Assembly (NCBI RefSeq): GCF_900115195.1
Contig: NZ_FOVO01000001.1
Span: forward strand, 62,001-126,000
DNA from: Xenorhabdus japonica
GTDB lineage: Bacteria > Pseudomonadota > Gammaproteobacteria > Enterobacterales > Enterobacteriaceae
Length of the DNA stretch: 64,000 bases
Direction: 5' to 3'
Made by a program: the position numbers and the translations under genes. This document shows positions 1-64,000 of this stretch, piece by piece; within the stretch, counting starts at the first letter, position 1; each line of letters begins with the position of its first letter. The notes under the pieces are model-generated. The model was not told where the DNA came from. It worked only from the letters and a program-made list of their open reading frames with translations, and did not search any database.

Positions 1-746
1 ATATTTTTATTATTGATCATCGCGGGCAAGGTCGTTCTGGGCGAATATTGGATGATCGACAAAAAGGCCATGTCGAAGAGTTCGATCATTATGTGGATGA
101 CTTAGCTAAATTTATTGATCTTGAAGTGGCTCCCCGTCAGGCTCATCGCTGTTATGCACTGGCCCATTCGATGGGCGGTGCGATTTTGAGTCGTTTTCTG
201 ATGCGTTACCAAGAGCCGATTTTTCGTGCTGTGGCGCTATGTGCACCGATGTTTGGTATTTATTTACCGATGCCTCGTTGGTTAGCCAATATTCTGGTTG
301 AACAGGCGGAACCCCATTTCAAAAGGCGTACCGCTTATGCTCTCTCAACGGGGAAATGGCAACCATTGCCCTATTTTATCAATTTATTAACGCACAGCTA
401 TGCGCGTTACCAGCGTTATTTGCGTTACTGTGCTGATTATCCTGAATTGCGCCTTGGTGGGCCGACTTATCATTGGATGCGTGAAAGTATGCTGATGGGG
501 GATAATCTGATTGAAAATGCGGGTAAAATTCAGAACCCACTCATGGTCTTGCAAGCGAGTGAAGATAAGATAGTGAGTAATCGGGAGCTATTGGCTTTTT
601 GTGAGTCACGCCAAAAAGCAGAAACAGGAAAAGAAGAACAAAATCCTCTAATTATCCAAGGAGCTCATCACGAAATCCTGTTCGAAGAAGATGCATTGCG
701 GGCGCAGGCTCTCAATGCAATTTGTGATTTTTTTGACCAGAACTGA
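1..746 (+). CDS. pldB: Lysophospholipase L2 PldB, 5' truncated by window edge
   Basis: An alpha/beta-hydrolase that in E. coli acts on lysophospholipids at the inner membrane. The frame is open from base 3, before any start codon, and reads IFIIDHRGQGRSGR, the conserved strand before the nucleophile, so the N-terminus lies outside the window. The nucleophile elbow is AHSMGGA (about 4 codons before position 180). A late Asp (ASEDKIV) and a His (GAHHEIL near the C-terminus) complete the Ser-Asp-His triad. It is followed after 21 bp by yigL, the same pair order as in E. coli. Identification rests on motifs and synteny. Confidence 0.93.
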   Translation, partial: IFIIDHRGQGRSGRILDDRQKGHVEEFDHYVDDLAKFIDLEVAPRQAHRCYALAHSMGGAILSRFLMRYQEPIFRAVALCAPMFGIYLPMPRWLANILVEQAEPHFKRRTAYALSTGKWQPLPYFINLLTHSYARYQRYLRYCADYPELRLGGPTYHWMRESMLMGDNLIENAGKIQNPLMVLQASEDKIVSNRELLAFCESRQKAETGKEEQNPLIIQGAHHEILFEEDALRAQALNAICDFFDQN

Positions 747-767
747 TCTAGTTTAGGAACCATAACC

Positions 768-1592
768 ATGTACCATGTTGTTGCTTCAGATTTAGATGGC
801 ACTTTGTTGTCTCCCGACCATAAATTAACCCCGTATACCAAGGAAACGCTGAACTTGCTGACGGAACAAGGAATTCATTTTATTTTCGCAACAGGGCGCC
901 ATCATGTTGATGTGGGGCAGATCCGTGATGGGTTGGGCATTGATGCTTATATGATCACATCTAACGGTGCAAGAGTTCACAATATTCAGGATGAATTGGT
1001 ATTCAGCCATAACTTAGATCCTGAGATTGCCCATGATTTATGTTTATTGGAGTTTGATAATCCCGATATCCTGACAAATTACTTCAATAATGACGCTTGG
1101 TTAATGAATAGGGAAGCTCCCGAGCAAGAGGAGTTTTTTCAGGAGTCAGTATTCCATTATCAGCTTTTTCAACGCGATAATTTTCCCACTGATGGCGTGT
1201 GTAAAGTTTATTACATCAGTGAAGATCATGATTATTTGGTGGATTTGGAAGAGAGAATTAAAGCGCGTTGGGGAGCAAGGGTTAATGTCAGCTTTTCACT
1301 GAGAAATTGCTTGGAAGTGATGGCTGGTGGTGTTTCTAAAGGTCATGCGTTGGAGCAAGTTTGTCAATTGATTGGATACCAATTGAGTGACTGCATTGCT
1401 TTCGGCGATGGTATGAATGATCGGGAAATGTTGAGTGTGGCAGGCAAAGGCTGCATTATGCAGGGAGCGCACCAGCGCTTGAAAGACATTCTACCTGATA
1501 TGGAAGTTATTGGTTCCAATGCTGATGATGCTGTTTCTTGTTATTTGAGGAAAATGTATCAAGTTGGAAGCTATTTGAAGCTAATAGTCTGA
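768..1592 (+). CDS. yigL: Cof-type HAD phosphatase YigL
   Basis: A 274-aa haloacid-dehalogenase phosphatase of the Cof/YbiV class. E. coli YigL dephosphorylates sugar phosphates and pyridoxal phosphate and contributes to sugar-phosphate stress relief. Motif I is DLDGTLL (nucleophile Asp 8, acid Asp 10), motif II is FATGR, a conserved Lys lies in GGVSKG, and motif IV is GDGMNDREM. The length is close to E. coli (266 aa). An AGGAAC site precedes the ATG. It forms a probable two-gene unit with pldB and ends at a strong intrinsic terminator. Confidence 0.93.
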   Translation: MYHVVASDLDGTLLSPDHKLTPYTKETLNLLTEQGIHFIFATGRHHVDVGQIRDGLGIDAYMITSNGARVHNIQDELVFSHNLDPEIAHDLCLLEFDNPDILTNYFNNDAWLMNREAPEQEEFFQESVFHYQLFQRDNFPTDGVCKVYYISEDHDYLVDLEERIKARWGARVNVSFSLRNCLEVMAGGVSKGHALEQVCQLIGYQLSDCIAFGDGMNDREMLSVAGKGCIMQGAHQRLKDILPDMEVIGSNADDAVSCYLRKMYQVGSYLKLIV

Positions 1593-1603
1593 ATAATTGT
1601 TTT

Positions 1604-1634
1604 AAAACAGCATCCGATGTGATGCTGTTTTTTA
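1604..1634 (+). terminator. Intrinsic terminator after yigL
   Basis: A perfect 11-bp stem (1604-1614 with 1621-1631), a 6-nt loop and a run of T residues, 12 bp after the yigL stop codon. Confidence 0.9.
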
Positions 1635-1639
1635 TGTCA

Positions 1640-2279
1640 TGATAGATGTTTTCTCAGTCACATTTGATAACTCCCCTGCCGTGTAATGTAGAAAATCGCA
1701 AAATAGATTTGGATAAATATTAGGATTGATTTTCGATTAAAAGAGTCAATAAGCTTGCCAATAAAAGGGGTTAAGAAAAGAATCAAGATAGCGGAAGGAG
1801 TGCGGGTTCACCTGAGGTATTACTGATATACCACGGAATAAGATACATCCCGATGGAAACGGTAACTGATGAAGAGAAGTTGGATATCAAAAAAGTGCTA
1901 TCAGAAGCCAAGTCCGCCCGGAAAAAAAATAGATATTTTCATATCTATACTAATGATTTTAAAACAATAAAATAATTAATTACTTTTATAAGACAAATCA
2001 TAATCTAACCCAGATTAATAATAGAATAATTAGTTTTGTTTTCCTGATCAAATCATACATAACTTTGATATATGCTAGAGATATTTATGTTGTTTTTGTT
2101 TTAAATTTTGTATTTGGAAGTTTTTTTTAATTCACTATCTACTAATGGTATAAATAATGAGATGTTAATCAACCAATAATTGGATATAGACTTTAAAAGA
2201 TAAATAGGTATAAAATTTACCATCATTTATAGTTTGCCTGTTTTTCTTTTATATAAATTAATTTCAATAAAGAGACATT
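1640..2279. other. AT-rich intergenic stretch, probably decayed DNA
   Basis: About 640 bp without a convincing gene between yigL and the broken DUF805 gene. Base composition is clearly more AT-rich than the flanking genes, particularly after 1930. The only open stretch that looks coding is 1853-1975, listed separately. No insertion-sequence ends were recognised. The conserved pldB-yigL neighbourhood ends here, so this is a synteny breakpoint. Confidence 0.5.
1853..1975 (+). CDS. Possible small ORF or gene fragment, unknown
   Basis: An open frame of 40 codons from ATG 1853 to TAA 1973. The same frame stays open upstream to about 1780. The predicted peptide is lysine- and glutamate-rich (METVTDEEKLDIKKVL at the start, ending NDFKTIK) and could form a short helix. 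It is less AT-rich than its surroundings, which suggests a remnant of a longer gene. There is no good ribosome binding site before 1853 and no family is recognised. Confidence 0.2.
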   Translation: METVTDEEKLDIKKVLSEAKSARKKNRYFHIYTNDFKTIK

Positions 2280-2633
2280 ATGAATTAGTATCTTAGTTTT
2301 TTTAAAAATTATGCTGAGTTTTCAGGTCGTGCGCGTCGTGAAGAATATTGGATGTTCCGTTTATTTGATATTATTATATCTGTATCCTTATTTATATGTG
2401 GAACAGTAATTAATGAAAGCGCTGGTTTTGGGTTATTGGTTGTTTATGGGCTCTTAACTCTTATTCCAGGTCTGGCTGTAGCAGTGCGCCGCCTTCATGA
2501 TACGAATCATTCTGGTTGGTGGTTATTGATGTCCCTAATTCCATTTGCCAATATTGTTTTATTAATATTTTTCTTCCTGAAAGGAACGACTGGCGATAAT
2601 AATTACGGAGAAGATCCGAAAAAATTATCCTAA
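2280..2633 (+). pseudogene. DUF805 (YhaH/YhaI-like) membrane protein with amber codon 3
   Basis: From ATG 2280 the frame reads Met-Asn-stop-Tyr-Leu, then continues open through SFFKNYAEFSGRARREEYW to 2633. DUF805 proteins usually begin Met-x-Trp-Tyr, so TAG at 2286-2288 replaces the conserved TGG. The remainder is intact: GRARREEYW, two to three hydrophobic helices, RRLHDTNHSGWW and a charged tail ending NYGEDPKK. Total length would be 117 residues, typical of the family. The next in-frame ATG is 2352, which would give 93 residues lacking the first conserved block. Recent single-base inactivation is the simplest reading; suppression or reinitiation is possible. Confidence 0.8.
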
Positions 2634-2686
2634 TATATCAGAGTATATATAGTATGAGTTAAAAGTTTAGTTTGCCATATAATATA

Positions 2687-2720
2687 AAACGCCACTTTAT
2701 CCTTTAGTGGTGTTTTTTTT
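2687..2720 (+). terminator. Terminator after the DUF805 gene
   Basis: A stem pairing AAACGCCACT with AGTGGTGTTT (one G-T pair), a short loop, then eight or more T residues. It lies about 55 bp after the stop codon. Confidence 0.75.
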
Positions 2721-2853
2721 TACTAATCGTATAATTTATTTTATTGATTTCTTTTTGAGAGAATGAATTTTTTATAAAAAATAATCATGCCCTTTGCATA
2801 AATAATTTATCTGGAATATAGTGCTTGCGATATTAAAATAAGGAATATTATTT

Positions 2854-3167
2854 ATGAATGATTTACGCTTTGCTTACTATAAATTATCTCCAGAACTATT
2901 GCAGGGGTTCCGTGCGGTAAAAGAAGGGTTGGAAAAAGCTCACTAGATGAATTAGCCGGATGGCGGGTCAGCGGTCAGTTTAGTCCCCGTGAAAAGGCAG
3001 CGTTAGAATGGGCGGAAGCTCTTACTCATATTGTGGCAACATACGCAGACGATTATGCCTATTTACCTTTGAAAGGTTATTTCACTGATCAAGAAATTTC
3101 TGATTTGACCTTTGCTATTGCGCTTATGAATGAGATGAATCGGCTTGTAATCGGAATGCGTCAGTAA
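2854..3167 (+). pseudogene. Carboxymuconolactone decarboxylase/AhpD-like gene, internal deletion
   Basis: Frame 1 from ATG 2854 encodes 30 residues (MNDLRFAYYKLSPELLQGF, then RAVKEGLEKAH) and stops at TAG 2944. A second frame, open from about 2937 to TAA 3165, encodes SLDELAGWRVSGQFSPREK and the C-terminal part ending NRLVIGMRQ. In intact family members these two pieces are separated by roughly 35-40 residues holding the CxxC...H redox centre. That block is missing and the frame is shifted, so the gene is inactive. AhpD-like proteins act in peroxide defence. The join point is near 2937-2944. Confidence 0.82.
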
Positions 3168-3203
3168 CATGACGTTATTAATTCTGCAATATATCCGATA
3201 GGC

Positions 3204-3241
3204 TTCAAGTTGCAGCGCTGCCAATAAAGCTGCAACTTGAA
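3204..3241. repeat. Palindromic dispersed repeat, copy 1
   Basis: Perfect 13-bp inverted repeat (TTCAAGTTGCAGC at 3204-3216 and its complement at 3229-3241) with a 12-nt spacer and no T tract afterwards. A related copy is at 35996-36034. It lies between the pseudogene and the 3' end of mscM. Confidence 0.6.
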
Positions 3242-3335
3242 AGAAAAAGAAGATATGTTTTATTTGGTTCTTTTATGCATCAACCAATAATCCACTAACC
3301 TGAAAAGGTATGCGTCTGGTCATGTTGCTGTAAGG

Positions 3336-6300
3336 TTACAGTGATCCCGGTTTACGTGGAGGATTACGACCCGTGTAGTTAGTTGTCGCACTGCGGATCT
3401 CTTGCCCAAAAATATCAACACGTGCCTGAAATGGTGGAAATGGCAAGGTGATATCATGTTTGCGGAATTCCTGCAAAACGTGCTGATGTATTTCATGACG
3501 GGCAGGCATACGATGCCCCATTTCTGCCGCGTAGGCACGCAGTTCATAAATTTGGATGCCTTGTTGTAAATCCACTAAATATACTTCCGGCACCGGATTA
3601 TCAAGAATTAATGGTGAGCTTTTGGCTGCGGTCGTTAATATGTCGGTGGCACGGATAGAGTCAACATCAGCCGGAACTGGGATCGTCAGGACGATACGAG
3701 TAATCGTATCAGACAGTGACCAGTTGATGAATTGCTCTGTAATAAATGCCTTATTGGGAACAATAATCTCTTTCTTGTCCCAGTCAGACAGCGTTGTTGC
3801 CCGTGTATTGATTTTTGTGATGCTGCCGGTCAGACCACGGATAGTCACGGTATCACCAATGCGGATCGGTTTTTCAAATAAGATGATCAGTCCGGAAATA
3901 ATATTGGCGAAAATTTCCTGCAAGCCAAAACCAAGCCCAACCCCCATTGCGGCAACCAGCCATTGTAACTTCGACCACTCAATTCCCACCAGAGAGAAAC
4001 CAACCAAACCGCCAATGAGTGTAATGCTGTATTTGGTCAGTGTCGTAATGGCATAACCTGTTCCTGGTGACAGCACCAGATGTTGTAATAGAGCAAGTTC
4101 CAACAGGGCTGGCAAATTACGGACAAGTTGCGTAGTAATGACAATAACCAAAATAGCAATTAACACTGAGCCTACGGTAATTGGCTGAATGCTATTAACA
4201 CCGTTGATGGTTGTACTGACGTTCCAGAGCCGAATATTTTCAAGGAAAGAGAAGGCTGAATGTAACTCAGACCACAATAGGATCAGAGAAACTAGCGCAA
4301 TCATTGCCAGAATTGAACGCACTAACCCTAACGACTGGGCACTGATGGCATCCAAATCAATAACAGGTTCCTCAACCTCGATCGAACCCTCTACACTACT
4401 ATTAATATTGGTTGAATCTTCTTCACTTTTAGCACGCTGGGCCAATATATCCGCACGGCGTTGTTTTGCTCGTTCAAAAGCGATTTTGCGGCGCTGGATC
4501 AGCATCCATCGACGCACAATATGGTAAATTACCAGCAGGAAGAACCAGATGGCGACAGAAGTTTCCAGACGCACCAATAGCGCCTGTGAGGTTTGCAGAT
4601 AACCAAGGGTCGAAGCAAGTGCCGCCAGAATTGGAGCAGAGAGCAGAATCCACCATAGAACAGAACTAAAGATATTTTCTCCTGAACCATGTTTGTCCAT
4701 ATAGAGTGGAACGCCGGCACGCTTTAAGCTGTTAGTGACTAAACTCAGCGCAATGCACAGCATGATAAAACACAGTCTGCCGAGGGTTGAGATAAATTTT
4801 GAGTCGTCGTAATAATTAAAGGCAATCACTGCCATCATAAGAGGTACGATTAGGAAAATGGAAAGACGATAGAAACGCATAGCCCGCTTGATACGTTCTT
4901 CCGGCCAGCGAAAATGTGCGATAAATAAACCATTGGGATGGGCAAATGCTGCGCTAAGCATAAAGACCCACAAAATTGGAGTTGTTGCACTTATACCGTC
5001 GCCTATTGCCACAATTATCGGATATTGCCAAGCATTTTTCAGGCCGTAGCCAATGGCTGACCAGAGCATGGGTAGCGGTGATGCTGCGACGATAGACCAA
5101 AAAACTGTTCGCATAGTCAGAGAGAAATGATCTTGTGTTACTTTGCCAATGCGATTGCTGGAACGTTCAAGAAAAGCATGATATTGGCGGTGTGAGCTAA
5201 TACTGAAAAAGACCAGTAGCAAGGTGCCTAGCAAATAAAGCAGAGTATTCTGCGTGGTCAACATTTCGAGGATTGCGACACCCAACTGCGAGAACGTATC
5301 CAGAGACAGTAGGCGTGTCAGATCTTGCACTACCAATAGTGGATAATTCAGCGATATGGGATCGACATTTACTACCCAGAATAGATAGCGGTGGGTAACA
5401 TCCTTTACTTCTTTTAAAACATCATTTAATTGGCTGGTGGTTACCTTTAATTTTGTCAGTTCCAGTATTTTATTGTCATATACTGAGAGCAGAGAAGTTA
5501 ATAGCTTTTCCTGCGTGCGTATTGATGAGTTATAGGTTTCCTTTTGTTTTGGCGTCAGTGAATTGTATAAAGGTGATGTCTGCCAGGAAAATAATTGTTG
5601 TATGTTTTCCCGCATATTTTCATATTTCAGTCTGCTGAGACGTAATTCGGCAATATCTTTGTCAATTTGCTGAATTTTTTGCGTTTTAGGGATAGAAGTG
5701 AATTGAGCTCTCAAAGATTCGCTAAGTGCAGCGGATGAGTTTAGCCATTGTGCCTGTTCACGGATTGTATTGAATATTTTGTGCAGTTTCAGAATAGTAT
5801 TGGTTACTAAGCGTTGTTGCGAGCTAATGTCATCCATGCTCTCCCTTTGCTGCTCAGTTATTTGTGATAATTGGCGGTTTTGCAGGATTTTATCCTGCAA
5901 TAATTTAGGAATCTGTTCTCCGCTCTGCTCCGCCAGCATTTCTGTGTGCTTTAAGTCAAATTCTGTTTTCTTCTGTTGTTGAATATTTAACTGATAGCGC
6001 AATTGCTGGAGTTTATTATCCAGTCGTTGAGAGCGTTTTTTGAATAAATCGGCGCGCATGTGCGCAATTTCCTGACGATTATTGACAGAAAGTTGAGCTA
6101 TCCTCAGCTCATTGATTACAGCGTTATGAGCTTCGACTTCCGCTTGCGCCAGTTTCAGTTGTGCAAAGGCCAGTGGCGTGGAAGGTGAGCTCAGAGACTG
6201 GAGCCGAGAAGCTGCTTCAGCCTGCAAACTCTTTGCTTCAGTCTGCTGTTCAGGTAATTGACTTATGAACTCACTGATTTTTCGGGTTTCGTCCAGTTCT

Positions 6301-6704
6301 TGCTGTAATTGGTGTTCTTGCTTCTGTAATTCGCTATTTGTCTGGGTGATTTGCTGATCTAACTGGCTGATAGTCTGATTGGTTGGGATGGATATGTTCG
6401 TATTGCTTTCAGTAAGAATTTCCTGACGTAATTTTTTGATAATATTAGGAAATTCATCAATCGTTTTTTGGTACTCCCGGGCATTTGCATTGGCAGAGTT
6501 GGCCTTGTTAATCCAACTTATAGCCCCTTGATTTGTTCGAGCGATTTCAGAATATTGTGGGTTTTTGTTGCCTTCAACTTTCTGCAACTCTTGCTTCAGT
6601 TGGTTTTCATCCAACGGTATTGGTATTATAGAGGCAAAAGCCGAATTCGCAATTAAAAGGCTGAACAGTAAACTGATAATCAGGCGCACAATAAGGGGCT
6701 CCAT
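3336..6704 (-). CDS. mscM: Miniconductance mechanosensitive channel MscM (YjeP)
   Basis: A 1122-aa MscS-superfamily channel of the large MscK-like class (E. coli YjeP 1107 aa), opening under membrane tension to release osmolytes. An N-terminal signal sequence ending near SAFAS is followed by about 450 residues of coiled-coil-rich periplasmic domain, then about eleven hydrophobic segments. The C-terminal MscS core has the pore helix and beta domain: VGLGFGLQEIFANIISG, FEKPIRIGDTV and TRATTLSDWD. It lies 10 bp after psd in the same operon (rsgA-psd-mscM), as in E. coli. A start at 6704 is supported by the signal peptide. Confidence 0.95.
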   Translation of the reverse strand: MEPLIVRLIISLLFSLLIANSAFASIIPIPLDENQLKQELQKVEGNKNPQYSEIARTNQGAISWINKANSANANAREYQKTIDEFPNIIKKLRQEILTESNTNISIPTNQTISQLDQQITQTNSELQKQEHQLQQELDETRKISEFISQLPEQQTEAKSLQAEAASRLQSLSSPSTPLAFAQLKLAQAEVEAHNAVINELRIAQLSVNNRQEIAHMRADLFKKRSQRLDNKLQQLRYQLNIQQQKKTEFDLKHTEMLAEQSGEQIPKLLQDKILQNRQLSQITEQQRESMDDISSQQRLVTNTILKLHKIFNTIREQAQWLNSSAALSESLRAQFTSIPKTQKIQQIDKDIAELRLSRLKYENMRENIQQLFSWQTSPLYNSLTPKQKETYNSSIRTQEKLLTSLLSVYDNKILELTKLKVTTSQLNDVLKEVKDVTHRYLFWVVNVDPISLNYPLLVVQDLTRLLSLDTFSQLGVAILEMLTTQNTLLYLLGTLLLVFFSISSHRQYHAFLERSSNRIGKVTQDHFSLTMRTVFWSIVAASPLPMLWSAIGYGLKNAWQYPIIVAIGDGISATTPILWVFMLSAAFAHPNGLFIAHFRWPEERIKRAMRFYRLSIFLIVPLMMAVIAFNYYDDSKFISTLGRLCFIMLCIALSLVTNSLKRAGVPLYMDKHGSGENIFSSVLWWILLSAPILAALASTLGYLQTSQALLVRLETSVAIWFFLLVIYHIVRRWMLIQRRKIAFERAKQRRADILAQRAKSEEDSTNINSSVEGSIEVEEPVIDLDAISAQSLGLVRSILAMIALVSLILLWSELHSAFSFLENIRLWNVSTTINGVNSIQPITVGSVLIAILVIVITTQLVRNLPALLELALLQHLVLSPGTGYAITTLTKYSITLIGGLVGFSLVGIEWSKLQWLVAAMGVGLGFGLQEIFANIISGLIILFEKPIRIGDTVTIRGLTGSITKINTRATTLSDWDKKEIIVPNKAFITEQFINWSLSDTITRIVLTIPVPADVDSIRATDILTTAAKSSPLILDNPVPEVYLVDLQQGIQIYELRAYAAEMGHRMPARHEIHQHVLQEFRKHDITLPFPPFQARVDIFGQEIRSATTNYTGRNPPRKPGSL

Positions 6705-6714
6705 GGATCTAAAA

Positions 6715-7638
6715 TTAGTTGACGATATCTTTATTCATTGATTCATCAATATTCACTGAAGGTTCTTCTGATGATGTGATGGCTTGCGCCATCATGGTTC
6801 CCATGCGGGTTTGTGAACCACTGTATAAGTTGTTGGCAAAACTAATCTGATTAGCAGCAAATAGGTTGATAACGGTTGAACCCAGCTTGAAGCGTCCCAT
6901 TTCTTCTCCTTTTTTGAGGAAAACTACACCCTCCTGACCCTCTGTTGGGTAGGTCCAGCGCTTGATGATCCCTTCACGCGGAGGTGTGACACAACCACTC
7001 CAGACGGTTTCAATACTACCCACAATAGTAGCACCAACCAAAATTTGTACCATTGGCCCGAATGCCGTCTCAAATAAACAGATAACACGTTCATTACGTG
7101 CAAACAGGTTTGGTACATTGGCTGCTGTCAAGGGGTTGACTGAAAACAGATCGCCGGGAACATAAATCATCTCTTTAAGAACGCCGTCACATGGCATGTG
7201 AACACGGTGATAATCCTTTGGCGATAAGTAAGTCGTGATAAATTGACCATTGCGGAACTGTTCGGCCAGCTGATACTGTCCTGCCAGTAGTGCTTCTATC
7301 GTGTAATAGTGGCCTTTGGCCTGAATAATCTGATCTTCGCGGATCGCCCCAAGCTGACTTACTGTGCCGTCTGCTGGCAGAGCCAATTGGTGGACTTCAT
7401 TGACAATAGGGCGAATGTCCTCTTTGAGGGAACGGACAAAAAACTCATTGAATGTTGAGTAAGCGGTGAATAAAGGATCTTTGGCTTCATTCATATCCAC
7501 TTTATAGGCTTTGGCGAAAGCTTTGATTACAAGCTGTGTCAGCCAGCCAGCCTTTTTATTGGCAAACCAACCAGCCAGATTAGTAATGCATTGTTTTGGA
7601 AGTAAATATTGTAGCCTGATTTTAAAATTATCCAGCAC
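6715..7638 (-). CDS. psd: Phosphatidylserine decarboxylase proenzyme
   Basis: Makes phosphatidylethanolamine from phosphatidylserine at the inner membrane. The 307-aa protein has LGST at residues 252-255, where self-cleavage between Gly253 and Ser254 yields the pyruvoyl prosthetic group. Asp90 and His147, which act in self-cleavage, are present (PADG; HRVHMP). The start is GTG at 7638 with an AAGAGG site before it. It is slightly shorter than E. coli (322 aa), the difference being in the non-conserved C-terminal tail. It sits between rsgA and mscM. Confidence 0.96.
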
Positions 7639-7732
7639 GTGAACCTCTTAGATCTTTTCTTGGCAAATTGGACAAAAGGCGACTATTGTACCTGCCATTA
7701 TTTTGAATGTCAGGGTATCGTTAATTATTGTC

Positions 7733-8791
7733 TTATTTTTGACCGTCTGTGAAATTTCTGCGTGGTTTAACCTGTGCCATGCTTTCCAGAATCCGGTGAT
7801 AATTTTCGAAACGTTCTTCAGCAATGGTACCTTGTTCCAGCGCTTCTCTTAAGGCACATCTAGGATCATCCTGATGTTTACAATCACGGAATTTACATCC
7901 TCCCAGATATTCACGGAATTCGACAAAGCCTTGTGTAACTTGTTCTGGCGTTAGATGCCACAATCCAAACTCACGGACACCTGGGGAATCGATCACATTT
8001 CCCCCCAGTGGGAAGTGGTAGAGGCGCGCGGTGGTGGTGGTATGCTGACCAAGACCAGAGTTATCTGAGACATTATTGACCAGAATATCTTTTTCATTGT
8101 CAGGCAGCAGGGTATTGAGCAAGCTGGATTTCCCGACACCGGATTGCCCAGCAAAGACACTGATTTTTTCAGCCAGCAGAGAGGTAAGCTCAGGAATACC
8201 TTCATTAGTATAGCTGGAAACTTCAAGTACGCGGTAGCCGATATGACGGTAGATATTCATGACATTATTGACCCATTCACGGCTTTCGGCATCCAACAGA
8301 TCAATTTTATTGAGTACGATCAAAGGCTCGATATTGAGTGTTTCACATGCGACTAAATAGCGATCGATAATATTCAATGAGAGTTCAGGTAAGATAGCGG
8401 AAACAATCACGATCTGGTCGATATTTGATGCAATTGGTTTGATACCATCATAGTAGTCAGGGCGTGTAAGTACGGAAGTGCGTTCATGGACCGCTTCTAC
8501 GATACCATTAACTTTGACATCAGACTGGAGTTGCAGCGCAGGGCGCCATATAACACGGTCCCCTGTGACCAATGAGCGTATTGTCCTGCGGATATTGCAA
8601 CGTTGTATGGAAGAATCTGCTGCTTCAATATCGGCATGTTGCCCGAATCGGCTGATCACCAGCCCTTCCTGTGGTTCACCAAACTGGCTATCATCCATTT
8701 CTGGTTTATTGGTATCAACTTTATGTAACCTGCGTTGATGATTGGCTTGCACACGGCGTTGTTGCCCTTTGGAAAGTTTACTTTTAGCCAC
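7733..8791 (-). CDS. rsgA: Ribosome small-subunit GTPase RsgA
   Basis: A 352-aa late 30S assembly GTPase. An N-terminal basic segment ([13 protein letters not shown]) precedes the OB fold. The GTPase motifs are circularly permuted: NKID comes first, then [10 protein letters not shown] (G1) and DSPG (G3). The C-terminal zinc site is [14 protein letters not shown]. It is the first gene of the rsgA-psd-mscM operon, divergent from orn with 111 bp between them, the E. coli arrangement. Confidence 0.96.
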
Positions 8792-8902
8792 CGAATCTCA
8801 CTTATTTTCACTTATCTTGCTGATTATCGCTGTGAATGTTCAAAAACGTTATGATACATCACGGATACAGACTACCTCTTTTGAAGGAAATTAGGATATA
8901 TC

Positions 8903-9448
8903 ATGTCAAAAAGCGAGAACAATCTTATCTGGATAGATTTAGAGATGACTGGATTAGATCCCGAGCGCGATCGCATAATTGAAATTGCGACCATTGTTAC
9001 CGATTCGGAATTGAATATTCTTGCAGAAGGGCCGATCATTGCGGTTCATCAGCCGGATGAGCAATTGGCATTGATGGATGATTGGAACGTACGGACGCAT
9101 ACCGCTAGTGGGTTGGTGGAACGTGTAAAGCAGAGTCAATTTGATGATGCACAAGCTGAAAAAGCAACTATTGCTTTTCTGGAACAATGGATTCCGGCTG
9201 GAAAATCACCAATTTGTGGTAATAGTGTGGGGCAGGATCGTCGTTTCCTATTCCGTTATATGCCTGAATTGGAAAAGTATTTTCATTACCGTTATTTGGA
9301 TGTCAGTACGCTTAAAGAATTGGCTCGCCGTTGGAAGCCAGAGATGTTGTCGGGGTTCAGCAAGAAAAATACTCATCAGGCATTGGATGATATTCGAGAA
9401 TCCATTGCCGAATTAGTGTATTACCGTGAACACTTTATTCAAAAATAG
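8903..9448 (+). CDS. orn: Oligoribonuclease
   Basis: A 181-aa DEDDh 3'-5' exonuclease that degrades the 2-5 nt RNAs left by other RNases; essential in E. coli. Catalytic residues are visible in [10 protein letters not shown] (Asp, Glu), in the SVGQDRRFL block, and in [10 protein letters not shown] (His, Asp). The length equals the E. coli enzyme. It precedes the tRNA-Gly genes as in E. coli. Confidence 0.97.
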
Positions 9449-9483
9449 ACATAGTCAACAATAAACAATAGCTATTAGTACAT

Positions 9484-9557
9484 AGTTTGTATGTAAATGT
9501 TTGTGCATAAATAGTTTGTACATAATTAGTTTGCACAAATGGTTTGTACGTAAAACG
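9484..9557. repeat. Degenerate tandem repeat, five TTTGTxcAtAA-type units
   Basis: TTTGT/TTTGC units start at 9486, 9500, 9515, 9530 and 9543, a period of 13-15 bp, each followed by an A-rich half with a dinucleotide such as CATAAT or CGTAAA. It lies between orn and the tRNA promoter. Confidence 0.6.
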
Positions 9558-9641
9558 TTCTCTGAGTTGATGGTTAAACGGATTATTTGCCGATTTAATC
9601 ATCAATCAGAGAAAAAACGCAATTTTTTATGTTTTGGGGAC

Positions 9642-9669
9642 TTGCCAGAAGAATAATTCCTCGTATAAT
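9642..9669 (+). promoter_or_regulatory. Sigma-70 promoter of the tRNA-Gly genes
   Basis: TTGCCA at 9642-9647 and a perfect TATAAT at 9664-9669 with a 16-bp spacer, followed by the GC-rich discriminator GCGCTCCCC. That pattern is typical of stringently controlled stable-RNA promoters. The first tRNA begins at 9721. Confidence 0.75.
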
Positions 9670-9720
9670 GCGCTCCCCGTACCGATGAAGAATTTCAACA
9701 GTACAGTACACTAAATATAT

Positions 9721-9796
<76 letters not shown>

Positions 9797-9849
9797 AATT
9801 AAAAGTTATTTAGGTGTGAAAGAATTGGCTGACAGAAGCCATAATAAAT

Positions 9850-9925
<76 letters not shown>

Positions 9926-9967
9926 AATTCAGGACGGTAGATTTTTATTAAAATCTGCAAGTCATAC

Positions 9968-9999
9968 AAAAAAAGCGCCCTTGATCGGCGCTTTTTTTG
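9968..9999 (+). terminator. Terminator after tRNA-Gly copy 2
   Basis: A 12-bp stem with GCGCC and GGCGC at its core, a loop of about 7 nt and seven T residues. It closes the two-tRNA unit before the inserted genes. Confidence 0.9.
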
Positions 10000-10147
10000 T
10001 TTTCAAAAATCAAAATCCTTTGGTAGATTAAATCATTCGATATAATCACTATTAGACACAAATCTGTCGTGATCTCCCTAAAGTGAAAATAAGCTCATAA
10101 CGGAAGCGCTCTCCATAACCTAGCTGTCTGCAAAGCATCTCTAATCT

Positions 10148-10170
10148 GTCTCTAAGAGTTTCTTAGGGAC
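10148..10170 (+). promoter_or_regulatory. Hairpin or operator-like inverted repeat upstream of the FAD gene
   Basis: A 10-bp inverted repeat (10148-10157 with 10161-10170, one wobble pair) around a 3-nt centre, 30 bp before the start codon. It could be a transcriptional operator or a 5'-leader hairpin; there is no T tract. Confidence 0.4.
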
Positions 10171-10199
10171 GTTTATCTATCAATGAAGAGGTAGAGCCG

Positions 10200-11636
10200 A
10201 TGAACTATGATGTCATTGTTGTAGGATCTGGCGCTATTGCAGGTTCGATTGCGTATGAACTTGCTAGTCGCCAATTGAAAGTATGCAGGTTGGGACGCCT
10301 TGATCGTAGCAATGCTGCGTCAAAAGCCGCAGGGGCAATGAATGGTTGTTTTGGTGAAGTAACCAGCGGGCTTGTCGCGAGCGATTATGGAAAACTGAAA
10401 CTCAGAATGGATCGTATTGCGAAGGATCGCTGGTCAATATGGGCGCAGCGTTTGGTCGCGTCTTCAGGGGATACCCGCCCTCTGTTTACCGCAAAAGGTA
10501 CTCATGTCATTCTTAATACCGCAGGAATGGCTGCCGTTGATAGTGGTAATTATGATGCTATAGAGAGTACTCTTCGTGAGTATAATGAACCTTATGAGGT
10601 TGTTGATCCGCAATCGATTAAGGGAATGAAAGCTAATGATTTGGTGCGTTCGTTACAAGGACTTTATATCTCAGAAGAACATGCCCTTAATTCCCACATA
10701 TTGCTTGAAATGTTGGATGCTGCATTTCTTAGGGAAGGGGGAGAGATCGTCGATAACAATGTTAAATGCGTTCTCACAGAAAATGGAGCCGTAACGGGTG
10801 TTGAAACGGTCGATGGAGTGCGCTTTACCGCAGATAAAGTGGTTATTGCGGCAGGAGTGCAGTCACTCGATATATTATCAGACCAGCTTTCTATCGTGCA
10901 GAAAATTCCTCCGCTCTTCGCTGGTCATGGCGTGTCTGTTTTACTCAAAGTTAAAAATCCCGATGAATTACCAACATCAGTGATTCGTACACCTAATCGT
11001 GCGTTTGCTTGTGGGCTACATTGTGTTCCGCGTGGTGATGGTGTTCTTTACGTCGGCGCGACCAATCTTTTGTCCAATCAACCTCATGCATATGCGACAG
11101 TTGCTACCATACAATTCCTTGTGGAGTGCGCTTATAACCAGATAAACGTTGATTTGTTTGAATCAGAGGTTCTTGCAATTCAGGTCGGCAATAGACCCAT
11201 TTCCGCTGATGGTTTTCCATTGATTGGGGAGTGTGGCATAGATGGGTTGTGGCTTGTGACTGGCACATACCGGGATGGCCTACACCAATCACCGCTTTTG
11301 GCGGATTATGCTGCGAATGCACTCATGGGGCTACCTAATTTGGAGATTGACTTAGGCGATTTTACGCCTATTCGTCGACCCTTAATCGGACTTGACCGAG
11401 ATATGACCATTTTGGAGGCTGCACAGCAAACAGCAGCGATGGGTTATGAATGTCTCTGGAATATTAGACCGGGATGGAGTGAATTAATCCATGAATGTTT
11501 ACTCAATAAGTATCGTGCGCAAGTTGAATCTATTGATGCTACCTATACGCCTCCCCCTGATTTAGTTGCATTTTCTTGTCATGACGAGCAGATAACAAAG
11601 CGGTTACGTGATTACTATAGTTGTTGGAGAAAATGA
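10200..11636 (+). CDS. DAO-family FAD-dependent oxidoreductase (ThiO/glycine-oxidase-like)
   Basis: A 478-aa flavoprotein. The N-terminal dinucleotide fold begins YDVIVVGSGAIAGSIAYEL, with Ala where the third Gly of GxGxxG usually stands. The closing FAD motif GLWLVTGTYRDGLHQSPLLA near residues 345-365 matches the ThiO/DadA type (deamination of an amine or amino acid to a 2-oxo acid). About 95 residues after this (PIRRPLIGLDRDM to the end) form a C-terminal extension I do not recognise. An AAGAGG site precedes the ATG. It lies in an insert between tRNA-Gly copies 2 and 3, convergent with the indolepyruvate oxidoreductase gene. The substrate is unknown. Confidence 0.85.
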   Translation: MNYDVIVVGSGAIAGSIAYELASRQLKVCRLGRLDRSNAASKAAGAMNGCFGEVTSGLVASDYGKLKLRMDRIAKDRWSIWAQRLVASSGDTRPLFTAKGTHVILNTAGMAAVDSGNYDAIESTLREYNEPYEVVDPQSIKGMKANDLVRSLQGLYISEEHALNSHILLEMLDAAFLREGGEIVDNNVKCVLTENGAVTGVETVDGVRFTADKVVIAAGVQSLDILSDQLSIVQKIPPLFAGHGVSVLLKVKNPDELPTSVIRTPNRAFACGLHCVPRGDGVLYVGATNLLSNQPHAYATVATIQFLVECAYNQINVDLFESEVLAIQVGNRPISADGFPLIGECGIDGLWLVTGTYRDGLHQSPLLADYAANALMGLPNLEIDLGDFTPIRRPLIGLDRDMTILEAAQQTAAMGYECLWNIRPGWSELIHECLLNKYRAQVESIDATYTPPPDLVAFSCHDEQITKRLRDYYSCWRK

Positions 11637-11690
11637 GTTGTTGGAAGAAATGAGTAACTGGAAGGAATTAAAATTGCTGGAAATAATGGA
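11621..11690 (+). repeat. 17-bp tandem repeat across the FAD gene stop codon
   Basis: 11621-11637 and 11638-11654 share 15 of 17 bases (TTGTTGGA then GAAAATGAG or AGAAATGAG). Two more diverged units follow at 11655-11673 and 11674-11690. The TGA stop (11634-11636) lies in the first unit. Confidence 0.6.
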
Positions 11691-11715
11691 TTATGAAGAA
11701 AAGCAGAATCTCGAA

Positions 11716-11752
11716 AAGTGTTGGACATTACTATTAATAATGTCCAACACTT
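11716..11752. terminator. Bidirectional terminator between convergent genes
   Basis: A perfect 15-bp stem (11716-11730 with 11738-11752) and a 7-nt loop, between the FAD gene (+) and the indolepyruvate oxidoreductase gene (-), whose stop codon begins at 11759. Confidence 0.8.
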
Positions 11753-11756
11753 ATTA

Positions 11757-14700
11757 TCACATCATTTTTTGCAATTCTTTCAGCAATGTTTCCTTACGTT
11801 CCATCATGTTTTTTATCGCTTTGTGTTTCACATGACCAAAACCACGTACTTGATTGGGAAGCTCTGCGAGTTGCTGACAGGTTACCAAATTATAGCGATC
11901 CATTTTTTCGATCAAAACATCAATTAATCGCTCATATTCAAGCAGCAAATTTCTTTCCTGCTTACGCTCTTCCTGATAGCCAAAAATATCGAAAGCAGTA
12001 CCACGCAGTGGCTTACATGCAGCGAGGAAACGCAATACAGGAATGATCCACGAGCCATATTCTCTTTTTCCTCGCTGGCCTGTGCGGGGATCTTTGCGAT
12101 TAAAGAGCGGAAGGCTGAGGTGAAAGCGGATGTTATCCGTATTATCAAATTGCAAGCGAAGCTTATCGAAAAAATCGGTTTTGACATAGAGTCGGGCGAC
12201 TTCATATTCATCTTTATATGCCATCAATTTAAATAAATTTTCAGCAACGGATTTAGTAATTTCTTCTGCATCGATCTGCTGGGCCACCATTTGGATTTGG
12301 GCAATACGACTGAGATAACGCAGCGCATATCTTTCATTTTGATAATCCACCAGAAATTGATACCGATGCATAATGAGGTCGTCCAGACTTTTTATATTTT
12401 CTGACGAGGTCATATTGAGGTTTTTTTGTAGAATATCTGGTTGTACTGCCGCGATTCTTCCTATACAGAAAGCCCGTCGGGCATGATCTGCGGAGGAGCC
12501 TAGTTCTTGAATGACATTATCAATGGAAGATAATGTGATTGGGATTTTGCCGAGTTGCCAAGCATAACCAATTAATATGATATTTGTTTGGTTCCTGTCA
12601 CCAACTAGATGAGCAGCCATCATTTCTGCATCAATGGAGCGTAATGTCTGTGTGTGTTGACTTAGGACATCTAGCATTTTGCGATGATCCAAATTCAGCA
12701 TAGGGGTGCGAAGCATAGTACCGATTTGGGTTTCGTGGGTGTTCAATATGCATTTTGTTGATCCCCTCGACATCACTTCCAGAGAGTTTTGTCCTGTTGC
12801 TGCTACTAAATCAGCGGCGATGATCAAATTGGCACGTCCGCGATCGATCCTGACTTGGTGCAGTTTGTCCTGATCATGGCATAACCGAACATGAGCTATG
12901 GCTTCCCCTCCCTTTTGAGCAAAACCAGTAAAATTCAGCAGACTGACGAAGCAATTATCCAATTGTGCCGAATTTGCAAGCAGATGCCCAGCAGTGATGA
13001 TTCCTGTACCGCCGATACCGGCTAACAGGATTTCATAAGGTGTTTCGGTAGAAGCCAGCGTTGGTAGTGGTAATTTGTGGATAATTTTGTCTAACTCAGT
13101 ATGTGGGATGATTTTGCTGAGATCTGCCCGTGGATTGGCATTCTCGACAGTGATAAAGCTGGGACAAAATCCTTTCAGGCAAGAGAGGTCAGAGTTGCAA
13201 ATATGTTGGTCTATCTTACGTTTAGTGCCTAAAAGCGTTTTAACCGGAATGACGGCGAGGCAATTTGATTGTATTTGACAATCACCACATCCTTCACAAA
13301 CCAATTCATTGATGACGGCATGGCTCGTCACTTTTGGCATCAAGCCCCGTTTTCTTTTACGGCGTAGTTCCGTGGCACAGATTTGATCGTAGATGATGAC
13401 GGTTACACCAACGATATCTCGAAGACGTTTTTGTACATCTTCGAGATAATCCCGTTCATAGAGTTTCACATTGGCAGGAAGGCTATTTTTACCTTTGTAT
13501 TTATCAAGATCATCCGTCACGATAACCACTTCTTTCACACCTTCTGCCAGCATCAAAGAAACAATTTGCGATATGGTTATATTCCCATCCAGCGGCTGCC
13601 CACCTGTCATTGCTACGGCATCATTGAATAGCAATTTGTAAGTAATATGACTCCCAGCGGCAACTGATTGGCGAATAGCTAAGTGACCAGAATGGAAATA
13701 GGTGCCATCTCCCAGATTTTGAAAGACGTGGGAGCGATTCACAAACGGAGCATGTCCTATCCAGTCGATACCTTCTCCCCCCATAGGCAAGAGGCCGCTT
13801 CCGGTGTTGCGATCCATCCACGCTGCCATGACATGGCATCCTATGCCAATCTGGGCTTGGCTACCTTCCGGTAAGCGTGTTGAAGTGCTATGAGGGCATC
13901 CAGCGCAGAAATAAGGTGTGCGTTTTGGCAAAGCGGCATCGTGCTGAATGGGATTTATGGACCATTCCGGAGGCACGGAAAGAAATAGATTGAATTGCTG
14001 TAACCATCCTGAAAGTGGGGCGGCAACCCGTGAAGGGCGTAACTCAACGTCAGCGGGCAACAATTTTTTACCAAGATGGTTATGCTTACCTATCAGGTTG
14101 GTATTTTTTTGTAATTTAACCAATTGATGTGCCAACAGCATTTCAACTATGGCCGCTTTTTCTTCAATGACAAAAATATTATTGACTTGAATGGCAAGTT
14201 TGCTGAGAAGTGGTGATAAAGGATAAACCAAGCGGACATGGAGAAGGGCAACGCCTTGTTGGGCCAGTTCTGAAGGCGTTAAGCCTCCGACACGCAAGGC
14301 TTCCATAACATCCTTGTGGGCTTTGCCAACAGTGACTAATAAAGCGTGTGGATGCCCGCAAGGGGCGAGTAGGTAATCAATGGGATTAAGTTTAGCGAAA
14401 TCTTCAACGGCTTTCAGTTTATAGGCCAAACGCTTTTCAATTTGCGGGCCGGGAAGATCAGGCCAGCGCCAATGCAGCCCATCAGGGCCAGAGTCAACCT
14501 GCGGAATTTTATAATCAGGGAATGGCTTACTTTCTATGGCAGTACCACTTTCCACAATTTCACTGATTGCCTTAAAACCAAACCATGCACCACTTATACG
14601 TGATGCCGCCCAGCCCCATAAGCCGACATCACGATAATCAGCAATTGATGCAGGATGTAAGATGGGCATAGTCCACGCCATCATTGCGAGATCAGATTGA

Positions 14701-15137
14701 TGGGACATGGAAGAAGAGACACAACCATGATCGTCTCCGGCGATAACAAGCACACCTCCGTGCGGAGAGGAACCGTAGGCATTGCCATGTTTAAGTGCAT
14801 CACCCGAACGATCTACGCCGGGTCCTTTGCCGTACCACATCCCAAAAACACCGTTAACCTGCCTGTCAGGATCTGTTTCGACTTTTTGCGTGCCGATCAA
14901 TGCATTGACAGCAAGATCTTCATTGACAGCAGGCTGAAAACGAATCTTGGCTTGGATAAGTTCTTTGCTGTGTTGCCATAATGTTTGATCTAAACGGGCT
15001 AAAGGTGAACCACGATAGCCCGAAACAAATCCTGCTGTGTTGAGATTGTGGATTTCATCTAGCTCAGCTTGAGCGAGTAGAAGGTCAACCAGCGCTTCAG
15101 TGCCCGTGACAAATTTAGATTGATAATATCGAGCCAT
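11757..15137 (-). CDS. Indolepyruvate ferredoxin oxidoreductase, fused form
   Basis: A 1126-aa thiamine-diphosphate enzyme that oxidatively decarboxylates aryl-pyruvates (indolepyruvate, phenylpyruvate) to aryl-acetyl-CoA, passing electrons to ferredoxin. An N-terminal pyruvate-oxidoreductase-like alpha region includes GYRGSPLA. The TPP-binding domain has FCAGCPHS, then GDGTYFHSG and NDAVAMTGG around residues 405-530. A [4Fe-4S] motif with Cys614, 617, 620 and 626 follows, and a gamma domain begins at GIGGTGIITAG near residue 705. The single-chain layout is typical of proteobacterial IOR, not the two-subunit archaeal IorAB. It sits in the tRNA-Gly insert and is rare in enterobacterial core genomes. 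Confidence 0.9.
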   Translation of the reverse strand: MARYYQSKFVTGTEALVDLLLAQAELDEIHNLNTAGFVSGYRGSPLARLDQTLWQHSKELIQAKIRFQPAVNEDLAVNALIGTQKVETDPDRQVNGVFGMWYGKGPGVDRSGDALKHGNAYGSSPHGGVLVIAGDDHGCVSSSMSHQSDLAMMAWTMPILHPASIADYRDVGLWGWAASRISGAWFGFKAISEIVESGTAIESKPFPDYKIPQVDSGPDGLHWRWPDLPGPQIEKRLAYKLKAVEDFAKLNPIDYLLAPCGHPHALLVTVGKAHKDVMEALRVGGLTPSELAQQGVALLHVRLVYPLSPLLSKLAIQVNNIFVIEEKAAIVEMLLAHQLVKLQKNTNLIGKHNHLGKKLLPADVELRPSRVAAPLSGWLQQFNLFLSVPPEWSINPIQHDAALPKRTPYFCAGCPHSTSTRLPEGSQAQIGIGCHVMAAWMDRNTGSGLLPMGGEGIDWIGHAPFVNRSHVFQNLGDGTYFHSGHLAIRQSVAAGSHITYKLLFNDAVAMTGGQPLDGNITISQIVSLMLAEGVKEVVIVTDDLDKYKGKNSLPANVKLYERDYLEDVQKRLRDIVGVTVIIYDQICATELRRKRKRGLMPKVTSHAVINELVCEGCGDCQIQSNCLAVIPVKTLLGTKRKIDQHICNSDLSCLKGFCPSFITVENANPRADLSKIIPHTELDKIIHKLPLPTLASTETPYEILLAGIGGTGIITAGHLLANSAQLDNCFVSLLNFTGFAQKGGEAIAHVRLCHDQDKLHQVRIDRGRANLIIAADLVAATGQNSLEVMSRGSTKCILNTHETQIGTMLRTPMLNLDHRKMLDVLSQHTQTLRSIDAEMMAAHLVGDRNQTNIILIGYAWQLGKIPITLSSIDNVIQELGSSADHARRAFCIGRIAAVQPDILQKNLNMTSSENIKSLDDLIMHRYQFLVDYQNERYALRYLSRIAQIQMVAQQIDAEEITKSVAENLFKLMAYKDEYEVARLYVKTDFFDKLRLQFDNTDNIRFHLSLPLFNRKDPRTGQRGKREYGSWIIPVLRFLAACKPLRGTAFDIFGYQEERKQERNLLLEYERLIDVLIEKMDRYNLVTCQQLAELPNQVRGFGHVKHKAIKNMMERKETLLKELQKMM

Positions 15138-15510
15138 AATTTTGACCCTCTCTCAGGAGAATAATCATCTAAGTAACAACCAAAATTGATGCTAATCTAT
15201 TTCTACAAAATACTTACGACAACCATAAATCTTGTTAGATGTTGGTTATTTGTTTATTTAATGTTAATTTCCGGCTATTGAGTATTCAAGATAACTATTG
15301 AGGTTATGGTATGGTTTTTTTGTATCAAACTCCGGCGAATGTCTTTTGAGCGTTTAGCGCGGGAGTGGATGCAAAGGGGTTGCCATCTTATCTGAACATG
15401 TTCATAATGGCGCCCATATCCTGATATGCAGGTTTTACGGGTTATATCGTTAGCCGAACTCAAAATTAGCATTCAGGCATCTCAGGTTAATCATGTTAAC
15501 CATCAGTGAC
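15138..15510. other. Non-coding right edge of the tRNA-Gly insert
   Basis: No convincing gene. It contains the promoter region of the oxidoreductase gene (minus) and one copy of a diverged repeat (about 15376-15420, see 15866-15908). An inverted repeat GGTTAA/TTAACC lies at 15485-15501 just before tRNA copy 3. I could not find a clear sigma-70 promoter for that tRNA. Confidence 0.5.
15376..15420. repeat. Diverged dispersed repeat, copy A
   Basis: Contains TTGCCATCTTA and TTCATAATGGCGCC. Copy B at 15866-15908 has TTGCTATCTTA and CTCATAATGCCGCC; roughly two-thirds of the aligned bases match. The two copies flank tRNA-Gly copy 3 in the same orientation. Confidence 0.4.
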
Positions 15511-15586
<76 letters not shown>

Positions 15587-16301
15587 ATTCTCTTCATACT
15601 ACTTTTCTACATTAATTATTTCCTATATCTTAAATCCGTGGAATTTTAATAAACCTAGCTTAGAACCATAGCTTCCGTTGATTAAGTTAATCCATCTGTT
15701 ATTCATTATCACTATGTTAAAAAGTAAGTCCTTTTTTTGTTGGCACTGGGAAGGCAATGTATCTCCATGATCATCATTGTAAGCCTGCGGTTTTAGCTTA
15801 ATCTCACCCCAAATATAACTCCCTATTAAAAATACAATTTCACTCAAAAATAAATTGTTCATAAAGCGCTTGCTATCTTACTTCAACAGGCTCATAATGC
15901 CGCCTCATTTTTGAAGAGGCAGAGGAAAATTTCTCCATTAGCGTCTAGAATGGATGAGTGGACTATTACTTTGCTGCTGATTTCTGGTGTTTTCTACTAG
16001 AATTCAATTCTTGTTTTTTATCCACAGAATTTAACATTACCGCTCTATTGAGTCACCTGATGATGCTCGTCTTATTACACAGAGTTATCCACAGGAGGCT
16101 ATTTCGTATTTGGCTTTTCTAACTTATCTATTAAAATAATAGTTAAAGCTTAACTTATTGATTAATTGAAATAATTGATCTGATTTCAAAATATCGTTAT
16201 CAATATTCATTTTCTATTTGTTAGTTGATCAGAAAAGTATTTCTATTTTATTCACAAGGAGATAAAGGATTTTTTTGACAATAAATTCAGCTGACTGATT
16301 A
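15587..16301. other. Long AT-rich non-coding region between tRNA-Gly 3 and queG
   Basis: About 715 bp without a supported gene. A minus-strand open frame at 15623-15862 (79 codons) has no recognisable family and no ribosome binding site. The right part holds the DnaA-box cluster described separately. Copy B of a diverged repeat is at 15866-15908. Confidence 0.6.
16018..16256 (+). promoter_or_regulatory. DnaA-box cluster, candidate datA-like locus
   Basis: Three perfect 9-mers matching TTATNCACA, all in one orientation: TTATCCACA at 16018-16026, TTATCCACA at 16085-16093 and TTATTCACA at 16248-16256. The surrounding DNA is AT-rich and non-coding. In E. coli the DnaA-titrating locus datA lies in this neighbourhood (glyVXY/queG, about 94.7 min, from memory). 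No convincing IHF site was found by eye. Confidence 0.6.
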
Positions 16302-17459
16302 TTAAGCATCCCGGGGTAATCCTTTGGTTATTGCTCGTATCAATCGTTTTTGTTGTGAGGTTTGAACTTCAATTGTATTAGCATTTCGGCGAACCATTTG
16401 TTGAGCTATAGCCCAGTGGATATGTTCATCCAAAACTTCACTTAAACCGATTCTTTTTTCCAACGCCAACACGATATCAGCTTGATACGGCGCGTTGCCT
16501 AAAGCGACGGAAATGTTGCGTAGCCAGCGTAAATATCCAATACGGCGAATTGCCGAGCCTTCTGTGATACGCAGGAACTTTTCCTCACTCCAATTGAATA
16601 GATCTAGTAGCTCAGGAGTATGCAGTGCTGCTCGTGGGCTGAAGTCGGCTTCATCCGTCAATTGAGAAAAACGGTTCCAGGGACAAATAAGCTGGCAATC
16701 ATCACAGCCATAAATCCGGTTGCCCACCAGTGGACGAAATTCTTCCGGAATAGCACCTTCCAATTCAATAGTCAGATAAGAAATGCAGCGTCGGGCATCT
16801 ATCGTGTAAGGCTCGACAATAGCACCCGTTGGGCAAGTTGTCATACAGGCTACACAGCGTCCACATTGCTCATCTTGTGGAGCATCAATGGGTAAGGGAA
16901 GGTTAACCAGCAGCTCACCAAGAAAAAACCAGGAACCTGATTCACGGTTCAATATAAGTGAGTGTTTACCAACCCATCCAAGCCCTGCTTTTTCTGCGAG
17001 TGGGCGTTCCATTATAGGGGCGGAATCGACAAAAGGACGAAAATTCAGCGTTCCCTGATATTCATGAGTGTCACAATATTCTTGAATCTTGTCACCCAGT
17101 TTTTTGAGACGTTGACGCAGCAGTTTATGGTAATCTCTGCCTAGCGAATAGCGGCTGACATAACCCATTTGCGGATTGTTAAGTGTACTGGCAAACGCGG
17201 CCTTAGCGGGCAGATAATTCATGCGTATACTGATAACCCGCAAAGTTCCCGGCAGAAGTTCATGAGGGCGTGCACGCATCATGCCGTGACGATCCATCCA
17301 GTCCATTTCGCCGTGATATTTCTTATCAAGCCATTCCTGTAGTTTTGGCTCTTCTGCCGATAAATCGGTGTCACAGATGCCGACTTGCTGGAAGCCAAGG
17401 GAAAGGCCCCATTGCTTGATATTTGTTGCTAGAAGATTCAGATCGAGGGGGGTTGTCAT
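16302..17459 (-). CDS. queG: Epoxyqueuosine reductase QueG
   Basis: A 385-aa cobalamin- and iron-sulfur-dependent enzyme for the last step of queuosine synthesis in tRNA. Two ferredoxin-like cluster motifs are visible: CGRCVACMTTCP and CDDCQLICPWN, each supplying Cys ligands, and the N-terminal region carries the B12-binding part. The length is close to E. coli (379 aa). It lies next to the tRNA-Gly/datA-like region as in E. coli. The gene nnr (yjeF), which usually separates it from tsaE, is not here. Confidence 0.95.
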   Translation of the reverse strand: MTTPLDLNLLATNIKQWGLSLGFQQVGICDTDLSAEEPKLQEWLDKKYHGEMDWMDRHGMMRARPHELLPGTLRVISIRMNYLPAKAAFASTLNNPQMGYVSRYSLGRDYHKLLRQRLKKLGDKIQEYCDTHEYQGTLNFRPFVDSAPIMERPLAEKAGLGWVGKHSLILNRESGSWFFLGELLVNLPLPIDAPQDEQCGRCVACMTTCPTGAIVEPYTIDARRCISYLTIELEGAIPEEFRPLVGNRIYGCDDCQLICPWNRFSQLTDEADFSPRAALHTPELLDLFNWSEEKFLRITEGSAIRRIGYLRWLRNISVALGNAPYQADIVLALEKRIGLSEVLDEHIHWAIAQQMVRRNANTIEVQTSQQKRLIRAITKGLPRDA

Positions 17460-17664
17460 GGAATATCAAATTACTGCTGAAAGAAGGCATTTAGCTTAAC
17501 ACAGTAGGGATTGAATACAAAAAATGTAGTATGTGACCTTACGGCAGTGTAGAAGATGCTAAATGGTAATGTCTGAATTATGTTATGGTTATTGGTTAAG
17601 CTGTTTAACTGATATGTCTACCTGATTAGTCTCTAATTCAATAAATCAAAATAGATATTTTTCG

Positions 17665-18129
17665 ATGAAAGAACTCATTTTATCACTTCCAAATGAAGAT
17701 GCTACAGTCGCATTGGGTAATGCAGTGGCGGCAGTTGGCGATCGTGGCTATGTTATTTATTTATACGGCGATCTTGGCGCGGGGAAAACTACGTTCAGTC
17801 GTGGTTTTTTACAAGCCCTCGGTCATCAGGGGCATGTGAAAAGCCCAACTTATACGCTAGTCGAGCCTTATACCTTACAACCACGGCCTGTCTATCATTT
17901 CGATCTTTACCGTCTGGCGGATCCTGAAGAGCTGGAATTTATGGGGATTCGTGATTATTTTCATCAGGATTCCATTTGTTTGGTGGAGTGGCCTCAGCAG
18001 GGGGGGGGTGTTTTGCCTGATGCTGATATTGAGCTGCACTTAAGTTATGACAGTGAAGGGCGACAGGCTCGTTTTGTTGCGTTATCTGAATATGGTGAAA
18101 GTCTGTTGGATAATTTGAAGTCCTTATGA
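17665..18129 (+). CDS. tsaE: tRNA t6A threonylcarbamoyladenosine ATPase TsaE
   Basis: A 154-aa P-loop protein of the TsaBDE complex that makes t6A37 in ANN-decoding tRNAs. The Walker A motif is [23 protein letters not shown] and [13 protein letters not shown] follow, with VEWPQQG as the Walker B-region block. Its stop codon overlaps the first in-frame ATG of the amiB frame. It is the first gene of the tsaE-amiB-mutL-miaA-hfq-hflX series. Confidence 0.95.
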
Positions 18130-18143
18130 AGGAATACCCAACC

Positions 18144-19403
18144 ATGATGAATGCCTTTTTCGTGAATATTTTCGTGAATGTGATAAAAAATCGGCGTGCC
18201 CATTGGGTGATGGCCTGTGTTTTGTCTTTCATGTTGAACCAGTTGGTTATGACAGCAGCAGCGGCTACGTTGTCGAATATTCATGTGAATAGTGGTCCAT
18301 CCAAGACCATAGTGACGTTGGAATTCGTTGGCGGGTATCCTGATTATCGATTCTTTCCTTTGCATTCTCCTGAACGAGTGGTGGTAGACATTCGGCAAGC
18401 CAGTAAAATTTCTGGATTGCCGATGCGTTTATCTGATCAGAATCTGGTAAAACTGGTACGTTCCAGTCAATCACCTGATGCACATCATCAACGGGTGGTG
18501 CTGGAGTTGGCACATAAGGCCACGACCATTTCCACGGTGAAACATGTTGGTAATAAATCGCAAGTAGTGATGACGTTGAAAGCCAATGGAGCAGGGATAA
18601 ATTCATCTGTATCCAATAAACACATTTCACAAAGTGAAAGTAAGTATTTACTTACAAATAATGCGCCAATGACGGGAAAAGAAATAGAACGCCGTACGGT
18701 TGTTATCGCCATTGATGCGGGGCACGGTGGACAAGATCCTGGTGCGATTGGGCAACGAGGGCTGAGAGAGAAAAACGTCACTAATAGCGTTGCCCGTAAA
18801 CTGGAAGCCCTTTTGCGTAATGATCCCATGTTTACGCCTGTATTGACGCGAAACGGCGATTATTTTGTCTCTGTGGCTGGGCGTTCTGAAGTTGCCCGTA
18901 AGCATAAAGCCAATATGCTGGTCTCGATTCATGCGGATGCAGCTCCTAATCACAGCGCCAGAGGTGCTTCTGTCTGGGTGCTCTCTAACCGTCGTGCAAA
19001 CAGTGAATTGGGGAATTGGCTGGAGCAGCATGAGAAACAATCGGAATTATTGGGAGGGGCGGGAAATGCCCTCGCCAATGGCACTGATCCTTATCTGAGT
19101 CAGGCGGTGTTGGATTTGCAATTTGGGCATTCCCAGCGGGTTGGCTATGACGTTGCTATGCAAGTGTTGAACCAGTTATCTAAAATTGGTTCCCTGCATA
19201 AGCGTACGCCAGAACACGCCAGCCTTGGCGTGTTGCGTTCGCCGGATATCCCGTCCATTTTAGTCGAAACGGGTTTTATCAGTAACTTGTCTGAAGAAGG
19301 GTTATTAGGTTCCAATCAGTATCAAGAAAAATTGGCACAAGCCATTCATTTGGGATTGCGTCACTATTTTCTGGCTAACCCATTACAGGCGGAGCCGAGA
19401 TAA
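18144..19403 (+). CDS. amiB: N-acetylmuramoyl-L-alanine amidase AmiB
   Basis: A periplasmic zinc amidase that splits septal peptidoglycan during division, activated by EnvC in E. coli. A signal sequence (hydrophobic core MACVLSFMLNQLVM, probable cut after TAAAA) is followed by an AMIN domain (TLSNIHVNSG onward) and the Amidase_3 domain. The zinc ligands are in AIDAGHGG, REKNVTNS, SIHADAAP and VETGFISN. No C-terminal LysM is seen. The frame is also open from ATG 18126, but AAGGA at 18129-18133 favours ATG 18144. Confidence 0.93.
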   Translation: MMNAFFVNIFVNVIKNRRAHWVMACVLSFMLNQLVMTAAAATLSNIHVNSGPSKTIVTLEFVGGYPDYRFFPLHSPERVVVDIRQASKISGLPMRLSDQNLVKLVRSSQSPDAHHQRVVLELAHKATTISTVKHVGNKSQVVMTLKANGAGINSSVSNKHISQSESKYLLTNNAPMTGKEIERRTVVIAIDAGHGGQDPGAIGQRGLREKNVTNSVARKLEALLRNDPMFTPVLTRNGDYFVSVAGRSEVARKHKANMLVSIHADAAPNHSARGASVWVLSNRRANSELGNWLEQHEKQSELLGGAGNALANGTDPYLSQAVLDLQFGHSQRVGYDVAMQVLNQLSKIGSLHKRTPEHASLGVLRSPDIPSILVETGFISNLSEEGLLGSNQYQEKLAQAIHLGLRHYFLANPLQAEPR

Positions 19404-19497
19404 ATAGGCTGTGCCAAAGTAACCAATGTATGTCTGTCAAAATAGGCTCGGTAGGTTCTAAATTGCGATAGGCTCTAAATTGTAAGTAAGGTTAAAT

Positions 19498-21498
19498 ATG
19501 GCTATCAAGATATTACCCCCGCAATTGGCAAACCAGATTGCTGCCGGTGAAGTGGTTGAACGTCCTGCTTCTGTAGTGAAAGAATTGGTGGAAAATAGCC
19601 TTGATGCCGGTGCAACCCGCATTGACATAGATATTGAACGGGGTGGCGCAAAGCTGATTCGGATTCGTGATAATGGCTGTGGCATTAGCCAGCAGGATTT
19701 GACTCTGGCATTGGCGCGCCATGCAACCAGTAAAATAGCTTCATTGGATGATTTGGAAGCGATTGTCAGTATGGGGTTTCGTGGGGAAGCTCTGGCTAGT
19801 ATCAGTTCTGTTTCAAGGCTGACATTAACTTCCCGCCCTGAAAGCCAGACAGAAGCGTGGCAATCTTATGCAGAAGGCCGTGATATGGAAGTCACGGTGA
19901 AACCTGCCGCTCATCCTGTGGGGACAACGGTTGAAGTGTTGGATCTGTTTTATAACACACCTGCCCGCCGAAAATTTCTGAGAACGGAAAAAACAGAATT
20001 TGGTCATATTGATGAAGTGGTGCGCCGGATAGCTCTGGCACGGTTGGATATCGCCATCAATCTGAATCACAATGGAAAATTGGTTCGCCAGTATCGTCCT
20101 GCTAAAGATGAGTCTCAGCATGAGAAACGCTTATTGGCCATTTGTGGGGCAGCGTTTGTGCAGCAGGCATTGGCGCTGTCATGGCAGCATGATTCGTTGT
20201 CTATTAAGGGTTGGGTTGCTGATCCTGTGAATGCCACGGCAATAAGCGATATTCAATATTGCTATGTTAATGGACGCATGATGCGGGATCGTCTGATTAA
20301 TCATGCGATTCGTCAAGCTTATCAGGACTTGATTCAGGGTGAACAACAGCCTGCTTATGTTTTGTATCTCGAAATCGATCCGCACCAAGTGGATGTCAAT
20401 GTGCATCCAGCCAAACATGAGGTACGTTTCCATCAGGCTCGCTTGGTGCATGATTTTATTTACCAAGGAGTGGCTGCGGTACTTAAACAACGCAGAGCAG
20501 GAGATGAGTTGGAGCTTGGCTGTCAAGAGACTGCTGCAAGCTGGGTGCCGGAAAACCGTCCTTCTGCGGGAGAAAACCATTTTCTCCGTAATCGTGTAAA
20601 TCGTGTAGTACAGGCAGATGCCGTATTTTCACAACATCATGAGCATCATGATGGCAGCAAGGATCATGGTGGCAGTGGCGCACAGCACATGCATCATGGG
20701 GAAAACTACCAGAAAAAGCAGGGTGAGTTGTACCAGAAGTTAATGCAGCTTTCACCGGAAGAAAAACGTCCGTTATTTCCAGAAAAAGATCAACGGGAAA
20801 GCACTCTTCTGAGAAAAGATATACCCAAATCGGAAAGAATTTCTCCATCACCGAGCGCGCCGGCTTCCAATCCGGCATCTGTTCCTGCTGCATCTGTCCT
20901 TACTACATCTATCCTTACTAGATCAGTGCAAGCAGGGCAGGGAAAATATAGTTTCGGAAAAGTATTGTGTATCTATGCAGGTTGTTATGCTTTGATCGAA
21001 TCCCCATTGGGAATTGGGCTGCTTTCTCTGCCAGTGGCTGAACGCTGGTTGAAACAGGCACAACTGACTCCGGGGGAGCAAGGGCTAAAATCTCAGCCGC
21101 TATTGATCCCACTGAAACTAGCTCTCAATCAGTCAGAAATGAATGTATTGAAGCAGAATAGTGACCTGTTAAAGACTTTTGGCATTGAATCGACAGTCAC
21201 GCATGGAAAAGTAACCATTCATGCGGTATCGTTGCCTTTGCGACAACAGAACCTGCCGAAACTCTTGCCGGAGCTGTTGGGTTATCTAGGGGAACAACCA
21301 GCGGCTTCTGCTGAGCAGGTTGCCATTTGGCTTTCCCGTCACGTGGGTAGCGAGCATGAAATGTGGAACGTCGCGCAAGCCGTCCAGCTTTTGGCTGATG
21401 TCGAGCGTCTTTGCCCTCAACTGGTGGGATCGCCACCGGATGGGTTATTACAGTTAATTGATCTACAAGCAGTGGTGGCACTTCTTAATCATGAGTGA
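19498..21498 (+). CDS. mutL: DNA mismatch repair protein MutL, long linker
   Basis: A 666-aa GHKL ATPase that links MutS mismatch recognition to MutH and UvrD. N-terminal motifs: [11 protein letters not shown] (Asn/Asp), [16 protein letters not shown] and a [19 protein letters not shown] block. The C-terminal dimerisation domain begins around residue 480 ([16 protein letters not shown]). The protein is about 50 residues longer than E. coli MutL (615 aa). The excess lies in the linker, which is histidine-rich ([15 protein letters not shown]) and then Ser/Pro/Ala-rich. The 3' end overlaps miaA by 8 bp. Confidence 0.95.
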
Positions 21499-22432
21499 TT
21501 TAAAAACTCAACATCTGCCGACAGCCATTTTTATCATGGGGCCGACGGCCTCCGGGAAAACGGCATTATCGATCGCCTTGCGTCAGCATCTTCCTGTTGA
21601 ATTAATCAGCGTTGATTCTGCGTTGATTTATCGTGGAATGGATATTGGGACAGCAAAACCTTCCGCAGAAGAGCAGGCACTGGCACCTCATCGTTTGATC
21701 GATGTTCTTGATCCTGCCGAAGTTTATTCTGCGGCTGATTTTCGCCGTGATGCATTACAAGAAATGGCAGAAATCACCGCTGCTGGGAGAATTCCACTCC
21801 TGGTTGGTGGAACCATGCTATATTTCAAAGCCTTGCTGGAAGGATTATCGCCTTTGCCTTCTGCAGATCCAGAAATTAGGATTCAGATTGAGCAACAGGC
21901 GGCGGAACTTGGATGGAATGCATTGCATCGGCAATTACAGGAAATTGATCCGGTTTCTGCTGTAAGAATTCACCCTAATGATCCACAACGCCTTACTCGA
22001 GCACTGGAAGTTTTTCGGATTTCGGGTAAAACTTTAACGGAATTAACTGAAATATCAGGGGAAGTGCTGCCTTATAGAGTTCATCAATTTGCGATCGCGC
22101 CAGCAAATCGTGAAATTTTGCATCAGCGCATCGCGGCTCGTTTTGAACAAATGATCAAATCAGGGTTTGAAGATGAAGTGAAAGCGCTTTATGCTCGTAA
22201 GGATTTGCATACAGATTTACCCTCCATTCGTTGTGTTGGTTATCGTCAGATGTGGTCTTATCTTGCGGACGAAATATCTCATGATGAGATGGTTTATCGT
22301 GGTATCTGTGCGACACGCCAGTTGGCGAAGCGTCAGATCACGTGGCTCAGAAGTTGGAGCAATGTGACCTGGTTGGATAGCGATCAACCTAAACAAGCCT
22401 TAAATACAATCATGAAGGTTATTAGTACATAA
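21491..22432 (+). CDS. miaA: tRNA dimethylallyltransferase MiaA
   Basis: Transfers dimethylallyl to A37 of UNN-decoding tRNAs. The 313-aa protein has the P-loop [10 protein letters not shown], then [16 protein letters not shown] and the DFRRDAL block. ATG 21491 gives the family N-terminus; the frame is open further upstream only inside mutL. It overlaps mutL by 8 bp, implying coupled translation, and is followed by hfq. Confidence 0.95.
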
Positions 22433-22540
22433 ATTCATTGATTGTGTACAATTGATCAGTACAAAGTATCATTTTTGAGTAGTTACTTTTTCGAACCAAT
22501 CGGTTCTTAGTTAAAAACAACAAAATAAGGAAAATATAGA

Positions 22541-22843
22541 ATGGCTAAGGGGCAATCTTTGCAAGATCCATTCCTGAACGCTTTACGGCGTGAAAGGGTC
22601 CCGGTTTCTATTTATTTGGTCAATGGCATCAAATTACAGGGTCAGATTGAATCTTTTGACCAATTTGTCATTTTACTGAAAAACACGGTTAGCCAGATGG
22701 TTTATAAACACGCCATCTCGACTGTTGTGCCTTCCCGTCCGGTATCTCATCATGGTAACAACCAGAATGCGCCGACTGGAGTTGGAAATTATCATGCTGG
22801 CACTAGCACAGCAGCACAACAAGAAAGTGATGGCGCTGAGTAA
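22541..22843 (+). CDS. hfq: RNA chaperone Hfq
   Basis: A 100-aa Sm-like protein that forms hexamers pairing small RNAs with mRNAs. Sm1 and Sm2 motifs are intact: [28 protein letters not shown] and [14 protein letters not shown]. The Gln8, Phe42, Tyr55, Lys56 and His57 positions of the proximal face are conserved. The C-terminal tail is Asn/Gly/Ala-rich and disordered-looking. A good AAGGAAAA site precedes it. The 108-bp gap after miaA holds two short inverted repeats (TGTAC/GTACA at 22445-22463 and GAACC/GGTTC at 22493-22506), possible promoter elements. Confidence 0.97.
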
Positions 22844-22869
22844 ATCAGCGGCCGTGCCTGACGTAAATA

Positions 22870-22905
22870 AAACATAGGTAGGGAGACTTTACCTATGTTT
22901 TTTCT
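22870..22905 (+). terminator. Hairpin terminator between hfq and hflX
   Basis: A perfect 11-bp stem (22870-22880 with 22890-22900), a 9-nt loop, then TTTTTTC. It is likely a partial terminator within the superoperon. Confidence 0.75.
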
Positions 22906-22940
22906 TATTGGGTTTTTACTTAGCCTGAGGGGTTGCACCG

Positions 22941-24221
22941 TTGTTTGATCGTTATGAAGGCGGAGAGTTAGCCGTTCTGGTGCATGTTTTCTTCTCACAG
23001 GAAAAAGATACGGAAAATCTCAGTGAATTCGAGTCATTGGTAACTTCCGCAGATGTTTCTCCTGTGCAGATTGTAACGGGAAGCCGGAAGGCGCCTCATC
23101 CGAAATATTTTGTCGGAGAGGGCAAGGCAGAGGAAATTGCTGAAGCTGTCAAAAACAGTGGTGCAGATGTGGTGTTATTTAGCCATGCCCTTAGCCCTGC
23201 TCAGGAACGTAATCTTGAGCGCTTGTGCCAATGCCGTGTCGTTGATCGCACGGGAGTGATTCTGGATATTTTTGCCCAGCGGGCAAGGACACACGAAGGC
23301 AAGTTACAAGTCGAATTGGCACAATTGCGTCACTTGTCCACCCGTCTGATTCGGGGCTGGACTCACCTTGAACGCCAAAAAGGGGGAATCGGGCTGCGTG
23401 GGCCTGGAGAAACCCAGTTAGAAAGTGACCGCCGTATGTTGCGTGACAAAATCAAACAGATTTTGGGACGTCTCAACAAAGTAGAGAAACAGCGTGAACA
23501 GGGGCGTCAGGCACGCAATAAAGCCGATATCCCAACAGTTTCTCTTGTCGGTTACACTAATGCAGGGAAATCCAGTCTATTTAATAAAATAACTTCAGCT
23601 GAAGTTTATGCGGCTGATCAGCTTTTTGCTACCCTAGATCCGACATTGCGCCGGATAAGCGTGAATGATGTCGGTGCTGTTGTTTTGGCTGATACAGTAG
23701 GTTTTATCCGCCATTTACCGCATGATCTGATGGCTGCGTTCAAGGCGACTTTGCAGGAAACCCGGCAGGCGAGGTTGCTGTTGCATGTTGTTGATGCGGC
23801 AGATAATCGTCTTGATGAAAACATTATCGCTGTTGACAGTGTCCTTGAAGAGATTGAATCTCACGAGATTCCTTCGTTACTGGTGATGAATAAAATCGAT
23901 ATGTTGGAAGATTTTATTCCCCGTATTGATCGTGATGAAGAAAATCGGCCGATCAGAGTGTGGTTATCTGCACAAACCGGTGAAGGTATTCCCCTGTTAT
24001 TGCAAGCGTTGACCGAGCGTCTTTCAGGTGAAATAGCGCACTATAAATTGCATCTCCCACCTGAAGCAGGGCGTCTGCGCAGCCGCTTTTATCAGCTTCA
24101 GGCCATTGAATGCGAATGGATGGAAGATGATGGTCAGGTTGGTGTTGAAGTCAGGATGCCAATGGTTGATTGGTGCCGTTTGTGTAAACAAGAACCTAAT
24201 TTGCCAGACTATGTTGTCTGA
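22941..24221 (+). CDS. hflX: Ribosome-splitting GTPase HflX
   Basis: A 426-aa GTPase that rescues stalled ribosomes by splitting the 70S particle. The N-terminal HflX domain has GSRKAPHPKYFVGEGKAEEI and HALSPAQERNLERL; the linker helix carries QKGGIGLRGPGETQLE; the G domain has GYTNAGKSSL, DTVGF and NKID. The start is TTG 22941, as used for E. coli hflX (protein begins FDRY). It ends 320 bp before hflK, a much wider gap than in E. coli. Confidence 0.95.
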   Translation: MFDRYEGGELAVLVHVFFSQEKDTENLSEFESLVTSADVSPVQIVTGSRKAPHPKYFVGEGKAEEIAEAVKNSGADVVLFSHALSPAQERNLERLCQCRVVDRTGVILDIFAQRARTHEGKLQVELAQLRHLSTRLIRGWTHLERQKGGIGLRGPGETQLESDRRMLRDKIKQILGRLNKVEKQREQGRQARNKADIPTVSLVGYTNAGKSSLFNKITSAEVYAADQLFATLDPTLRRISVNDVGAVVLADTVGFIRHLPHDLMAAFKATLQETRQARLLLHVVDAADNRLDENIIAVDSVLEEIESHEIPSLLVMNKIDMLEDFIPRIDRDEENRPIRVWLSAQTGEGIPLLLQALTERLSGEIAHYKLHLPPEAGRLRSRFYQLQAIECEWMEDDGQVGVEVRMPMVDWCRLCKQEPNLPDYVV

Positions 24222-24400
24222 TTGATTGGCGCAAGACAACAAACAAGGTATCATTTTATCCGCCATTTCAGGGTACTTATCGTTATAGAGTAACAGAGAT
24301 GAAATGGCGGTGATGAAATGATTGTGCCAGAATTGCAGTGACAGGATTAGCACTGTCAAAGGTATCACCCAATAATATTGGTTGCTTACAAAAACGATGA
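24222..24400. other. Intergenic DNA upstream of the IS-like scar
   Basis: 179 bp between hflX and the candidate IS scar with no supported gene. With the scar, the hflX-hflK gap is 320 bp. hflK may therefore need its own promoter, or read-through past the hairpins. Confidence 0.4.
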
Positions 24401-24508
24401 AGTTCGTCGTTTCTGCCCTCTGAGGCCGCTGTCATACCTGTTAGGGACAGGCAGCTGCCTGTGAAGTGGGAAGCCTCACCCATTCGGGTGGAGAGCAGTC
24501 ACCTCTGA
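24401..24508 (+). mobile_element. Candidate IS200/IS605-family (TnpB-type) right-end remnant
   Basis: A 35-codon open frame ends with VIPVRDRQLPVKWEASP and then IRVESSHL. This resembles the C-terminal tails of IS1341-type TnpB proteins, which read through the right end. The DNA holds a perfect 16-bp palindrome (24447-24462) and a CACCC-ATTC-GGGTG hairpin (24477-24490), followed by GAGAGCAGTCAC, like the hairpin and guide-RNA scaffold at such element ends. No other tnpB sequence is present. It is probably a scar left by deletion; the family call rests on pattern memory. Confidence 0.5.
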
Positions 24509-24541
24509 AAAACCAGTAAAACTAAAAAGTGGAGCTAAAAC

Positions 24542-25753
24542 ATGGCGTGGAATCAGCCCGGTAATAACGGACAGGACCGCGACCCGTGGGGAAGCAGCAA
24601 TAATAATGGCGGCAACTCCAGCGGCAATAATAAAGGTGGTAGTAACCGCGGGGCAACTGATCTCGATGATCTGTTCCGTAAACTGAGCCAAAAACTCGGT
24701 GGTCTCGGTGGAAACAAAGGTGGGAATGGCTCTGAACAGAACTCTAAATTTGGCGGGCGTCTTATTGGTCTTGCCGTTGCTGCTGCAGTTGTTGTTTGGG
24801 TTGTAAGTGGTTTCTATACGATTAAAGAAACAGAACGTGGCGTGGTTACTCGATTGGGTAAATTCAGTCACCTTGTTCAGCCTGGCTTGAACTGGAAAAT
24901 GACGTTTATCGATCAAGTGCGAGCCGTTAACGTCGAATCTGTTCGCGATCTGGCAACATCTGGTGCCATGCTGACTTCGGATGAAAACGTTGTAGTAGCT
25001 GAAATGAACGTTCAATACCGTGTTACTGATCCGGTAGCTTATCTCTTCAATGTTACCAACCCCGATAATAGTCTTCGTCAAGCTACAGACAGTGCTGTCC
25101 GCGGTGTTGTTGGCAAACACTCAATGGAAACAAATCTGACGGAAGGGCGTACTGTTGTTCGTAACGATACTCAGAAGGTACTGGAAGAAACTATCCGTCC
25201 ATACAATATGGGTATTACGGTGGTCGATGTAAACTTCCAGACTGCTCGTCCGCCAGAAGCAGTTAAGGTTGCGTTCGATGATGTAATTGCCGCACGCGAA
25301 CAAAAGCAGCAAACCATTCGTGAAGCCCGTGCTTACGAAAACGAAGTACTACCTAAAGCGAGCGGTGAAGCACAACGTATTATTGAAGATGCCAGAGCTT
25401 ATAAAGTTAGCTCAGTATTGAATGCTAAGGGTGAAGTGGCAAGTTTTGCCAAAATCTTGCCTGAATATAAGGCAGCCCCGGAGATTACTCGCGAACGCCT
25501 GTATATTGAGGCGATGGAGCGTGTGTTGAGCAATACACGTAAAATCATTGCAAACGAGAAGAGTAACAACGTGCTGCTGTTGCCATTAGATCAAGCAGTG
25601 AATGATCAGACGCAAATGCAGCAAAAAGCATCCACTAACGCGGCGGTCAAGAAGGTGATTCATCAGAGTCAATCGACACAACGACCGGAATCGAATACTT
25701 ATAACAGTAGCGATAACTCGCGTGGTGATATGATTAGAGTAGGGAGACCATAA
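24542..25753 (+). CDS. hflK: FtsH modulator subunit HflK
   Basis: A 403-aa inner-membrane SPFH/band-7 protein with its bulk in the periplasm. With HflC it cages FtsH and controls access of membrane substrates. The N-terminal cytoplasmic tail of about 75 residues is Gly/Asn-rich (NNNGGNSSGNNKGG). It is followed by one transmembrane helix (LIGLAVAAAVVVWVVSGFY), the SPFH domain from TIKETERGVVTRLGKF, and coiled-coil repeats (AREQKQQTIREAR, GEAQRIIEDARAY). hflC starts 2 bp after its stop. Confidence 0.96.
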   Translation: MAWNQPGNNGQDRDPWGSSNNNGGNSSGNNKGGSNRGATDLDDLFRKLSQKLGGLGGNKGGNGSEQNSKFGGRLIGLAVAAAVVVWVVSGFYTIKETERGVVTRLGKFSHLVQPGLNWKMTFIDQVRAVNVESVRDLATSGAMLTSDENVVVAEMNVQYRVTDPVAYLFNVTNPDNSLRQATDSAVRGVVGKHSMETNLTEGRTVVRNDTQKVLEETIRPYNMGITVVDVNFQTARPPEAVKVAFDDVIAAREQKQQTIREARAYENEVLPKASGEAQRIIEDARAYKVSSVLNAKGEVASFAKILPEYKAAPEITRERLYIEAMERVLSNTRKIIANEKSNNVLLLPLDQAVNDQTQMQQKASTNAAVKKVIHQSQSTQRPESNTYNSSDNSRGDMIRVGRP

Positions 25754-25755
25754 TT

Positions 25756-26760
25756 ATGCGTAATTCATTAATTGTTGCGATTATCGCGGTATTGGTTGTT
25801 CTCTATTCATCAATCTTTATTGTGAAAGAAGGCGAGCGTGGCATTGTACTGCGTTTTAGTAAAGTTGTACGTGACGCAGAGAATAAACCGGTCATTTATG
25901 ATCCGGGCCTACATTTTAAAATTCCGTTTGTGGAAACAGTCAAAACACTTGATGCCCGTATTCAAACTATGGATATCAAGGCTGACCGTTTCTTGACACG
26001 TGAAAATAAAGACCTAATCGTTGACTCCTACTTGAAGTGGCGCATTAATGATTTCAGTCGTTACTATCTGGCAACAGGTAACGGTGATATTTCTCGAGCA
26101 GAAATGTTGCTGAGACGTAAATTCAGTGACCGTTTGCGTTCTGAAATTGGTCGTCTTAATGTAAAAGGCATTGTGACTGATTCTCGCGGTACTTTAACTA
26201 CAGATGTGCGCAATGCCCTGAATCAGGGAACTTATGAAGAAGGTGGGACAACGGATGCCGATAGTGAGATCGCATCTGCTGCTGCTTTGGTTGAAAAAGA
26301 GACGAAAAGCAAGCAACCAGACATTAACCCAAGCAGCATGGCTGCGTTAGGTATTGAGGTTGTTGACGTTCGTATCAAACAGATCAACCTGCCACAGGAA
26401 ATTTCAGAATCCATTTACCAGCGTATGAGTGCTGACCGTGAAGCAGAGGCTCGTCTTCTGCGTTCAGAAGGCTTGGAAGAAGCTGAGAAGATCAAAGCTA
26501 CTGCAGATAAAAAAGCAACTGAAATTAGGGCAGAAGCACAAAGTCAGGCATTGGCTTTACGTGGTGAAGGTGATGCAGAAGCCACTAAACTATTTGCTGA
26601 TGCGTTCAATCAGGATCCTGAGTTCTACTCATTTATCCGTAGCTTGCGTGCTTACGAGAAGAGCTTCAAAAATAATGATGTGATGGTACTCAGTCCAGAT
26701 AACGATTTCTTCCGTTATATGAAAGAGCCATCTAAGCAGCCTCATCATGCGAATGATTAA
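25756..26760 (+). CDS. hflC: FtsH modulator subunit HflC
   Basis: A 334-aa SPFH protein, partner of HflK. An N-terminal transmembrane segment (SLIVAIIAVLVVLYSSIFIV) precedes the SPFH domain (KEGERGIVLRFSKV) and an Ala/Glu-rich coiled coil (ADREAEARLLRSEGLEEAEK). It is tightly coupled to hflK (2-bp gap). E. coli has yjeT between hflC and purA; no equivalent ORF is visible here. Confidence 0.96.
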   Translation: MRNSLIVAIIAVLVVLYSSIFIVKEGERGIVLRFSKVVRDAENKPVIYDPGLHFKIPFVETVKTLDARIQTMDIKADRFLTRENKDLIVDSYLKWRINDFSRYYLATGNGDISRAEMLLRRKFSDRLRSEIGRLNVKGIVTDSRGTLTTDVRNALNQGTYEEGGTTDADSEIASAAALVEKETKSKQPDINPSSMAALGIEVVDVRIKQINLPQEISESIYQRMSADREAEARLLRSEGLEEAEKIKATADKKATEIRAEAQSQALALRGEGDAEATKLFADAFNQDPEFYSFIRSLRAYEKSFKNNDVMVLSPDNDFFRYMKEPSKQPHHAND

Positions 26761-26842
26761 GTGGTTTTGACAGGAAAATAGCCTTCAGTCACGTTAATTG
26801 ATAAAATAAATCTACAGCGACCAGCGTGTCTGGTCGTCTCCT

Positions 26843-26876
26843 AAGCCACTGTAAAAAAATATATAGTGGCTTTTTT
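26843..26876 (+). terminator. Terminator after hflC
   Basis: AAGCCACT pairs with AGTGGCTT across an A-rich 14-nt loop and is followed by a T run, 83 bp after the hflC stop. Confidence 0.8.
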
Positions 26877-27006
26877 GTATACTTTTTCCATTCCCAATAT
26901 TTACTTGGTAGTTCGTTTATATGACTAAACGAAATAACAGAAGTAACAAAAAATACTGAAAGGTGCTAAATGAGATGATAGAATCCATTTTTAAGCAACC
27001 GAGTGA

Positions 27007-28314
<1,308 letters not shown>

Positions 28315-28342
28315 TAGATAGATTAATCTTTTAAGTATACAT

Positions 28343-28366
28343 AACCGGGCTTAATGCCCGGTTTTT
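28343..28366 (+). terminator. Terminator after purA
   Basis: AACCGGGC-TTAAT-GCCCGGTT followed by TTTTG and another T run. Confidence 0.92.
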
Positions 28367-28561
28367 GTTTTTAGGAAATTGCCTTAGCTATTTTTATTTT
28401 TTATTTATTAAAGCAAAATAATAAGAGATAAATAAGCGAGTCTCCTGTTTTGCTTAATTTTTAAAATACCCACATAATGATGAGTAACTAACGAAAACCA
28501 ATAAACATATATTTTTTGGTTCCAAATAAATTCCGTTATATTCAGTCTCCCAGAGGTGAGT

Positions 28562-28981
28562 GTGCAGTTAACCAGTTTTACCGACTATGGATTGCGTGCC
28601 TTGATTTATATGGCTTCTTTACCAGAAGGCCAAATGACGAGTATTACAGAAGTTGCTGAAGTTTATGATATCTCACGTAACCATATGGTAAAGATCATCA
28701 ATCAACTGAGTCACTTAGGATTGGTGAATGCTGTCAGAGGAAAAAATGGCGGCATCAGTTTAGGTAAACCTGCCAACGAGATCAGAATTGGTGATGTGGT
28801 TCGCTCATTGGAACCGCTTTCATTGGTTAACTGTAGTGCCTGTCAAATCACGCCTGCATGTCGCTTAAAATCAGCCTTGAATCAAGCGGTAGAAAATTTT
28901 TTGGAAGAGTTGGATAAACATACTTTGGCCGATATGGTCAAAGACAATCGTCCCCTTTATCAATTGCTTTTGGTTAAGTGA
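28562..28981 (+). CDS. nsrR: Nitric oxide-sensing repressor NsrR, altered Cys spacing
   Basis: An Rrf2-family repressor whose iron-sulfur cluster reacts with NO, derepressing genes such as hmp. The N-terminal winged helix reads [16 protein letters not shown], with recognition helix [15 protein letters not shown] 28562 gives the E. coli-like N-terminus MQLTSF and uses the AGAGGTGAG site; GTG 28556 is also in frame. The three cluster cysteines fall at 91, 94 and 100 ([11 protein letters not shown]). The E. coli protein has 91, 96 and 102, so two residues between the first two ligands are missing. It is the first gene of nsrR-rnr-rlmB. Confidence 0.93.
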
Positions 28982-29025
28982 AGCAAGGGGATAAACAGCT
29001 TGCTGATGACAATAGAGGAATGACG

Positions 29026-31509
29026 ATGTCAAAAGATCCTTTTCAGGAACGAGAGGCTGAAAAATACGAATCTCCTATTCCAAGCCGTGAATACATCTTG
29101 GATATCATTTCTAAACACACCACTCCAGTAAACCGTCAGGAATTAGCACAAGAACTTCAGTTAACCACTCCAGATGCACAAGAAGCATTGCGCCGTCGTT
29201 TGCGGGCAATGGAACGCGATGGACAATTGGTTTTTACCCGTCGTCAATGTTACGCATTGCCAGAGCGATTGGATTTATTGAAAGGCACAGTGATTGGACA
29301 CCGTGATGGCTATGGCTTTCTGCGTGTGGAAGGCCACAAAGAAGATTTTTACCTGTCCGCCGAACAGATGAAAATGGCGATCCATGGGGATGTTGTACTG
29401 GCGCAACCTTTGCGGCCAGACAGAAAAGGTCGCATTGAAGTACGTATCGTGCGGGTTTTGGAACCCAAATGCAGCCAAATTGTTGGCCGGTACTTTATAG
29501 ACGCTGGCATGGGGTTTGTCGTTCCTGATGATAGTCGTCTGTGTTTTGATATCTTGATCCCAAAAGAAACAATCTGCGGAGCGAGAATGGGTAATGTCGT
29601 GGTGGTTGAATTAACAAATCGCCCGACCCGCCGCACGAAAGCCATCGGTAAAATTGTTGAAGTACTGGGCGAAACTATGGGAACGAGCATGGCGGTTGAA
29701 ATTGCTCTGCGTACCCATGAAATTCCACATAGCTGGCCACCACTGGTAGAAAAACAGGTCGCTGATTTGGATGAAAATGTGCCGGAATCTGCCAAACAAG
29801 GTCGTGTAGATTTACGTGAATTACCGCTGGTAACAATTGATGGCGAAGATGCCCGTGATTTTGATGATGCGGTATTTTGCGAAAGAAAACGCGGCGGTGG
29901 TTGGCGATTATGGGTAGCGATTGCGGATGTCAGTTACTATGTTCGCCCGCAAACGGCTTTGGATACAGAAGCACGCAGCCGTGGTAACTCGGTCTATTTC
30001 CCGTCCCAAGTCGTACCTATGCTGCCAGAAGTACTGTCTAATGGATTGTGCTCCCTCAATCCAGAGGTTGATCGCCTGTGTATGGTATGCGAGATGACCG
30101 TTTCTGCTCAGGGCAAACTATCTTCCTATAAGTTTTACGAAGCAGTGATGAATTCACATGCCCGTTTGACCTATACAAAAGTTTGGAAGATTTTGCAGGG
30201 CGATCAAGAGTTGCGTGATCACTATAAGCCGCTGGTGAAGCATATTGAGCATCTGCATGAGCTTTATCAAGCACTGGAGCAGGCACGTGAACAGCGCGGA
30301 GCCATTTCGTTTGAATCAGAAGAAGCCAAGTTCATCTTTAATGCAGAGCGTCGTATTGATCGCATTGAACCTGTTGTACGCAACGATGCGCATAAACTTA
30401 TCGAAGAGTGTATGATTTTGGCAAATATTGCGGCTGCTCGCTTTGTTGAAAAACACCACGAACCTGCGTTATATCGTATCCATGATCGACCAAAAGAAGA
30501 GAGTATTCTGAACTTGCGTTCGGTTTTCAACGAGTTAGGGTTGAGCTTGTTGGGTGGCATGACGCCAGATCCGAAAGATTATGCGCAATTGATGAAAGAA
30601 GTTGCCGACAGGCCGGATCGCGAATTACTGCAAACCATGTTGTTGCGTTCCATGAAGCAGGCGATTTACGAACCGGAAAACCGGGGACACTTTGGTTTGG
30701 CATTACGCTCTTACTCTCACTTTACTTCGCCAATCCGCCGCTATCCTGATTTGGCTCTGCATCGGGCTATCAAGTATTTGTTGGCACAAGAAGAGTTGGC
30801 ACAAAAAGAACCCGTACAAAAAAATAGTGCTGCGGAGCATCGCTGGACCCCAACCGGGGGTTGGCACAACGACATGGAACACATGTTGCAATTGGGCGAC
30901 CATTGCTCCATGACCGAGCGTCGTGCTGATGAAGCGACAAGGGATGTGGCAGACTGGCTGAAATGTGATTTCATGCAAGATCAGGTAGGTAATGTTTTCA
31001 CCGGATTGATTACCAGCGTAACAGGCTTTGGTTTTTTTGTTCGCTTGAATGATTTGTTCATTGACGGCTTGGTGCATGTTTCGAAGTTGGATAACGATTA
31101 TTACCGATATGATAATGTTGGTCAGCGCTTGATTGGTGAATCTTCCGGGCAAACTTATCGTCTCGGTGATGAGGTGGAGATCCGTGTGGAAGCAGTTCAC
31201 ATGGATGAGCGTAATATCGATTTTGCTTTGCTTTCAACGACTCGTAAAGCGCGTAATCAGGGTAAGACAGCCCGTGATAAGGCGAAAAAAATTACGCCAG
31301 AGCGTAAAAATGGTAAAAAAGGTCGTGATCATAAAAAATCAGTCAATTTTGAGCCAGATAGCGGTTTCCGTAAAAAGAAAAGTTCGGAAAAGCCTAAAGC
31401 GTCTAAGCCAAGTAATTCTGATCAAGGCAAAAAGAAAAAACCGTCAAGTAAGACTAAGAAAATCACGGCAAAACTGAAAGCGAAACGTGCGAAAAAAAGC
31501 GCAGAGTGA
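29026..31509 (+). CDS. rnr: Ribonuclease R
   Basis: A processive 3'-5' exoribonuclease that digests structured RNA, and takes part in ribosome quality control and trans-translation. Domains in order: HTH_12 (residues about 20-90), two cold-shock domains, the RNB catalytic domain ([14 protein letters not shown] with the Asp cluster), S1, and a long Lys-rich tail. ATG 29026 with AGAGGA six bases upstream gives 827 aa and the E. coli N-terminus [15 protein letters not shown]. The region before the EHMLQLG block carries a small insertion with a local duplication ([14 protein letters not shown]). It overlaps the end of the nsrR region. Confidence 0.95.
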
Positions 31510-31627
31510 TTATCAGTAAAGATTAGTCCGTAAAAATGAGTCCATACAATCGTAAATCAGGGCGGATTCTACCGCCCACTATTTTCAGTATCTTATAAGA
31601 TATCAGTAAGTTAGGTGTCAGTCAGTC

Positions 31628-32365
31628 ATGAGTGAAATTATCTACGGTATCCATGCCGTTAAAGCCTTGCTGGAGAGCGATCCACAACGTTTCATGGAAG
31701 TTTATATGTTGAAAGGGCGTGAAGATCGCCGTTTAACGCCATTATTGCAGGAATTGGAAAGTATCGGTATTGCGGTACAAATTGCCAATCGCCAATGGCT
31801 GGATGCCCAAACGGAAGGTGCTGTCCATCAAGGAATCATCGCACGAGTCAAACCGGGACGTCAGTATCAGGAAAATGATTTGCCGGATTTGTTATCCCGG
31901 TCGGATCGCCCATTCTTGCTGGTACTAGACGGTGTTACCGATCCACATAATCTGGGGGCTTGCTTGCGTACAGCGGACGCTGCGGGGGTTGATGCGGTTA
32001 TTGTTCCCCGTGATCGTTCTGCACAATTGAATGCGACAGCCAAAAAAGTTGCCTGTGGTGCCGCAGAAAGTGTTCCGCTGATTCGCGTTACTAACCTTGC
32101 CCGGACATTGCGTTTACTGCAAGAGCACAATATCTGGGTTGTCGGAACTGCCGGCGAAGCCACGCATGCTTTATACGAGAGTAAGCTGACTGGCCCAATG
32201 GCCCTGGTGATGGGGGCGGAAGGTGAAGGCATGCGCCGATTGACTCGCGATCATTGTGATGAATTGATCAGTATTCCAATGGCGGGTTCAGTCTCTTCTT
32301 TGAACGTATCGGTAGCGACAGGGGTATGCTTGTTTGAAATCGTGCGCCAGAGAAGTGTCCTGTAA
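31628..32365 (+). CDS. rlmB: 23S rRNA (Gm2251) 2'-O-methyltransferase RlmB
   Basis: A 245-aa SPOUT methyltransferase that modifies G2251 in the peptidyl-transferase P loop. An N-terminal RNA-binding domain ([14 protein letters not shown]) is followed by the knotted C-terminal domain with [29 protein letters not shown] and [16 protein letters not shown], the three SpoU motifs. It is the third gene of nsrR-rnr-rlmB, the E. coli order. Confidence 0.96.
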
Positions 32366-32560
32366 TTATTTGTCATTTGTCTGCCTCGAATGATTTGAAA
32401 GAAGAATAAATGTGCTTTTCTCTACCCGGACCTTGAGTTTTTTTTTGTGTGTGGGTATAGTGACGCGTCAATTTTTCAGCCGTACTAAACACGTTCCTTG
32501 CCTCCATGGGCCACGGCTGACCCTGACAGGAGGCTGAATAATCCGTAAGGAGCAATGCTA
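32366..32560 (+). promoter_or_regulatory. rpsF operon leader, possible S6:S18 binding RNA
   Basis: The 195-bp leader holds alternative pairings. CAGCCGT (32477-32483) pairs with ACGGCTG (32513-32519), while GCCTCC (32500-32505) pairs with GGAGGC (32529-32534) close to the ribosome binding site of rpsF. E. coli-type rpsF leaders are bound by the S6:S18 complex for feedback repression. Whether this leader keeps that structure was judged by eye only. Confidence 0.45.
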
Positions 32561-32968
32561 ATGCGTCATTACGAAATCGTTTTTATGGTCCATCCTGACC
32601 AAAGCGAACAGGTTCCGGGCATGATCGAGCGTTACAGTGCGACTATCACTAACGCGCAAGGTCAGATTCATCGTCTGGAAGACTGGGGTCGTCGTCAACT
32701 GGCTTACCCAATCAACAAACTGCACAAGGCTCACTACGTTCTGATGAACGTTGAAGCGCCACAAGAAGCGATTGATGAGCTGGAAACTAACTTCCGCTTC
32801 AACGACGCCGTTATCCGCAGCATGGTTATGCGCGTTAAGCACGCAGTAACTGAAGCATCACCAATGGTTAAGGCTAAAGACGAACGTCGCAGCCGTGATC
32901 TGGTCCTGGAAGAAGGCCTGGTTGATGATGCTGATGATGCTGATGAAGCTGGGGATTCTGAAGAGTAA
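32561..32968 (+). CDS. rpsF: 30S ribosomal protein S6
   Basis: A 135-aa primary binding protein of the 30S platform that pairs with S18. [20 protein letters not shown] and the [19 protein letters not shown] block are near-identical to E. coli. ATG 32561 lies eight bases after TAAGGAG; ATG 32555 is too close to it. The acidic tail ([14 protein letters not shown]) has a GATGATGCT nucleotide repeat and is the type of tail RimK extends with glutamate. It is the first gene of rpsF-priB-rpsR-rplI. Confidence 0.97.
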
Positions 32969-32973
32969 TTACC

Positions 32974-33523
<550 letters not shown>

Positions 33524-33561
33524 TAGGCTCAGTCCATTAATGACTTTGAGAGGATAAGGTA

Positions 33562-34014
33562 ATGCAAGTTATTCTGCTTGATAAAGTAGCGAACCTGGGT
33601 AGCCTGGGTGACCAAGTTAACGTTAAAGCGGGTTATGCCCGTAACTTCTTAGTACCACAGGGCAAAGCTGTTCCTGCAACTAAGAAAAACATCGAATTCT
33701 TTGAAGCTCGCCGTGCTGAACTGGAAGCTAAACTGGCTGACGTTCTGACCGCAGCGCAAGCTCGTGCAGAGAAAATCAGTGCACTGGGCGCTGTCACCAT
33801 CGCTTCTAAAGCGGGTGACGAAGGCAAACTGTTCGGTTCTATCGGTACTCGTGACATCGCTGATGCAGTTACTGCAGCTGGCGTTGAAGTATCTAAGAGC
33901 GAAGTTCGCCTGCCTAACGGTGTTCTGCGTACTGTTGGTGAGCATGAAGTTCACTTCCAAGTACACAGCGATGTATTCGCACAGTTGAACGTTAACATCG
34001 TTCCAGAAGCTTAA
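33562..34014 (+). CDS. rplI: 50S ribosomal protein L9
   Basis: A 150-aa two-domain protein. The N-terminal rRNA-binding domain ([32 protein letters not shown]) is joined by a long alpha helix to the C-terminal domain ([14 protein letters not shown]). It extends from the ribosome and affects frame maintenance. It is the last gene of its operon and is followed by a strong terminator. Confidence 0.98.
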
Positions 34015-34041
34015 TCCCTGATTAGCTGAAGAACATGTGAC

Positions 34042-34078
34042 AACAAAAAACGCTGGCATTGCCAGCGTTTTTTGTTGT
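34042..34078 (+). terminator. Terminator of the rpsF-priB-rpsR-rplI operon
   Basis: A 16-bp stem including CGCTGGC-ATT-GCCAGCG, ending in six T residues. Confidence 0.95.
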
Positions 34079-34398
34079 TTCTGACAAACCTCGTTGAAAA
34101 TAACGCGGTTTGTGTTTTTAATTATGAATAATTAATACTCCCATTTTCTTCATTCGGATCATACCTATTACCATTGCAGTTCCAGTACGTTTGCATAAAC
34201 TCACATCTTCCTAAACAAATAGAGCAAGAAATTAATTCTGGTTCTGATAATACAAATTCTCCCATCAAATAAATAAAATTTACATGTTAAATTTAAATAC
34301 TAATTTCATCGCAAAATGACCTATCTATACCCACATAGGTGATGATTCAGGTATAGTCAGCATATTTTGGTTAATATGAATCCATATTTGATTGTGTG
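34079..34398. other. Intergenic DNA left of the dinJ-yafQ module
   Basis: AT-rich DNA. It holds TTGAAAATAAC (34094-34104) followed closely by GGTTTGT, repeated to the right of the toxin gene at 35041-35059. It also holds the possible small minus-strand ORF listed separately. Nothing else supported. Confidence 0.4.
34122..34265 (-). CDS. Possible Cys-containing small ORF, unknown
   Basis: 47 codons on the minus strand from ATG 34265 to TAA 34122: MGEFVLSEPELISCSICLGR, then CEFMQTYWNCNG, with four cysteines. Its amino-acid composition looks protein-like, and it lies in otherwise AT-rich intergenic DNA. No Shine-Dalgarno sequence precedes it and no family is recognised. It could be a gene fragment or chance. 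Confidence 0.25.
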   Translation of the reverse strand: MGEFVLSEPELISCSICLGRCEFMQTYWNCNGNRYDPNEENGSINYS

Positions 34399-34410
34399 GC
34401 TCAATTGAGC
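34399..34410. promoter_or_regulatory. Palindromic candidate operator of dinJ-yafQ
   Basis: GCTCAATTGAGC, a perfect 12-bp palindrome, lies 37 bp before the dinJ start. Ribbon-helix-helix antitoxins typically repress their own promoter through such sites. Confidence 0.5.
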
Positions 34411-34446
34411 TACAGTCTAATTATCAACCAATATAGGAGGTTTAAT

Positions 34447-34737
34447 ATGGCTGCAAATGCGTTTGTTCGTGCTCGTATAGATGAGACACTAAAAAATGAG
34501 GCTGCCGAAGTACTTGCTGACATGGGGTTAACCGTGTCTGATCTGATACGTATAACACTGACCAAAGTAGCCAAGGAAAAGGCACTGCCGTTTGATATGC
34601 GTATTCCTAACGAGCTGACTGCTAAAACTATTGCTGACAGTGAGAAAGGCATAGATATCCATAAAGCGAAAGATGCTGATGATCTATTTAATCAGTTGGG
34701 TTGGGTATCTGACAGCCATGAAACAACGGGAAATTGA
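34447..34737 (+). CDS. dinJ: Antitoxin DinJ (RelB/DinJ family)
   Basis: A 96-aa antitoxin. The N-terminal ribbon-helix-helix (AANAFVRARIDETLKNEAAEV, then LADMGLTVSDLIRITL) binds DNA and dimerises; the C-terminal tail wraps the toxin. ATG 34447 follows ATAGGAGG. The frame is open further upstream but the family N-terminus fits this start. It overlaps yafQ by 20 bp, so expression is coupled. Together they form a type II toxin-antitoxin module inserted between rplI and fklB. Confidence 0.9.
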   Translation: MAANAFVRARIDETLKNEAAEVLADMGLTVSDLIRITLTKVAKEKALPFDMRIPNELTAKTIADSEKGIDIHKAKDADDLFNQLGWVSDSHETTGN

Positions 34738-34993
34738 GTATTCAGGCCAGTTTCAGAGGGATGTGAAATTGGCTCAGAAGCGTCATAAGGATATAGGAAA
34801 GCTGAAAGAGCTGATGGGATTCTTAAGTAACAGTGAGCTACCTTTACCAGCCATATATAAAGATCATCCGCTACAAGGGAATTATAAAGGCTATCGAGAT
34901 GCTCACATAGAACCAGATTGGATTCTTATCTACAAAATTACTGATGATCTGCTTCGATTCGAGCGAATGGGAACCCACTCTGATCTGTTCTAA
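34718..34993 (+). CDS. yafQ: mRNA interferase toxin YafQ
   Basis: A 91-aa RelE-superfamily ribosome-dependent endoribonuclease that in E. coli cuts in-frame AAA-A/G codons. Key residues are in register with E. coli YafQ: His50 (YKDHPLQG), His63, Asp67, Trp68 (RDAHIEPDWILIY), His87 and Phe91 (MGTHSDLF, last residue). ATG 34718 gives MKQREIEYSGQF, the family N-terminus. The conserved catalytic set suggests an active toxin. Confidence 0.93.
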   Translation: MKQREIEYSGQFQRDVKLAQKRHKDIGKLKELMGFLSNSELPLPAIYKDHPLQGNYKGYRDAHIEPDWILIYKITDDLLRFERMGTHSDLF

Positions 34994-35203
34994 CTATAGA
35001 GGTCATTAATAATGAGTGGGCAGTGGTTCCATCCAATCCTTTGAAAATAACAGGTTTGTTTTATTCCTCAAATATAAGGACGTGGTAGTAGTTATACGTC
35101 AGTAATTGGTATCTCACGCTATTATTGATTCCCTTCACGCGTTTACCCATCTAGGCAGTGCTGTTATGCTTGAGCCTTCATTTATTTAATAACAGGTATT
35201 TTC

Positions 35204-35824
35204 ATGACAAAACCTTCTTTTGAGTCTATTGAAGCGCGTGCGAGTTACGGTATTGGTTTGCAGGTTGGTCAACAATTACAGGAATCTGGCTTACAAGGGT
35301 TGGAACCAGAAGCACTATTAGCAGGGTTATGTGATGCGTTGGAAAGCCGTTCTCCTGTTATTCCTGTAGAAGAACTGCATCGTGCGCTACGTGAGATACA
35401 TGAACGTGCTGATAACGTTCGTCGTGAACGTCAGCAGGTTATGGCGGAAGAAGGCAAAAAATTCCTGGCAGAAAACATTCAGCGTGAAGGTGTAAGCAGC
35501 ACTGAGTCTGGTCTGCAATTTTCTGTCCTGACACAAGGTGATGGCGCTATTCCTGCCCGTACCGATCGTGTTCGTGTTCATTATACTGGTCGTCTGATTG
35601 ATGGCGCTGTATTTGATAGCTCAGTACAGCGCGGTACACCAGCAGAATTTCCTGTCAGCGGCGTGATCCCGGGGTGGATTGAAGCGTTGACTTTGATGCC
35701 AGTAGGTTCTAAGTGGGAACTGTACATCCCTCACAATCTGGCTTACGGTGAGCGTGGTGCAGGTGCGTCCATTCCTCCTTATAGCACGTTGATCTTTGAA
35801 GTAGAATTACTGGAAATCTTGTAA
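35204..35824 (+). CDS. fklB: FKBP-type peptidyl-prolyl isomerase FklB (FKBP22)
   Basis: A 206-aa proline isomerase, the E. coli length. The N-terminal dimerisation domain ([20 protein letters not shown]) and linker helix precede the FKBP domain from about residue 115: [27 protein letters not shown] and [16 protein letters not shown]. The charged helix with repeated RR/EE explains its soluble, V-shaped dimer form in the family. Its own terminator follows. Confidence 0.96.
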
Positions 35825-35873
35825 TTTTTTTGATCTGTAATTCTTTGAACTGTAATTATATTGATAATTAAGC

Positions 35874-35901
35874 AAATAGCCGGTTAGCCGGCTATTTTTT
35901 T
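35874..35901 (+). terminator. Terminator after fklB
   Basis: AAATAGCCGG-TTAG-CCGGCTATTT followed by further T residues. Confidence 0.92.
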
Positions 35902-35995
35902 ACGTGTATTTGGGAATGATAGAAGAATAAAGTATTCACTATTCCATTAAAAAATACGCTAAAAATATAGCTTAAGGTGGTATACCCAAAATAGA

Positions 35996-36034
35996 TTTCA
36001 ATTTGCAGTACAACCAAAAAGTTGCAATTTGAAA
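35996..36034. repeat. Palindromic dispersed repeat, copy 2
   Basis: TTTCAATTTGCA (35996-36007) and TGCAATTTGAAA (36023-36034), 12 bp with one mismatch. It is preceded by GGTATACCCAAAATAGA and is related to the copy at 3204-3241. It lies in the fklB-cysQ gap. Confidence 0.55.
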
Positions 36035-36074
36035 ACATGAGGGGATAGCTAAACAATGAACGCAGAGGTGTATG

Positions 36075-36818
36075 ATGCTACAACAGATCTGCCAATTGGC
36101 ACGGGAAGCAGGCGCGGCGATCATGGAGGTTTATCAGGCTGGGCAACCGTTGAAAGTAGAACATAAAATGGATGATTCACCTGTTACTGTAGCGGATATT
36201 GCCGCTCACCAGATCATTAAATCGGGATTGTTGCGGATTGCGCCTGATATCCCCTTGTTATCAGAAGAAGATCCACCAGCATGGGAAGAACGGAAAAACT
36301 GGCAGCGCTATTGGCTGGTTGATCCGTTAGATGGTACGAAAGAGTTTATTCGCCGAAATGGCGAGTTTACCGTCAATATCGCATTGGTAGAAAATGGTGT
36401 ACCTGTGATGGGCGTTATTTATGTTCCTGTACAGAATGTCTTGTATTCAGGGCAAGGACGTCACGCATGGAAAGAGAGCAATGGTCAGATACTTCCCATT
36501 AAAGTGATTCCAGCGAAACCTCCGATCGTGGTAGTCAGCCGTTCTCACAAGGATGATGAGGAGTTAAAAGATTATCTTTCCCAGTTAGGTGTGCACGATA
36601 CACTTTCGGTTGGGTCTTCACTCAAGTTCTGTATGGTTGCAGAGGGAAAAGCCCAACTTTACCCACGTTTTGGACCGACCAATATCTGGGATACTGGTGC
36701 CGGTCATGCCATTGCTATTGCTGCGGGGGCACATGTTACGGATTGGGAAGGGAAAACACTAAATTACACACCACGTGAATCCTTTCTGAATCCAGGCTTC
36801 AGGGTCAGTATTTTTTGA
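36075..36818 (+). CDS. cysQ: 3'(2'),5'-bisphosphate nucleotidase CysQ
   Basis: A 247-aa inositol-monophosphatase-family enzyme that hydrolyses 3'-phosphoadenosine 5'-phosphate from sulfate assimilation. Metal-binding motifs: [19 protein letters not shown] and [16 protein letters not shown] precedes; ATG 36075 gives the E. coli-like [13 protein letters not shown], while ATG 36072 would add one Met. It lies downstream of fklB as in E. coli. Confidence 0.95.
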
Positions 36819-36936
36819 TATTAAGACGATATTATTAAGATGATAACGTAAGGTGATAATGGTTCACAGTAGGAGAACCATTATCACTGTACGAGTATTA
36901 GAATTACCATGATTGAAGATCAGGATCATCTTTAGG

Positions 36937-37494
36937 TTATTTTTTCAATTCGTCTTTGATTAGGCTAATAACATGAGTGATTTCTTCGTTACTTAACTTG
37001 CCATCTTTGACAAATTTCGCGTTACCGTTTTTATCCAGCACAATGATTGCTGAACTTTTGGGTTCCAGCCCCCAAGCTTTTTTAACTAGTCCGTTGCTGT
37101 CCACAATAAATTGTGACCACGGGAACTGTTTTTTGCTGTCTTCGAGACTATTGAGAACAAAAATGCTGGTGCCAAAAATAGCATCATCGGTATTCACAAT
37201 GCTGGTTGTTTGATATTTATCCTTGGGTAAATCAGCATTTTTCAATGCTTGAATCAAGGGATCGTTCATCTCTTTTGCGGAGCTACGACCGGCAATATGC
37301 TGGATCGTTCTTACTTTACCCGGAAGCTCAGTGCTGCTCCATTTTTGGTAGCTAAATTTACCATTGTTTAGTAACAGCTCACCTTTATCTGTCACACTGA
37401 CTGCGGGAACTTGTTGTTCTAATGTGATGTTGTGGGCGAATGCAAATATTGGAGTTAAACTCAATATTGCAGGTAATACAATGTTTTTTATCAT
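36937..37494 (-). CDS. ytfJ: YtfJ family periplasmic protein
   Basis: A 185-aa protein with a signal peptide (IKNIVLPAILSLTPIFAFAH). The mature part has a thioredoxin-like fold seen in the family: FVLNSLEDSKKQFPW and AIIVLDKNGNAKFVKDG, without a CxxC motif. Its function is not established. The cysQ-ytfJ-ytfK-ytfL order and strands match E. coli. Confidence 0.92.
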   Translation of the reverse strand: MIKNIVLPAILSLTPIFAFAHNITLEQQVPAVSVTDKGELLLNNGKFSYQKWSSTELPGKVRTIQHIAGRSSAKEMNDPLIQALKNADLPKDKYQTTSIVNTDDAIFGTSIFVLNSLEDSKKQFPWSQFIVDSNGLVKKAWGLEPKSSAIIVLDKNGNAKFVKDGKLSNEEITHVISLIKDELKK

Positions 37495-37820
37495 ATTTAT
37501 TCCTTATTTATCATAGTGTGGAATATTATCAGAGAATACCATATTCAGCATAGCGCTTGTTAACAGGGCTGTCCTCAAAAAAATAAACAATTTGATAACA
37601 TTCGGATGAGATATAAGTAAACAAGGTAAAGCATATAATTTAATATGCATTAATATTATGACGTTATATGAAAGTAGTGATTGAATTTTGATATTCAGGG
37701 GAACAAATTTTTATATACGTAGTCTATACACTTTGCATAACAGTGACATGTCTTCTGATTCATTAGTTATGTGATGCAATAGAACGGTATCGTAAGAAGC
37801 ATGGGAGGAAAAAAACAGAG
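37495..37820. other. Divergent ytfJ-ytfK intergenic region
   Basis: 326 bp, AT-rich, no gene seen. It must contain the divergent promoters of ytfJ and ytfK. A GGGAGGAAAAAAACAGAG site precedes ytfK. Confidence 0.5.
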
Positions 37821-38027
37821 ATGAAAATCTTTCGCCATTATAACCCAATGAAAATTGCTCTCTACGTGAAAACTCTATTTCGTGGGCGTTTATATATTAA
37901 GGACATGGGCGCTTTTGAATTTAATTATGGAAAAATTTTACCCCCGAAGATAAGAGATAAACGTCATTTCCATGTAATGAGTGAAGTTAACCAGCAAGTA
38001 TTACGCTTACAGACTGAAATGGGGTGA
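37821..38027 (+). CDS. ytfK: DUF1107 protein YtfK
   Basis: A 68-aa small basic protein ([37 protein letters not shown]). E. coli YtfK promotes SpoT-dependent (p)ppGpp accumulation under phosphate and fatty-acid starvation. The length matches. It stands alone between divergent ytfJ and convergent ytfL. Confidence 0.92.
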
Positions 38028-38111
38028 TGTTTTTCAACGATCCATCTACTGATGGGGATGTAACAAGATCGACAGCATACATACCATTAGTATCATAACC
38101 ATTAGTATAAT

Positions 38112-38135
38112 AAACGGCCTTGCGGCCGTTTTTTG
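38112..38135 (+). terminator. Terminator between ytfK and ytfL
   Basis: AAACGGCC-TTGC-GGCCGTTT followed by TTT; it may serve both convergent genes. Confidence 0.9.
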
Positions 38136-38151
38136 ATCTTATGCGTTATGT

Positions 38152-39483
38152 TTACGTTTCATTCGATTGTTTGGTGTTGGGATGATTAGGTTGCGTGAGA
38201 GTATCGACAACTTTTGTCACCAGCAATTGATCGATTTTATAGTTATCAATATCTACCACTTCAAACTTATAACCACCGAATTTCACATAATCCGTGCGTT
38301 TTGGGATTTTTCGTAGGCGGAACATCATAAAACCAGCGATAGTTTCATAATTACTGGAGTCTGGGAAATCATCAATATCCAGAACCCGCATGACATCTTC
38401 AATCGGTGTGCCGCCTTCAACCAGCCACGAATTTTCATCCCGGATGACGATTTGTTCTTCCTGACCCTGCCCGACTAAGTCTCCCATTAAGGTAGTCATG
38501 ACGTCATTAAGAGTGATGACACCCATTACCAAGGCATATTCATTGAGGATAATAGCGAAATCTTCCCCAGCGGTTTTGAAACTTTCCAGTGTATCAGAGA
38601 GTGAAAGCGTATCTGGGATCATCAAGGCGTTGCGGATTTGGACACCATCTTTCAGGTTGAGGCTTTGTCCGCTCAAGACACGGTTGAGCAAGTCTTTCGA
38701 GTCCACATAACCGATAACATGGTCAATGTCACCATCACAAACGAGGAATTTTGAGTGAGGATAAGTGGAGATTTTTTCTTTGATGCTGTTTTCATCTTCA
38801 CGTTTGTCAAAATACACTACACTTTCACGGGAAGTCATGGCAGAAGGGACGGTACGGGACTCCAGTTCGAAAACATTTTCAATTAACTCATGTTCTTGTT
38901 TGCGAAGTACACCAGCAATGGCTCCCGCTTCAACGACAGCGTAAATATCGTCAGATGTAATGTCTTCATTACGTTCCATCGGGATCTTGAGGATTTTGAG
39001 GATGCAGTCGGCCAGGCCATTGAATAACCAAATCAGAGGACGGCAAATTGCCAGACAGAAACGCATTGGATTGACAATTCTCAAGGCAACGGCTTCGGGC
39101 TTAATCATGCCAATGCGTTTAGGGGTTAAATCAGCAAGCAGGATAAAGGTACTGGTAACGATAGTAAAAGAGCAGATGAATCCCAGTTGGTCTGCCCATT
39201 CTGGTCGCATGAATTTTATAAACAGTGCTTTCAATGCGGGTGAAAAGGCGGATTCTCCCATCACCCCCGCAAGGATTGCTACCGCATTTAGGCCGATTTG
39301 AACCACAGTAAAGAACATACCGGGAGTTTCTTGCAGCTTAAGGACATGAGCAGCATTGAGATTCCCTTCATCGACCATCTGTTTTAATTTTATTCTTCTT
39401 GAAGCAGCCAGAGAAATTTCTGATAACGAAAAAAATGCGCTAATAGCACAAAGTAAAAGTATCACTAATAAACTGTTTAACAT
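38152..39483 (-). CDS. ytfL: CorC/HlyC-family membrane protein YtfL (PaeA)
   Basis: A 443-aa inner-membrane protein: DUF21 domain with about four helices (LLVILLLCAISAFFSLSEIS start), two CBS domains (PSAMTSRESVVYFD; VCDGDIDHVIGYVDSKDLL), and a C-terminal CorC_HlyC domain (GVITLNDVMTTLMGDLVG). In Salmonella and E. coli the protein protects stationary-phase cells from cadaverine and putrescine, probably as an exporter. It lies upstream of msrA on the same strand region as in E. coli. Confidence 0.93.
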   Translation of the reverse strand: MLNSLLVILLLCAISAFFSLSEISLAASRRIKLKQMVDEGNLNAAHVLKLQETPGMFFTVVQIGLNAVAILAGVMGESAFSPALKALFIKFMRPEWADQLGFICSFTIVTSTFILLADLTPKRIGMIKPEAVALRIVNPMRFCLAICRPLIWLFNGLADCILKILKIPMERNEDITSDDIYAVVEAGAIAGVLRKQEHELIENVFELESRTVPSAMTSRESVVYFDKREDENSIKEKISTYPHSKFLVCDGDIDHVIGYVDSKDLLNRVLSGQSLNLKDGVQIRNALMIPDTLSLSDTLESFKTAGEDFAIILNEYALVMGVITLNDVMTTLMGDLVGQGQEEQIVIRDENSWLVEGGTPIEDVMRVLDIDDFPDSSNYETIAGFMMFRLRKIPKRTDYVKFGGYKFEVVDIDNYKIDQLLVTKVVDTLTQPNHPNTKQSNET

Positions 39484-39601
39484 AAAGTATCCGTGTCTTA
39501 TCTCCAGCGATAGGGTAGGTTTTATTTGAATAGCACCGGAAATGGGATGAAAAATTATACAAATAAAAATATTACGGCGGGATGCCGAAAAATCAATAAG
39601 T

Positions 39602-39630
39602 TTAGCCCAACGATTATAGCATTGGGCTAA
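39602..39630 (-). terminator. Terminator-like hairpin after msrA
   Basis: TTAGCCCAA (39602-39610) pairs with TTGGGCTAA (39622-39630), 10 bp past the msrA stop. The T tract is weak. Confidence 0.5.
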
Positions 39631-39639
39631 CTAAATCGG

Positions 39640-40287
39640 CTAGTTTCTGTGCGTTGGCGGGAAACAGACTCCAATACCACCTAATCCACAATATCCTTCA
39701 GGATTTTTGTGGAGGTATTGCTGATGATAATCCTCTGCAAAATAGAATAGCCCGATTTTGCTAATCTCCGTTGTGATAGTGCGTTGGTCGCTATTTTGCT
39801 CCATTGCTTGCTGGTATTGGTTACGGCTGGCAATTGCCTGCTCATACTGTTGTGGTGAAACTGTGTAAAGGGCAGAGCGGTATTGGGTACCGATATCACC
39901 ATGTTGACGCATGCCTTGGGCAGGATCATGATTTTCCCAGAACAGAGTGAGTAGTTGTGGATAAGTGATTTTGGTTGGATCAAATACGATCCTGACTATT
40001 TCTGCATGGCCGGTTAAGCCGGTGCAGACTTCTTCATAAGTTGGATTTGGTGTAGTGCCGCCACTGTAACCCACGGAGGTGGTGTAAATGCCTTCCTGTT
40101 GCCAGAAAAGGCGTTCAACGCCCCAGAAACATCCCATTCCTACATAGGCTATTTCCATATCTTCTGGGATGTTATCTATCGCATGCTTTGTGATGACATG
40201 GTAGGGTGATACGGTCAATGGGGTGGCTCTACCAGATAAGACATCCTGTGAAGAAACATGTTGGCTTTCATTGACTGAATTTGGCAA
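39640..40287 (-). CDS. msrA: Peptide methionine-S-sulfoxide reductase MsrA
   Basis: A 215-aa enzyme that repairs the S epimer of methionine sulfoxide. The catalytic motif is [13 protein letters not shown], with GYSGG, the EIVRIVFDP block and [12 protein letters not shown]. Resolving cysteines lie in the C-terminal [14 protein letters not shown]. Length is near E. coli (212 aa). It is divergent from tamA, as in E. coli. Confidence 0.96.
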
Positions 40288-40424
40288 GATTCTCTCCCGT
40301 TATTCACGAATTTTATGTTTATGTGTTGCTTGTATATCTTTAAAACTTTACCAGAATTAATTTATTGCAGCATTTTTATATTGTTAGATTTTACTCTACA
40401 GATAGATAAATATTAGGAGTTCGA

Positions 40425-42167
40425 GTGCCACGATATCCCCTCATATGCGCGCTTTTTGTATCTATCATCACTCCATCGGCTTATAGTGCAAATTTACGAC
40501 TGAAAGTAGAAGGGCTTTCTGGTGAATTAGAAAAAAATACCAGAGTACAACTTTCAAATATCAGTACCGATGAAGTTGCTCCTGATGGACGTTTTCGAGC
40601 TCGTGTGGAGAAAGCGATACGGCAAGGGCTTCGTCCATTGGGATATTATGATCCTACCATTACATTCACCTATCAAGAAAATACACCTCCTTCCCGTCCT
40701 GTTTTAACAGCAAAGGTAACACTTGGCGAGCCTGTGAGAGTCACTGAAGTGAAAGTTGATTTGGAAGGGGGCGCTAAAACAGATGAAGATTATGGCATTC
40801 TCATCAAAAAAAATATGCCAAAGGAAGGGATGATACTTAATCACGGCGAATATGAAAATTTTAAAAGCGCATTGACTAATTTGGCTGTTAAGAAAGGCTA
40901 TTTTGACGCAGTGATGAAGAAAAGTGAGTTGGGAGTATCAAAAGAGCTACACGAATCTATTTGGGATTTTGATTTTGATAGCGGGCAACGTTATCGTTTT
41001 GGCCCTGTAGCATTCCACGGATCGCAAATTCGTGAAACTTACCTGAATAATCTGATTCCTTTCAAGCAAGGTGAATATTATACCTCAGAGCAATTAGCCG
41101 AATTTAACCGCCGTTTAGTAAATACTGGATGGTTTAACTCTGCGGTGATTGTGCCCGATTTTAAAGTCGGGCGTGAGAGCGATGATAAGATATTACCATT
41201 GAATGCCTCATTGATACCCCGCTCTGCCAACTATGTCGAATTAGGGGGCGGTTATGCAACGGATGTCGGGCCGCGTGTTCAGGCGAAATGGAAAAAACCG
41301 TGGCTAAATTCCCGTGGGCATAGTTTTAGTACCAGTTTTAACCTTTCCGCACGAGAACAATTCATTGATGGTTCCTACAAAATGCCGCTTAAGGTTAATC
41401 CTCTCGAAGAATATTATCAGCTACAAGCAGGTTATAAACGTAAAGATGTTAACGATACCATTTCGGATACGGCAACTTTGAACTTTTCTCGTAACTGGGA
41501 TCGTTTTACGGGCTGGCAGTACAGTGTCAATCTGCGCTGGAGTCTTAGCCACTTTACGCAGGCCAACGTAACAAACACCACTATGTTGCTTTATCCGGGA
41601 GCAAATATCAGCCGTATTCGCCAACATGGCGGTACTATGCCTTATTGGGGGGATAGCCAGCGTTATTCGCTTGATGTTTCTGATACAAGTTGGCAGTCCA
41701 ATGTTGATTTTTTCGTATTACAAGCACATCACGTCTGGATTAGAACTTATCAGGAGAATCATCGTTTCGTGGTGCGGGCGGATTTGGGCTGGATAGAAAC
41801 TAATGAATTCAACAAAGTGCCGCCAGATCTCCGTTTCTTTGCAGGGGGAGATCGCAGTATTCGTGGATATGAATACCAGAAAATCTCACCGACAGATAGT
41901 AAAGGTAAATTAGTAGGGGCATCAAAGTTGGCGGTGGGTTCGTTAGAGTATCAATACAATATTTATGGCAATTGGTGGAGTGCCTTATTTGTAGACTCAG
42001 GTGAAGCGGTGGATGATATTAAGAGGAGTAATTTCAAAACAGGTGCGGGAGTTGGTGTGCGCTGGGCTTCACCTGTCGGGCCGATAAAATTTGATTTGGC
42101 GACTCCGATCGGAGATCCAAATAGTCATAATGTTGAATTTTACATCGGATTAGGGGCTGAACTATGA
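40425..42167 (+). CDS. tamA: Outer-membrane translocation factor TamA
   Basis: A 580-aa Omp85-family protein that with TamB helps assemble some outer-membrane proteins and move lipid across the envelope. GTG start at 40425 after TAGGAGT, a signal peptide ending SAYSA, three POTRA domains (to about residue 265), then the 16-stranded barrel with the [15 protein letters not shown] lid-loop motif and the terminal YIGLGAEL strand. Its stop overlaps the tamB start (ATGA). Confidence 0.95.
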
Positions 42168-45100
42168 AGTGGGCAAAAAGGGTTAGTATTGCTTTCCTGC
42201 TGATTGTTGGCCTGTTATTGATGACTGTTGTGGGATTGGTCGGTACACAAACTGGCTTGCATTTTGTGATTAACAGTGCGGTACGTTGGGTACCCGGATT
42301 GGATATTGCCAGTGTCAACGGAGGTTGGCGCGATTTAACGCTAAAGGGCGTGAAATATCAGATGCCGGGAGTTAGCGTCAATGCTGACAATTTACACCTC
42401 TCTATGCGGCTTTCCTGCCTGAAACACAGTCAGGTGTGTGTCAACGCATTGACGACTGAAGGTGTTACTGTTTTGGTGAATACCGCTGAGCTTCTGCCAT
42501 CAACTCCCTCTACTGAATTGGAACCATTGACCGAATTGCAAACCCCGTACCCTATCTCACTGGATTTGCTTTCCTTGAAAAATATTCATGTGAAGGTAGA
42601 TGGTATCGCCATTGCATTGGATGAGTTTAAAGCGGGAGCTCAGTGGCAGGAAAAGCAACTGATATTAAGACCTACGGAAATTAATAACCTGTTGGTGGCA
42701 TTACCAAAGAGTTCATCTGAAAAGATCGGGACAGTGCAAAAAACAGAACCAAAGAATAAGCAGCAGGCTGAACCTGAGAAACCATTGGGTGAAACGTTGA
42801 AGGCATTGTTTGCCAATCCACTGTTAGCGAAGCTGCCCAGCATTCCCATTCCTCTTGATGTCACCGTGGAAAGTATCCGTGGCAGACAACTGCATTTAAC
42901 GGGTGATACCGATATCAAGATTAATGATTTGCAGCTACAAGCCAGAAATCAGGGGCAAACAGTTAATGTAAAAATGCTGAACCTACAGGCACCGGAAGGT
43001 TCACTGACAATACAGGGGATGGCAAAACTTTCTGAACAATGGCCTGTCAGCCTATCTGTTAAGGGAAGCGTAGCTAATTTAAACAATATAAATCTGGATG
43101 ATCTGAAAGGGCAGAAAATTAATTTGACGCTAAAAGGTGCTTTGTTGCAGCAGCTTGATCTTGCGTTGGATCTTTCTGGTCCTGTCGTCGCCAGTCTGGA
43201 TGCTCAGGCTGAATTGGCAAAAGCAGGCTTGCCTGTACGTATGACATTGAAAAGCCGACAATTACAATGGCCATTGAAAGGTAAGCCAGAATATCAGCTT
43301 GATGGTGTTAAGTTGCGCTTGAATGGTCAAGCCAGTGGTTACGATCTTTCCTTTCGCTCGGATATTAAGGGCAATAATCTTCCCCCTGCATTGTTGATGC
43401 TGGATGCGAAAGGTAATGAAGAATTACTGAAGCTAACGCGCCTGCGTTTGGCGGCCTTGCAGGGTAAAGCAGACATTTCAGGCGTAATTGACTGGAGTAA
43501 GGCCATTAGTTGGAATACCAATCTTGTTTTGGATGGCATTAATACTGCCAAACAGTGGCCGGAATGGCCTGCCAAAATGGATGGTAAAATAGCGGTGCGT
43601 GGCAGCTTATATGGGGGAAGCTGGCAGCTTCAGATCCCTAAAATTGAGCTTGATGGCTATGTGAAGCAAAATGTAGTTAAAGCATATGGTAAGGCATCGG
43701 GTAATGCAGCAGGCCAGTGGGATATACCTCAACTCAATCTTGCTGTTGGGCGTAATACACTGAATATACAAGGCCGGCTTACGGATAAAGCGTGGAAGCT
43801 TGATGGTGAAATTAATGCACCGCAATTAAACGGCTTACTTCCAGGCTTGGCTGGTTTTATTACTGGTAAGATCAATCTGCGTGGCAATATGAAAGCGCCA
43901 CAAATCGTAGCAGATTTGAACGCACGTGGGTTACGTTGGCAGGATGTGCTAAGGGTGGATCGCGCCACGATTAAAGGGGATGTACGCTCGGATGAACAGA
44001 TCCAAGGCCAGTTATCGGTTATTGTGCATCAATTGAAGCAAGCAGATTTAACCATCAAAAATTTGTCGCTCAACGCTACGGGCACAGAAAGAAAACATGA
44101 TTTACAACTGAAAATTGAGGGGACTCCGGTATCAGGTCAGTTGGCACTTAATGGCAGCTTTGATCGTCAAGAAGAGCGCTGGAAAGGCAATATTAACAAT
44201 ACTTACTTCGATACACCTGTCGGTGAGTGGCGTTTAAGCAAGGCGATATCCATTGATTACTCGACATTGCAACAAAAAGTCTTGGTTGGTACTCATTGTT
44301 GGCTTAATCCTAATGCACATCTTTGTATTCCAAAACCCATTGAAGCGGGAACTAGCGGCCATGCACAAGTAGCGCTTGAGCGTTTTGATTTGGCTATGAT
44401 CCAACCATTCCTTGATAGAAGCACTCAACTTAAGGGCATATTCAGTGGTAATGCTGATATCAGATGGTCAGCAGAGCAGGGTTTACCGCAAGCAAAAGTC
44501 GCTCTTCAAGGGAATGGTGTACAAGTTAGTCAGGTTGTAGAAGGTAGTGTATTACCGATTGATTTTGAAACAATCACCTTGAATGCAGAGCTGACAAATG
44601 GCAAGGCTAATTTGTCATGGTTATTCAAATTGGCTGGCAATGGACACTTGAAAGGCGATATGCAGGTTGCTGATTTAGAAGGCAGCCGAAAATTATCGGG
44701 GAATGTAGATATTCAAGCACTTTCCTTGAAACTGATTAAATCTGTTTTGGGTAAAGGCGAAAAAGCAGAGGGAGGATTAAATGCAAATCTACGCATTGGT
44801 GGAAATGCTAAGAATCCGCTGTTATTTGGTTTACTTAAAACTGATGACTTGAAAGTGAGTAGCCATTGGCTTCCATTTGATATCACCCAAGGCCAGCTAG
44901 CCGTTCAGTTTTCAGGTGCCAGCTCTAATTTGAATGGCATGATTAAAACGCCTAAGGGGCAACTAAATCTGAATGGTTATGCCGATTGGCGTAATTTAGA
45001 TGAGTGGTACGCCAGAATTGCCGCTAATGGTGATAAGCTACGTGTCACTGTTCCTCCGATGGTGAAGGTAGATGTCAGCCCGGATTTGGTGCTGGAAGCA

Positions 45101-45961
45101 AAGCCAAATCTACTGAAACTTGACGGTAATGTAGATATCCCATGGGCGCGAATTACGGTTCAGGAATTACCGGAATCAGCGGTAGGTATTTCTTCTGATG
45201 AAGTGATGCTGAATAAAAGCCTCCAGCCAATAGAGAAGAAAAAATCATCTATTTTGATTCAAAGCAACTTAAATATTCAGATTGGCGATGATGTGAGTTT
45301 GAATGCATTTGGTTTGCAGGCACAGCTCAAAGGGGTTTTGAAAATCCTTCAGGGTAAACAGGGATTGGGGCTGAATGGCCAGATTGATATCCCAAAAGGA
45401 CGTTTTCATGCTTATGGGCAAGATTTGCAAGTACGTAAGGGAACCATTCTGTTCTCTGGCCCGCCAGATCAGCCATTGTTGAATATTGAAGCTATCCGCA
45501 ACCCTGAATCGACAGCAAACGCTGTTATAGTCGGCGTGCGTGTAACAGGTTTGGCAGATAAACCGAAAGTAGAAGTCTTTTCTGATCCGGTTAAATCACA
45601 ACAGGAAGCCTTGTCTTATTTGTTACGTGGTGAAGGTTTAGAAAAAGGCAACTCTGACAACTCGCAAATGACGGCTATGCTGATTGGATTGGGGGTTGCC
45701 CAAAGTGGTCAATTAGTCGGTAAGATTGGGGAAACGTTTGGTGTTTCTGATTTGGCTTTAGATACTCAGGGTATTGGCGATAAATCTCGGGTTGTTGTCA
45801 GTGGTAGAATTACCAACGACTTACAAGTGAAGTATGGTGTTGGTATTTTTGACTCTTTGGCGACACTGACATTACGTTATCGTGTTATGCCAAGATTGTA
45901 TCTGGAAGCAGTATCTGGTATTGATCAAGCTTTAGATCTGCTCTATGAGTTTGAGTTTTAA
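42164..45961 (+). CDS. tamB: Inner-membrane translocation factor TamB
   Basis: A 1265-aa AsmA-like bridge protein. One N-terminal transmembrane anchor ([19 protein letters not shown]) is followed by a very long beta-rich periplasmic span with repeated xLxGxx strands. The C-terminal DUF490/TamB domain ([36 protein letters not shown]) ends in an aromatic residue (LLYEFEF). It spans the periplasm to TamA and is implicated in phospholipid transport. It overlaps tamA by 4 bp and ytfP follows 2 bp later. Confidence 0.95.
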
Positions 45962-45963
45962 AG

Positions 45964-46311
45964 ATGCGAGTTATTGTTTATGGTAGCCTGAGGCAAAAAC
46001 AAGGCAATCATCACTGGATGACGGATGCCCAATTGTTAGGAGAACACAGATTAGAAGGTTATGAACTTTATGATCTGGGGCATTATCCGGCAGTTATCAG
46101 TGGCGAAGGAACAATCGAATGTGAAGTATATCGTATTACGCCATCCATCCTGACAGAATTGGATGAGTTGAAAAAGAACTCTCAGGAGTACCGAAGAGAA
46201 CTGATTGAAACACCTTATGGCAAGGCGTGGATTTACCTCTATAAATTGCCTGTTGAGGGATTGCATAGGATAACAAGAGGTGATTGGCTAACACGCCACA
46301 GTGAAGAATAA
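45964..46311 (+). CDS. ytfP: YtfP, gamma-glutamylcyclotransferase-like fold
   Basis: A 115-aa GGCT/AIG2-family protein: MRVIVYGSLRQKQGNHHWM is the cyclotransferase signature (YGSLR), and ELDELKKNSQEYRRELIETP the core. The biochemical role is unproven. It is the third gene of tamA-tamB-ytfP. Confidence 0.92.
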   Translation: MRVIVYGSLRQKQGNHHWMTDAQLLGEHRLEGYELYDLGHYPAVISGEGTIECEVYRITPSILTELDELKKNSQEYRRELIETPYGKAWIYLYKLPVEGLHRITRGDWLTRHSEE

Positions 46312-46350
46312 AAATTAGTGATTCATTGTTTGTGACCTTGTTTAGGATTA

Positions 46351-46385
46351 AAAACCTCTGCCCTGATAGGGACAGAGGTTTTTTG
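46351..46385. terminator. Bidirectional terminator between ytfP and ppa
   Basis: AAAACCTCTG pairs with CAGAGGTTTT, with inner C/G pairs, followed by TT on the plus strand and an A-rich left flank that would serve ppa. Confidence 0.85.
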
Positions 46386-46413
46386 CATTAAAACCCGCAA
46401 TTATCTGTTCGGA

Positions 46414-46944
46414 TTATTTTTTTGCAGCGCGTTCGAAAGAAGACAGGATTTCAGCCTTAGCAGCCTCAACGTTATCCCAGCCATCAACTTTAACCCACTT
46501 GCCTTTTTCCAGATCTTTGTAGTGCTCGAAGAAGTGAGTGATTTGGGCACGCAGCAATTCTGGCAGATCGTTCACATCTTTGATGTGATCGTATTCTTTG
46601 CTCAGTTTGGTATGAGGAACAGCGACCAATTTCGCATCTTCACCTGATTCGTCAGTCATTTTCAGAACACCGACTGGACGGCAGCGAATAACGGAACCTG
46701 GCTGTAATGGGTATGGTGTTGGAACTAATACGTCAACTGGGTCACCGTCGAGGGACAGAGTATTATTGATGTAACCGTAGTTACATGGGTAGAACATCGC
46801 AGTTGACATGAAACGGTCTACAAACAGAGCACCAGATTCTTTGTCTACTTCATATTTGATCGGATCAGCGTTTGCTGGGATCTCAATAATGACATAGATA
46901 TCTTCAGGCAGGTCTTTTCCCGCTGGTACATTGTTCAGGCTCAT
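46414..46944 (-). CDS. ppa: Inorganic pyrophosphatase
   Basis: A 176-aa family I enzyme, the E. coli length. The signature DGDPVDVLV with its three Asp metal ligands is present; so are [23 protein letters not shown] and [15 protein letters not shown]. It pulls biosynthetic reactions by removing pyrophosphate in the cytoplasm. Confidence 0.97.
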
Positions 46945-47051
46945 AAAAAGTTTCCTTCAATTTCAAACCAAAATGGAGAGCGGAGTATTATAGCCAAAAC
47001 AGACTTAAAGTAATTTCATTTTTCGGTGTTATGCCCATATCCCGGCAGAGC

Positions 47052-48056
47052 TTATTCATCTGGAAACTCAGCCATAAAACTCTCGGCTTTTTCTACCATT
47101 GATTTAGTTCCCACGAAGAAAGGAACGCGCTGATGTAATTTAGTTGGTGCGATATCCAGAATGCGGTTAGCGCCATCACTGGCCTTGCCGCCAGCCTGTT
47201 CAGCAAGAAACGCAATTGGGTTGCACTCGTACAATAGGCGCAGTTTTCCGGTTGGATAGCTCGCAGTGCTTGGATAAATATAGATGCCACCCTTCAGCAA
47301 ATTGCGGTGGAAATCTGCAACCAGAGAGCCGATATAACGGGTTGTGTAAGGACGCTGGGTCGCTTCGTCCTGCTCTTGGCAATATTTGATGTATTTTTTC
47401 ACGCCCATCGGGAATCTGATGTAGTTCCCTTCGTTGATAGAGTACATATTGCCCTTTTCTGGGAATTGGACTTTTTCATGGGTCAGACAGAATACACCAA
47501 GGGAAGGATCATAAGTAAAAGTATGGACACCACAGCCTGTAGTGTAAACCAGCATTGTGGATGAACCATAAACCACATAACCTGCTGCAACCTGACGATT
47601 TCCCGGTTGCAGAAAATCTTCTTCGGTTACAGGCTGACCAATCGGAGTAATTCGATGGTAAATCGAGAAAATAGTCCCGACGGAAACGTTTACATCAATA
47701 TTCGAAGAACCATCCAGTGGATCCATCAAAACAACATACTTCGCATTTTCTGCTCGGTCGCCATCAAAAATAACGATCTCGTCTTCTTCCTCAGAAGCAA
47801 TACCTGCAACTTCGCCGCGTGCTTTCAGTGCTGCCTTAAGTTTTTCATTGGCATATAAGTCCAGTTTCATCTGAACTTCACCCTGAACATTAGATACACC
47901 ACTCGTGCCCAAAATATCCACCAGACCAGCTTTATTGATATCTCTATGAATGATTTTGGCACCTAACTTAATGGCAGACAGCAATGCAGTCAGTTCACCT
48001 GTAGCATGAGGAAAATCGTGCTGTTTTTCGACGATGAATTCGCCTAATGTTTTCAT
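47052..48056 (-). CDS. fbp: Fructose-1,6-bisphosphatase class I
   Basis: A 334-aa gluconeogenic phosphatase (E. coli 332). Metal and catalytic motifs: [29 protein letters not shown] and the [13 protein letters not shown] block near the C-terminus. It is divergent from mpl with 172 bp between, as in E. coli. Confidence 0.97.
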
Positions 48057-48228
48057 GACAAAGGCCTTGAATTTGATTGTGGTTTTAGGAAGCGTGCTTC
48101 ACTTTTGTGTTGCACTCATGCGCGGGCAGTTTAGCTAAAGAATCAGATGATTCATAGGCTATTGCATTTCTAATCTCTAATTTGATGGTTAGAATAGTGA
48201 TACAGTTCATGATATCGGGTAGAAATAA

Positions 48229-49599
48229 ATGCGTATTCATATTCTCGGCATTTGCGGTACTTTTATGGGAGGGTTGGCGATCCTCGCTCGTGCACAGGGC
48301 CATGAAGTGACTGGCTCTGATGCTAATGTATATCCACCAATGAGCACCCTGCTGGAAAAACAGGGTATTGAGCTGATCCAAGGATATGACCCGACACAAC
48401 TTGATCCTGCTCCGGATCTGGTGATCATTGGTAATGCTATGACACGCGGTAATTCTTGCGTGGAAGCGGTACTGGATCGTGGCATTCCTTATACTTCTGG
48501 CCCGCAATGGCTACATGATCATGTATTGCCGGAACGCTGGGTATTGGCTGTCGCGGGAACCCACGGCAAAACAACAACGGCTGGCATGTTGGCCTGGATT
48601 TTGGAAGATTGTGGCTATAAACCGGGATTCTTGATCGGTGGTGTACCAGGTAATTTTGAGGTTTCAGCACAAATCGGTGAAAGCCCATTTTTTGTGATTG
48701 AAGCTGATGAATACGATTGTGCCTTTTTTGACAAGCGTTCAAAATTTGTCCATTACAATCCCCGTACACTGATCATGAACAATCTGGAATTTGATCACGC
48801 CGACATTTTTGAAAATTTGGCGGCGATTCAAAAACAGTTCCACCATCTTGTCAGAGTTGTGCCGAGTACAGGGAAAATCATTGTTCCTGATAATGATGTT
48901 AATTTGAAGCATGTGCTTTCAATGGGATGTTGGAGTGAACTGGAACAGATCGGAGAAAGTGGTAATTGGCAGGCGAAGAAAGTCAGCCAGGATAGTAGTA
49001 ATTATCAGGTCTTCCATCATGGTGAATTGATTGGAGAAGTGAAGTGGTCACTAGTCGGTGAACACAATATGCATAATGGTTTGATCGCGATTGTGGCAGC
49101 CTATCATGTGGGAGTTCAACCTGTGGATGCTTGTCGGGCACTAAGCAAATTTATTAATGCTCGCCGTCGCCTTGAATTATGCGGCGAAGTCAATGGCATC
49201 TCAGTGTATGATGATTTTGCCCATCATCCAACGGCCATTTTAGCTACAATGGAAGCGCTGAGAAGCAAAGTGGGCGGAATGGCTCGCATTCTTGCTGTAC
49301 TGGAACCTCGGTCTAATACCATGAAAATGGGAATGAGCAAAAATGATATTGCACCTTCCATGGGGCGCGCTGACGAAGTCTTTCTCTATCAGCCTACCAA
49401 TATTCCGTGGCAAGTTATTGAAATTGCTGAACAGTGTATTCAGCCAGCTCGTTGGAGTGCTGATATTGATGCTTTGGTTAAAATGATTGTAGAAACAGCA
49501 CAGCCGGGCGATCATATTTTGATTATGAGTAACGGCGGGTTTGATGGAATTCATGAGAAGCTACTGGCCGAATTGACGAAGAAAGCAAGTACAGTTTAA
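48229..49599 (+). CDS. mpl: Murein peptide ligase Mpl
   Basis: A 456-aa Mur-ligase-family enzyme that joins recycled L-Ala-gamma-D-Glu-meso-DAP to UDP-MurNAc. The N-terminal Rossmann fold MRIHILGICGTFMGGLA, the ATP site GTHGKTTTAGML, the central EADEYDCAFFDKRSKF block, and YDDFAHHPTAI in the C-terminal domain are all present. It is convergent with argR. Confidence 0.96.
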   Translation: MRIHILGICGTFMGGLAILARAQGHEVTGSDANVYPPMSTLLEKQGIELIQGYDPTQLDPAPDLVIIGNAMTRGNSCVEAVLDRGIPYTSGPQWLHDHVLPERWVLAVAGTHGKTTTAGMLAWILEDCGYKPGFLIGGVPGNFEVSAQIGESPFFVIEADEYDCAFFDKRSKFVHYNPRTLIMNNLEFDHADIFENLAAIQKQFHHLVRVVPSTGKIIVPDNDVNLKHVLSMGCWSELEQIGESGNWQAKKVSQDSSNYQVFHHGELIGEVKWSLVGEHNMHNGLIAIVAAYHVGVQPVDACRALSKFINARRRLELCGEVNGISVYDDFAHHPTAILATMEALRSKVGGMARILAVLEPRSNTMKMGMSKNDIAPSMGRADEVFLYQPTNIPWQVIEIAEQCIQPARWSADIDALVKMIVETAQPGDHILIMSNGGFDGIHEKLLAELTKKASTV

Positions 49600-49667
49600 T
49601 TGTTATGCTCTCTGCAATGGGGAATAGCGCCTATTGGGCAAATTCTTCATATAATCTTATATTTTGG

Positions 49668-49708
49668 TCTGCCGTAGGCCTATTTTGATTGGTTTGGCAT
49701 ACGGCAGA
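49668..49708. terminator. Inverted repeat between mpl and argR
   Basis: TCTGCCGTA (49668-49676) and TACGGCAGA (49700-49708), a 9-bp stem with a 23-nt loop between convergent genes. Without a T tract its terminator role is uncertain. Confidence 0.4.
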
Positions 49709-49716
49709 TCCATAGA

Positions 49717-50692
<976 letters not shown>

Positions 50693-51631
50693 ATGAAAGT
50701 TGCAGTTCTCGGTGCAGCCGGTGGTATTGGTCAGGCACTTGCCCTTCTACTCAAGACCCAGCTTCCTTCAGGTTCAGAACTTTCCTTGTATGACATTGCT
50801 CCGGTGACCCCAGGCGTGGCAGCCGATCTGAGCCATATTCCAACAGCAGTCAAAATCACAGGTTTTGCTGGTGAAGATGCAACTCCTGCACTGGTAGGTG
50901 CAGATGTCGTATTGATTTCTGCGGGTGTGGCACGTAAACCTGGTATGGATCGTTCCGATTTGTTCAATATTAATGCGGGAATCATTCGTAATCTGGTTCA
51001 GCAGGTCGCTAAAACTTGTCCAAAAGCATTAATTGGGATTATTACCAACCCAGTCAATACCACTGTAGCAATTGCTGCCGAGGTACTGAAAAAAGAAGGG
51101 GTATACGATAAGAACCGCCTGTTTGGTGTAACAACATTGGATATTATCCGTTCCAACACGTTTGTTGCTGAATTGAAAGGCAAAAAACCAGAAGAGTTGG
51201 AAGTTCCAGTGATTGGTGGACATTCCGGCGTAACTATTTTGCCATTATTGTCTCAAGTTCCAGGTGTTAGCTTCACTGATGAAAAAGTTGAAGCATTGAC
51301 CAAACGTATCCAGAACGCAGGTACTGAAGTCGTTGAAGCGAAAGCGGGTGGCGGTTCTGCAACATTGTCTATGGGACAAGCGGCGGCACGTTTGGGATTG
51401 TCTCTGATTCGTGGTCTGCAAGGCGAAAGCAATGTTGTTGAGTGCAGCTATGTTGAAGGTGATGGCAAATATGCCCGTTTCTTTGCGCAGCCTGTACGCT
51501 TAGGGAAAAATGGTATCGAAGAACGTTTAGATATTGGCAAGTTGAGTGACTTTGAACAGAAGTCATTAGATAACATGTTGGATGTTTTGAAGAAAGATAT
51601 TGAATTGGGCGAAAAATTTATTAACGATTAA
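50693..51631 (+). CDS. mdh: Malate dehydrogenase
   Basis: A 312-aa NAD-dependent TCA-cycle enzyme of the E. coli/mitochondrial type. The dinucleotide motif is [33 protein letters not shown] carries substrate arginines; the active-site [11 protein letters not shown] (His177 type) and the [13 protein letters not shown] block follow. A strong terminator closes it. Confidence 0.98.
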
Positions 51632-51686
51632 TTCATTTATTATTAATTTATTAATATAAGAATTAAGTTAAATATATTAGATAACT

Positions 51687-51722
51687 AAAACCGCTAGTTC
51701 GAAATAACTAGCGGTTTTTTTC
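51687..51722. terminator. Bidirectional terminator between mdh and sfsB
   Basis: AAAACCGCTAGTT-cgaaat-AACTAGCGGTTTT, a perfect 13-bp stem followed by more T residues. Confidence 0.93.
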
Positions 51723-51736
51723 AATTATACTGATAG

Positions 51737-52003
51737 CTAATTATTCTTTTTATCTCGAACTTTCCTCTCTAATAATTCTCCTGTATGGGGATTGAAATAA
51801 CGGCTTGGCCATATTTCAGACGGATGTAATTCTAAGTAATCCGCTATTATCCATTCTCCCTTGGGCCATGGGCGAGAAAGTGTATTCGCCAAAGTTGATG
51901 AACTCAGCCCCGCTTCACGAGAAACGGCTGCTAACGTAGTTCCACGTTTACGTAAAGCGGCAATAATATCAGCAGGATGCCAATCCGATTTCATAGAAAT
52001 CAT
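51737..52003 (-). CDS. sfsB: Ner-like DNA-binding protein SfsB (Nlp)
   Basis: An 88-aa helix-turn-helix protein related to the Ner repressor of phage Mu. SDWHPADIIAALRKRGTTLA and the recognition helix LSSSTLANTLSRPWPKGE are close to E. coli SfsB, which influences maltose/sfs gene expression. E. coli also has sfsB beside ispB, so this is a core gene. Here it is divergent from two MuA-N-domain-like genes (188-bp gap), an arrangement absent in E. coli. Confidence 0.88.
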   Translation of the reverse strand: MISMKSDWHPADIIAALRKRGTTLAAVSREAGLSSSTLANTLSRPWPKGEWIIADYLELHPSEIWPSRYFNPHTGELLERKVRDKKNN

Positions 52004-52190
52004 TTTTTTAATCCTTTCCTATTAAATTTGAAGCCACATTAGTGGTATAACTAAAGCGTTAATGTGAAATTAATAACGAACATGGATCTGTTATTAAGAA
52101 AATAAAATAACATTATTTTTTCTAAAAATATTTCTAAATTTTTCTTAATAACTTCTTTTTTGAACTTGGTTACAAAAATAGAGAAACATT

Positions 52191-52538
52191 ATGAAAAAAG
52201 AGTGGTATACGGCAATGGAGTTGACCGGTGTAGGTGAGTTACCTAGATCACCACAAGGAGTTAATGCCAGAGCAAAACGTGAAGAGTGGTTGAAGCAAAA
52301 ACGGACAGGTGTTCAAGGAAGGGCGATTGAATACCATTACTCTTGTTTTCCTGAATCAACTTTGACGGCTTTGGAACTTCATGAAACGTCAGCGGAATAT
52401 CAGGTTCAGAAACAAGACCCTCTATCTATTTGGGTAAGTGCATTTAATTTACTCAACGAGGAAGAAAAAGAGGTAATTATCGAAGTGATATTACGAGATG
52501 GCATAAGAAGTTTTTTAGAAAAAATTACAGCTACTTGA
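52191..52538 (+). CDS. Mu-transposase/repressor N-domain-like DNA-binding protein, first copy
   Basis: 115 aa. Residues 1-65 (KKEWYTAMELTGVGELPRSP, GVNARAKREEW, GVQGRAIEYHY) resemble the winged-helix DNA-binding domain that opens phage Mu transposase A and Mu repressor c. The C-terminal 40 residues (DPLSIWVSAFNLLNEEEKEV) form a probable helix and show no transposase catalytic domain. It is about 55-60% identical to the next gene in the first 63 residues, so the two arose by tandem duplication. A small regulator is likely; the target is unknown. Confidence 0.75.
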   Translation: MKKEWYTAMELTGVGELPRSPQGVNARAKREEWLKQKRTGVQGRAIEYHYSCFPESTLTALELHETSAEYQVQKQDPLSIWVSAFNLLNEEEKEVIIEVILRDGIRSFLEKITAT

Positions 52539-52613
52539 GGCAGCTTTTGAAAAGCTAAATGTTTAAAATTTGGCTTTCTCTTCACTGCTCTAGTACAAAG
52601 CGAGGAGAAAAAG

Positions 52614-52994
52614 ATGAAGAAAGAATGGTATTCTGCAAAGGAACTCATCGGCCTCGCAGGGCTGCCATCGTCTCCCCAAGGAGTTAATCTGATGGCAAGA
52701 CGCGAAGGTTGGGAACAACGCCGTAAGCGCGGAGTGCAGGGAAAGGCGCTCGAATATAATGTCAACAGTTTGCCCGAAGAAGTACTGAATGTACTGACTG
52801 TCAGTGACAATTCGGTCGAGTACTACCGGAATAAGCGACAGGATCCATTTATAATCTGGGTGGAGGCTTATTACCAGCTGAGCAAATCCGAAAGGGAACG
52901 AATGGTCAAGTTCATTTTGAGAAAAGGGCTGGCTAGCCTTGTCCAATGCGTTGGTATTCAAAATATTGATAGTAAAGACAGTATCCCAGATTGA
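52614..52994 (+). CDS. Mu-transposase/repressor N-domain-like DNA-binding protein, second copy
   Basis: 126 aa, paralogue of the preceding gene (75 bp away) with better-kept Mu-type residues: EWYSAKELIGLAGLPSSPQG, MARREGWEQRR, then GKALEYNVNSLPEEV. MuA itself carries a KAIEYNANSLP segment at this place. The C-terminal helix is DPFIIWVEAYYQLSKSERER. AGGAGAAAAAG precedes the ATG. The stop codon lies inside a strong hairpin. Possibly a domesticated phage regulator. Confidence 0.78.
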   Translation: MKKEWYSAKELIGLAGLPSSPQGVNLMARREGWEQRRKRGVQGKALEYNVNSLPEEVLNVLTVSDNSVEYYRNKRQDPFIIWVEAYYQLSKSERERMVKFILRKGLASLVQCVGIQNIDSKDSIPD

Positions 52995-53008
52995 GTAATC
53001 TGGGATAC
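52981..53008. terminator. Hairpin overlapping a stop codon, between convergent genes
   Basis: A perfect 12-bp stem (52981-52992 with 52997-53008) and 4-nt loop; the TGA at 52992-52994 sits at the loop. It has no T tract on either strand. It separates the Mu-like gene from convergent ispB. Confidence 0.6.
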
Positions 53009-53021
53009 TGATTGATTCAAT

Positions 53022-53993
53022 TCAGGAAAGTCGCTGTACAGCGACATGAGCTAATCCCTCAAGGGCCGCCTTGTATGGAGAATCGTCCAGTATTTGCAAT
53101 GCTGAAATTGCCTTATCTGCTTCTTCCTCCGCCCGTTGACGGGTGTATTTAAGTGAGCCACACTGTTTCATTGTTGCGAGTACGGTATCCAGCAAATGGC
53201 GGCCATTTCCTTGTTCAATCGCACTTCGGATTAAAGCGGATTGTTCCGGCGTTCCATGGTTCATGGCGTGCAAAAGGGGCAATGTTGGCTTGCCTTCGTT
53301 CAGGTCATCCCCAGTATTCTTGCCGAGCGTGTTGTTGTCTGCGTCGTAATCCAGCAGATCGTCAATTAATTGAAATGCTGTTCCCAGATAACGACCATAA
53401 TCACGCAATGCTACTTCTTGCTCAGGAGTGGCATTGGCAAGAATGGCTGCCGAGTGGGCTGCGACTTCAAACAGGCGGGCAGTTTTACTATAAATAACCC
53501 TCATATAGTCATCTTCTGAAATATCAGGATCATTACAGTTCATCAACTGCATTACTTCGCCTTCAGCAATGACATTAGTGGCGTCAGACATCAATTTCAA
53601 TACGCGCATGGAGTCAAGGTCGGTCATCATTTGAAATGAACGCGTATAAATGAAATCACCCACAAGGACACTGGTAGCATTGCCATAGATGGAGTTGGCT
53701 GTCGCCTTTCCACGGCGCATGTCAGATTCATCAACAACATCATCATGCAGCAATGTTGCTGTGTGGATAAATTCAATCAAAGCAGCAACTTTTATGTGCT
53801 TTTTGTCTTCGCAATGAAGAGCTTTGCCTGCCAGTACTGCTATCATTGGCCGAATGCGCTTGCCACCACCGCTGATAATGTAGTAACCAAGTTGGTTGAT
53901 CAGCGCAACATCAGAATTTAATTGGTTAAGAATGGTTTCATTAACCGCTGTCATATCATTAGCGGTAAGTTTAATTATCGATTCTAAATTCAT
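53022..53993 (-). CDS. ispB: Octaprenyl diphosphate synthase IspB
   Basis: A 323-aa trans-prenyltransferase that makes the C40 side chain of ubiquinone-8 and menaquinone-8. Both aspartate-rich motifs are visible: LLHDDVVDESDMRRG (FARM) and QLIDDLLDYDAD (SARM), with GGGKRIRP for isopentenyl diphosphate. It is divergent from rplU with about 250 bp between, as in E. coli. Confidence 0.96.
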   Translation of the reverse strand: MNLESIIKLTANDMTAVNETILNQLNSDVALINQLGYYIISGGGKRIRPMIAVLAGKALHCEDKKHIKVAALIEFIHTATLLHDDVVDESDMRRGKATANSIYGNATSVLVGDFIYTRSFQMMTDLDSMRVLKLMSDATNVIAEGEVMQLMNCNDPDISEDDYMRVIYSKTARLFEVAAHSAAILANATPEQEVALRDYGRYLGTAFQLIDDLLDYDADNNTLGKNTGDDLNEGKPTLPLLHAMNHGTPEQSALIRSAIEQGNGRHLLDTVLATMKQCGSLKYTRQRAEEEADKAISALQILDDSPYKAALEGLAHVAVQRLS

Positions 53994-54244
53994 GTTTTGG
54001 CTTTGGACTCTGATTCAGAGCTGTGCTCATTAATTAGCATATCAATAGATATCATGATATATCGATTGTACTTGAAAAACCGTTCAAATAAATGACAATT
54101 GAAAAACTCTGTTTTTTTCTCATCTGTTCTAATTCTGCACTTGTCTTCCAAACGGTTTTTGCGTAGAATTCGCGCCCTATTGTGAATATTTTATAGCGCA
54201 CTCTGGAAAGAATTTTTAGGGGGTGTGCGGAAAGCGGAGTTTAT

Positions 54245-54553
54245 ATGTACGCAGTTTTCCAAAGTGGTGGTAAACAACACCGAGTAAGCGAAGGCCAAAC
54301 AATTCGCTTGGAAAAGCTGGACATCGCAACAGGTGAAACGGTTGAGTTTGACCAGGTGCTGATGGTCGCTAATGGTGAAGACATCAAAATCGGCGCTCCA
54401 GTAGTTGAAGGCGTTAAAATTAAAGCTGAAGTTGTTGCTCACGGTCGTGGCGAGAAAATTAAAATTGTTAAGTTTCGTCGTCGTAAACATAGCCGTAAGC
54501 AACAGGGCCACCGTCAGTGGTTCACTGATGTTAAAATCACTGGCATCGCTTAA
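54245..54553 (+). CDS. rplU: 50S ribosomal protein L21
   Basis: 102 aa (E. coli 103). [20 protein letters not shown] and [19 protein letters not shown] are characteristic. It binds 23S rRNA and starts the rplU-rpmA pair. Confidence 0.98.
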
Positions 54554-54561
54554 GATTTTAG

Positions 54562-54831
<270 letters not shown>

Positions 54832-54847
54832 GTTTTTTGAATCTTAA

Positions 54848-56125
<1,278 letters not shown>

Positions 56126-56151
56126 TCTTCATGTAGATATTCGAATATAAC

Positions 56152-56180
56152 AAAAGGGCGCTAAATACAGCGCCTTTTTT
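56152..56180. terminator. Terminator between obgE and dacB
   Basis: AAAAGGGCGCT pairs with AGCGCCTTTT (one bulge) followed by TT; A- and T-rich flanks could serve both convergent genes. Confidence 0.85.
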
Positions 56181-56211
56181 CGTTCAATCTTTTTTGAACA
56201 GCTGAGTCTGT

Positions 56212-57660
56212 TTAGTGGTTTTGGTATAACGTTTTATACAGATTATTTTCAAAACGTGATAATGGAACACGGCGAGTTCGTTGCTCCTCAGGGGGAACAG
56301 AGTACCCAGAGATAAATTGGACAAAAGCAATTTGTTGCCCACTGGCGGTAGTCATAAACCCTGCGAGATTATAAACCCCTTGTAATGATCCCGTTTTGGC
56401 AAAGACGTTACCATCAACCCCCGACTCATGCAGACCAGGACGATAAGCCAACGTGCCATCATATCCTGCACGGGGCAACATGGAGATGAAATTCAGTTCA
56501 TCATTGTGCTGAGCAATAAATTGCAATATCGCCATCATGGTTGCCGATCTGATTAAATTGTGGCGTGAAAGACCCGAACCATCCACCATGATGGTATTCC
56601 TTAAATCAATACCAGCTTTTTGTTTCAGAATCTGACGAACGGCATCAGAACCTGACCGCCACGTGCCCGGAACATTGAAATAACGATGACCGAGGGTACG
56701 AAAGATTGTATCTGCAATCATGTTATCTGATTTTTTCAACATGATTTTGAGCATATTATTTAATGGTACAGACTGATTCAGGGCGAGAATTTTTTCTGGG
56801 CGTAGGGGGATTGATTGGCGTCGTATATGGCTTTTTAACTCAATATCTGCAATATTCAGTTCATTTTTCAGGATATTGCCAGCATAACTAGGTCCATTTT
56901 GGATGGCAAATACCAGTGGGAGTGGTTTATCGCGTTGTGCCAGACAACCTGTGAGAGTGTATCGATTCAAGTCGCCCACCGTAACATCAAGTTCACAATA
57001 CTTTGCTTCTGGTGATCCCTTAGCCAATGTTTTGACTTCACTGAACACATTGACAGGATAAAAAGAGGGTACAAGGACAAATGCCTGCTCATCAGGTTGT
57101 TTTGAGCTGAAAAGTGAAACAGAAAAGCAGTTCTTATCCACGATTGCTGCTGATGGAGGAGCACTGAAGCATTGGGTCATATCGTTCCATGCCCAGCCGG
57201 GCGCTTTATCGTGGCTGGCAAAAATTGAAACATCTATGATGAGATCGCCATTAATTTTTTTGATGCCAGATTGTTTTAAGTTCTCGACCATATTGCGCAG
57301 TTGCGAGCGCGTTAGCATCGGGTCACCTACAAAACGGGCCACTAGATTACCTTCTAATACGCCATCGGAAATATTAGCATCACTTTCCAGTGTTGTTATA
57401 AAACGGTAATCCTTACCAAGCTGTAATAGAGCTGCCAATGCCGTTACAATTTTCTGCGTACTTGCAGGTAAAGCCATCTGTTGCCCACGGTAATCAATTA
57501 ATGGTTCTTTTGAGCCAACTATTTGGGCGATAAATGAAAAATTAGTTCCCGTAGGTAAATATTGGGCACTTTTCTCAATAGAAGAGGCACTTGCACTGAA
57601 AATACTCAGGCTTAAACTGAGTATACAAGCTATTCTGTTGGTAATTTTTAAAAGAGCCAT
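56212..57660 (-). CDS. dacB: D-alanyl-D-alanine carboxypeptidase/endopeptidase DacB (PBP4)
   Basis: About 482 aa if started at ATG 57660, which places the signal peptide (ALLKITNRIACILSLSLSIF) at the N-terminus; the frame is open to 57723. A class C penicillin-binding protein that trims peptidoglycan crosslinks in the periplasm. Motifs: ALPASTQKIV (SxxK serine), DGSGLSRHNLI (SxN), and FAKTGSLQGVYN (KTG). It is convergent with obgE and divergent from greA, as in E. coli. Confidence 0.94.
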   Translation of the reverse strand: MALLKITNRIACILSLSLSIFSASASSIEKSAQYLPTGTNFSFIAQIVGSKEPLIDYRGQQMALPASTQKIVTALAALLQLGKDYRFITTLESDANISDGVLEGNLVARFVGDPMLTRSQLRNMVENLKQSGIKKINGDLIIDVSIFASHDKAPGWAWNDMTQCFSAPPSAAIVDKNCFSVSLFSSKQPDEQAFVLVPSFYPVNVFSEVKTLAKGSPEAKYCELDVTVGDLNRYTLTGCLAQRDKPLPLVFAIQNGPSYAGNILKNELNIADIELKSHIRRQSIPLRPEKILALNQSVPLNNMLKIMLKKSDNMIADTIFRTLGHRYFNVPGTWRSGSDAVRQILKQKAGIDLRNTIMVDGSGLSRHNLIRSATMMAILQFIAQHNDELNFISMLPRAGYDGTLAYRPGLHESGVDGNVFAKTGSLQGVYNLAGFMTTASGQQIAFVQFISGYSVPPEEQRTRRVPLSRFENNLYKTLYQNH

Positions 57661-57932
57661 AGATCTCGCATACGAAGGTGAATGTATTCCAAAAATATTT
57701 GTATTAATAATACTAAGGTGCAATTCAACGGAAAAGTAAACGATGATCCATCATCAACTCTACGTTAGAATGCTAGATTAGCAGGTAAATATGCATGTGA
57801 ACTTCAGATTATGCTGGGTTTACACTCCTTTTATTGTCTGGAGGCCCGCCTGATAGGGTGTGCTCATTGTGCTGTTATTACAAAAATCAGGAAGATGTGT
57901 TTGGGCTTAGGATTGATTTAGAGGTTTTATAA

Positions 57933-58409
57933 ATGAAACAAATTCCGATGACTGTACGTGGCGCGGATAAATTGCGCGAAGAATTAGAACATTTGAAAAA
58001 TGTACGTCGCCCTCAAATTATTGCCGCAATCGCTGATGCACGTGAGCACGGTGATTTGAAAGAAAACGCGGAATATCATGCCGCTCGTGAGCAGCAGGGT
58101 TTCTGCGAAGGCCGTATTCAAGAAATTGAGGCTAAACTTTCTAATGCACAGGTGATTGATGTTACGAAGATGACTAACAGTGGCCGGGTGATTTTTGGAG
58201 CAACGGTAACGGTACTGAACGTGGATTCTGATGAAGAGCAGAACTACCGTATTGTAGGTGATGATGAAGCAAATATTAAAGAAAATCTTCTTTCAGTAAA
58301 TTCACCGATTGCTCGTGGCCTGATTGGTAAAGAAGTGGATGATGTTGTTGTGATCACCACGCCCGGCGGTCAAGTGGAATACGAAGTTTTGAATGTGGAT
58401 TATCTCTAA
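57933..58409 (+). CDS. greA: Transcript cleavage factor GreA
   Basis: A 158-aa factor that rescues backtracked RNA polymerase. The N-terminal coiled coil has [21 protein letters not shown], whose acidic tip enters the secondary channel. The C-terminal FKBP-like domain includes [11 protein letters not shown] and [16 protein letters not shown] 273-bp leader region from dacB precedes it. A strong terminator follows. Confidence 0.97.
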
Positions 58410-58471
58410 AACACCATGATAATCGGCTATTGTGCTGATATGTGAAGTTGACATGGAAGTTGATATGGAAG

Positions 58472-58500
58472 AAAAAAAGGCCAGTTTTTGGCCTTTTTTA
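58472..58500 (+). terminator. Terminator after greA
   Basis: AAAAAAAGGCC-AGTTTTT-GGCCTTTTTT. It is preceded by a 12-bp direct repeat (GAAGTTGAcATG/GAAGTTGAtATG) near 58445-58468. Confidence 0.9.
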
Positions 58501-58548
58501 TCATAGTAAATGCAATCAATATGGCATTTTTGTACAAATATGCCGTGA

Positions 58549-58842
58549 TTATTTAGGTAGACTAATCTTGCGTTCTTCTGATGGACGGTAGAGAACTAAC
58601 ATTTTTCCAATGATTTGCACATTATGTGCACCAGTTTCACGAACAATCGCTTCAGCGATCAAAGTTTTTAGCTCACGGTCTTCGCCTGCAACTTTGACTT
58701 TGATAAGCTCGTGATGTGAAAGAGTTTGTTCGATTTCAGCCAACACGCCTTCGGTTAGCCCATTATTGCCGATCATAACGACAGGCTTTAATGAATGAGC
58801 GAGGCTTTTCAGGTATTGGACTTGTTTCTTGTTAAGAGTCAT
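58549..58842 (-). CDS. yhbY: RNA-binding protein YhbY (CRS1-YhbY domain)
   Basis: 97 aa, the E. coli length, a single CRM domain: LNKKQVQYLKSLAHSLKPVV, then MIGNNGLTEGVLAEIEQTL with the GxxG loop, and IGKMLVLYRPSEERK. It associates with pre-50S particles. It is divergent from rlmE as in E. coli. Confidence 0.95.
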   Translation of the reverse strand: MTLNKKQVQYLKSLAHSLKPVVMIGNNGLTEGVLAEIEQTLSHHELIKVKVAGEDRELKTLIAEAIVRETGAHNVQIIGKMLVLYRPSEERKISLPK

Positions 58843-58976
58843 CGTTTTTTTACTTAGTTGGGATTGAAAACGGCATATTCTACCGCCATCTCATATCTAT
58901 CACCATAAAAGTGTGGTGTGGTTTGATAAGAGAGCGCAAAAAATAAGGCTCTTTATTAGTATAGTTGGAAAGAACA

Positions 58977-59606
58977 ATGGCCAATAAAAAACGTTCAGCA
59001 AGCTCAAGTCGCTGGTTACAGGAACATTTTAGTGATAAATATGTTCTTCAGGCGCAGAAAAAGGGGCTTCGCTCTCGCGCTTGGTTTAAACTTGATGAGA
59101 TACAGCAAAGCGACAAAATCTTTAAACCGGGCATGACCGTTGTTGATTTAGGCGCTGCTCCGGGGGGATGGTCTCAATATGTAGTTAGTCAGATTGGCAA
59201 TAATGGACGAGTAATTGCTTGTGATCTGTTGCCGATGGACCCGATAGTTGGAGTCGATTTCCTTCAAGGAGATTTTCGTGATGAGCTCGTATTGAAAACA
59301 TTACTTGAGAGAGTTGGTGATAATAAAGTCCAGGTCGTCATGTCGGATATGGCTCCCAATATGAGTGGAACCCCCGCGGTCGATATTCCCCGATCCATGT
59401 ATCTGGTTGAGTTAGCGTTGGATATGTGTCGTGATGTGCTGGCCCCTGGGGGTAGTTTTATTGTCAAAGTGTTTCAGGGAGAAGGCTTTGATGAATACCT
59501 GAGGGAAATACGCTCCCTTTTTGCGAAGGTAAAAACTCGTAAACCAGAAGCTTCGCGGGCAAGATCACGTGAAGTATATATTGTAGCGACAGGGCGGAAA
59601 GTATAG
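58977..59606 (+). CDS. rlmE: 23S rRNA (Um2552) 2'-O-methyltransferase RlmE (FtsJ)
   Basis: A 209-aa heat-shock methyltransferase modifying U2552 in the A loop during 50S maturation. SAM motif [29 protein letters not shown], and the K-D-K catalytic set (Lys in [12 protein letters not shown], Asp in MSDMAP, Lys in FIVKVFQG). ATG 58977 gives the E. coli-like N-terminus; a TTG at 58965 is in frame but less likely. It is followed by ftsH. Confidence 0.96.
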
Positions 59607-59654
59607 TACCCTGACTACTATTTGTTAACACAGTTGTAATATGAGGTTAATCCC

Positions 59655-61592
59655 TTGAGTGACATGGCGAAAAACCTGATTCTCTGGTTAGTCATCGCAG
59701 TTGTCTTGATGTTATTGTTCCAGAGTTTTGGTCCCAGCGACTCTAGCGGTCGTAGGGTAGATTACTCTAATTTCATCAATGAGATATCGCAGAATCAAGT
59801 TAGCGAAGTAAATATTTCGGGTCGTGACATTAATTTCACTAAGAAAGACAACGGTGGAAAATACAGCACTTATATGCCGATTCAGGATGAAAAGTTGCTG
59901 GATACCCTACTCAGTAAGCAGGTAAAAGTTATTGGTGAACCACCAGAAAAACAAGGCCTGTTGGCGACCCTCTTTATTTCATGGTTCCCAATGCTACTGC
60001 TAATTGGCGTCTGGATCTTCTTTATGCGTCAAATGCAAGGTGGTGGCGGTAAAGGGGCTATGTCTTTCGGTAAAAGCAAAGCCCGTATGTTGACGGAAGA
60101 CCAGATCAAAACCACGTTTGCTGATGTTGCTGGTTGTGACGAAGCAAAAGAAGAAGTGGGCGAATTGGTTGAGTACTTGCGTGAACCTGGCCGTTTCCAA
60201 AAACTGGGTGGCAAGATCCCGAAAGGTATCCTGATGGTCGGTCCTCCGGGTACTGGTAAGACGTTGCTGGCGAAAGCTATCGCTGGTGAAGCAAAAGTAC
60301 CTTTCTTTACCATCTCTGGTTCTGATTTCGTTGAAATGTTTGTTGGTGTAGGTGCTTCTCGTGTTCGTGATATGTTTGAACAGGCGAAAAAAGCAGCGCC
60401 GTGCATCATCTTTATTGACGAAATTGATGCAGTAGGCCGTCAGCGTGGTGCTGGCTTGGGTGGTGGACACGATGAACGTGAACAGACATTGAACCAGATG
60501 CTGGTTGAGATGGATGGTTTTGAAGGTAACGAAGGTATTATTGTTATCGCAGCCACTAACCGTCCTGATGTTCTGGATCCTGCCTTGCTACGCCCTGGTC
60601 GTTTTGATCGTCAGGTAGTTGTTGGCTTGCCGGATGTACGTGGTCGTGAGCAAATCCTGAAAGTTCATATGCGTCGTATTCCATTGGATACTGATATTGA
60701 TGCATTGATCATTGCTCGTGGAACACCGGGTTTCTCTGGCGCAGATTTGGCTAACCTTGTGAATGAAGCTGCTTTGTTTGCTGCTCGTGGTAACAAGCGC
60801 GTTGTTTCTATGGTTGAGTTCGAAAAAGCCAAAGATAAGATCATGATGGGAGCAGAGCGCCGCTCAATGGTGATGACGGAGGAACAAAAAGAATCCACCG
60901 CATACCATGAAGCAGGACATGCCATTATCGGTCGCTTGGTGCCAGAACACGATCCTGTGCATAAAGTGACGATTATTCCTCGCGGCCGTGCGTTAGGTGT
61001 GACGTTCTTCTTGCCAGAGGGTGATCAGATCAGTGCGAGCCGTCAGAAATTGGAAAGCCAAATTTCAACTTTATACGGTGGTCGGTTAGCTGAAGAAATT
61101 ATCTACGGTGTAGATAATGTTTCTACTGGTGCATCCAATGATATTAAAGTAGCGACTTCTATTGCGCGTAACATGGTGACACAGTGGGGTTTCTCAGAAA
61201 AACTGGGGCCATTGCTGTATGCGGAAGAAGAAGGTGAAGTTTTCCTCGGTCGTTCGGTTGCCAAGGCAAAACATATGTCTGAAGACACTGCGCGTTTAAT
61301 TGATCAGGAAGTGAAGGCTATCGTCGATCGTAACTATTTACGTGCTCGTCAGATTCTGATGGATAATCTTGATGTTCTTCATTCAATGAAAGATGCATTG
61401 ATGAAGTATGAAACTATTGATGCACCTCAGATTGATGATCTGATGAATCGTACAACAGTACGCCCACCAGCAGGTTGGGAAGGCGACAATAATAACGGCG
61501 GTAATAGCGGCAGTAGTAATAGCAATAACCGTCATCACACATCATCCCCGCAGCAAACTTCAAAGCCAACGGATGATAACCGAACCGCATAA
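59655..61592 (+). CDS. ftsH: ATP-dependent zinc metalloprotease FtsH
   Basis: A 645-aa membrane-anchored AAA+ protease that degrades sigma-32, LpxC and unassembled membrane proteins. Two transmembrane helices ([37 protein letters not shown]), Walker [11 protein letters not shown], Walker [12 protein letters not shown], the SRH region [19 protein letters not shown], and zinc motif HEAGH. The start is TTG 59655 (MSDMAKNL), as annotated in E. coli; ATG 59664 is the alternative. The C-terminal tail is unusually Asn/Ser-rich. HflKC partners lie 34 kb away. Confidence 0.97.
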
Positions 61593-61669
61593 TCTGGTTA
61601 ACAATCTTACCAACCAAGGGCAATAGTGAATTGTTGCCCTTTTGACTTGAAGACTGTATTTCTTAAATT

Positions 61670-61694
61670 AAACCCCAGGCTTGTCCTGGGGTTT
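61670..61694 (+). terminator. Terminator after ftsH
   Basis: AAACCCCAGG-CTTGT-CCTGGGGTTT, then TGATT. The stem is strong but the T tract is short. Confidence 0.75.
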
Positions 61695-61724
61695 TGATTA
61701 TATATAGAAAACCCCCTGCTAGGC

Positions 61725-61743
61725 CTGTCTCTTATACACAACT
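61725..61743. mobile_element. Solitary Tn5/IS50-like terminal 19-mer
   Basis: CTGTCTCTTATACACAACT differs by one base from the hyperactive Tn5 mosaic end, and is close to the IS50 outside end (CTGACTCTTATACACAAGT). No transposase or second end is seen nearby. It is most likely the remaining end of an IS4-family element. Confidence 0.45.
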
Positions 61744-61919
61744 TTGTATCCTGCTGTTTTTTATATAAATTATTTTAAACTCCTCGAGACAGCATTGGAG
61801 AATATTTCCTTTAAAATCAGTTGGGTATATTTATCAAATTACGGTTATTTGCTCGTAATTTAAGATGTGACTAAAAGATAGGGCTATGCCGGGGGATACT
61901 TATATTAAGGTACCTAGCG

Positions 61920-62774
61920 ATGAAACTAACAGCCAGAGGCAGTGTCCTCAATCTTTCCTGCCCACAAGTGATGGGAATTTTGAACGTTACTCCCGATTCT
62001 TTTTCTGATGGTGGAACCCATAATACTTTTGACATAGCATTGAAACATGCCGCTAAGATGATTGAAGAAGGAGCGACCATTATTGATGTGGGAGGAGAGT
62101 CAACTCGTCCCGGAGCTGATGAGGTAAGTGAGCAGGAAGAATTGGATCGTGTTATTCCGGTGATTGAAGCACTGGCACAGCGCTTTGATACTTGGATCTC
62201 TGTGGATACGTCAAAAGCTGCTGTTATGCGGGAATCAGCCAAGGCAGGGGCTCATATTATCAATGACATTCGCTCGTTGCAGGAACCAGGAGCACTTGAT
62301 GCGGCAGCGCAAAGTGGCTTGCCTATCTGCTTAATGCATATGCAGGGACAACCCCGTACAATGCAAACTGAACCTCACTATGAAGATGTCTTATCGGAAG
62401 TAAAAACATTTCTGATACAGCAAATTGAGCGCTGTATTATGGCGGGTATAGCAAGAAACAACCTGATTCTTGATCCTGGCTTCGGTTTTGGTAAGAACTT
62501 ATCGCATAATTATCAGTTATTGGCTCGCTTGCAAGAATTCCATTATTTGGGTTTGCCTATTCTGGCGGGGATGTCACGTAAATCTATGATTGGTCAATTG
62601 CTTGATGTACCACCGCAGGAGCGTGCGACAGGAAGTGTCGCTTGTGCTGTAATTGCAGCCATAAAAGGTGCCCAAATTATCCGTGTACATGATGTGAAAG
62701 AAACCGTTCAGGCAATGCAAATCGTTCATGCAACACTGTCTGCCAACATGGCTTGCAAGGAGTACGGTATCTGA
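61920..62774 (+). CDS. folP: Dihydropteroate synthase
   Basis: A 284-aa TIM-barrel enzyme joining p-aminobenzoate to 6-hydroxymethyl-dihydropterin diphosphate, the sulfonamide target. Signatures: GILNVTPDSFSDGG (loop 1), GGESTRPGADEV (loop 2), SVDTSKAAVM, INDIRSLQEPG, and DPGFGFGKNLSHN. It lies between ftsH and glmM, as in E. coli. The stop codon is inside the start of a tandem repeat array. Confidence 0.97.
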   Translation: MKLTARGSVLNLSCPQVMGILNVTPDSFSDGGTHNTFDIALKHAAKMIEEGATIIDVGGESTRPGADEVSEQEELDRVIPVIEALAQRFDTWISVDTSKAAVMRESAKAGAHIINDIRSLQEPGALDAAAQSGLPICLMHMQGQPRTMQTEPHYEDVLSEVKTFLIQQIERCIMAGIARNNLILDPGFGFGKNLSHNYQLLARLQEFHYLGLPILAGMSRKSMIGQLLDVPPQERATGSVACAVIAAIKGAQIIRVHDVKETVQAMQIVHATLSANMACKEYGI

Positions 62775-62851
62775 AAAGCATACGATTTTTGTAAAATGCA
62801 CAGTTTGTAAAGTATAACGTTTGTAAAATACAACGTCTGTAAAGCACATGA
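62770..62851. repeat. 16-bp tandem repeat array between folP and glmM
   Basis: Units begin TTTGT at 62788, 62804 and 62820 and TCTGT at 62836, exactly 16 bp apart, each reading about TTTGTAAAatacaACG. A degenerate unit (TCTGAAAAGCATACGA, 62770) overlaps the folP stop codon. The motif resembles the array at 9484-9557. Confidence 0.75.
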
Positions 62852-62875
62852 TGTCAGCAAAGGAAAAAGAAATTT

Positions 62876-64000
62876 ATGAGTAACCGTAAATATTTTGGTA
62901 CTGACGGTATCCGTGGCAAAGTGGGTAATACCCCGATTACCCCTGACTTTGTTTTGAAACTTGGTTGGGCTGCGGGAAAAGTGCTGGCGCGTCATGGTTC
63001 TCGCAAAATCATCATTGGTAAAGATACCCGAGTCTCCGGTTATATGCTGGAATCTGCACTAGAAGCAGGGTTGGCCGCTGCGGGATTATCAGCATCTTTT
63101 ACCGGCCCTATGCCAACACCTGCTGTAGCATATCTAACACGTACTTTTCGTGCAGAAGCTGGCATTGTCATTTCCGCTTCCCATAATCCTTACTATGATA
63201 ACGGTATTAAATTTTTCTCCATTGATGGAACTAAATTACCTGATGGTGTTGAAGAAGCGATTGAAGCAGAAATGGAAAAACCCCTGACTTGTGTGGAATC
63301 TGCTGAGTTAGGACGTGCAAATCGGATCGTTGATGCGGCAGGTCGTTACATTGAATTTTGTAAAGGAACATTTCCCAGTGAGCAAAGTTTAAATGGACTG
63401 AAAATTGTTTTAGATTGCGCCAATGGTGCTACTTACCACATTGCTCCGAATGTTCTCAGAGAGCTGGGAGCGGATGTTATTATGATTGGTTGTGAGCCTA
63501 ATGGTATCAATATCAATGAAGAATGCGGTGCAACAGATGTTCGTCTATTGCAAAAGCGAGTATTGGAAGAGCAGGCACACGTTGGTCTGGCATTTGATGG
63601 CGATGGTGACCGTATCATCATGGTTGATCAGCTGGGGCAAAAAATTGATGGTGATCAAATTCTTTATATCATCGCACGTGAAGCCTTGAGACAAGGCCAG
63701 CTACGTGGTGGAGCCGTAGGTACGTTGATGAGCAATATGGGGCTGGAGTTGGCATTAAAACAGCTTGGCATCCCATTTGCACGTGCGAAGGTCGGCGATC
63801 GCTATGTGCTGGAAAAATTGCAGGAGAAAGGTTGGCGTCTTGGCGCAGAAAACTCAGGCCACGTGATTTTACTGGACAAAACTACAACAGGTGACGGAAT
63901 TGTTGCTGGATTGCAAGTCTTGAGTGCTATGGTACGCAATAATATGAGCCTGCATGACTTGTGCAGTGGTATGAAACTGTTGCCTCAAATTTTGATTAAC
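62876..64000 (+). CDS. glmM: Phosphoglucosamine mutase GlmM, 3' truncated by window edge
   Basis: 375 codons of the usual roughly 445 lie in the window. Converts glucosamine-6-phosphate to glucosamine-1-phosphate for peptidoglycan and lipopolysaccharide. [19 protein letters not shown] opens the protein; the phosphoserine loop is [13 protein letters not shown] with catalytic Ser102; the Mg site is [12 protein letters not shown]; and the sugar loop is GAENSGHVI. It starts 24 bp after the tandem repeat array, with AAAGGAAAAAG as ribosome binding site. It follows folP as in E. coli. Confidence 0.96.

Follow-up and report, generated by a model that had tools for sequence, protein, structure and literature searches.

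A predicted datA orthologue and a putative tRNA-less promoter directed into it in Xenorhabdus and other Enterobacterales

Judged by its sites, their spacings, synteny and conservation, which agree, the non-coding gap between tRNA-Gly and queG of Xenorhabdus japonica is an orthologue of datA. It lies in a 64-kb stretch of DNA (hereafter the window). The explanation that best covers all results, and that we hold to be highly probable, is a Xenorhabdus datA with predicted IHF-dependent hydrolysis of DnaA-bound ATP, in which transcription from upstream would help to release IHF. A datA orthologue was to be expected here; the part for which open-access full texts gave no account is a promoter at datA that has no tRNA behind it. 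The papers cited here studied datA in E. coli, and datA may well have been noticed earlier in other species. Related material in cited papers includes a datA-related study that surveyed 59 E. coli genomes (PMC4585315), a stated accumulation of DnaA boxes in origin-proximal DNA of E. coli strains and of Salmonella enterica (PMC12371093), DARS2, which is stated to be conserved (PMC4245941), and analogous clusters in Bacillus and Streptomyces (PMC5742627).

Sites and spacings in the tRNA-Gly/queG gap

Features are given with their coordinates in the window.

9721-9796 and 9850-9925, + strand: tRNA-Gly(GCC), copies one and two
15511-15586, + strand: third tRNA-Gly(GCC) gene, preceded at 15380-15408 by its own predicted promoter (TTGCCA-17-CATAAT)
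15870-15905, + strand: predicted orphan tRNA-type promoter towards datA, from consensus scan, conservation and near-constant distance to box 2
15906-15955, + strand: predicted transcript start, conserved (mean pairwise identity 0.87)
16018-16026, + strand: DnaA box 1 (TTATCCACA), exact match; its E. coli equivalent is ATATCCACA, 67 bp upstream of box 2
16073-16081, + strand: low-affinity DnaA site TATTACACA, candidate for box 7, 12 bp upstream of box 2 and with 2 mismatches
16085-16093, + strand: DnaA box 2 (TTATCCACA) with CAGAG directly 5′, exact match, invariant across 28 Xenorhabdus
16151-16163, + strand: predicted IHF site TAACTTATTGATT, perfect match to the consensus TAAnnnnTTGATW; identity 0.93 in Xenorhabdus
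16248-16256, + strand: DnaA box 3 (TTATTCACA), exact match, conserved
16302-17459, − strand: queG, stop side facing datA (convergent)

The initial annotation had proposed three perfect DnaA boxes in the same orientation at 16018-16256, and we found all three to be exact and on the + strand. The gap from the tRNA-Gly end (15586) to the stop side of queG (16302) measures 715 bp and has only 31% GC, a composition that would favor a chance cluster of boxes within AT-rich DNA. Such a cluster has a negligible probability: dinucleotide shuffles of the gap carried a mean of 0.037 boxes on both strands and reached three in 0/5000 cases, and the box positions are kept at fixed spacing across genera. The earlier chance expectation of about 0.02 was right in order of magnitude, next to 0.037 by shuffling and about 0.036 per 715 bp from the genome-wide count of TTATNCACA (179 in 3.56 Mb). 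The window as a whole holds 9 boxes against 3.4 expected, a number reached in 0/100 shuffles.

We then compared the locus with E. coli datA (glyVXY-datA-queG), whose minimal form comprises box 7, box 2, the IHF site and box 3 in one direction (PMC5742627). In E. coli strain 746 (L001), box 1 ATATCCACA is located at 3095, box 2 TTATCCACA at 3162, the IHF site TAATCTATTGATA at 3227 and box 3 TTATTCACA at 3324. The spacings in the window and in E. coli are 67 and 67 bp from box 1 to box 2, 66 and 65 bp from box 2 to the IHF site, and 97 and 97 bp from the IHF site to box 3; box 2 and box 3, in the same orientation, are thus 163 and 162 bp apart. The suggested search for degenerate boxes and an IHF site was productive, yielding a low-affinity site before box 2 and a perfect IHF consensus between boxes 2 and 3 (IHF and DnaA box consensuses were taken from PMC10950094). 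On its own, the IHF consensus is weak evidence, being present in 418/5000 gap shuffles. The low-affinity site at −12 from box 2 carries 2 mismatches in the window and also in E. coli and, by the described order, direction and affinity, would be E. coli box 7. No counterpart of E. coli box 4 was found at the equal offset in the window, where 6 mismatches occur; box 4 is stimulatory in E. coli datA (PMC5742627) and non-essential in vivo.

The window and E. coli datA therefore have in common boxes 1-3, the low-affinity site, the IHF site, their spacings and orientation, with queG on the far side in both. The claimed match to the position of E. coli datA holds for tRNA-Gly/queG placement, and box orientation, IHF consensus and near-identical spacings agree with it. 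Besides the lack of box 4 at the equal offset, the two loci differ at the tRNA side: the last tRNA-Gly and box 1 are separated by 431 bp in the window versus 18 bp in E. coli 746, the tRNA-Gly genes form two groups (2+1), unlike in E. coli, and the window has a separate predicted promoter of tRNA type, its −35 beginning 148 bp upstream of box 1. Beyond queG, nnr lies between queG and tsaE in E. coli and is absent in the window, where this interval (17460-17664) is only 205 bp long.

The window's genome encodes DnaA, IHF alpha, IHF beta and Hda, each scoring above its curated cut-off. In this draft assembly, dnaA and datA are on different contigs; in five relatives with long contigs, queG/datA lies about 271-382 kb (6-9% of the contig) from dnaA, two of these distances assuming a circular contig. 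In E. coli, datA maps at 94.7 min and oriC at 84.6 min (PMC10950094).

Conservation of the architecture in relatives

Conservation of the boxes in related genomes had been set beforehand as one point on which the datA proposal could fall. The QueG search matched 49/60 relatives and gave no hit in 2 of 30 same-genus genomes; the three boxes are kept at the same places in 28/28 same-genus queG loci, the window's own counted. Among the best 80 of 597 named queG loci, all those with at least 90% QueG identity belong to Xenorhabdus, the closest being X. anantnagensis (97%). The same 80 include 44 Enterobacterales loci, of which 44 have TTATCCACA at the box 2 place, 22 Vibrionaceae loci with a related box cluster, and 14 loci of other groups with no exact box within 900 bp of queG (377 bp in one locus).

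In total, 148 box-2 loci were collected, of which 137 are distinct and eleven repeat another locus. Box 3 is found 158-166 bp from box 2 in 144/148 and is absent at the expected distance in 4. Between boxes 2 and 3, 126/148 loci have a loose IHF motif and 22 lack one even under the loose pattern; in all 124 loci having both, the motif and box 3 are 94-99 bp apart. The −12 low-affinity site shows 1-3 mismatches in 136/137 distinct loci, while only about 6.5% of neighbouring offsets have 3 or fewer. The single exception, L196 (G242), is probably not datA: it has no queG match, a box spacing of 141 bp and, where box 7 would be expected, 6 mismatches; it was retained in the counts. For queG-derived loci, box 2 was chosen by CAGA[GC] directly before it, a filter that removed four loci, all from other families; the invariance of CAGA[GC] is partly circular in these loci since the same letters had served as filter.

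A strict box 2-TTGAT-box 3 pattern was present in 117/392 family genomes, as a single copy each, and its reversed version in 0/392. The 275/392 genomes in which it is absent include many below about 2.5 Mb, and the pattern requires an exact TTGAT. A pattern without queG match was seen in three g122 genomes, in G187 and in G242 (L196). We also considered ACAGASTTATCCACA as an order-wide datA signature (103/148 genomes, reversed 0/148) and rejected it as unspecific because it occurs at least twice in genomes from several other families.

Taken as a comparison of sequences, these results show that the datA architecture recurs through Enterobacterales. datA, which the cited papers studied in E. 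coli, is readable across the order as an old and precise architecture that gives spacing rules for DnaA-ATP hydrolysis. By homology with E. coli, IHF at 16151-16163 would fold the DNA so that two DnaA groups meet; DnaA-bound ATP would then be hydrolysed and extra initiations prevented. Another explanation is that DnaA is only titrated here, with no stimulation of ATP hydrolysis. datA was first seen as a titration site (PMC5835720), and three perfect boxes would bind DnaA regardless; however, titration requires neither an IHF site nor a fixed spacing, and both are kept (94-99 bp in 124/148 loci). We regard titration alone as very unlikely.

In Vibrionaceae, a datA-like cluster was observed by queG in 22 loci (among L074-L109), about 340 bp past the queG stop in many. 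It contains ACAGASTTATCCACA in 22/22, followed some 8-10 bp further by an inverted box-like TGTGGRTAA; an IHF-like TAAnnnnTTGwT is present in many, along with TTTTCCACA-like boxes, and many have tRNA-Gly/Met arrays upstream. The geometry of this cluster is unlike that of Enterobacterales datA. datA or a relative of it may be older than the split between Enterobacterales and Vibrionaceae.

The conserved neighbourhood bears on one further claim. The tRNA-Gly next to the boxes had been described as an insert, and this was mistaken, since tRNA-Gly is adjacent to datA in E. coli and in most genus-group loci (33 of 40 further loci). In this sample of one locus per genus group, tRNA-Gly ends 82-143 bp before box 2 in 33, none is present in 6 and 1 is too short; in the 33, a promoter of the form CGTATAATGCGC usually precedes the first tRNA-Gly copy. 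In the window, 499 bp separate the last tRNA-Gly end from box 2, and copies two and three are about 5.6 kb apart with two genes between them. Elsewhere in Xenorhabdus (27 loci), the distance from box 2 back to the nearest tRNA is 0.3-11.7 kb, and in 3 genomes no tRNA was found within the 2.6-4.8 kb examined. We infer that tRNA-Gly is the old neighbour and the inserts are new, adjacency of the tRNA being the older state. The two genes of the window (9926-15510) encode a ThiO-like FAD oxidase and a protein of the indolepyruvate ferredoxin oxidoreductase family, and the 2+1 split, with roughly 4-6 kb between the parts, was found in many Xenorhabdus.

A predicted promoter directed into datA

The predicted orphan promoter consists of a −35 TTGCTA (15870-15875), a 17-nt spacer, a −10 CATAAT (15893-15898) and a GC-rich discriminator GCCGCCT (15899-15905). 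No tRNA lies downstream of it, and queG converges from the opposite side. The −35 starts 215 bp before box 2 in the window; in the other Xenorhabdus (n=27) this distance is 213-217 bp for 26 loci and 204 bp for the remaining one, regardless of the tRNA distance. A consensus scan of 15200-16310 gave no excess of promoter-like sites (4 versus 4.4 in shuffles); what speaks for the promoter is its conservation and the comparison of loci.

Over the 28 Xenorhabdus loci, the segment immediately upstream has a mean pairwise identity of 0.40, the promoter 0.90, the following 50 nt 0.87 and the remaining leader 0.68. Identity reaches 0.95 in the T-run with box 1, 1.00 in CAGAG with box 2, 0.93 in the IHF site and 0.97 in box 3, and is 0.72, 0.60 and 0.72 in the three datA spacers. 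The promoter is nearly as conserved as the IHF site in this genus. This profile bears on the idea of a functionless, decaying relic of a lost tRNA-Gly gene. tRNA-Gly remnants do overlap or adjoin the promoter in some lineages; a relic is nonetheless quite unlikely given an identity of 0.90 versus 0.60-0.72 in the datA spacers, and a distance to box 2 that hardly varies, whereas that to the nearest tRNA ranges from 0.3 to 11.7 kb.

The conserved start of the predicted transcript raises another possibility, that the promoter belongs to a small RNA gene unrelated to datA. The identity of its first 50 nt (0.87) exceeds that of the datA spacers, and a consensus fold somewhat beats column shuffles (z −2.3); on the other side, the single-sequence fold is not significant (z −1.1), no Rfam family matches the transcript up to E 5, no terminator-like site was found in 15200-16310 (0.7 expected), and the sequence following the promoter varies among genera, datA being the constant downstream feature. 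A small RNA with conserved structure is not convincing, and a small RNA gene as owner of the promoter seems to us unlikely, if still to be reckoned with. A small protein was also considered: within the genus, the 16-codon frame (MDEWTITLLLISGVFY, 15950-16000) lacks conservation, and it was rejected because, by eye, it is disrupted in at least L007, L008 and L011 through a frameshift, a premature stop or loss of the start codon.

The arrangement resembles the PglyV-X-Y read-through of E. coli (PMC10950094) in that a promoter with GC-rich start lies upstream and points into datA, and in the T-run abutting box 1; unlike PglyV-X-Y, the predicted promoter of the window has no tRNA behind it. E. coli PyjeV is likewise close to datA and aimed through it, but this putative promoter overlaps box 7 and has a limited role (PMC10950094), whereas the orphan promoter lies 215 bp before box 2.

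We further compared loci across genera. Loci with a tRNA ending no more than 200 bp from box 2 were classed as attached and all others as detached (L068, with tRNA-Gly ending 240 bp before box 2, counts as detached). In each locus, the 330-bp stretch upstream of box 2 was searched and scored for sigma-70 promoters that have a GC-rich start, using assumed base frequencies. Scores were obtained for 129 distinct loci (67 detached, 62 attached), eight being too short. At a cut-off of 11, which like the 200-bp limit was our own choice and was fixed after the scores were known, 60/67 distinct detached loci carry a predicted promoter aimed at datA, mostly tRNA-like (27/27 Xenorhabdus and 33/40 others); so do 6/62 attached loci. 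Five of these six hits are directly upstream of a single adjacent tRNA-Gly, presumably as its own promoter, and the sixth (L046) looks like chance. The sense strand beats the antisense strand in 63/67 detached versus 18/62 attached loci. Among the detached hits, L134, L153 and L205 were equalled by 4-6 of their own 60 shuffles.

Detached lineages include Xenorhabdus, Photorhabdus, Proteus, Morganella and Pectobacteriaceae. By genus group, every detached member has the promoter in 13/18, counting Pragia, whose hit (L071) is not of the TTGC/GC-rich type; group g46 has it in 1/4. No promoter scoring 11 or more was found in Tenebrionibacter, Limnobaculum, L196 and the reduced genome L203. Placed on a QueG tree by a quick method, the promoter label requires 5 changes, gains and losses not being distinguished, of which starred branches force at least 3; g46 was labelled ‘promoter’ by hand though 3/4 of its loci score below 11, and g122, without queG, is missing. 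Most lineages without an adjacent tRNA still have a predicted promoter at this place, which argues for selection. In G394, G260 and G333 (L156-L158, one genus group), the datA pattern and an orphan tRNA-type promoter occur without queG match, the nearest tRNA-Gly being 1.5-1.9 kb away.

Possible role and origin of the promoter

Transcripts that start at the E. coli tRNA-Gly promoter pass the datA IHF site around initiation, and deleting the promoter or inserting a terminator leads to more IHF binding and moderate inhibition of initiation (PMC10950094). Transcription is insufficient alone and an unknown factor is required, according to the authors, and removal of the terminator/attenuator barely shifted initiation timing (PMC10950094). 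Similarly, transcription entering the Xenorhabdus datA from upstream would help to release IHF and could come from the dedicated promoter at 15870-15905 besides the tRNA-Gly genes; in the window, the third tRNA-Gly promoter (15380-15408) and the orphan promoter, both predicted, could each supply it. We infer that datA keeps transcription without its tRNA and that the orphan promoter supplies it. More broadly, transcription would be a conserved part of the switch, lineages detached from the tRNA using a private promoter of stable-RNA type, in some of them from a decayed tRNA-Gly, for growth-linked removal of IHF; to this tentative proposal we give slightly less than even weight. The orphan promoter offers a natural experiment on whether read-through of datA is a side effect of the tRNA operon or a selected control, and its direction into datA suggests that transcription may be part of the working of this brake.

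An origin of the promoter from tRNA was examined in 24 loci with 500 shuffles each (raw values, after an earlier first pass over detached loci). In L193 (group g175), the sequence that precedes and covers the −35 can be aligned with two parts of tRNA-Gly, its D arm and its anticodon arm (0/500 shuffles), and TTGCCA of the tRNA-Gly anticodon loop coincides with the −35. The same TTGCCA/−35 coincidence was observed in another lineage, in L030 (0/500 shuffles). It was seen more weakly in L209 (0.004), L210 (0.05), L208 (0.064) and L199 (0.08), and the signal was weak in Photorhabdus (L036, 0.044; L151, 0.082); the remaining 16 of the 24 loci gave values above 0.1, among them L112, the one Xenorhabdus locus tried, where no part of a tRNA was recognised. 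Group g175 includes Pectobacterium, as judged by the identical datA sequence in L210 (g175) and L039. It is plausible from these alignments that a tRNA gene turned into a promoter, in some lineages only. In Photorhabdus L036, an 11-nt tRNA 3′ end remains between the promoter and box 1, which could alternatively be the remnant of an island attachment site. Finally, in one genome of the Photorhabdus-like group g162, only an 82-residue queG stretch with a stop was matched beside an intact datA pattern (L242, G410:C3:120760-121005).
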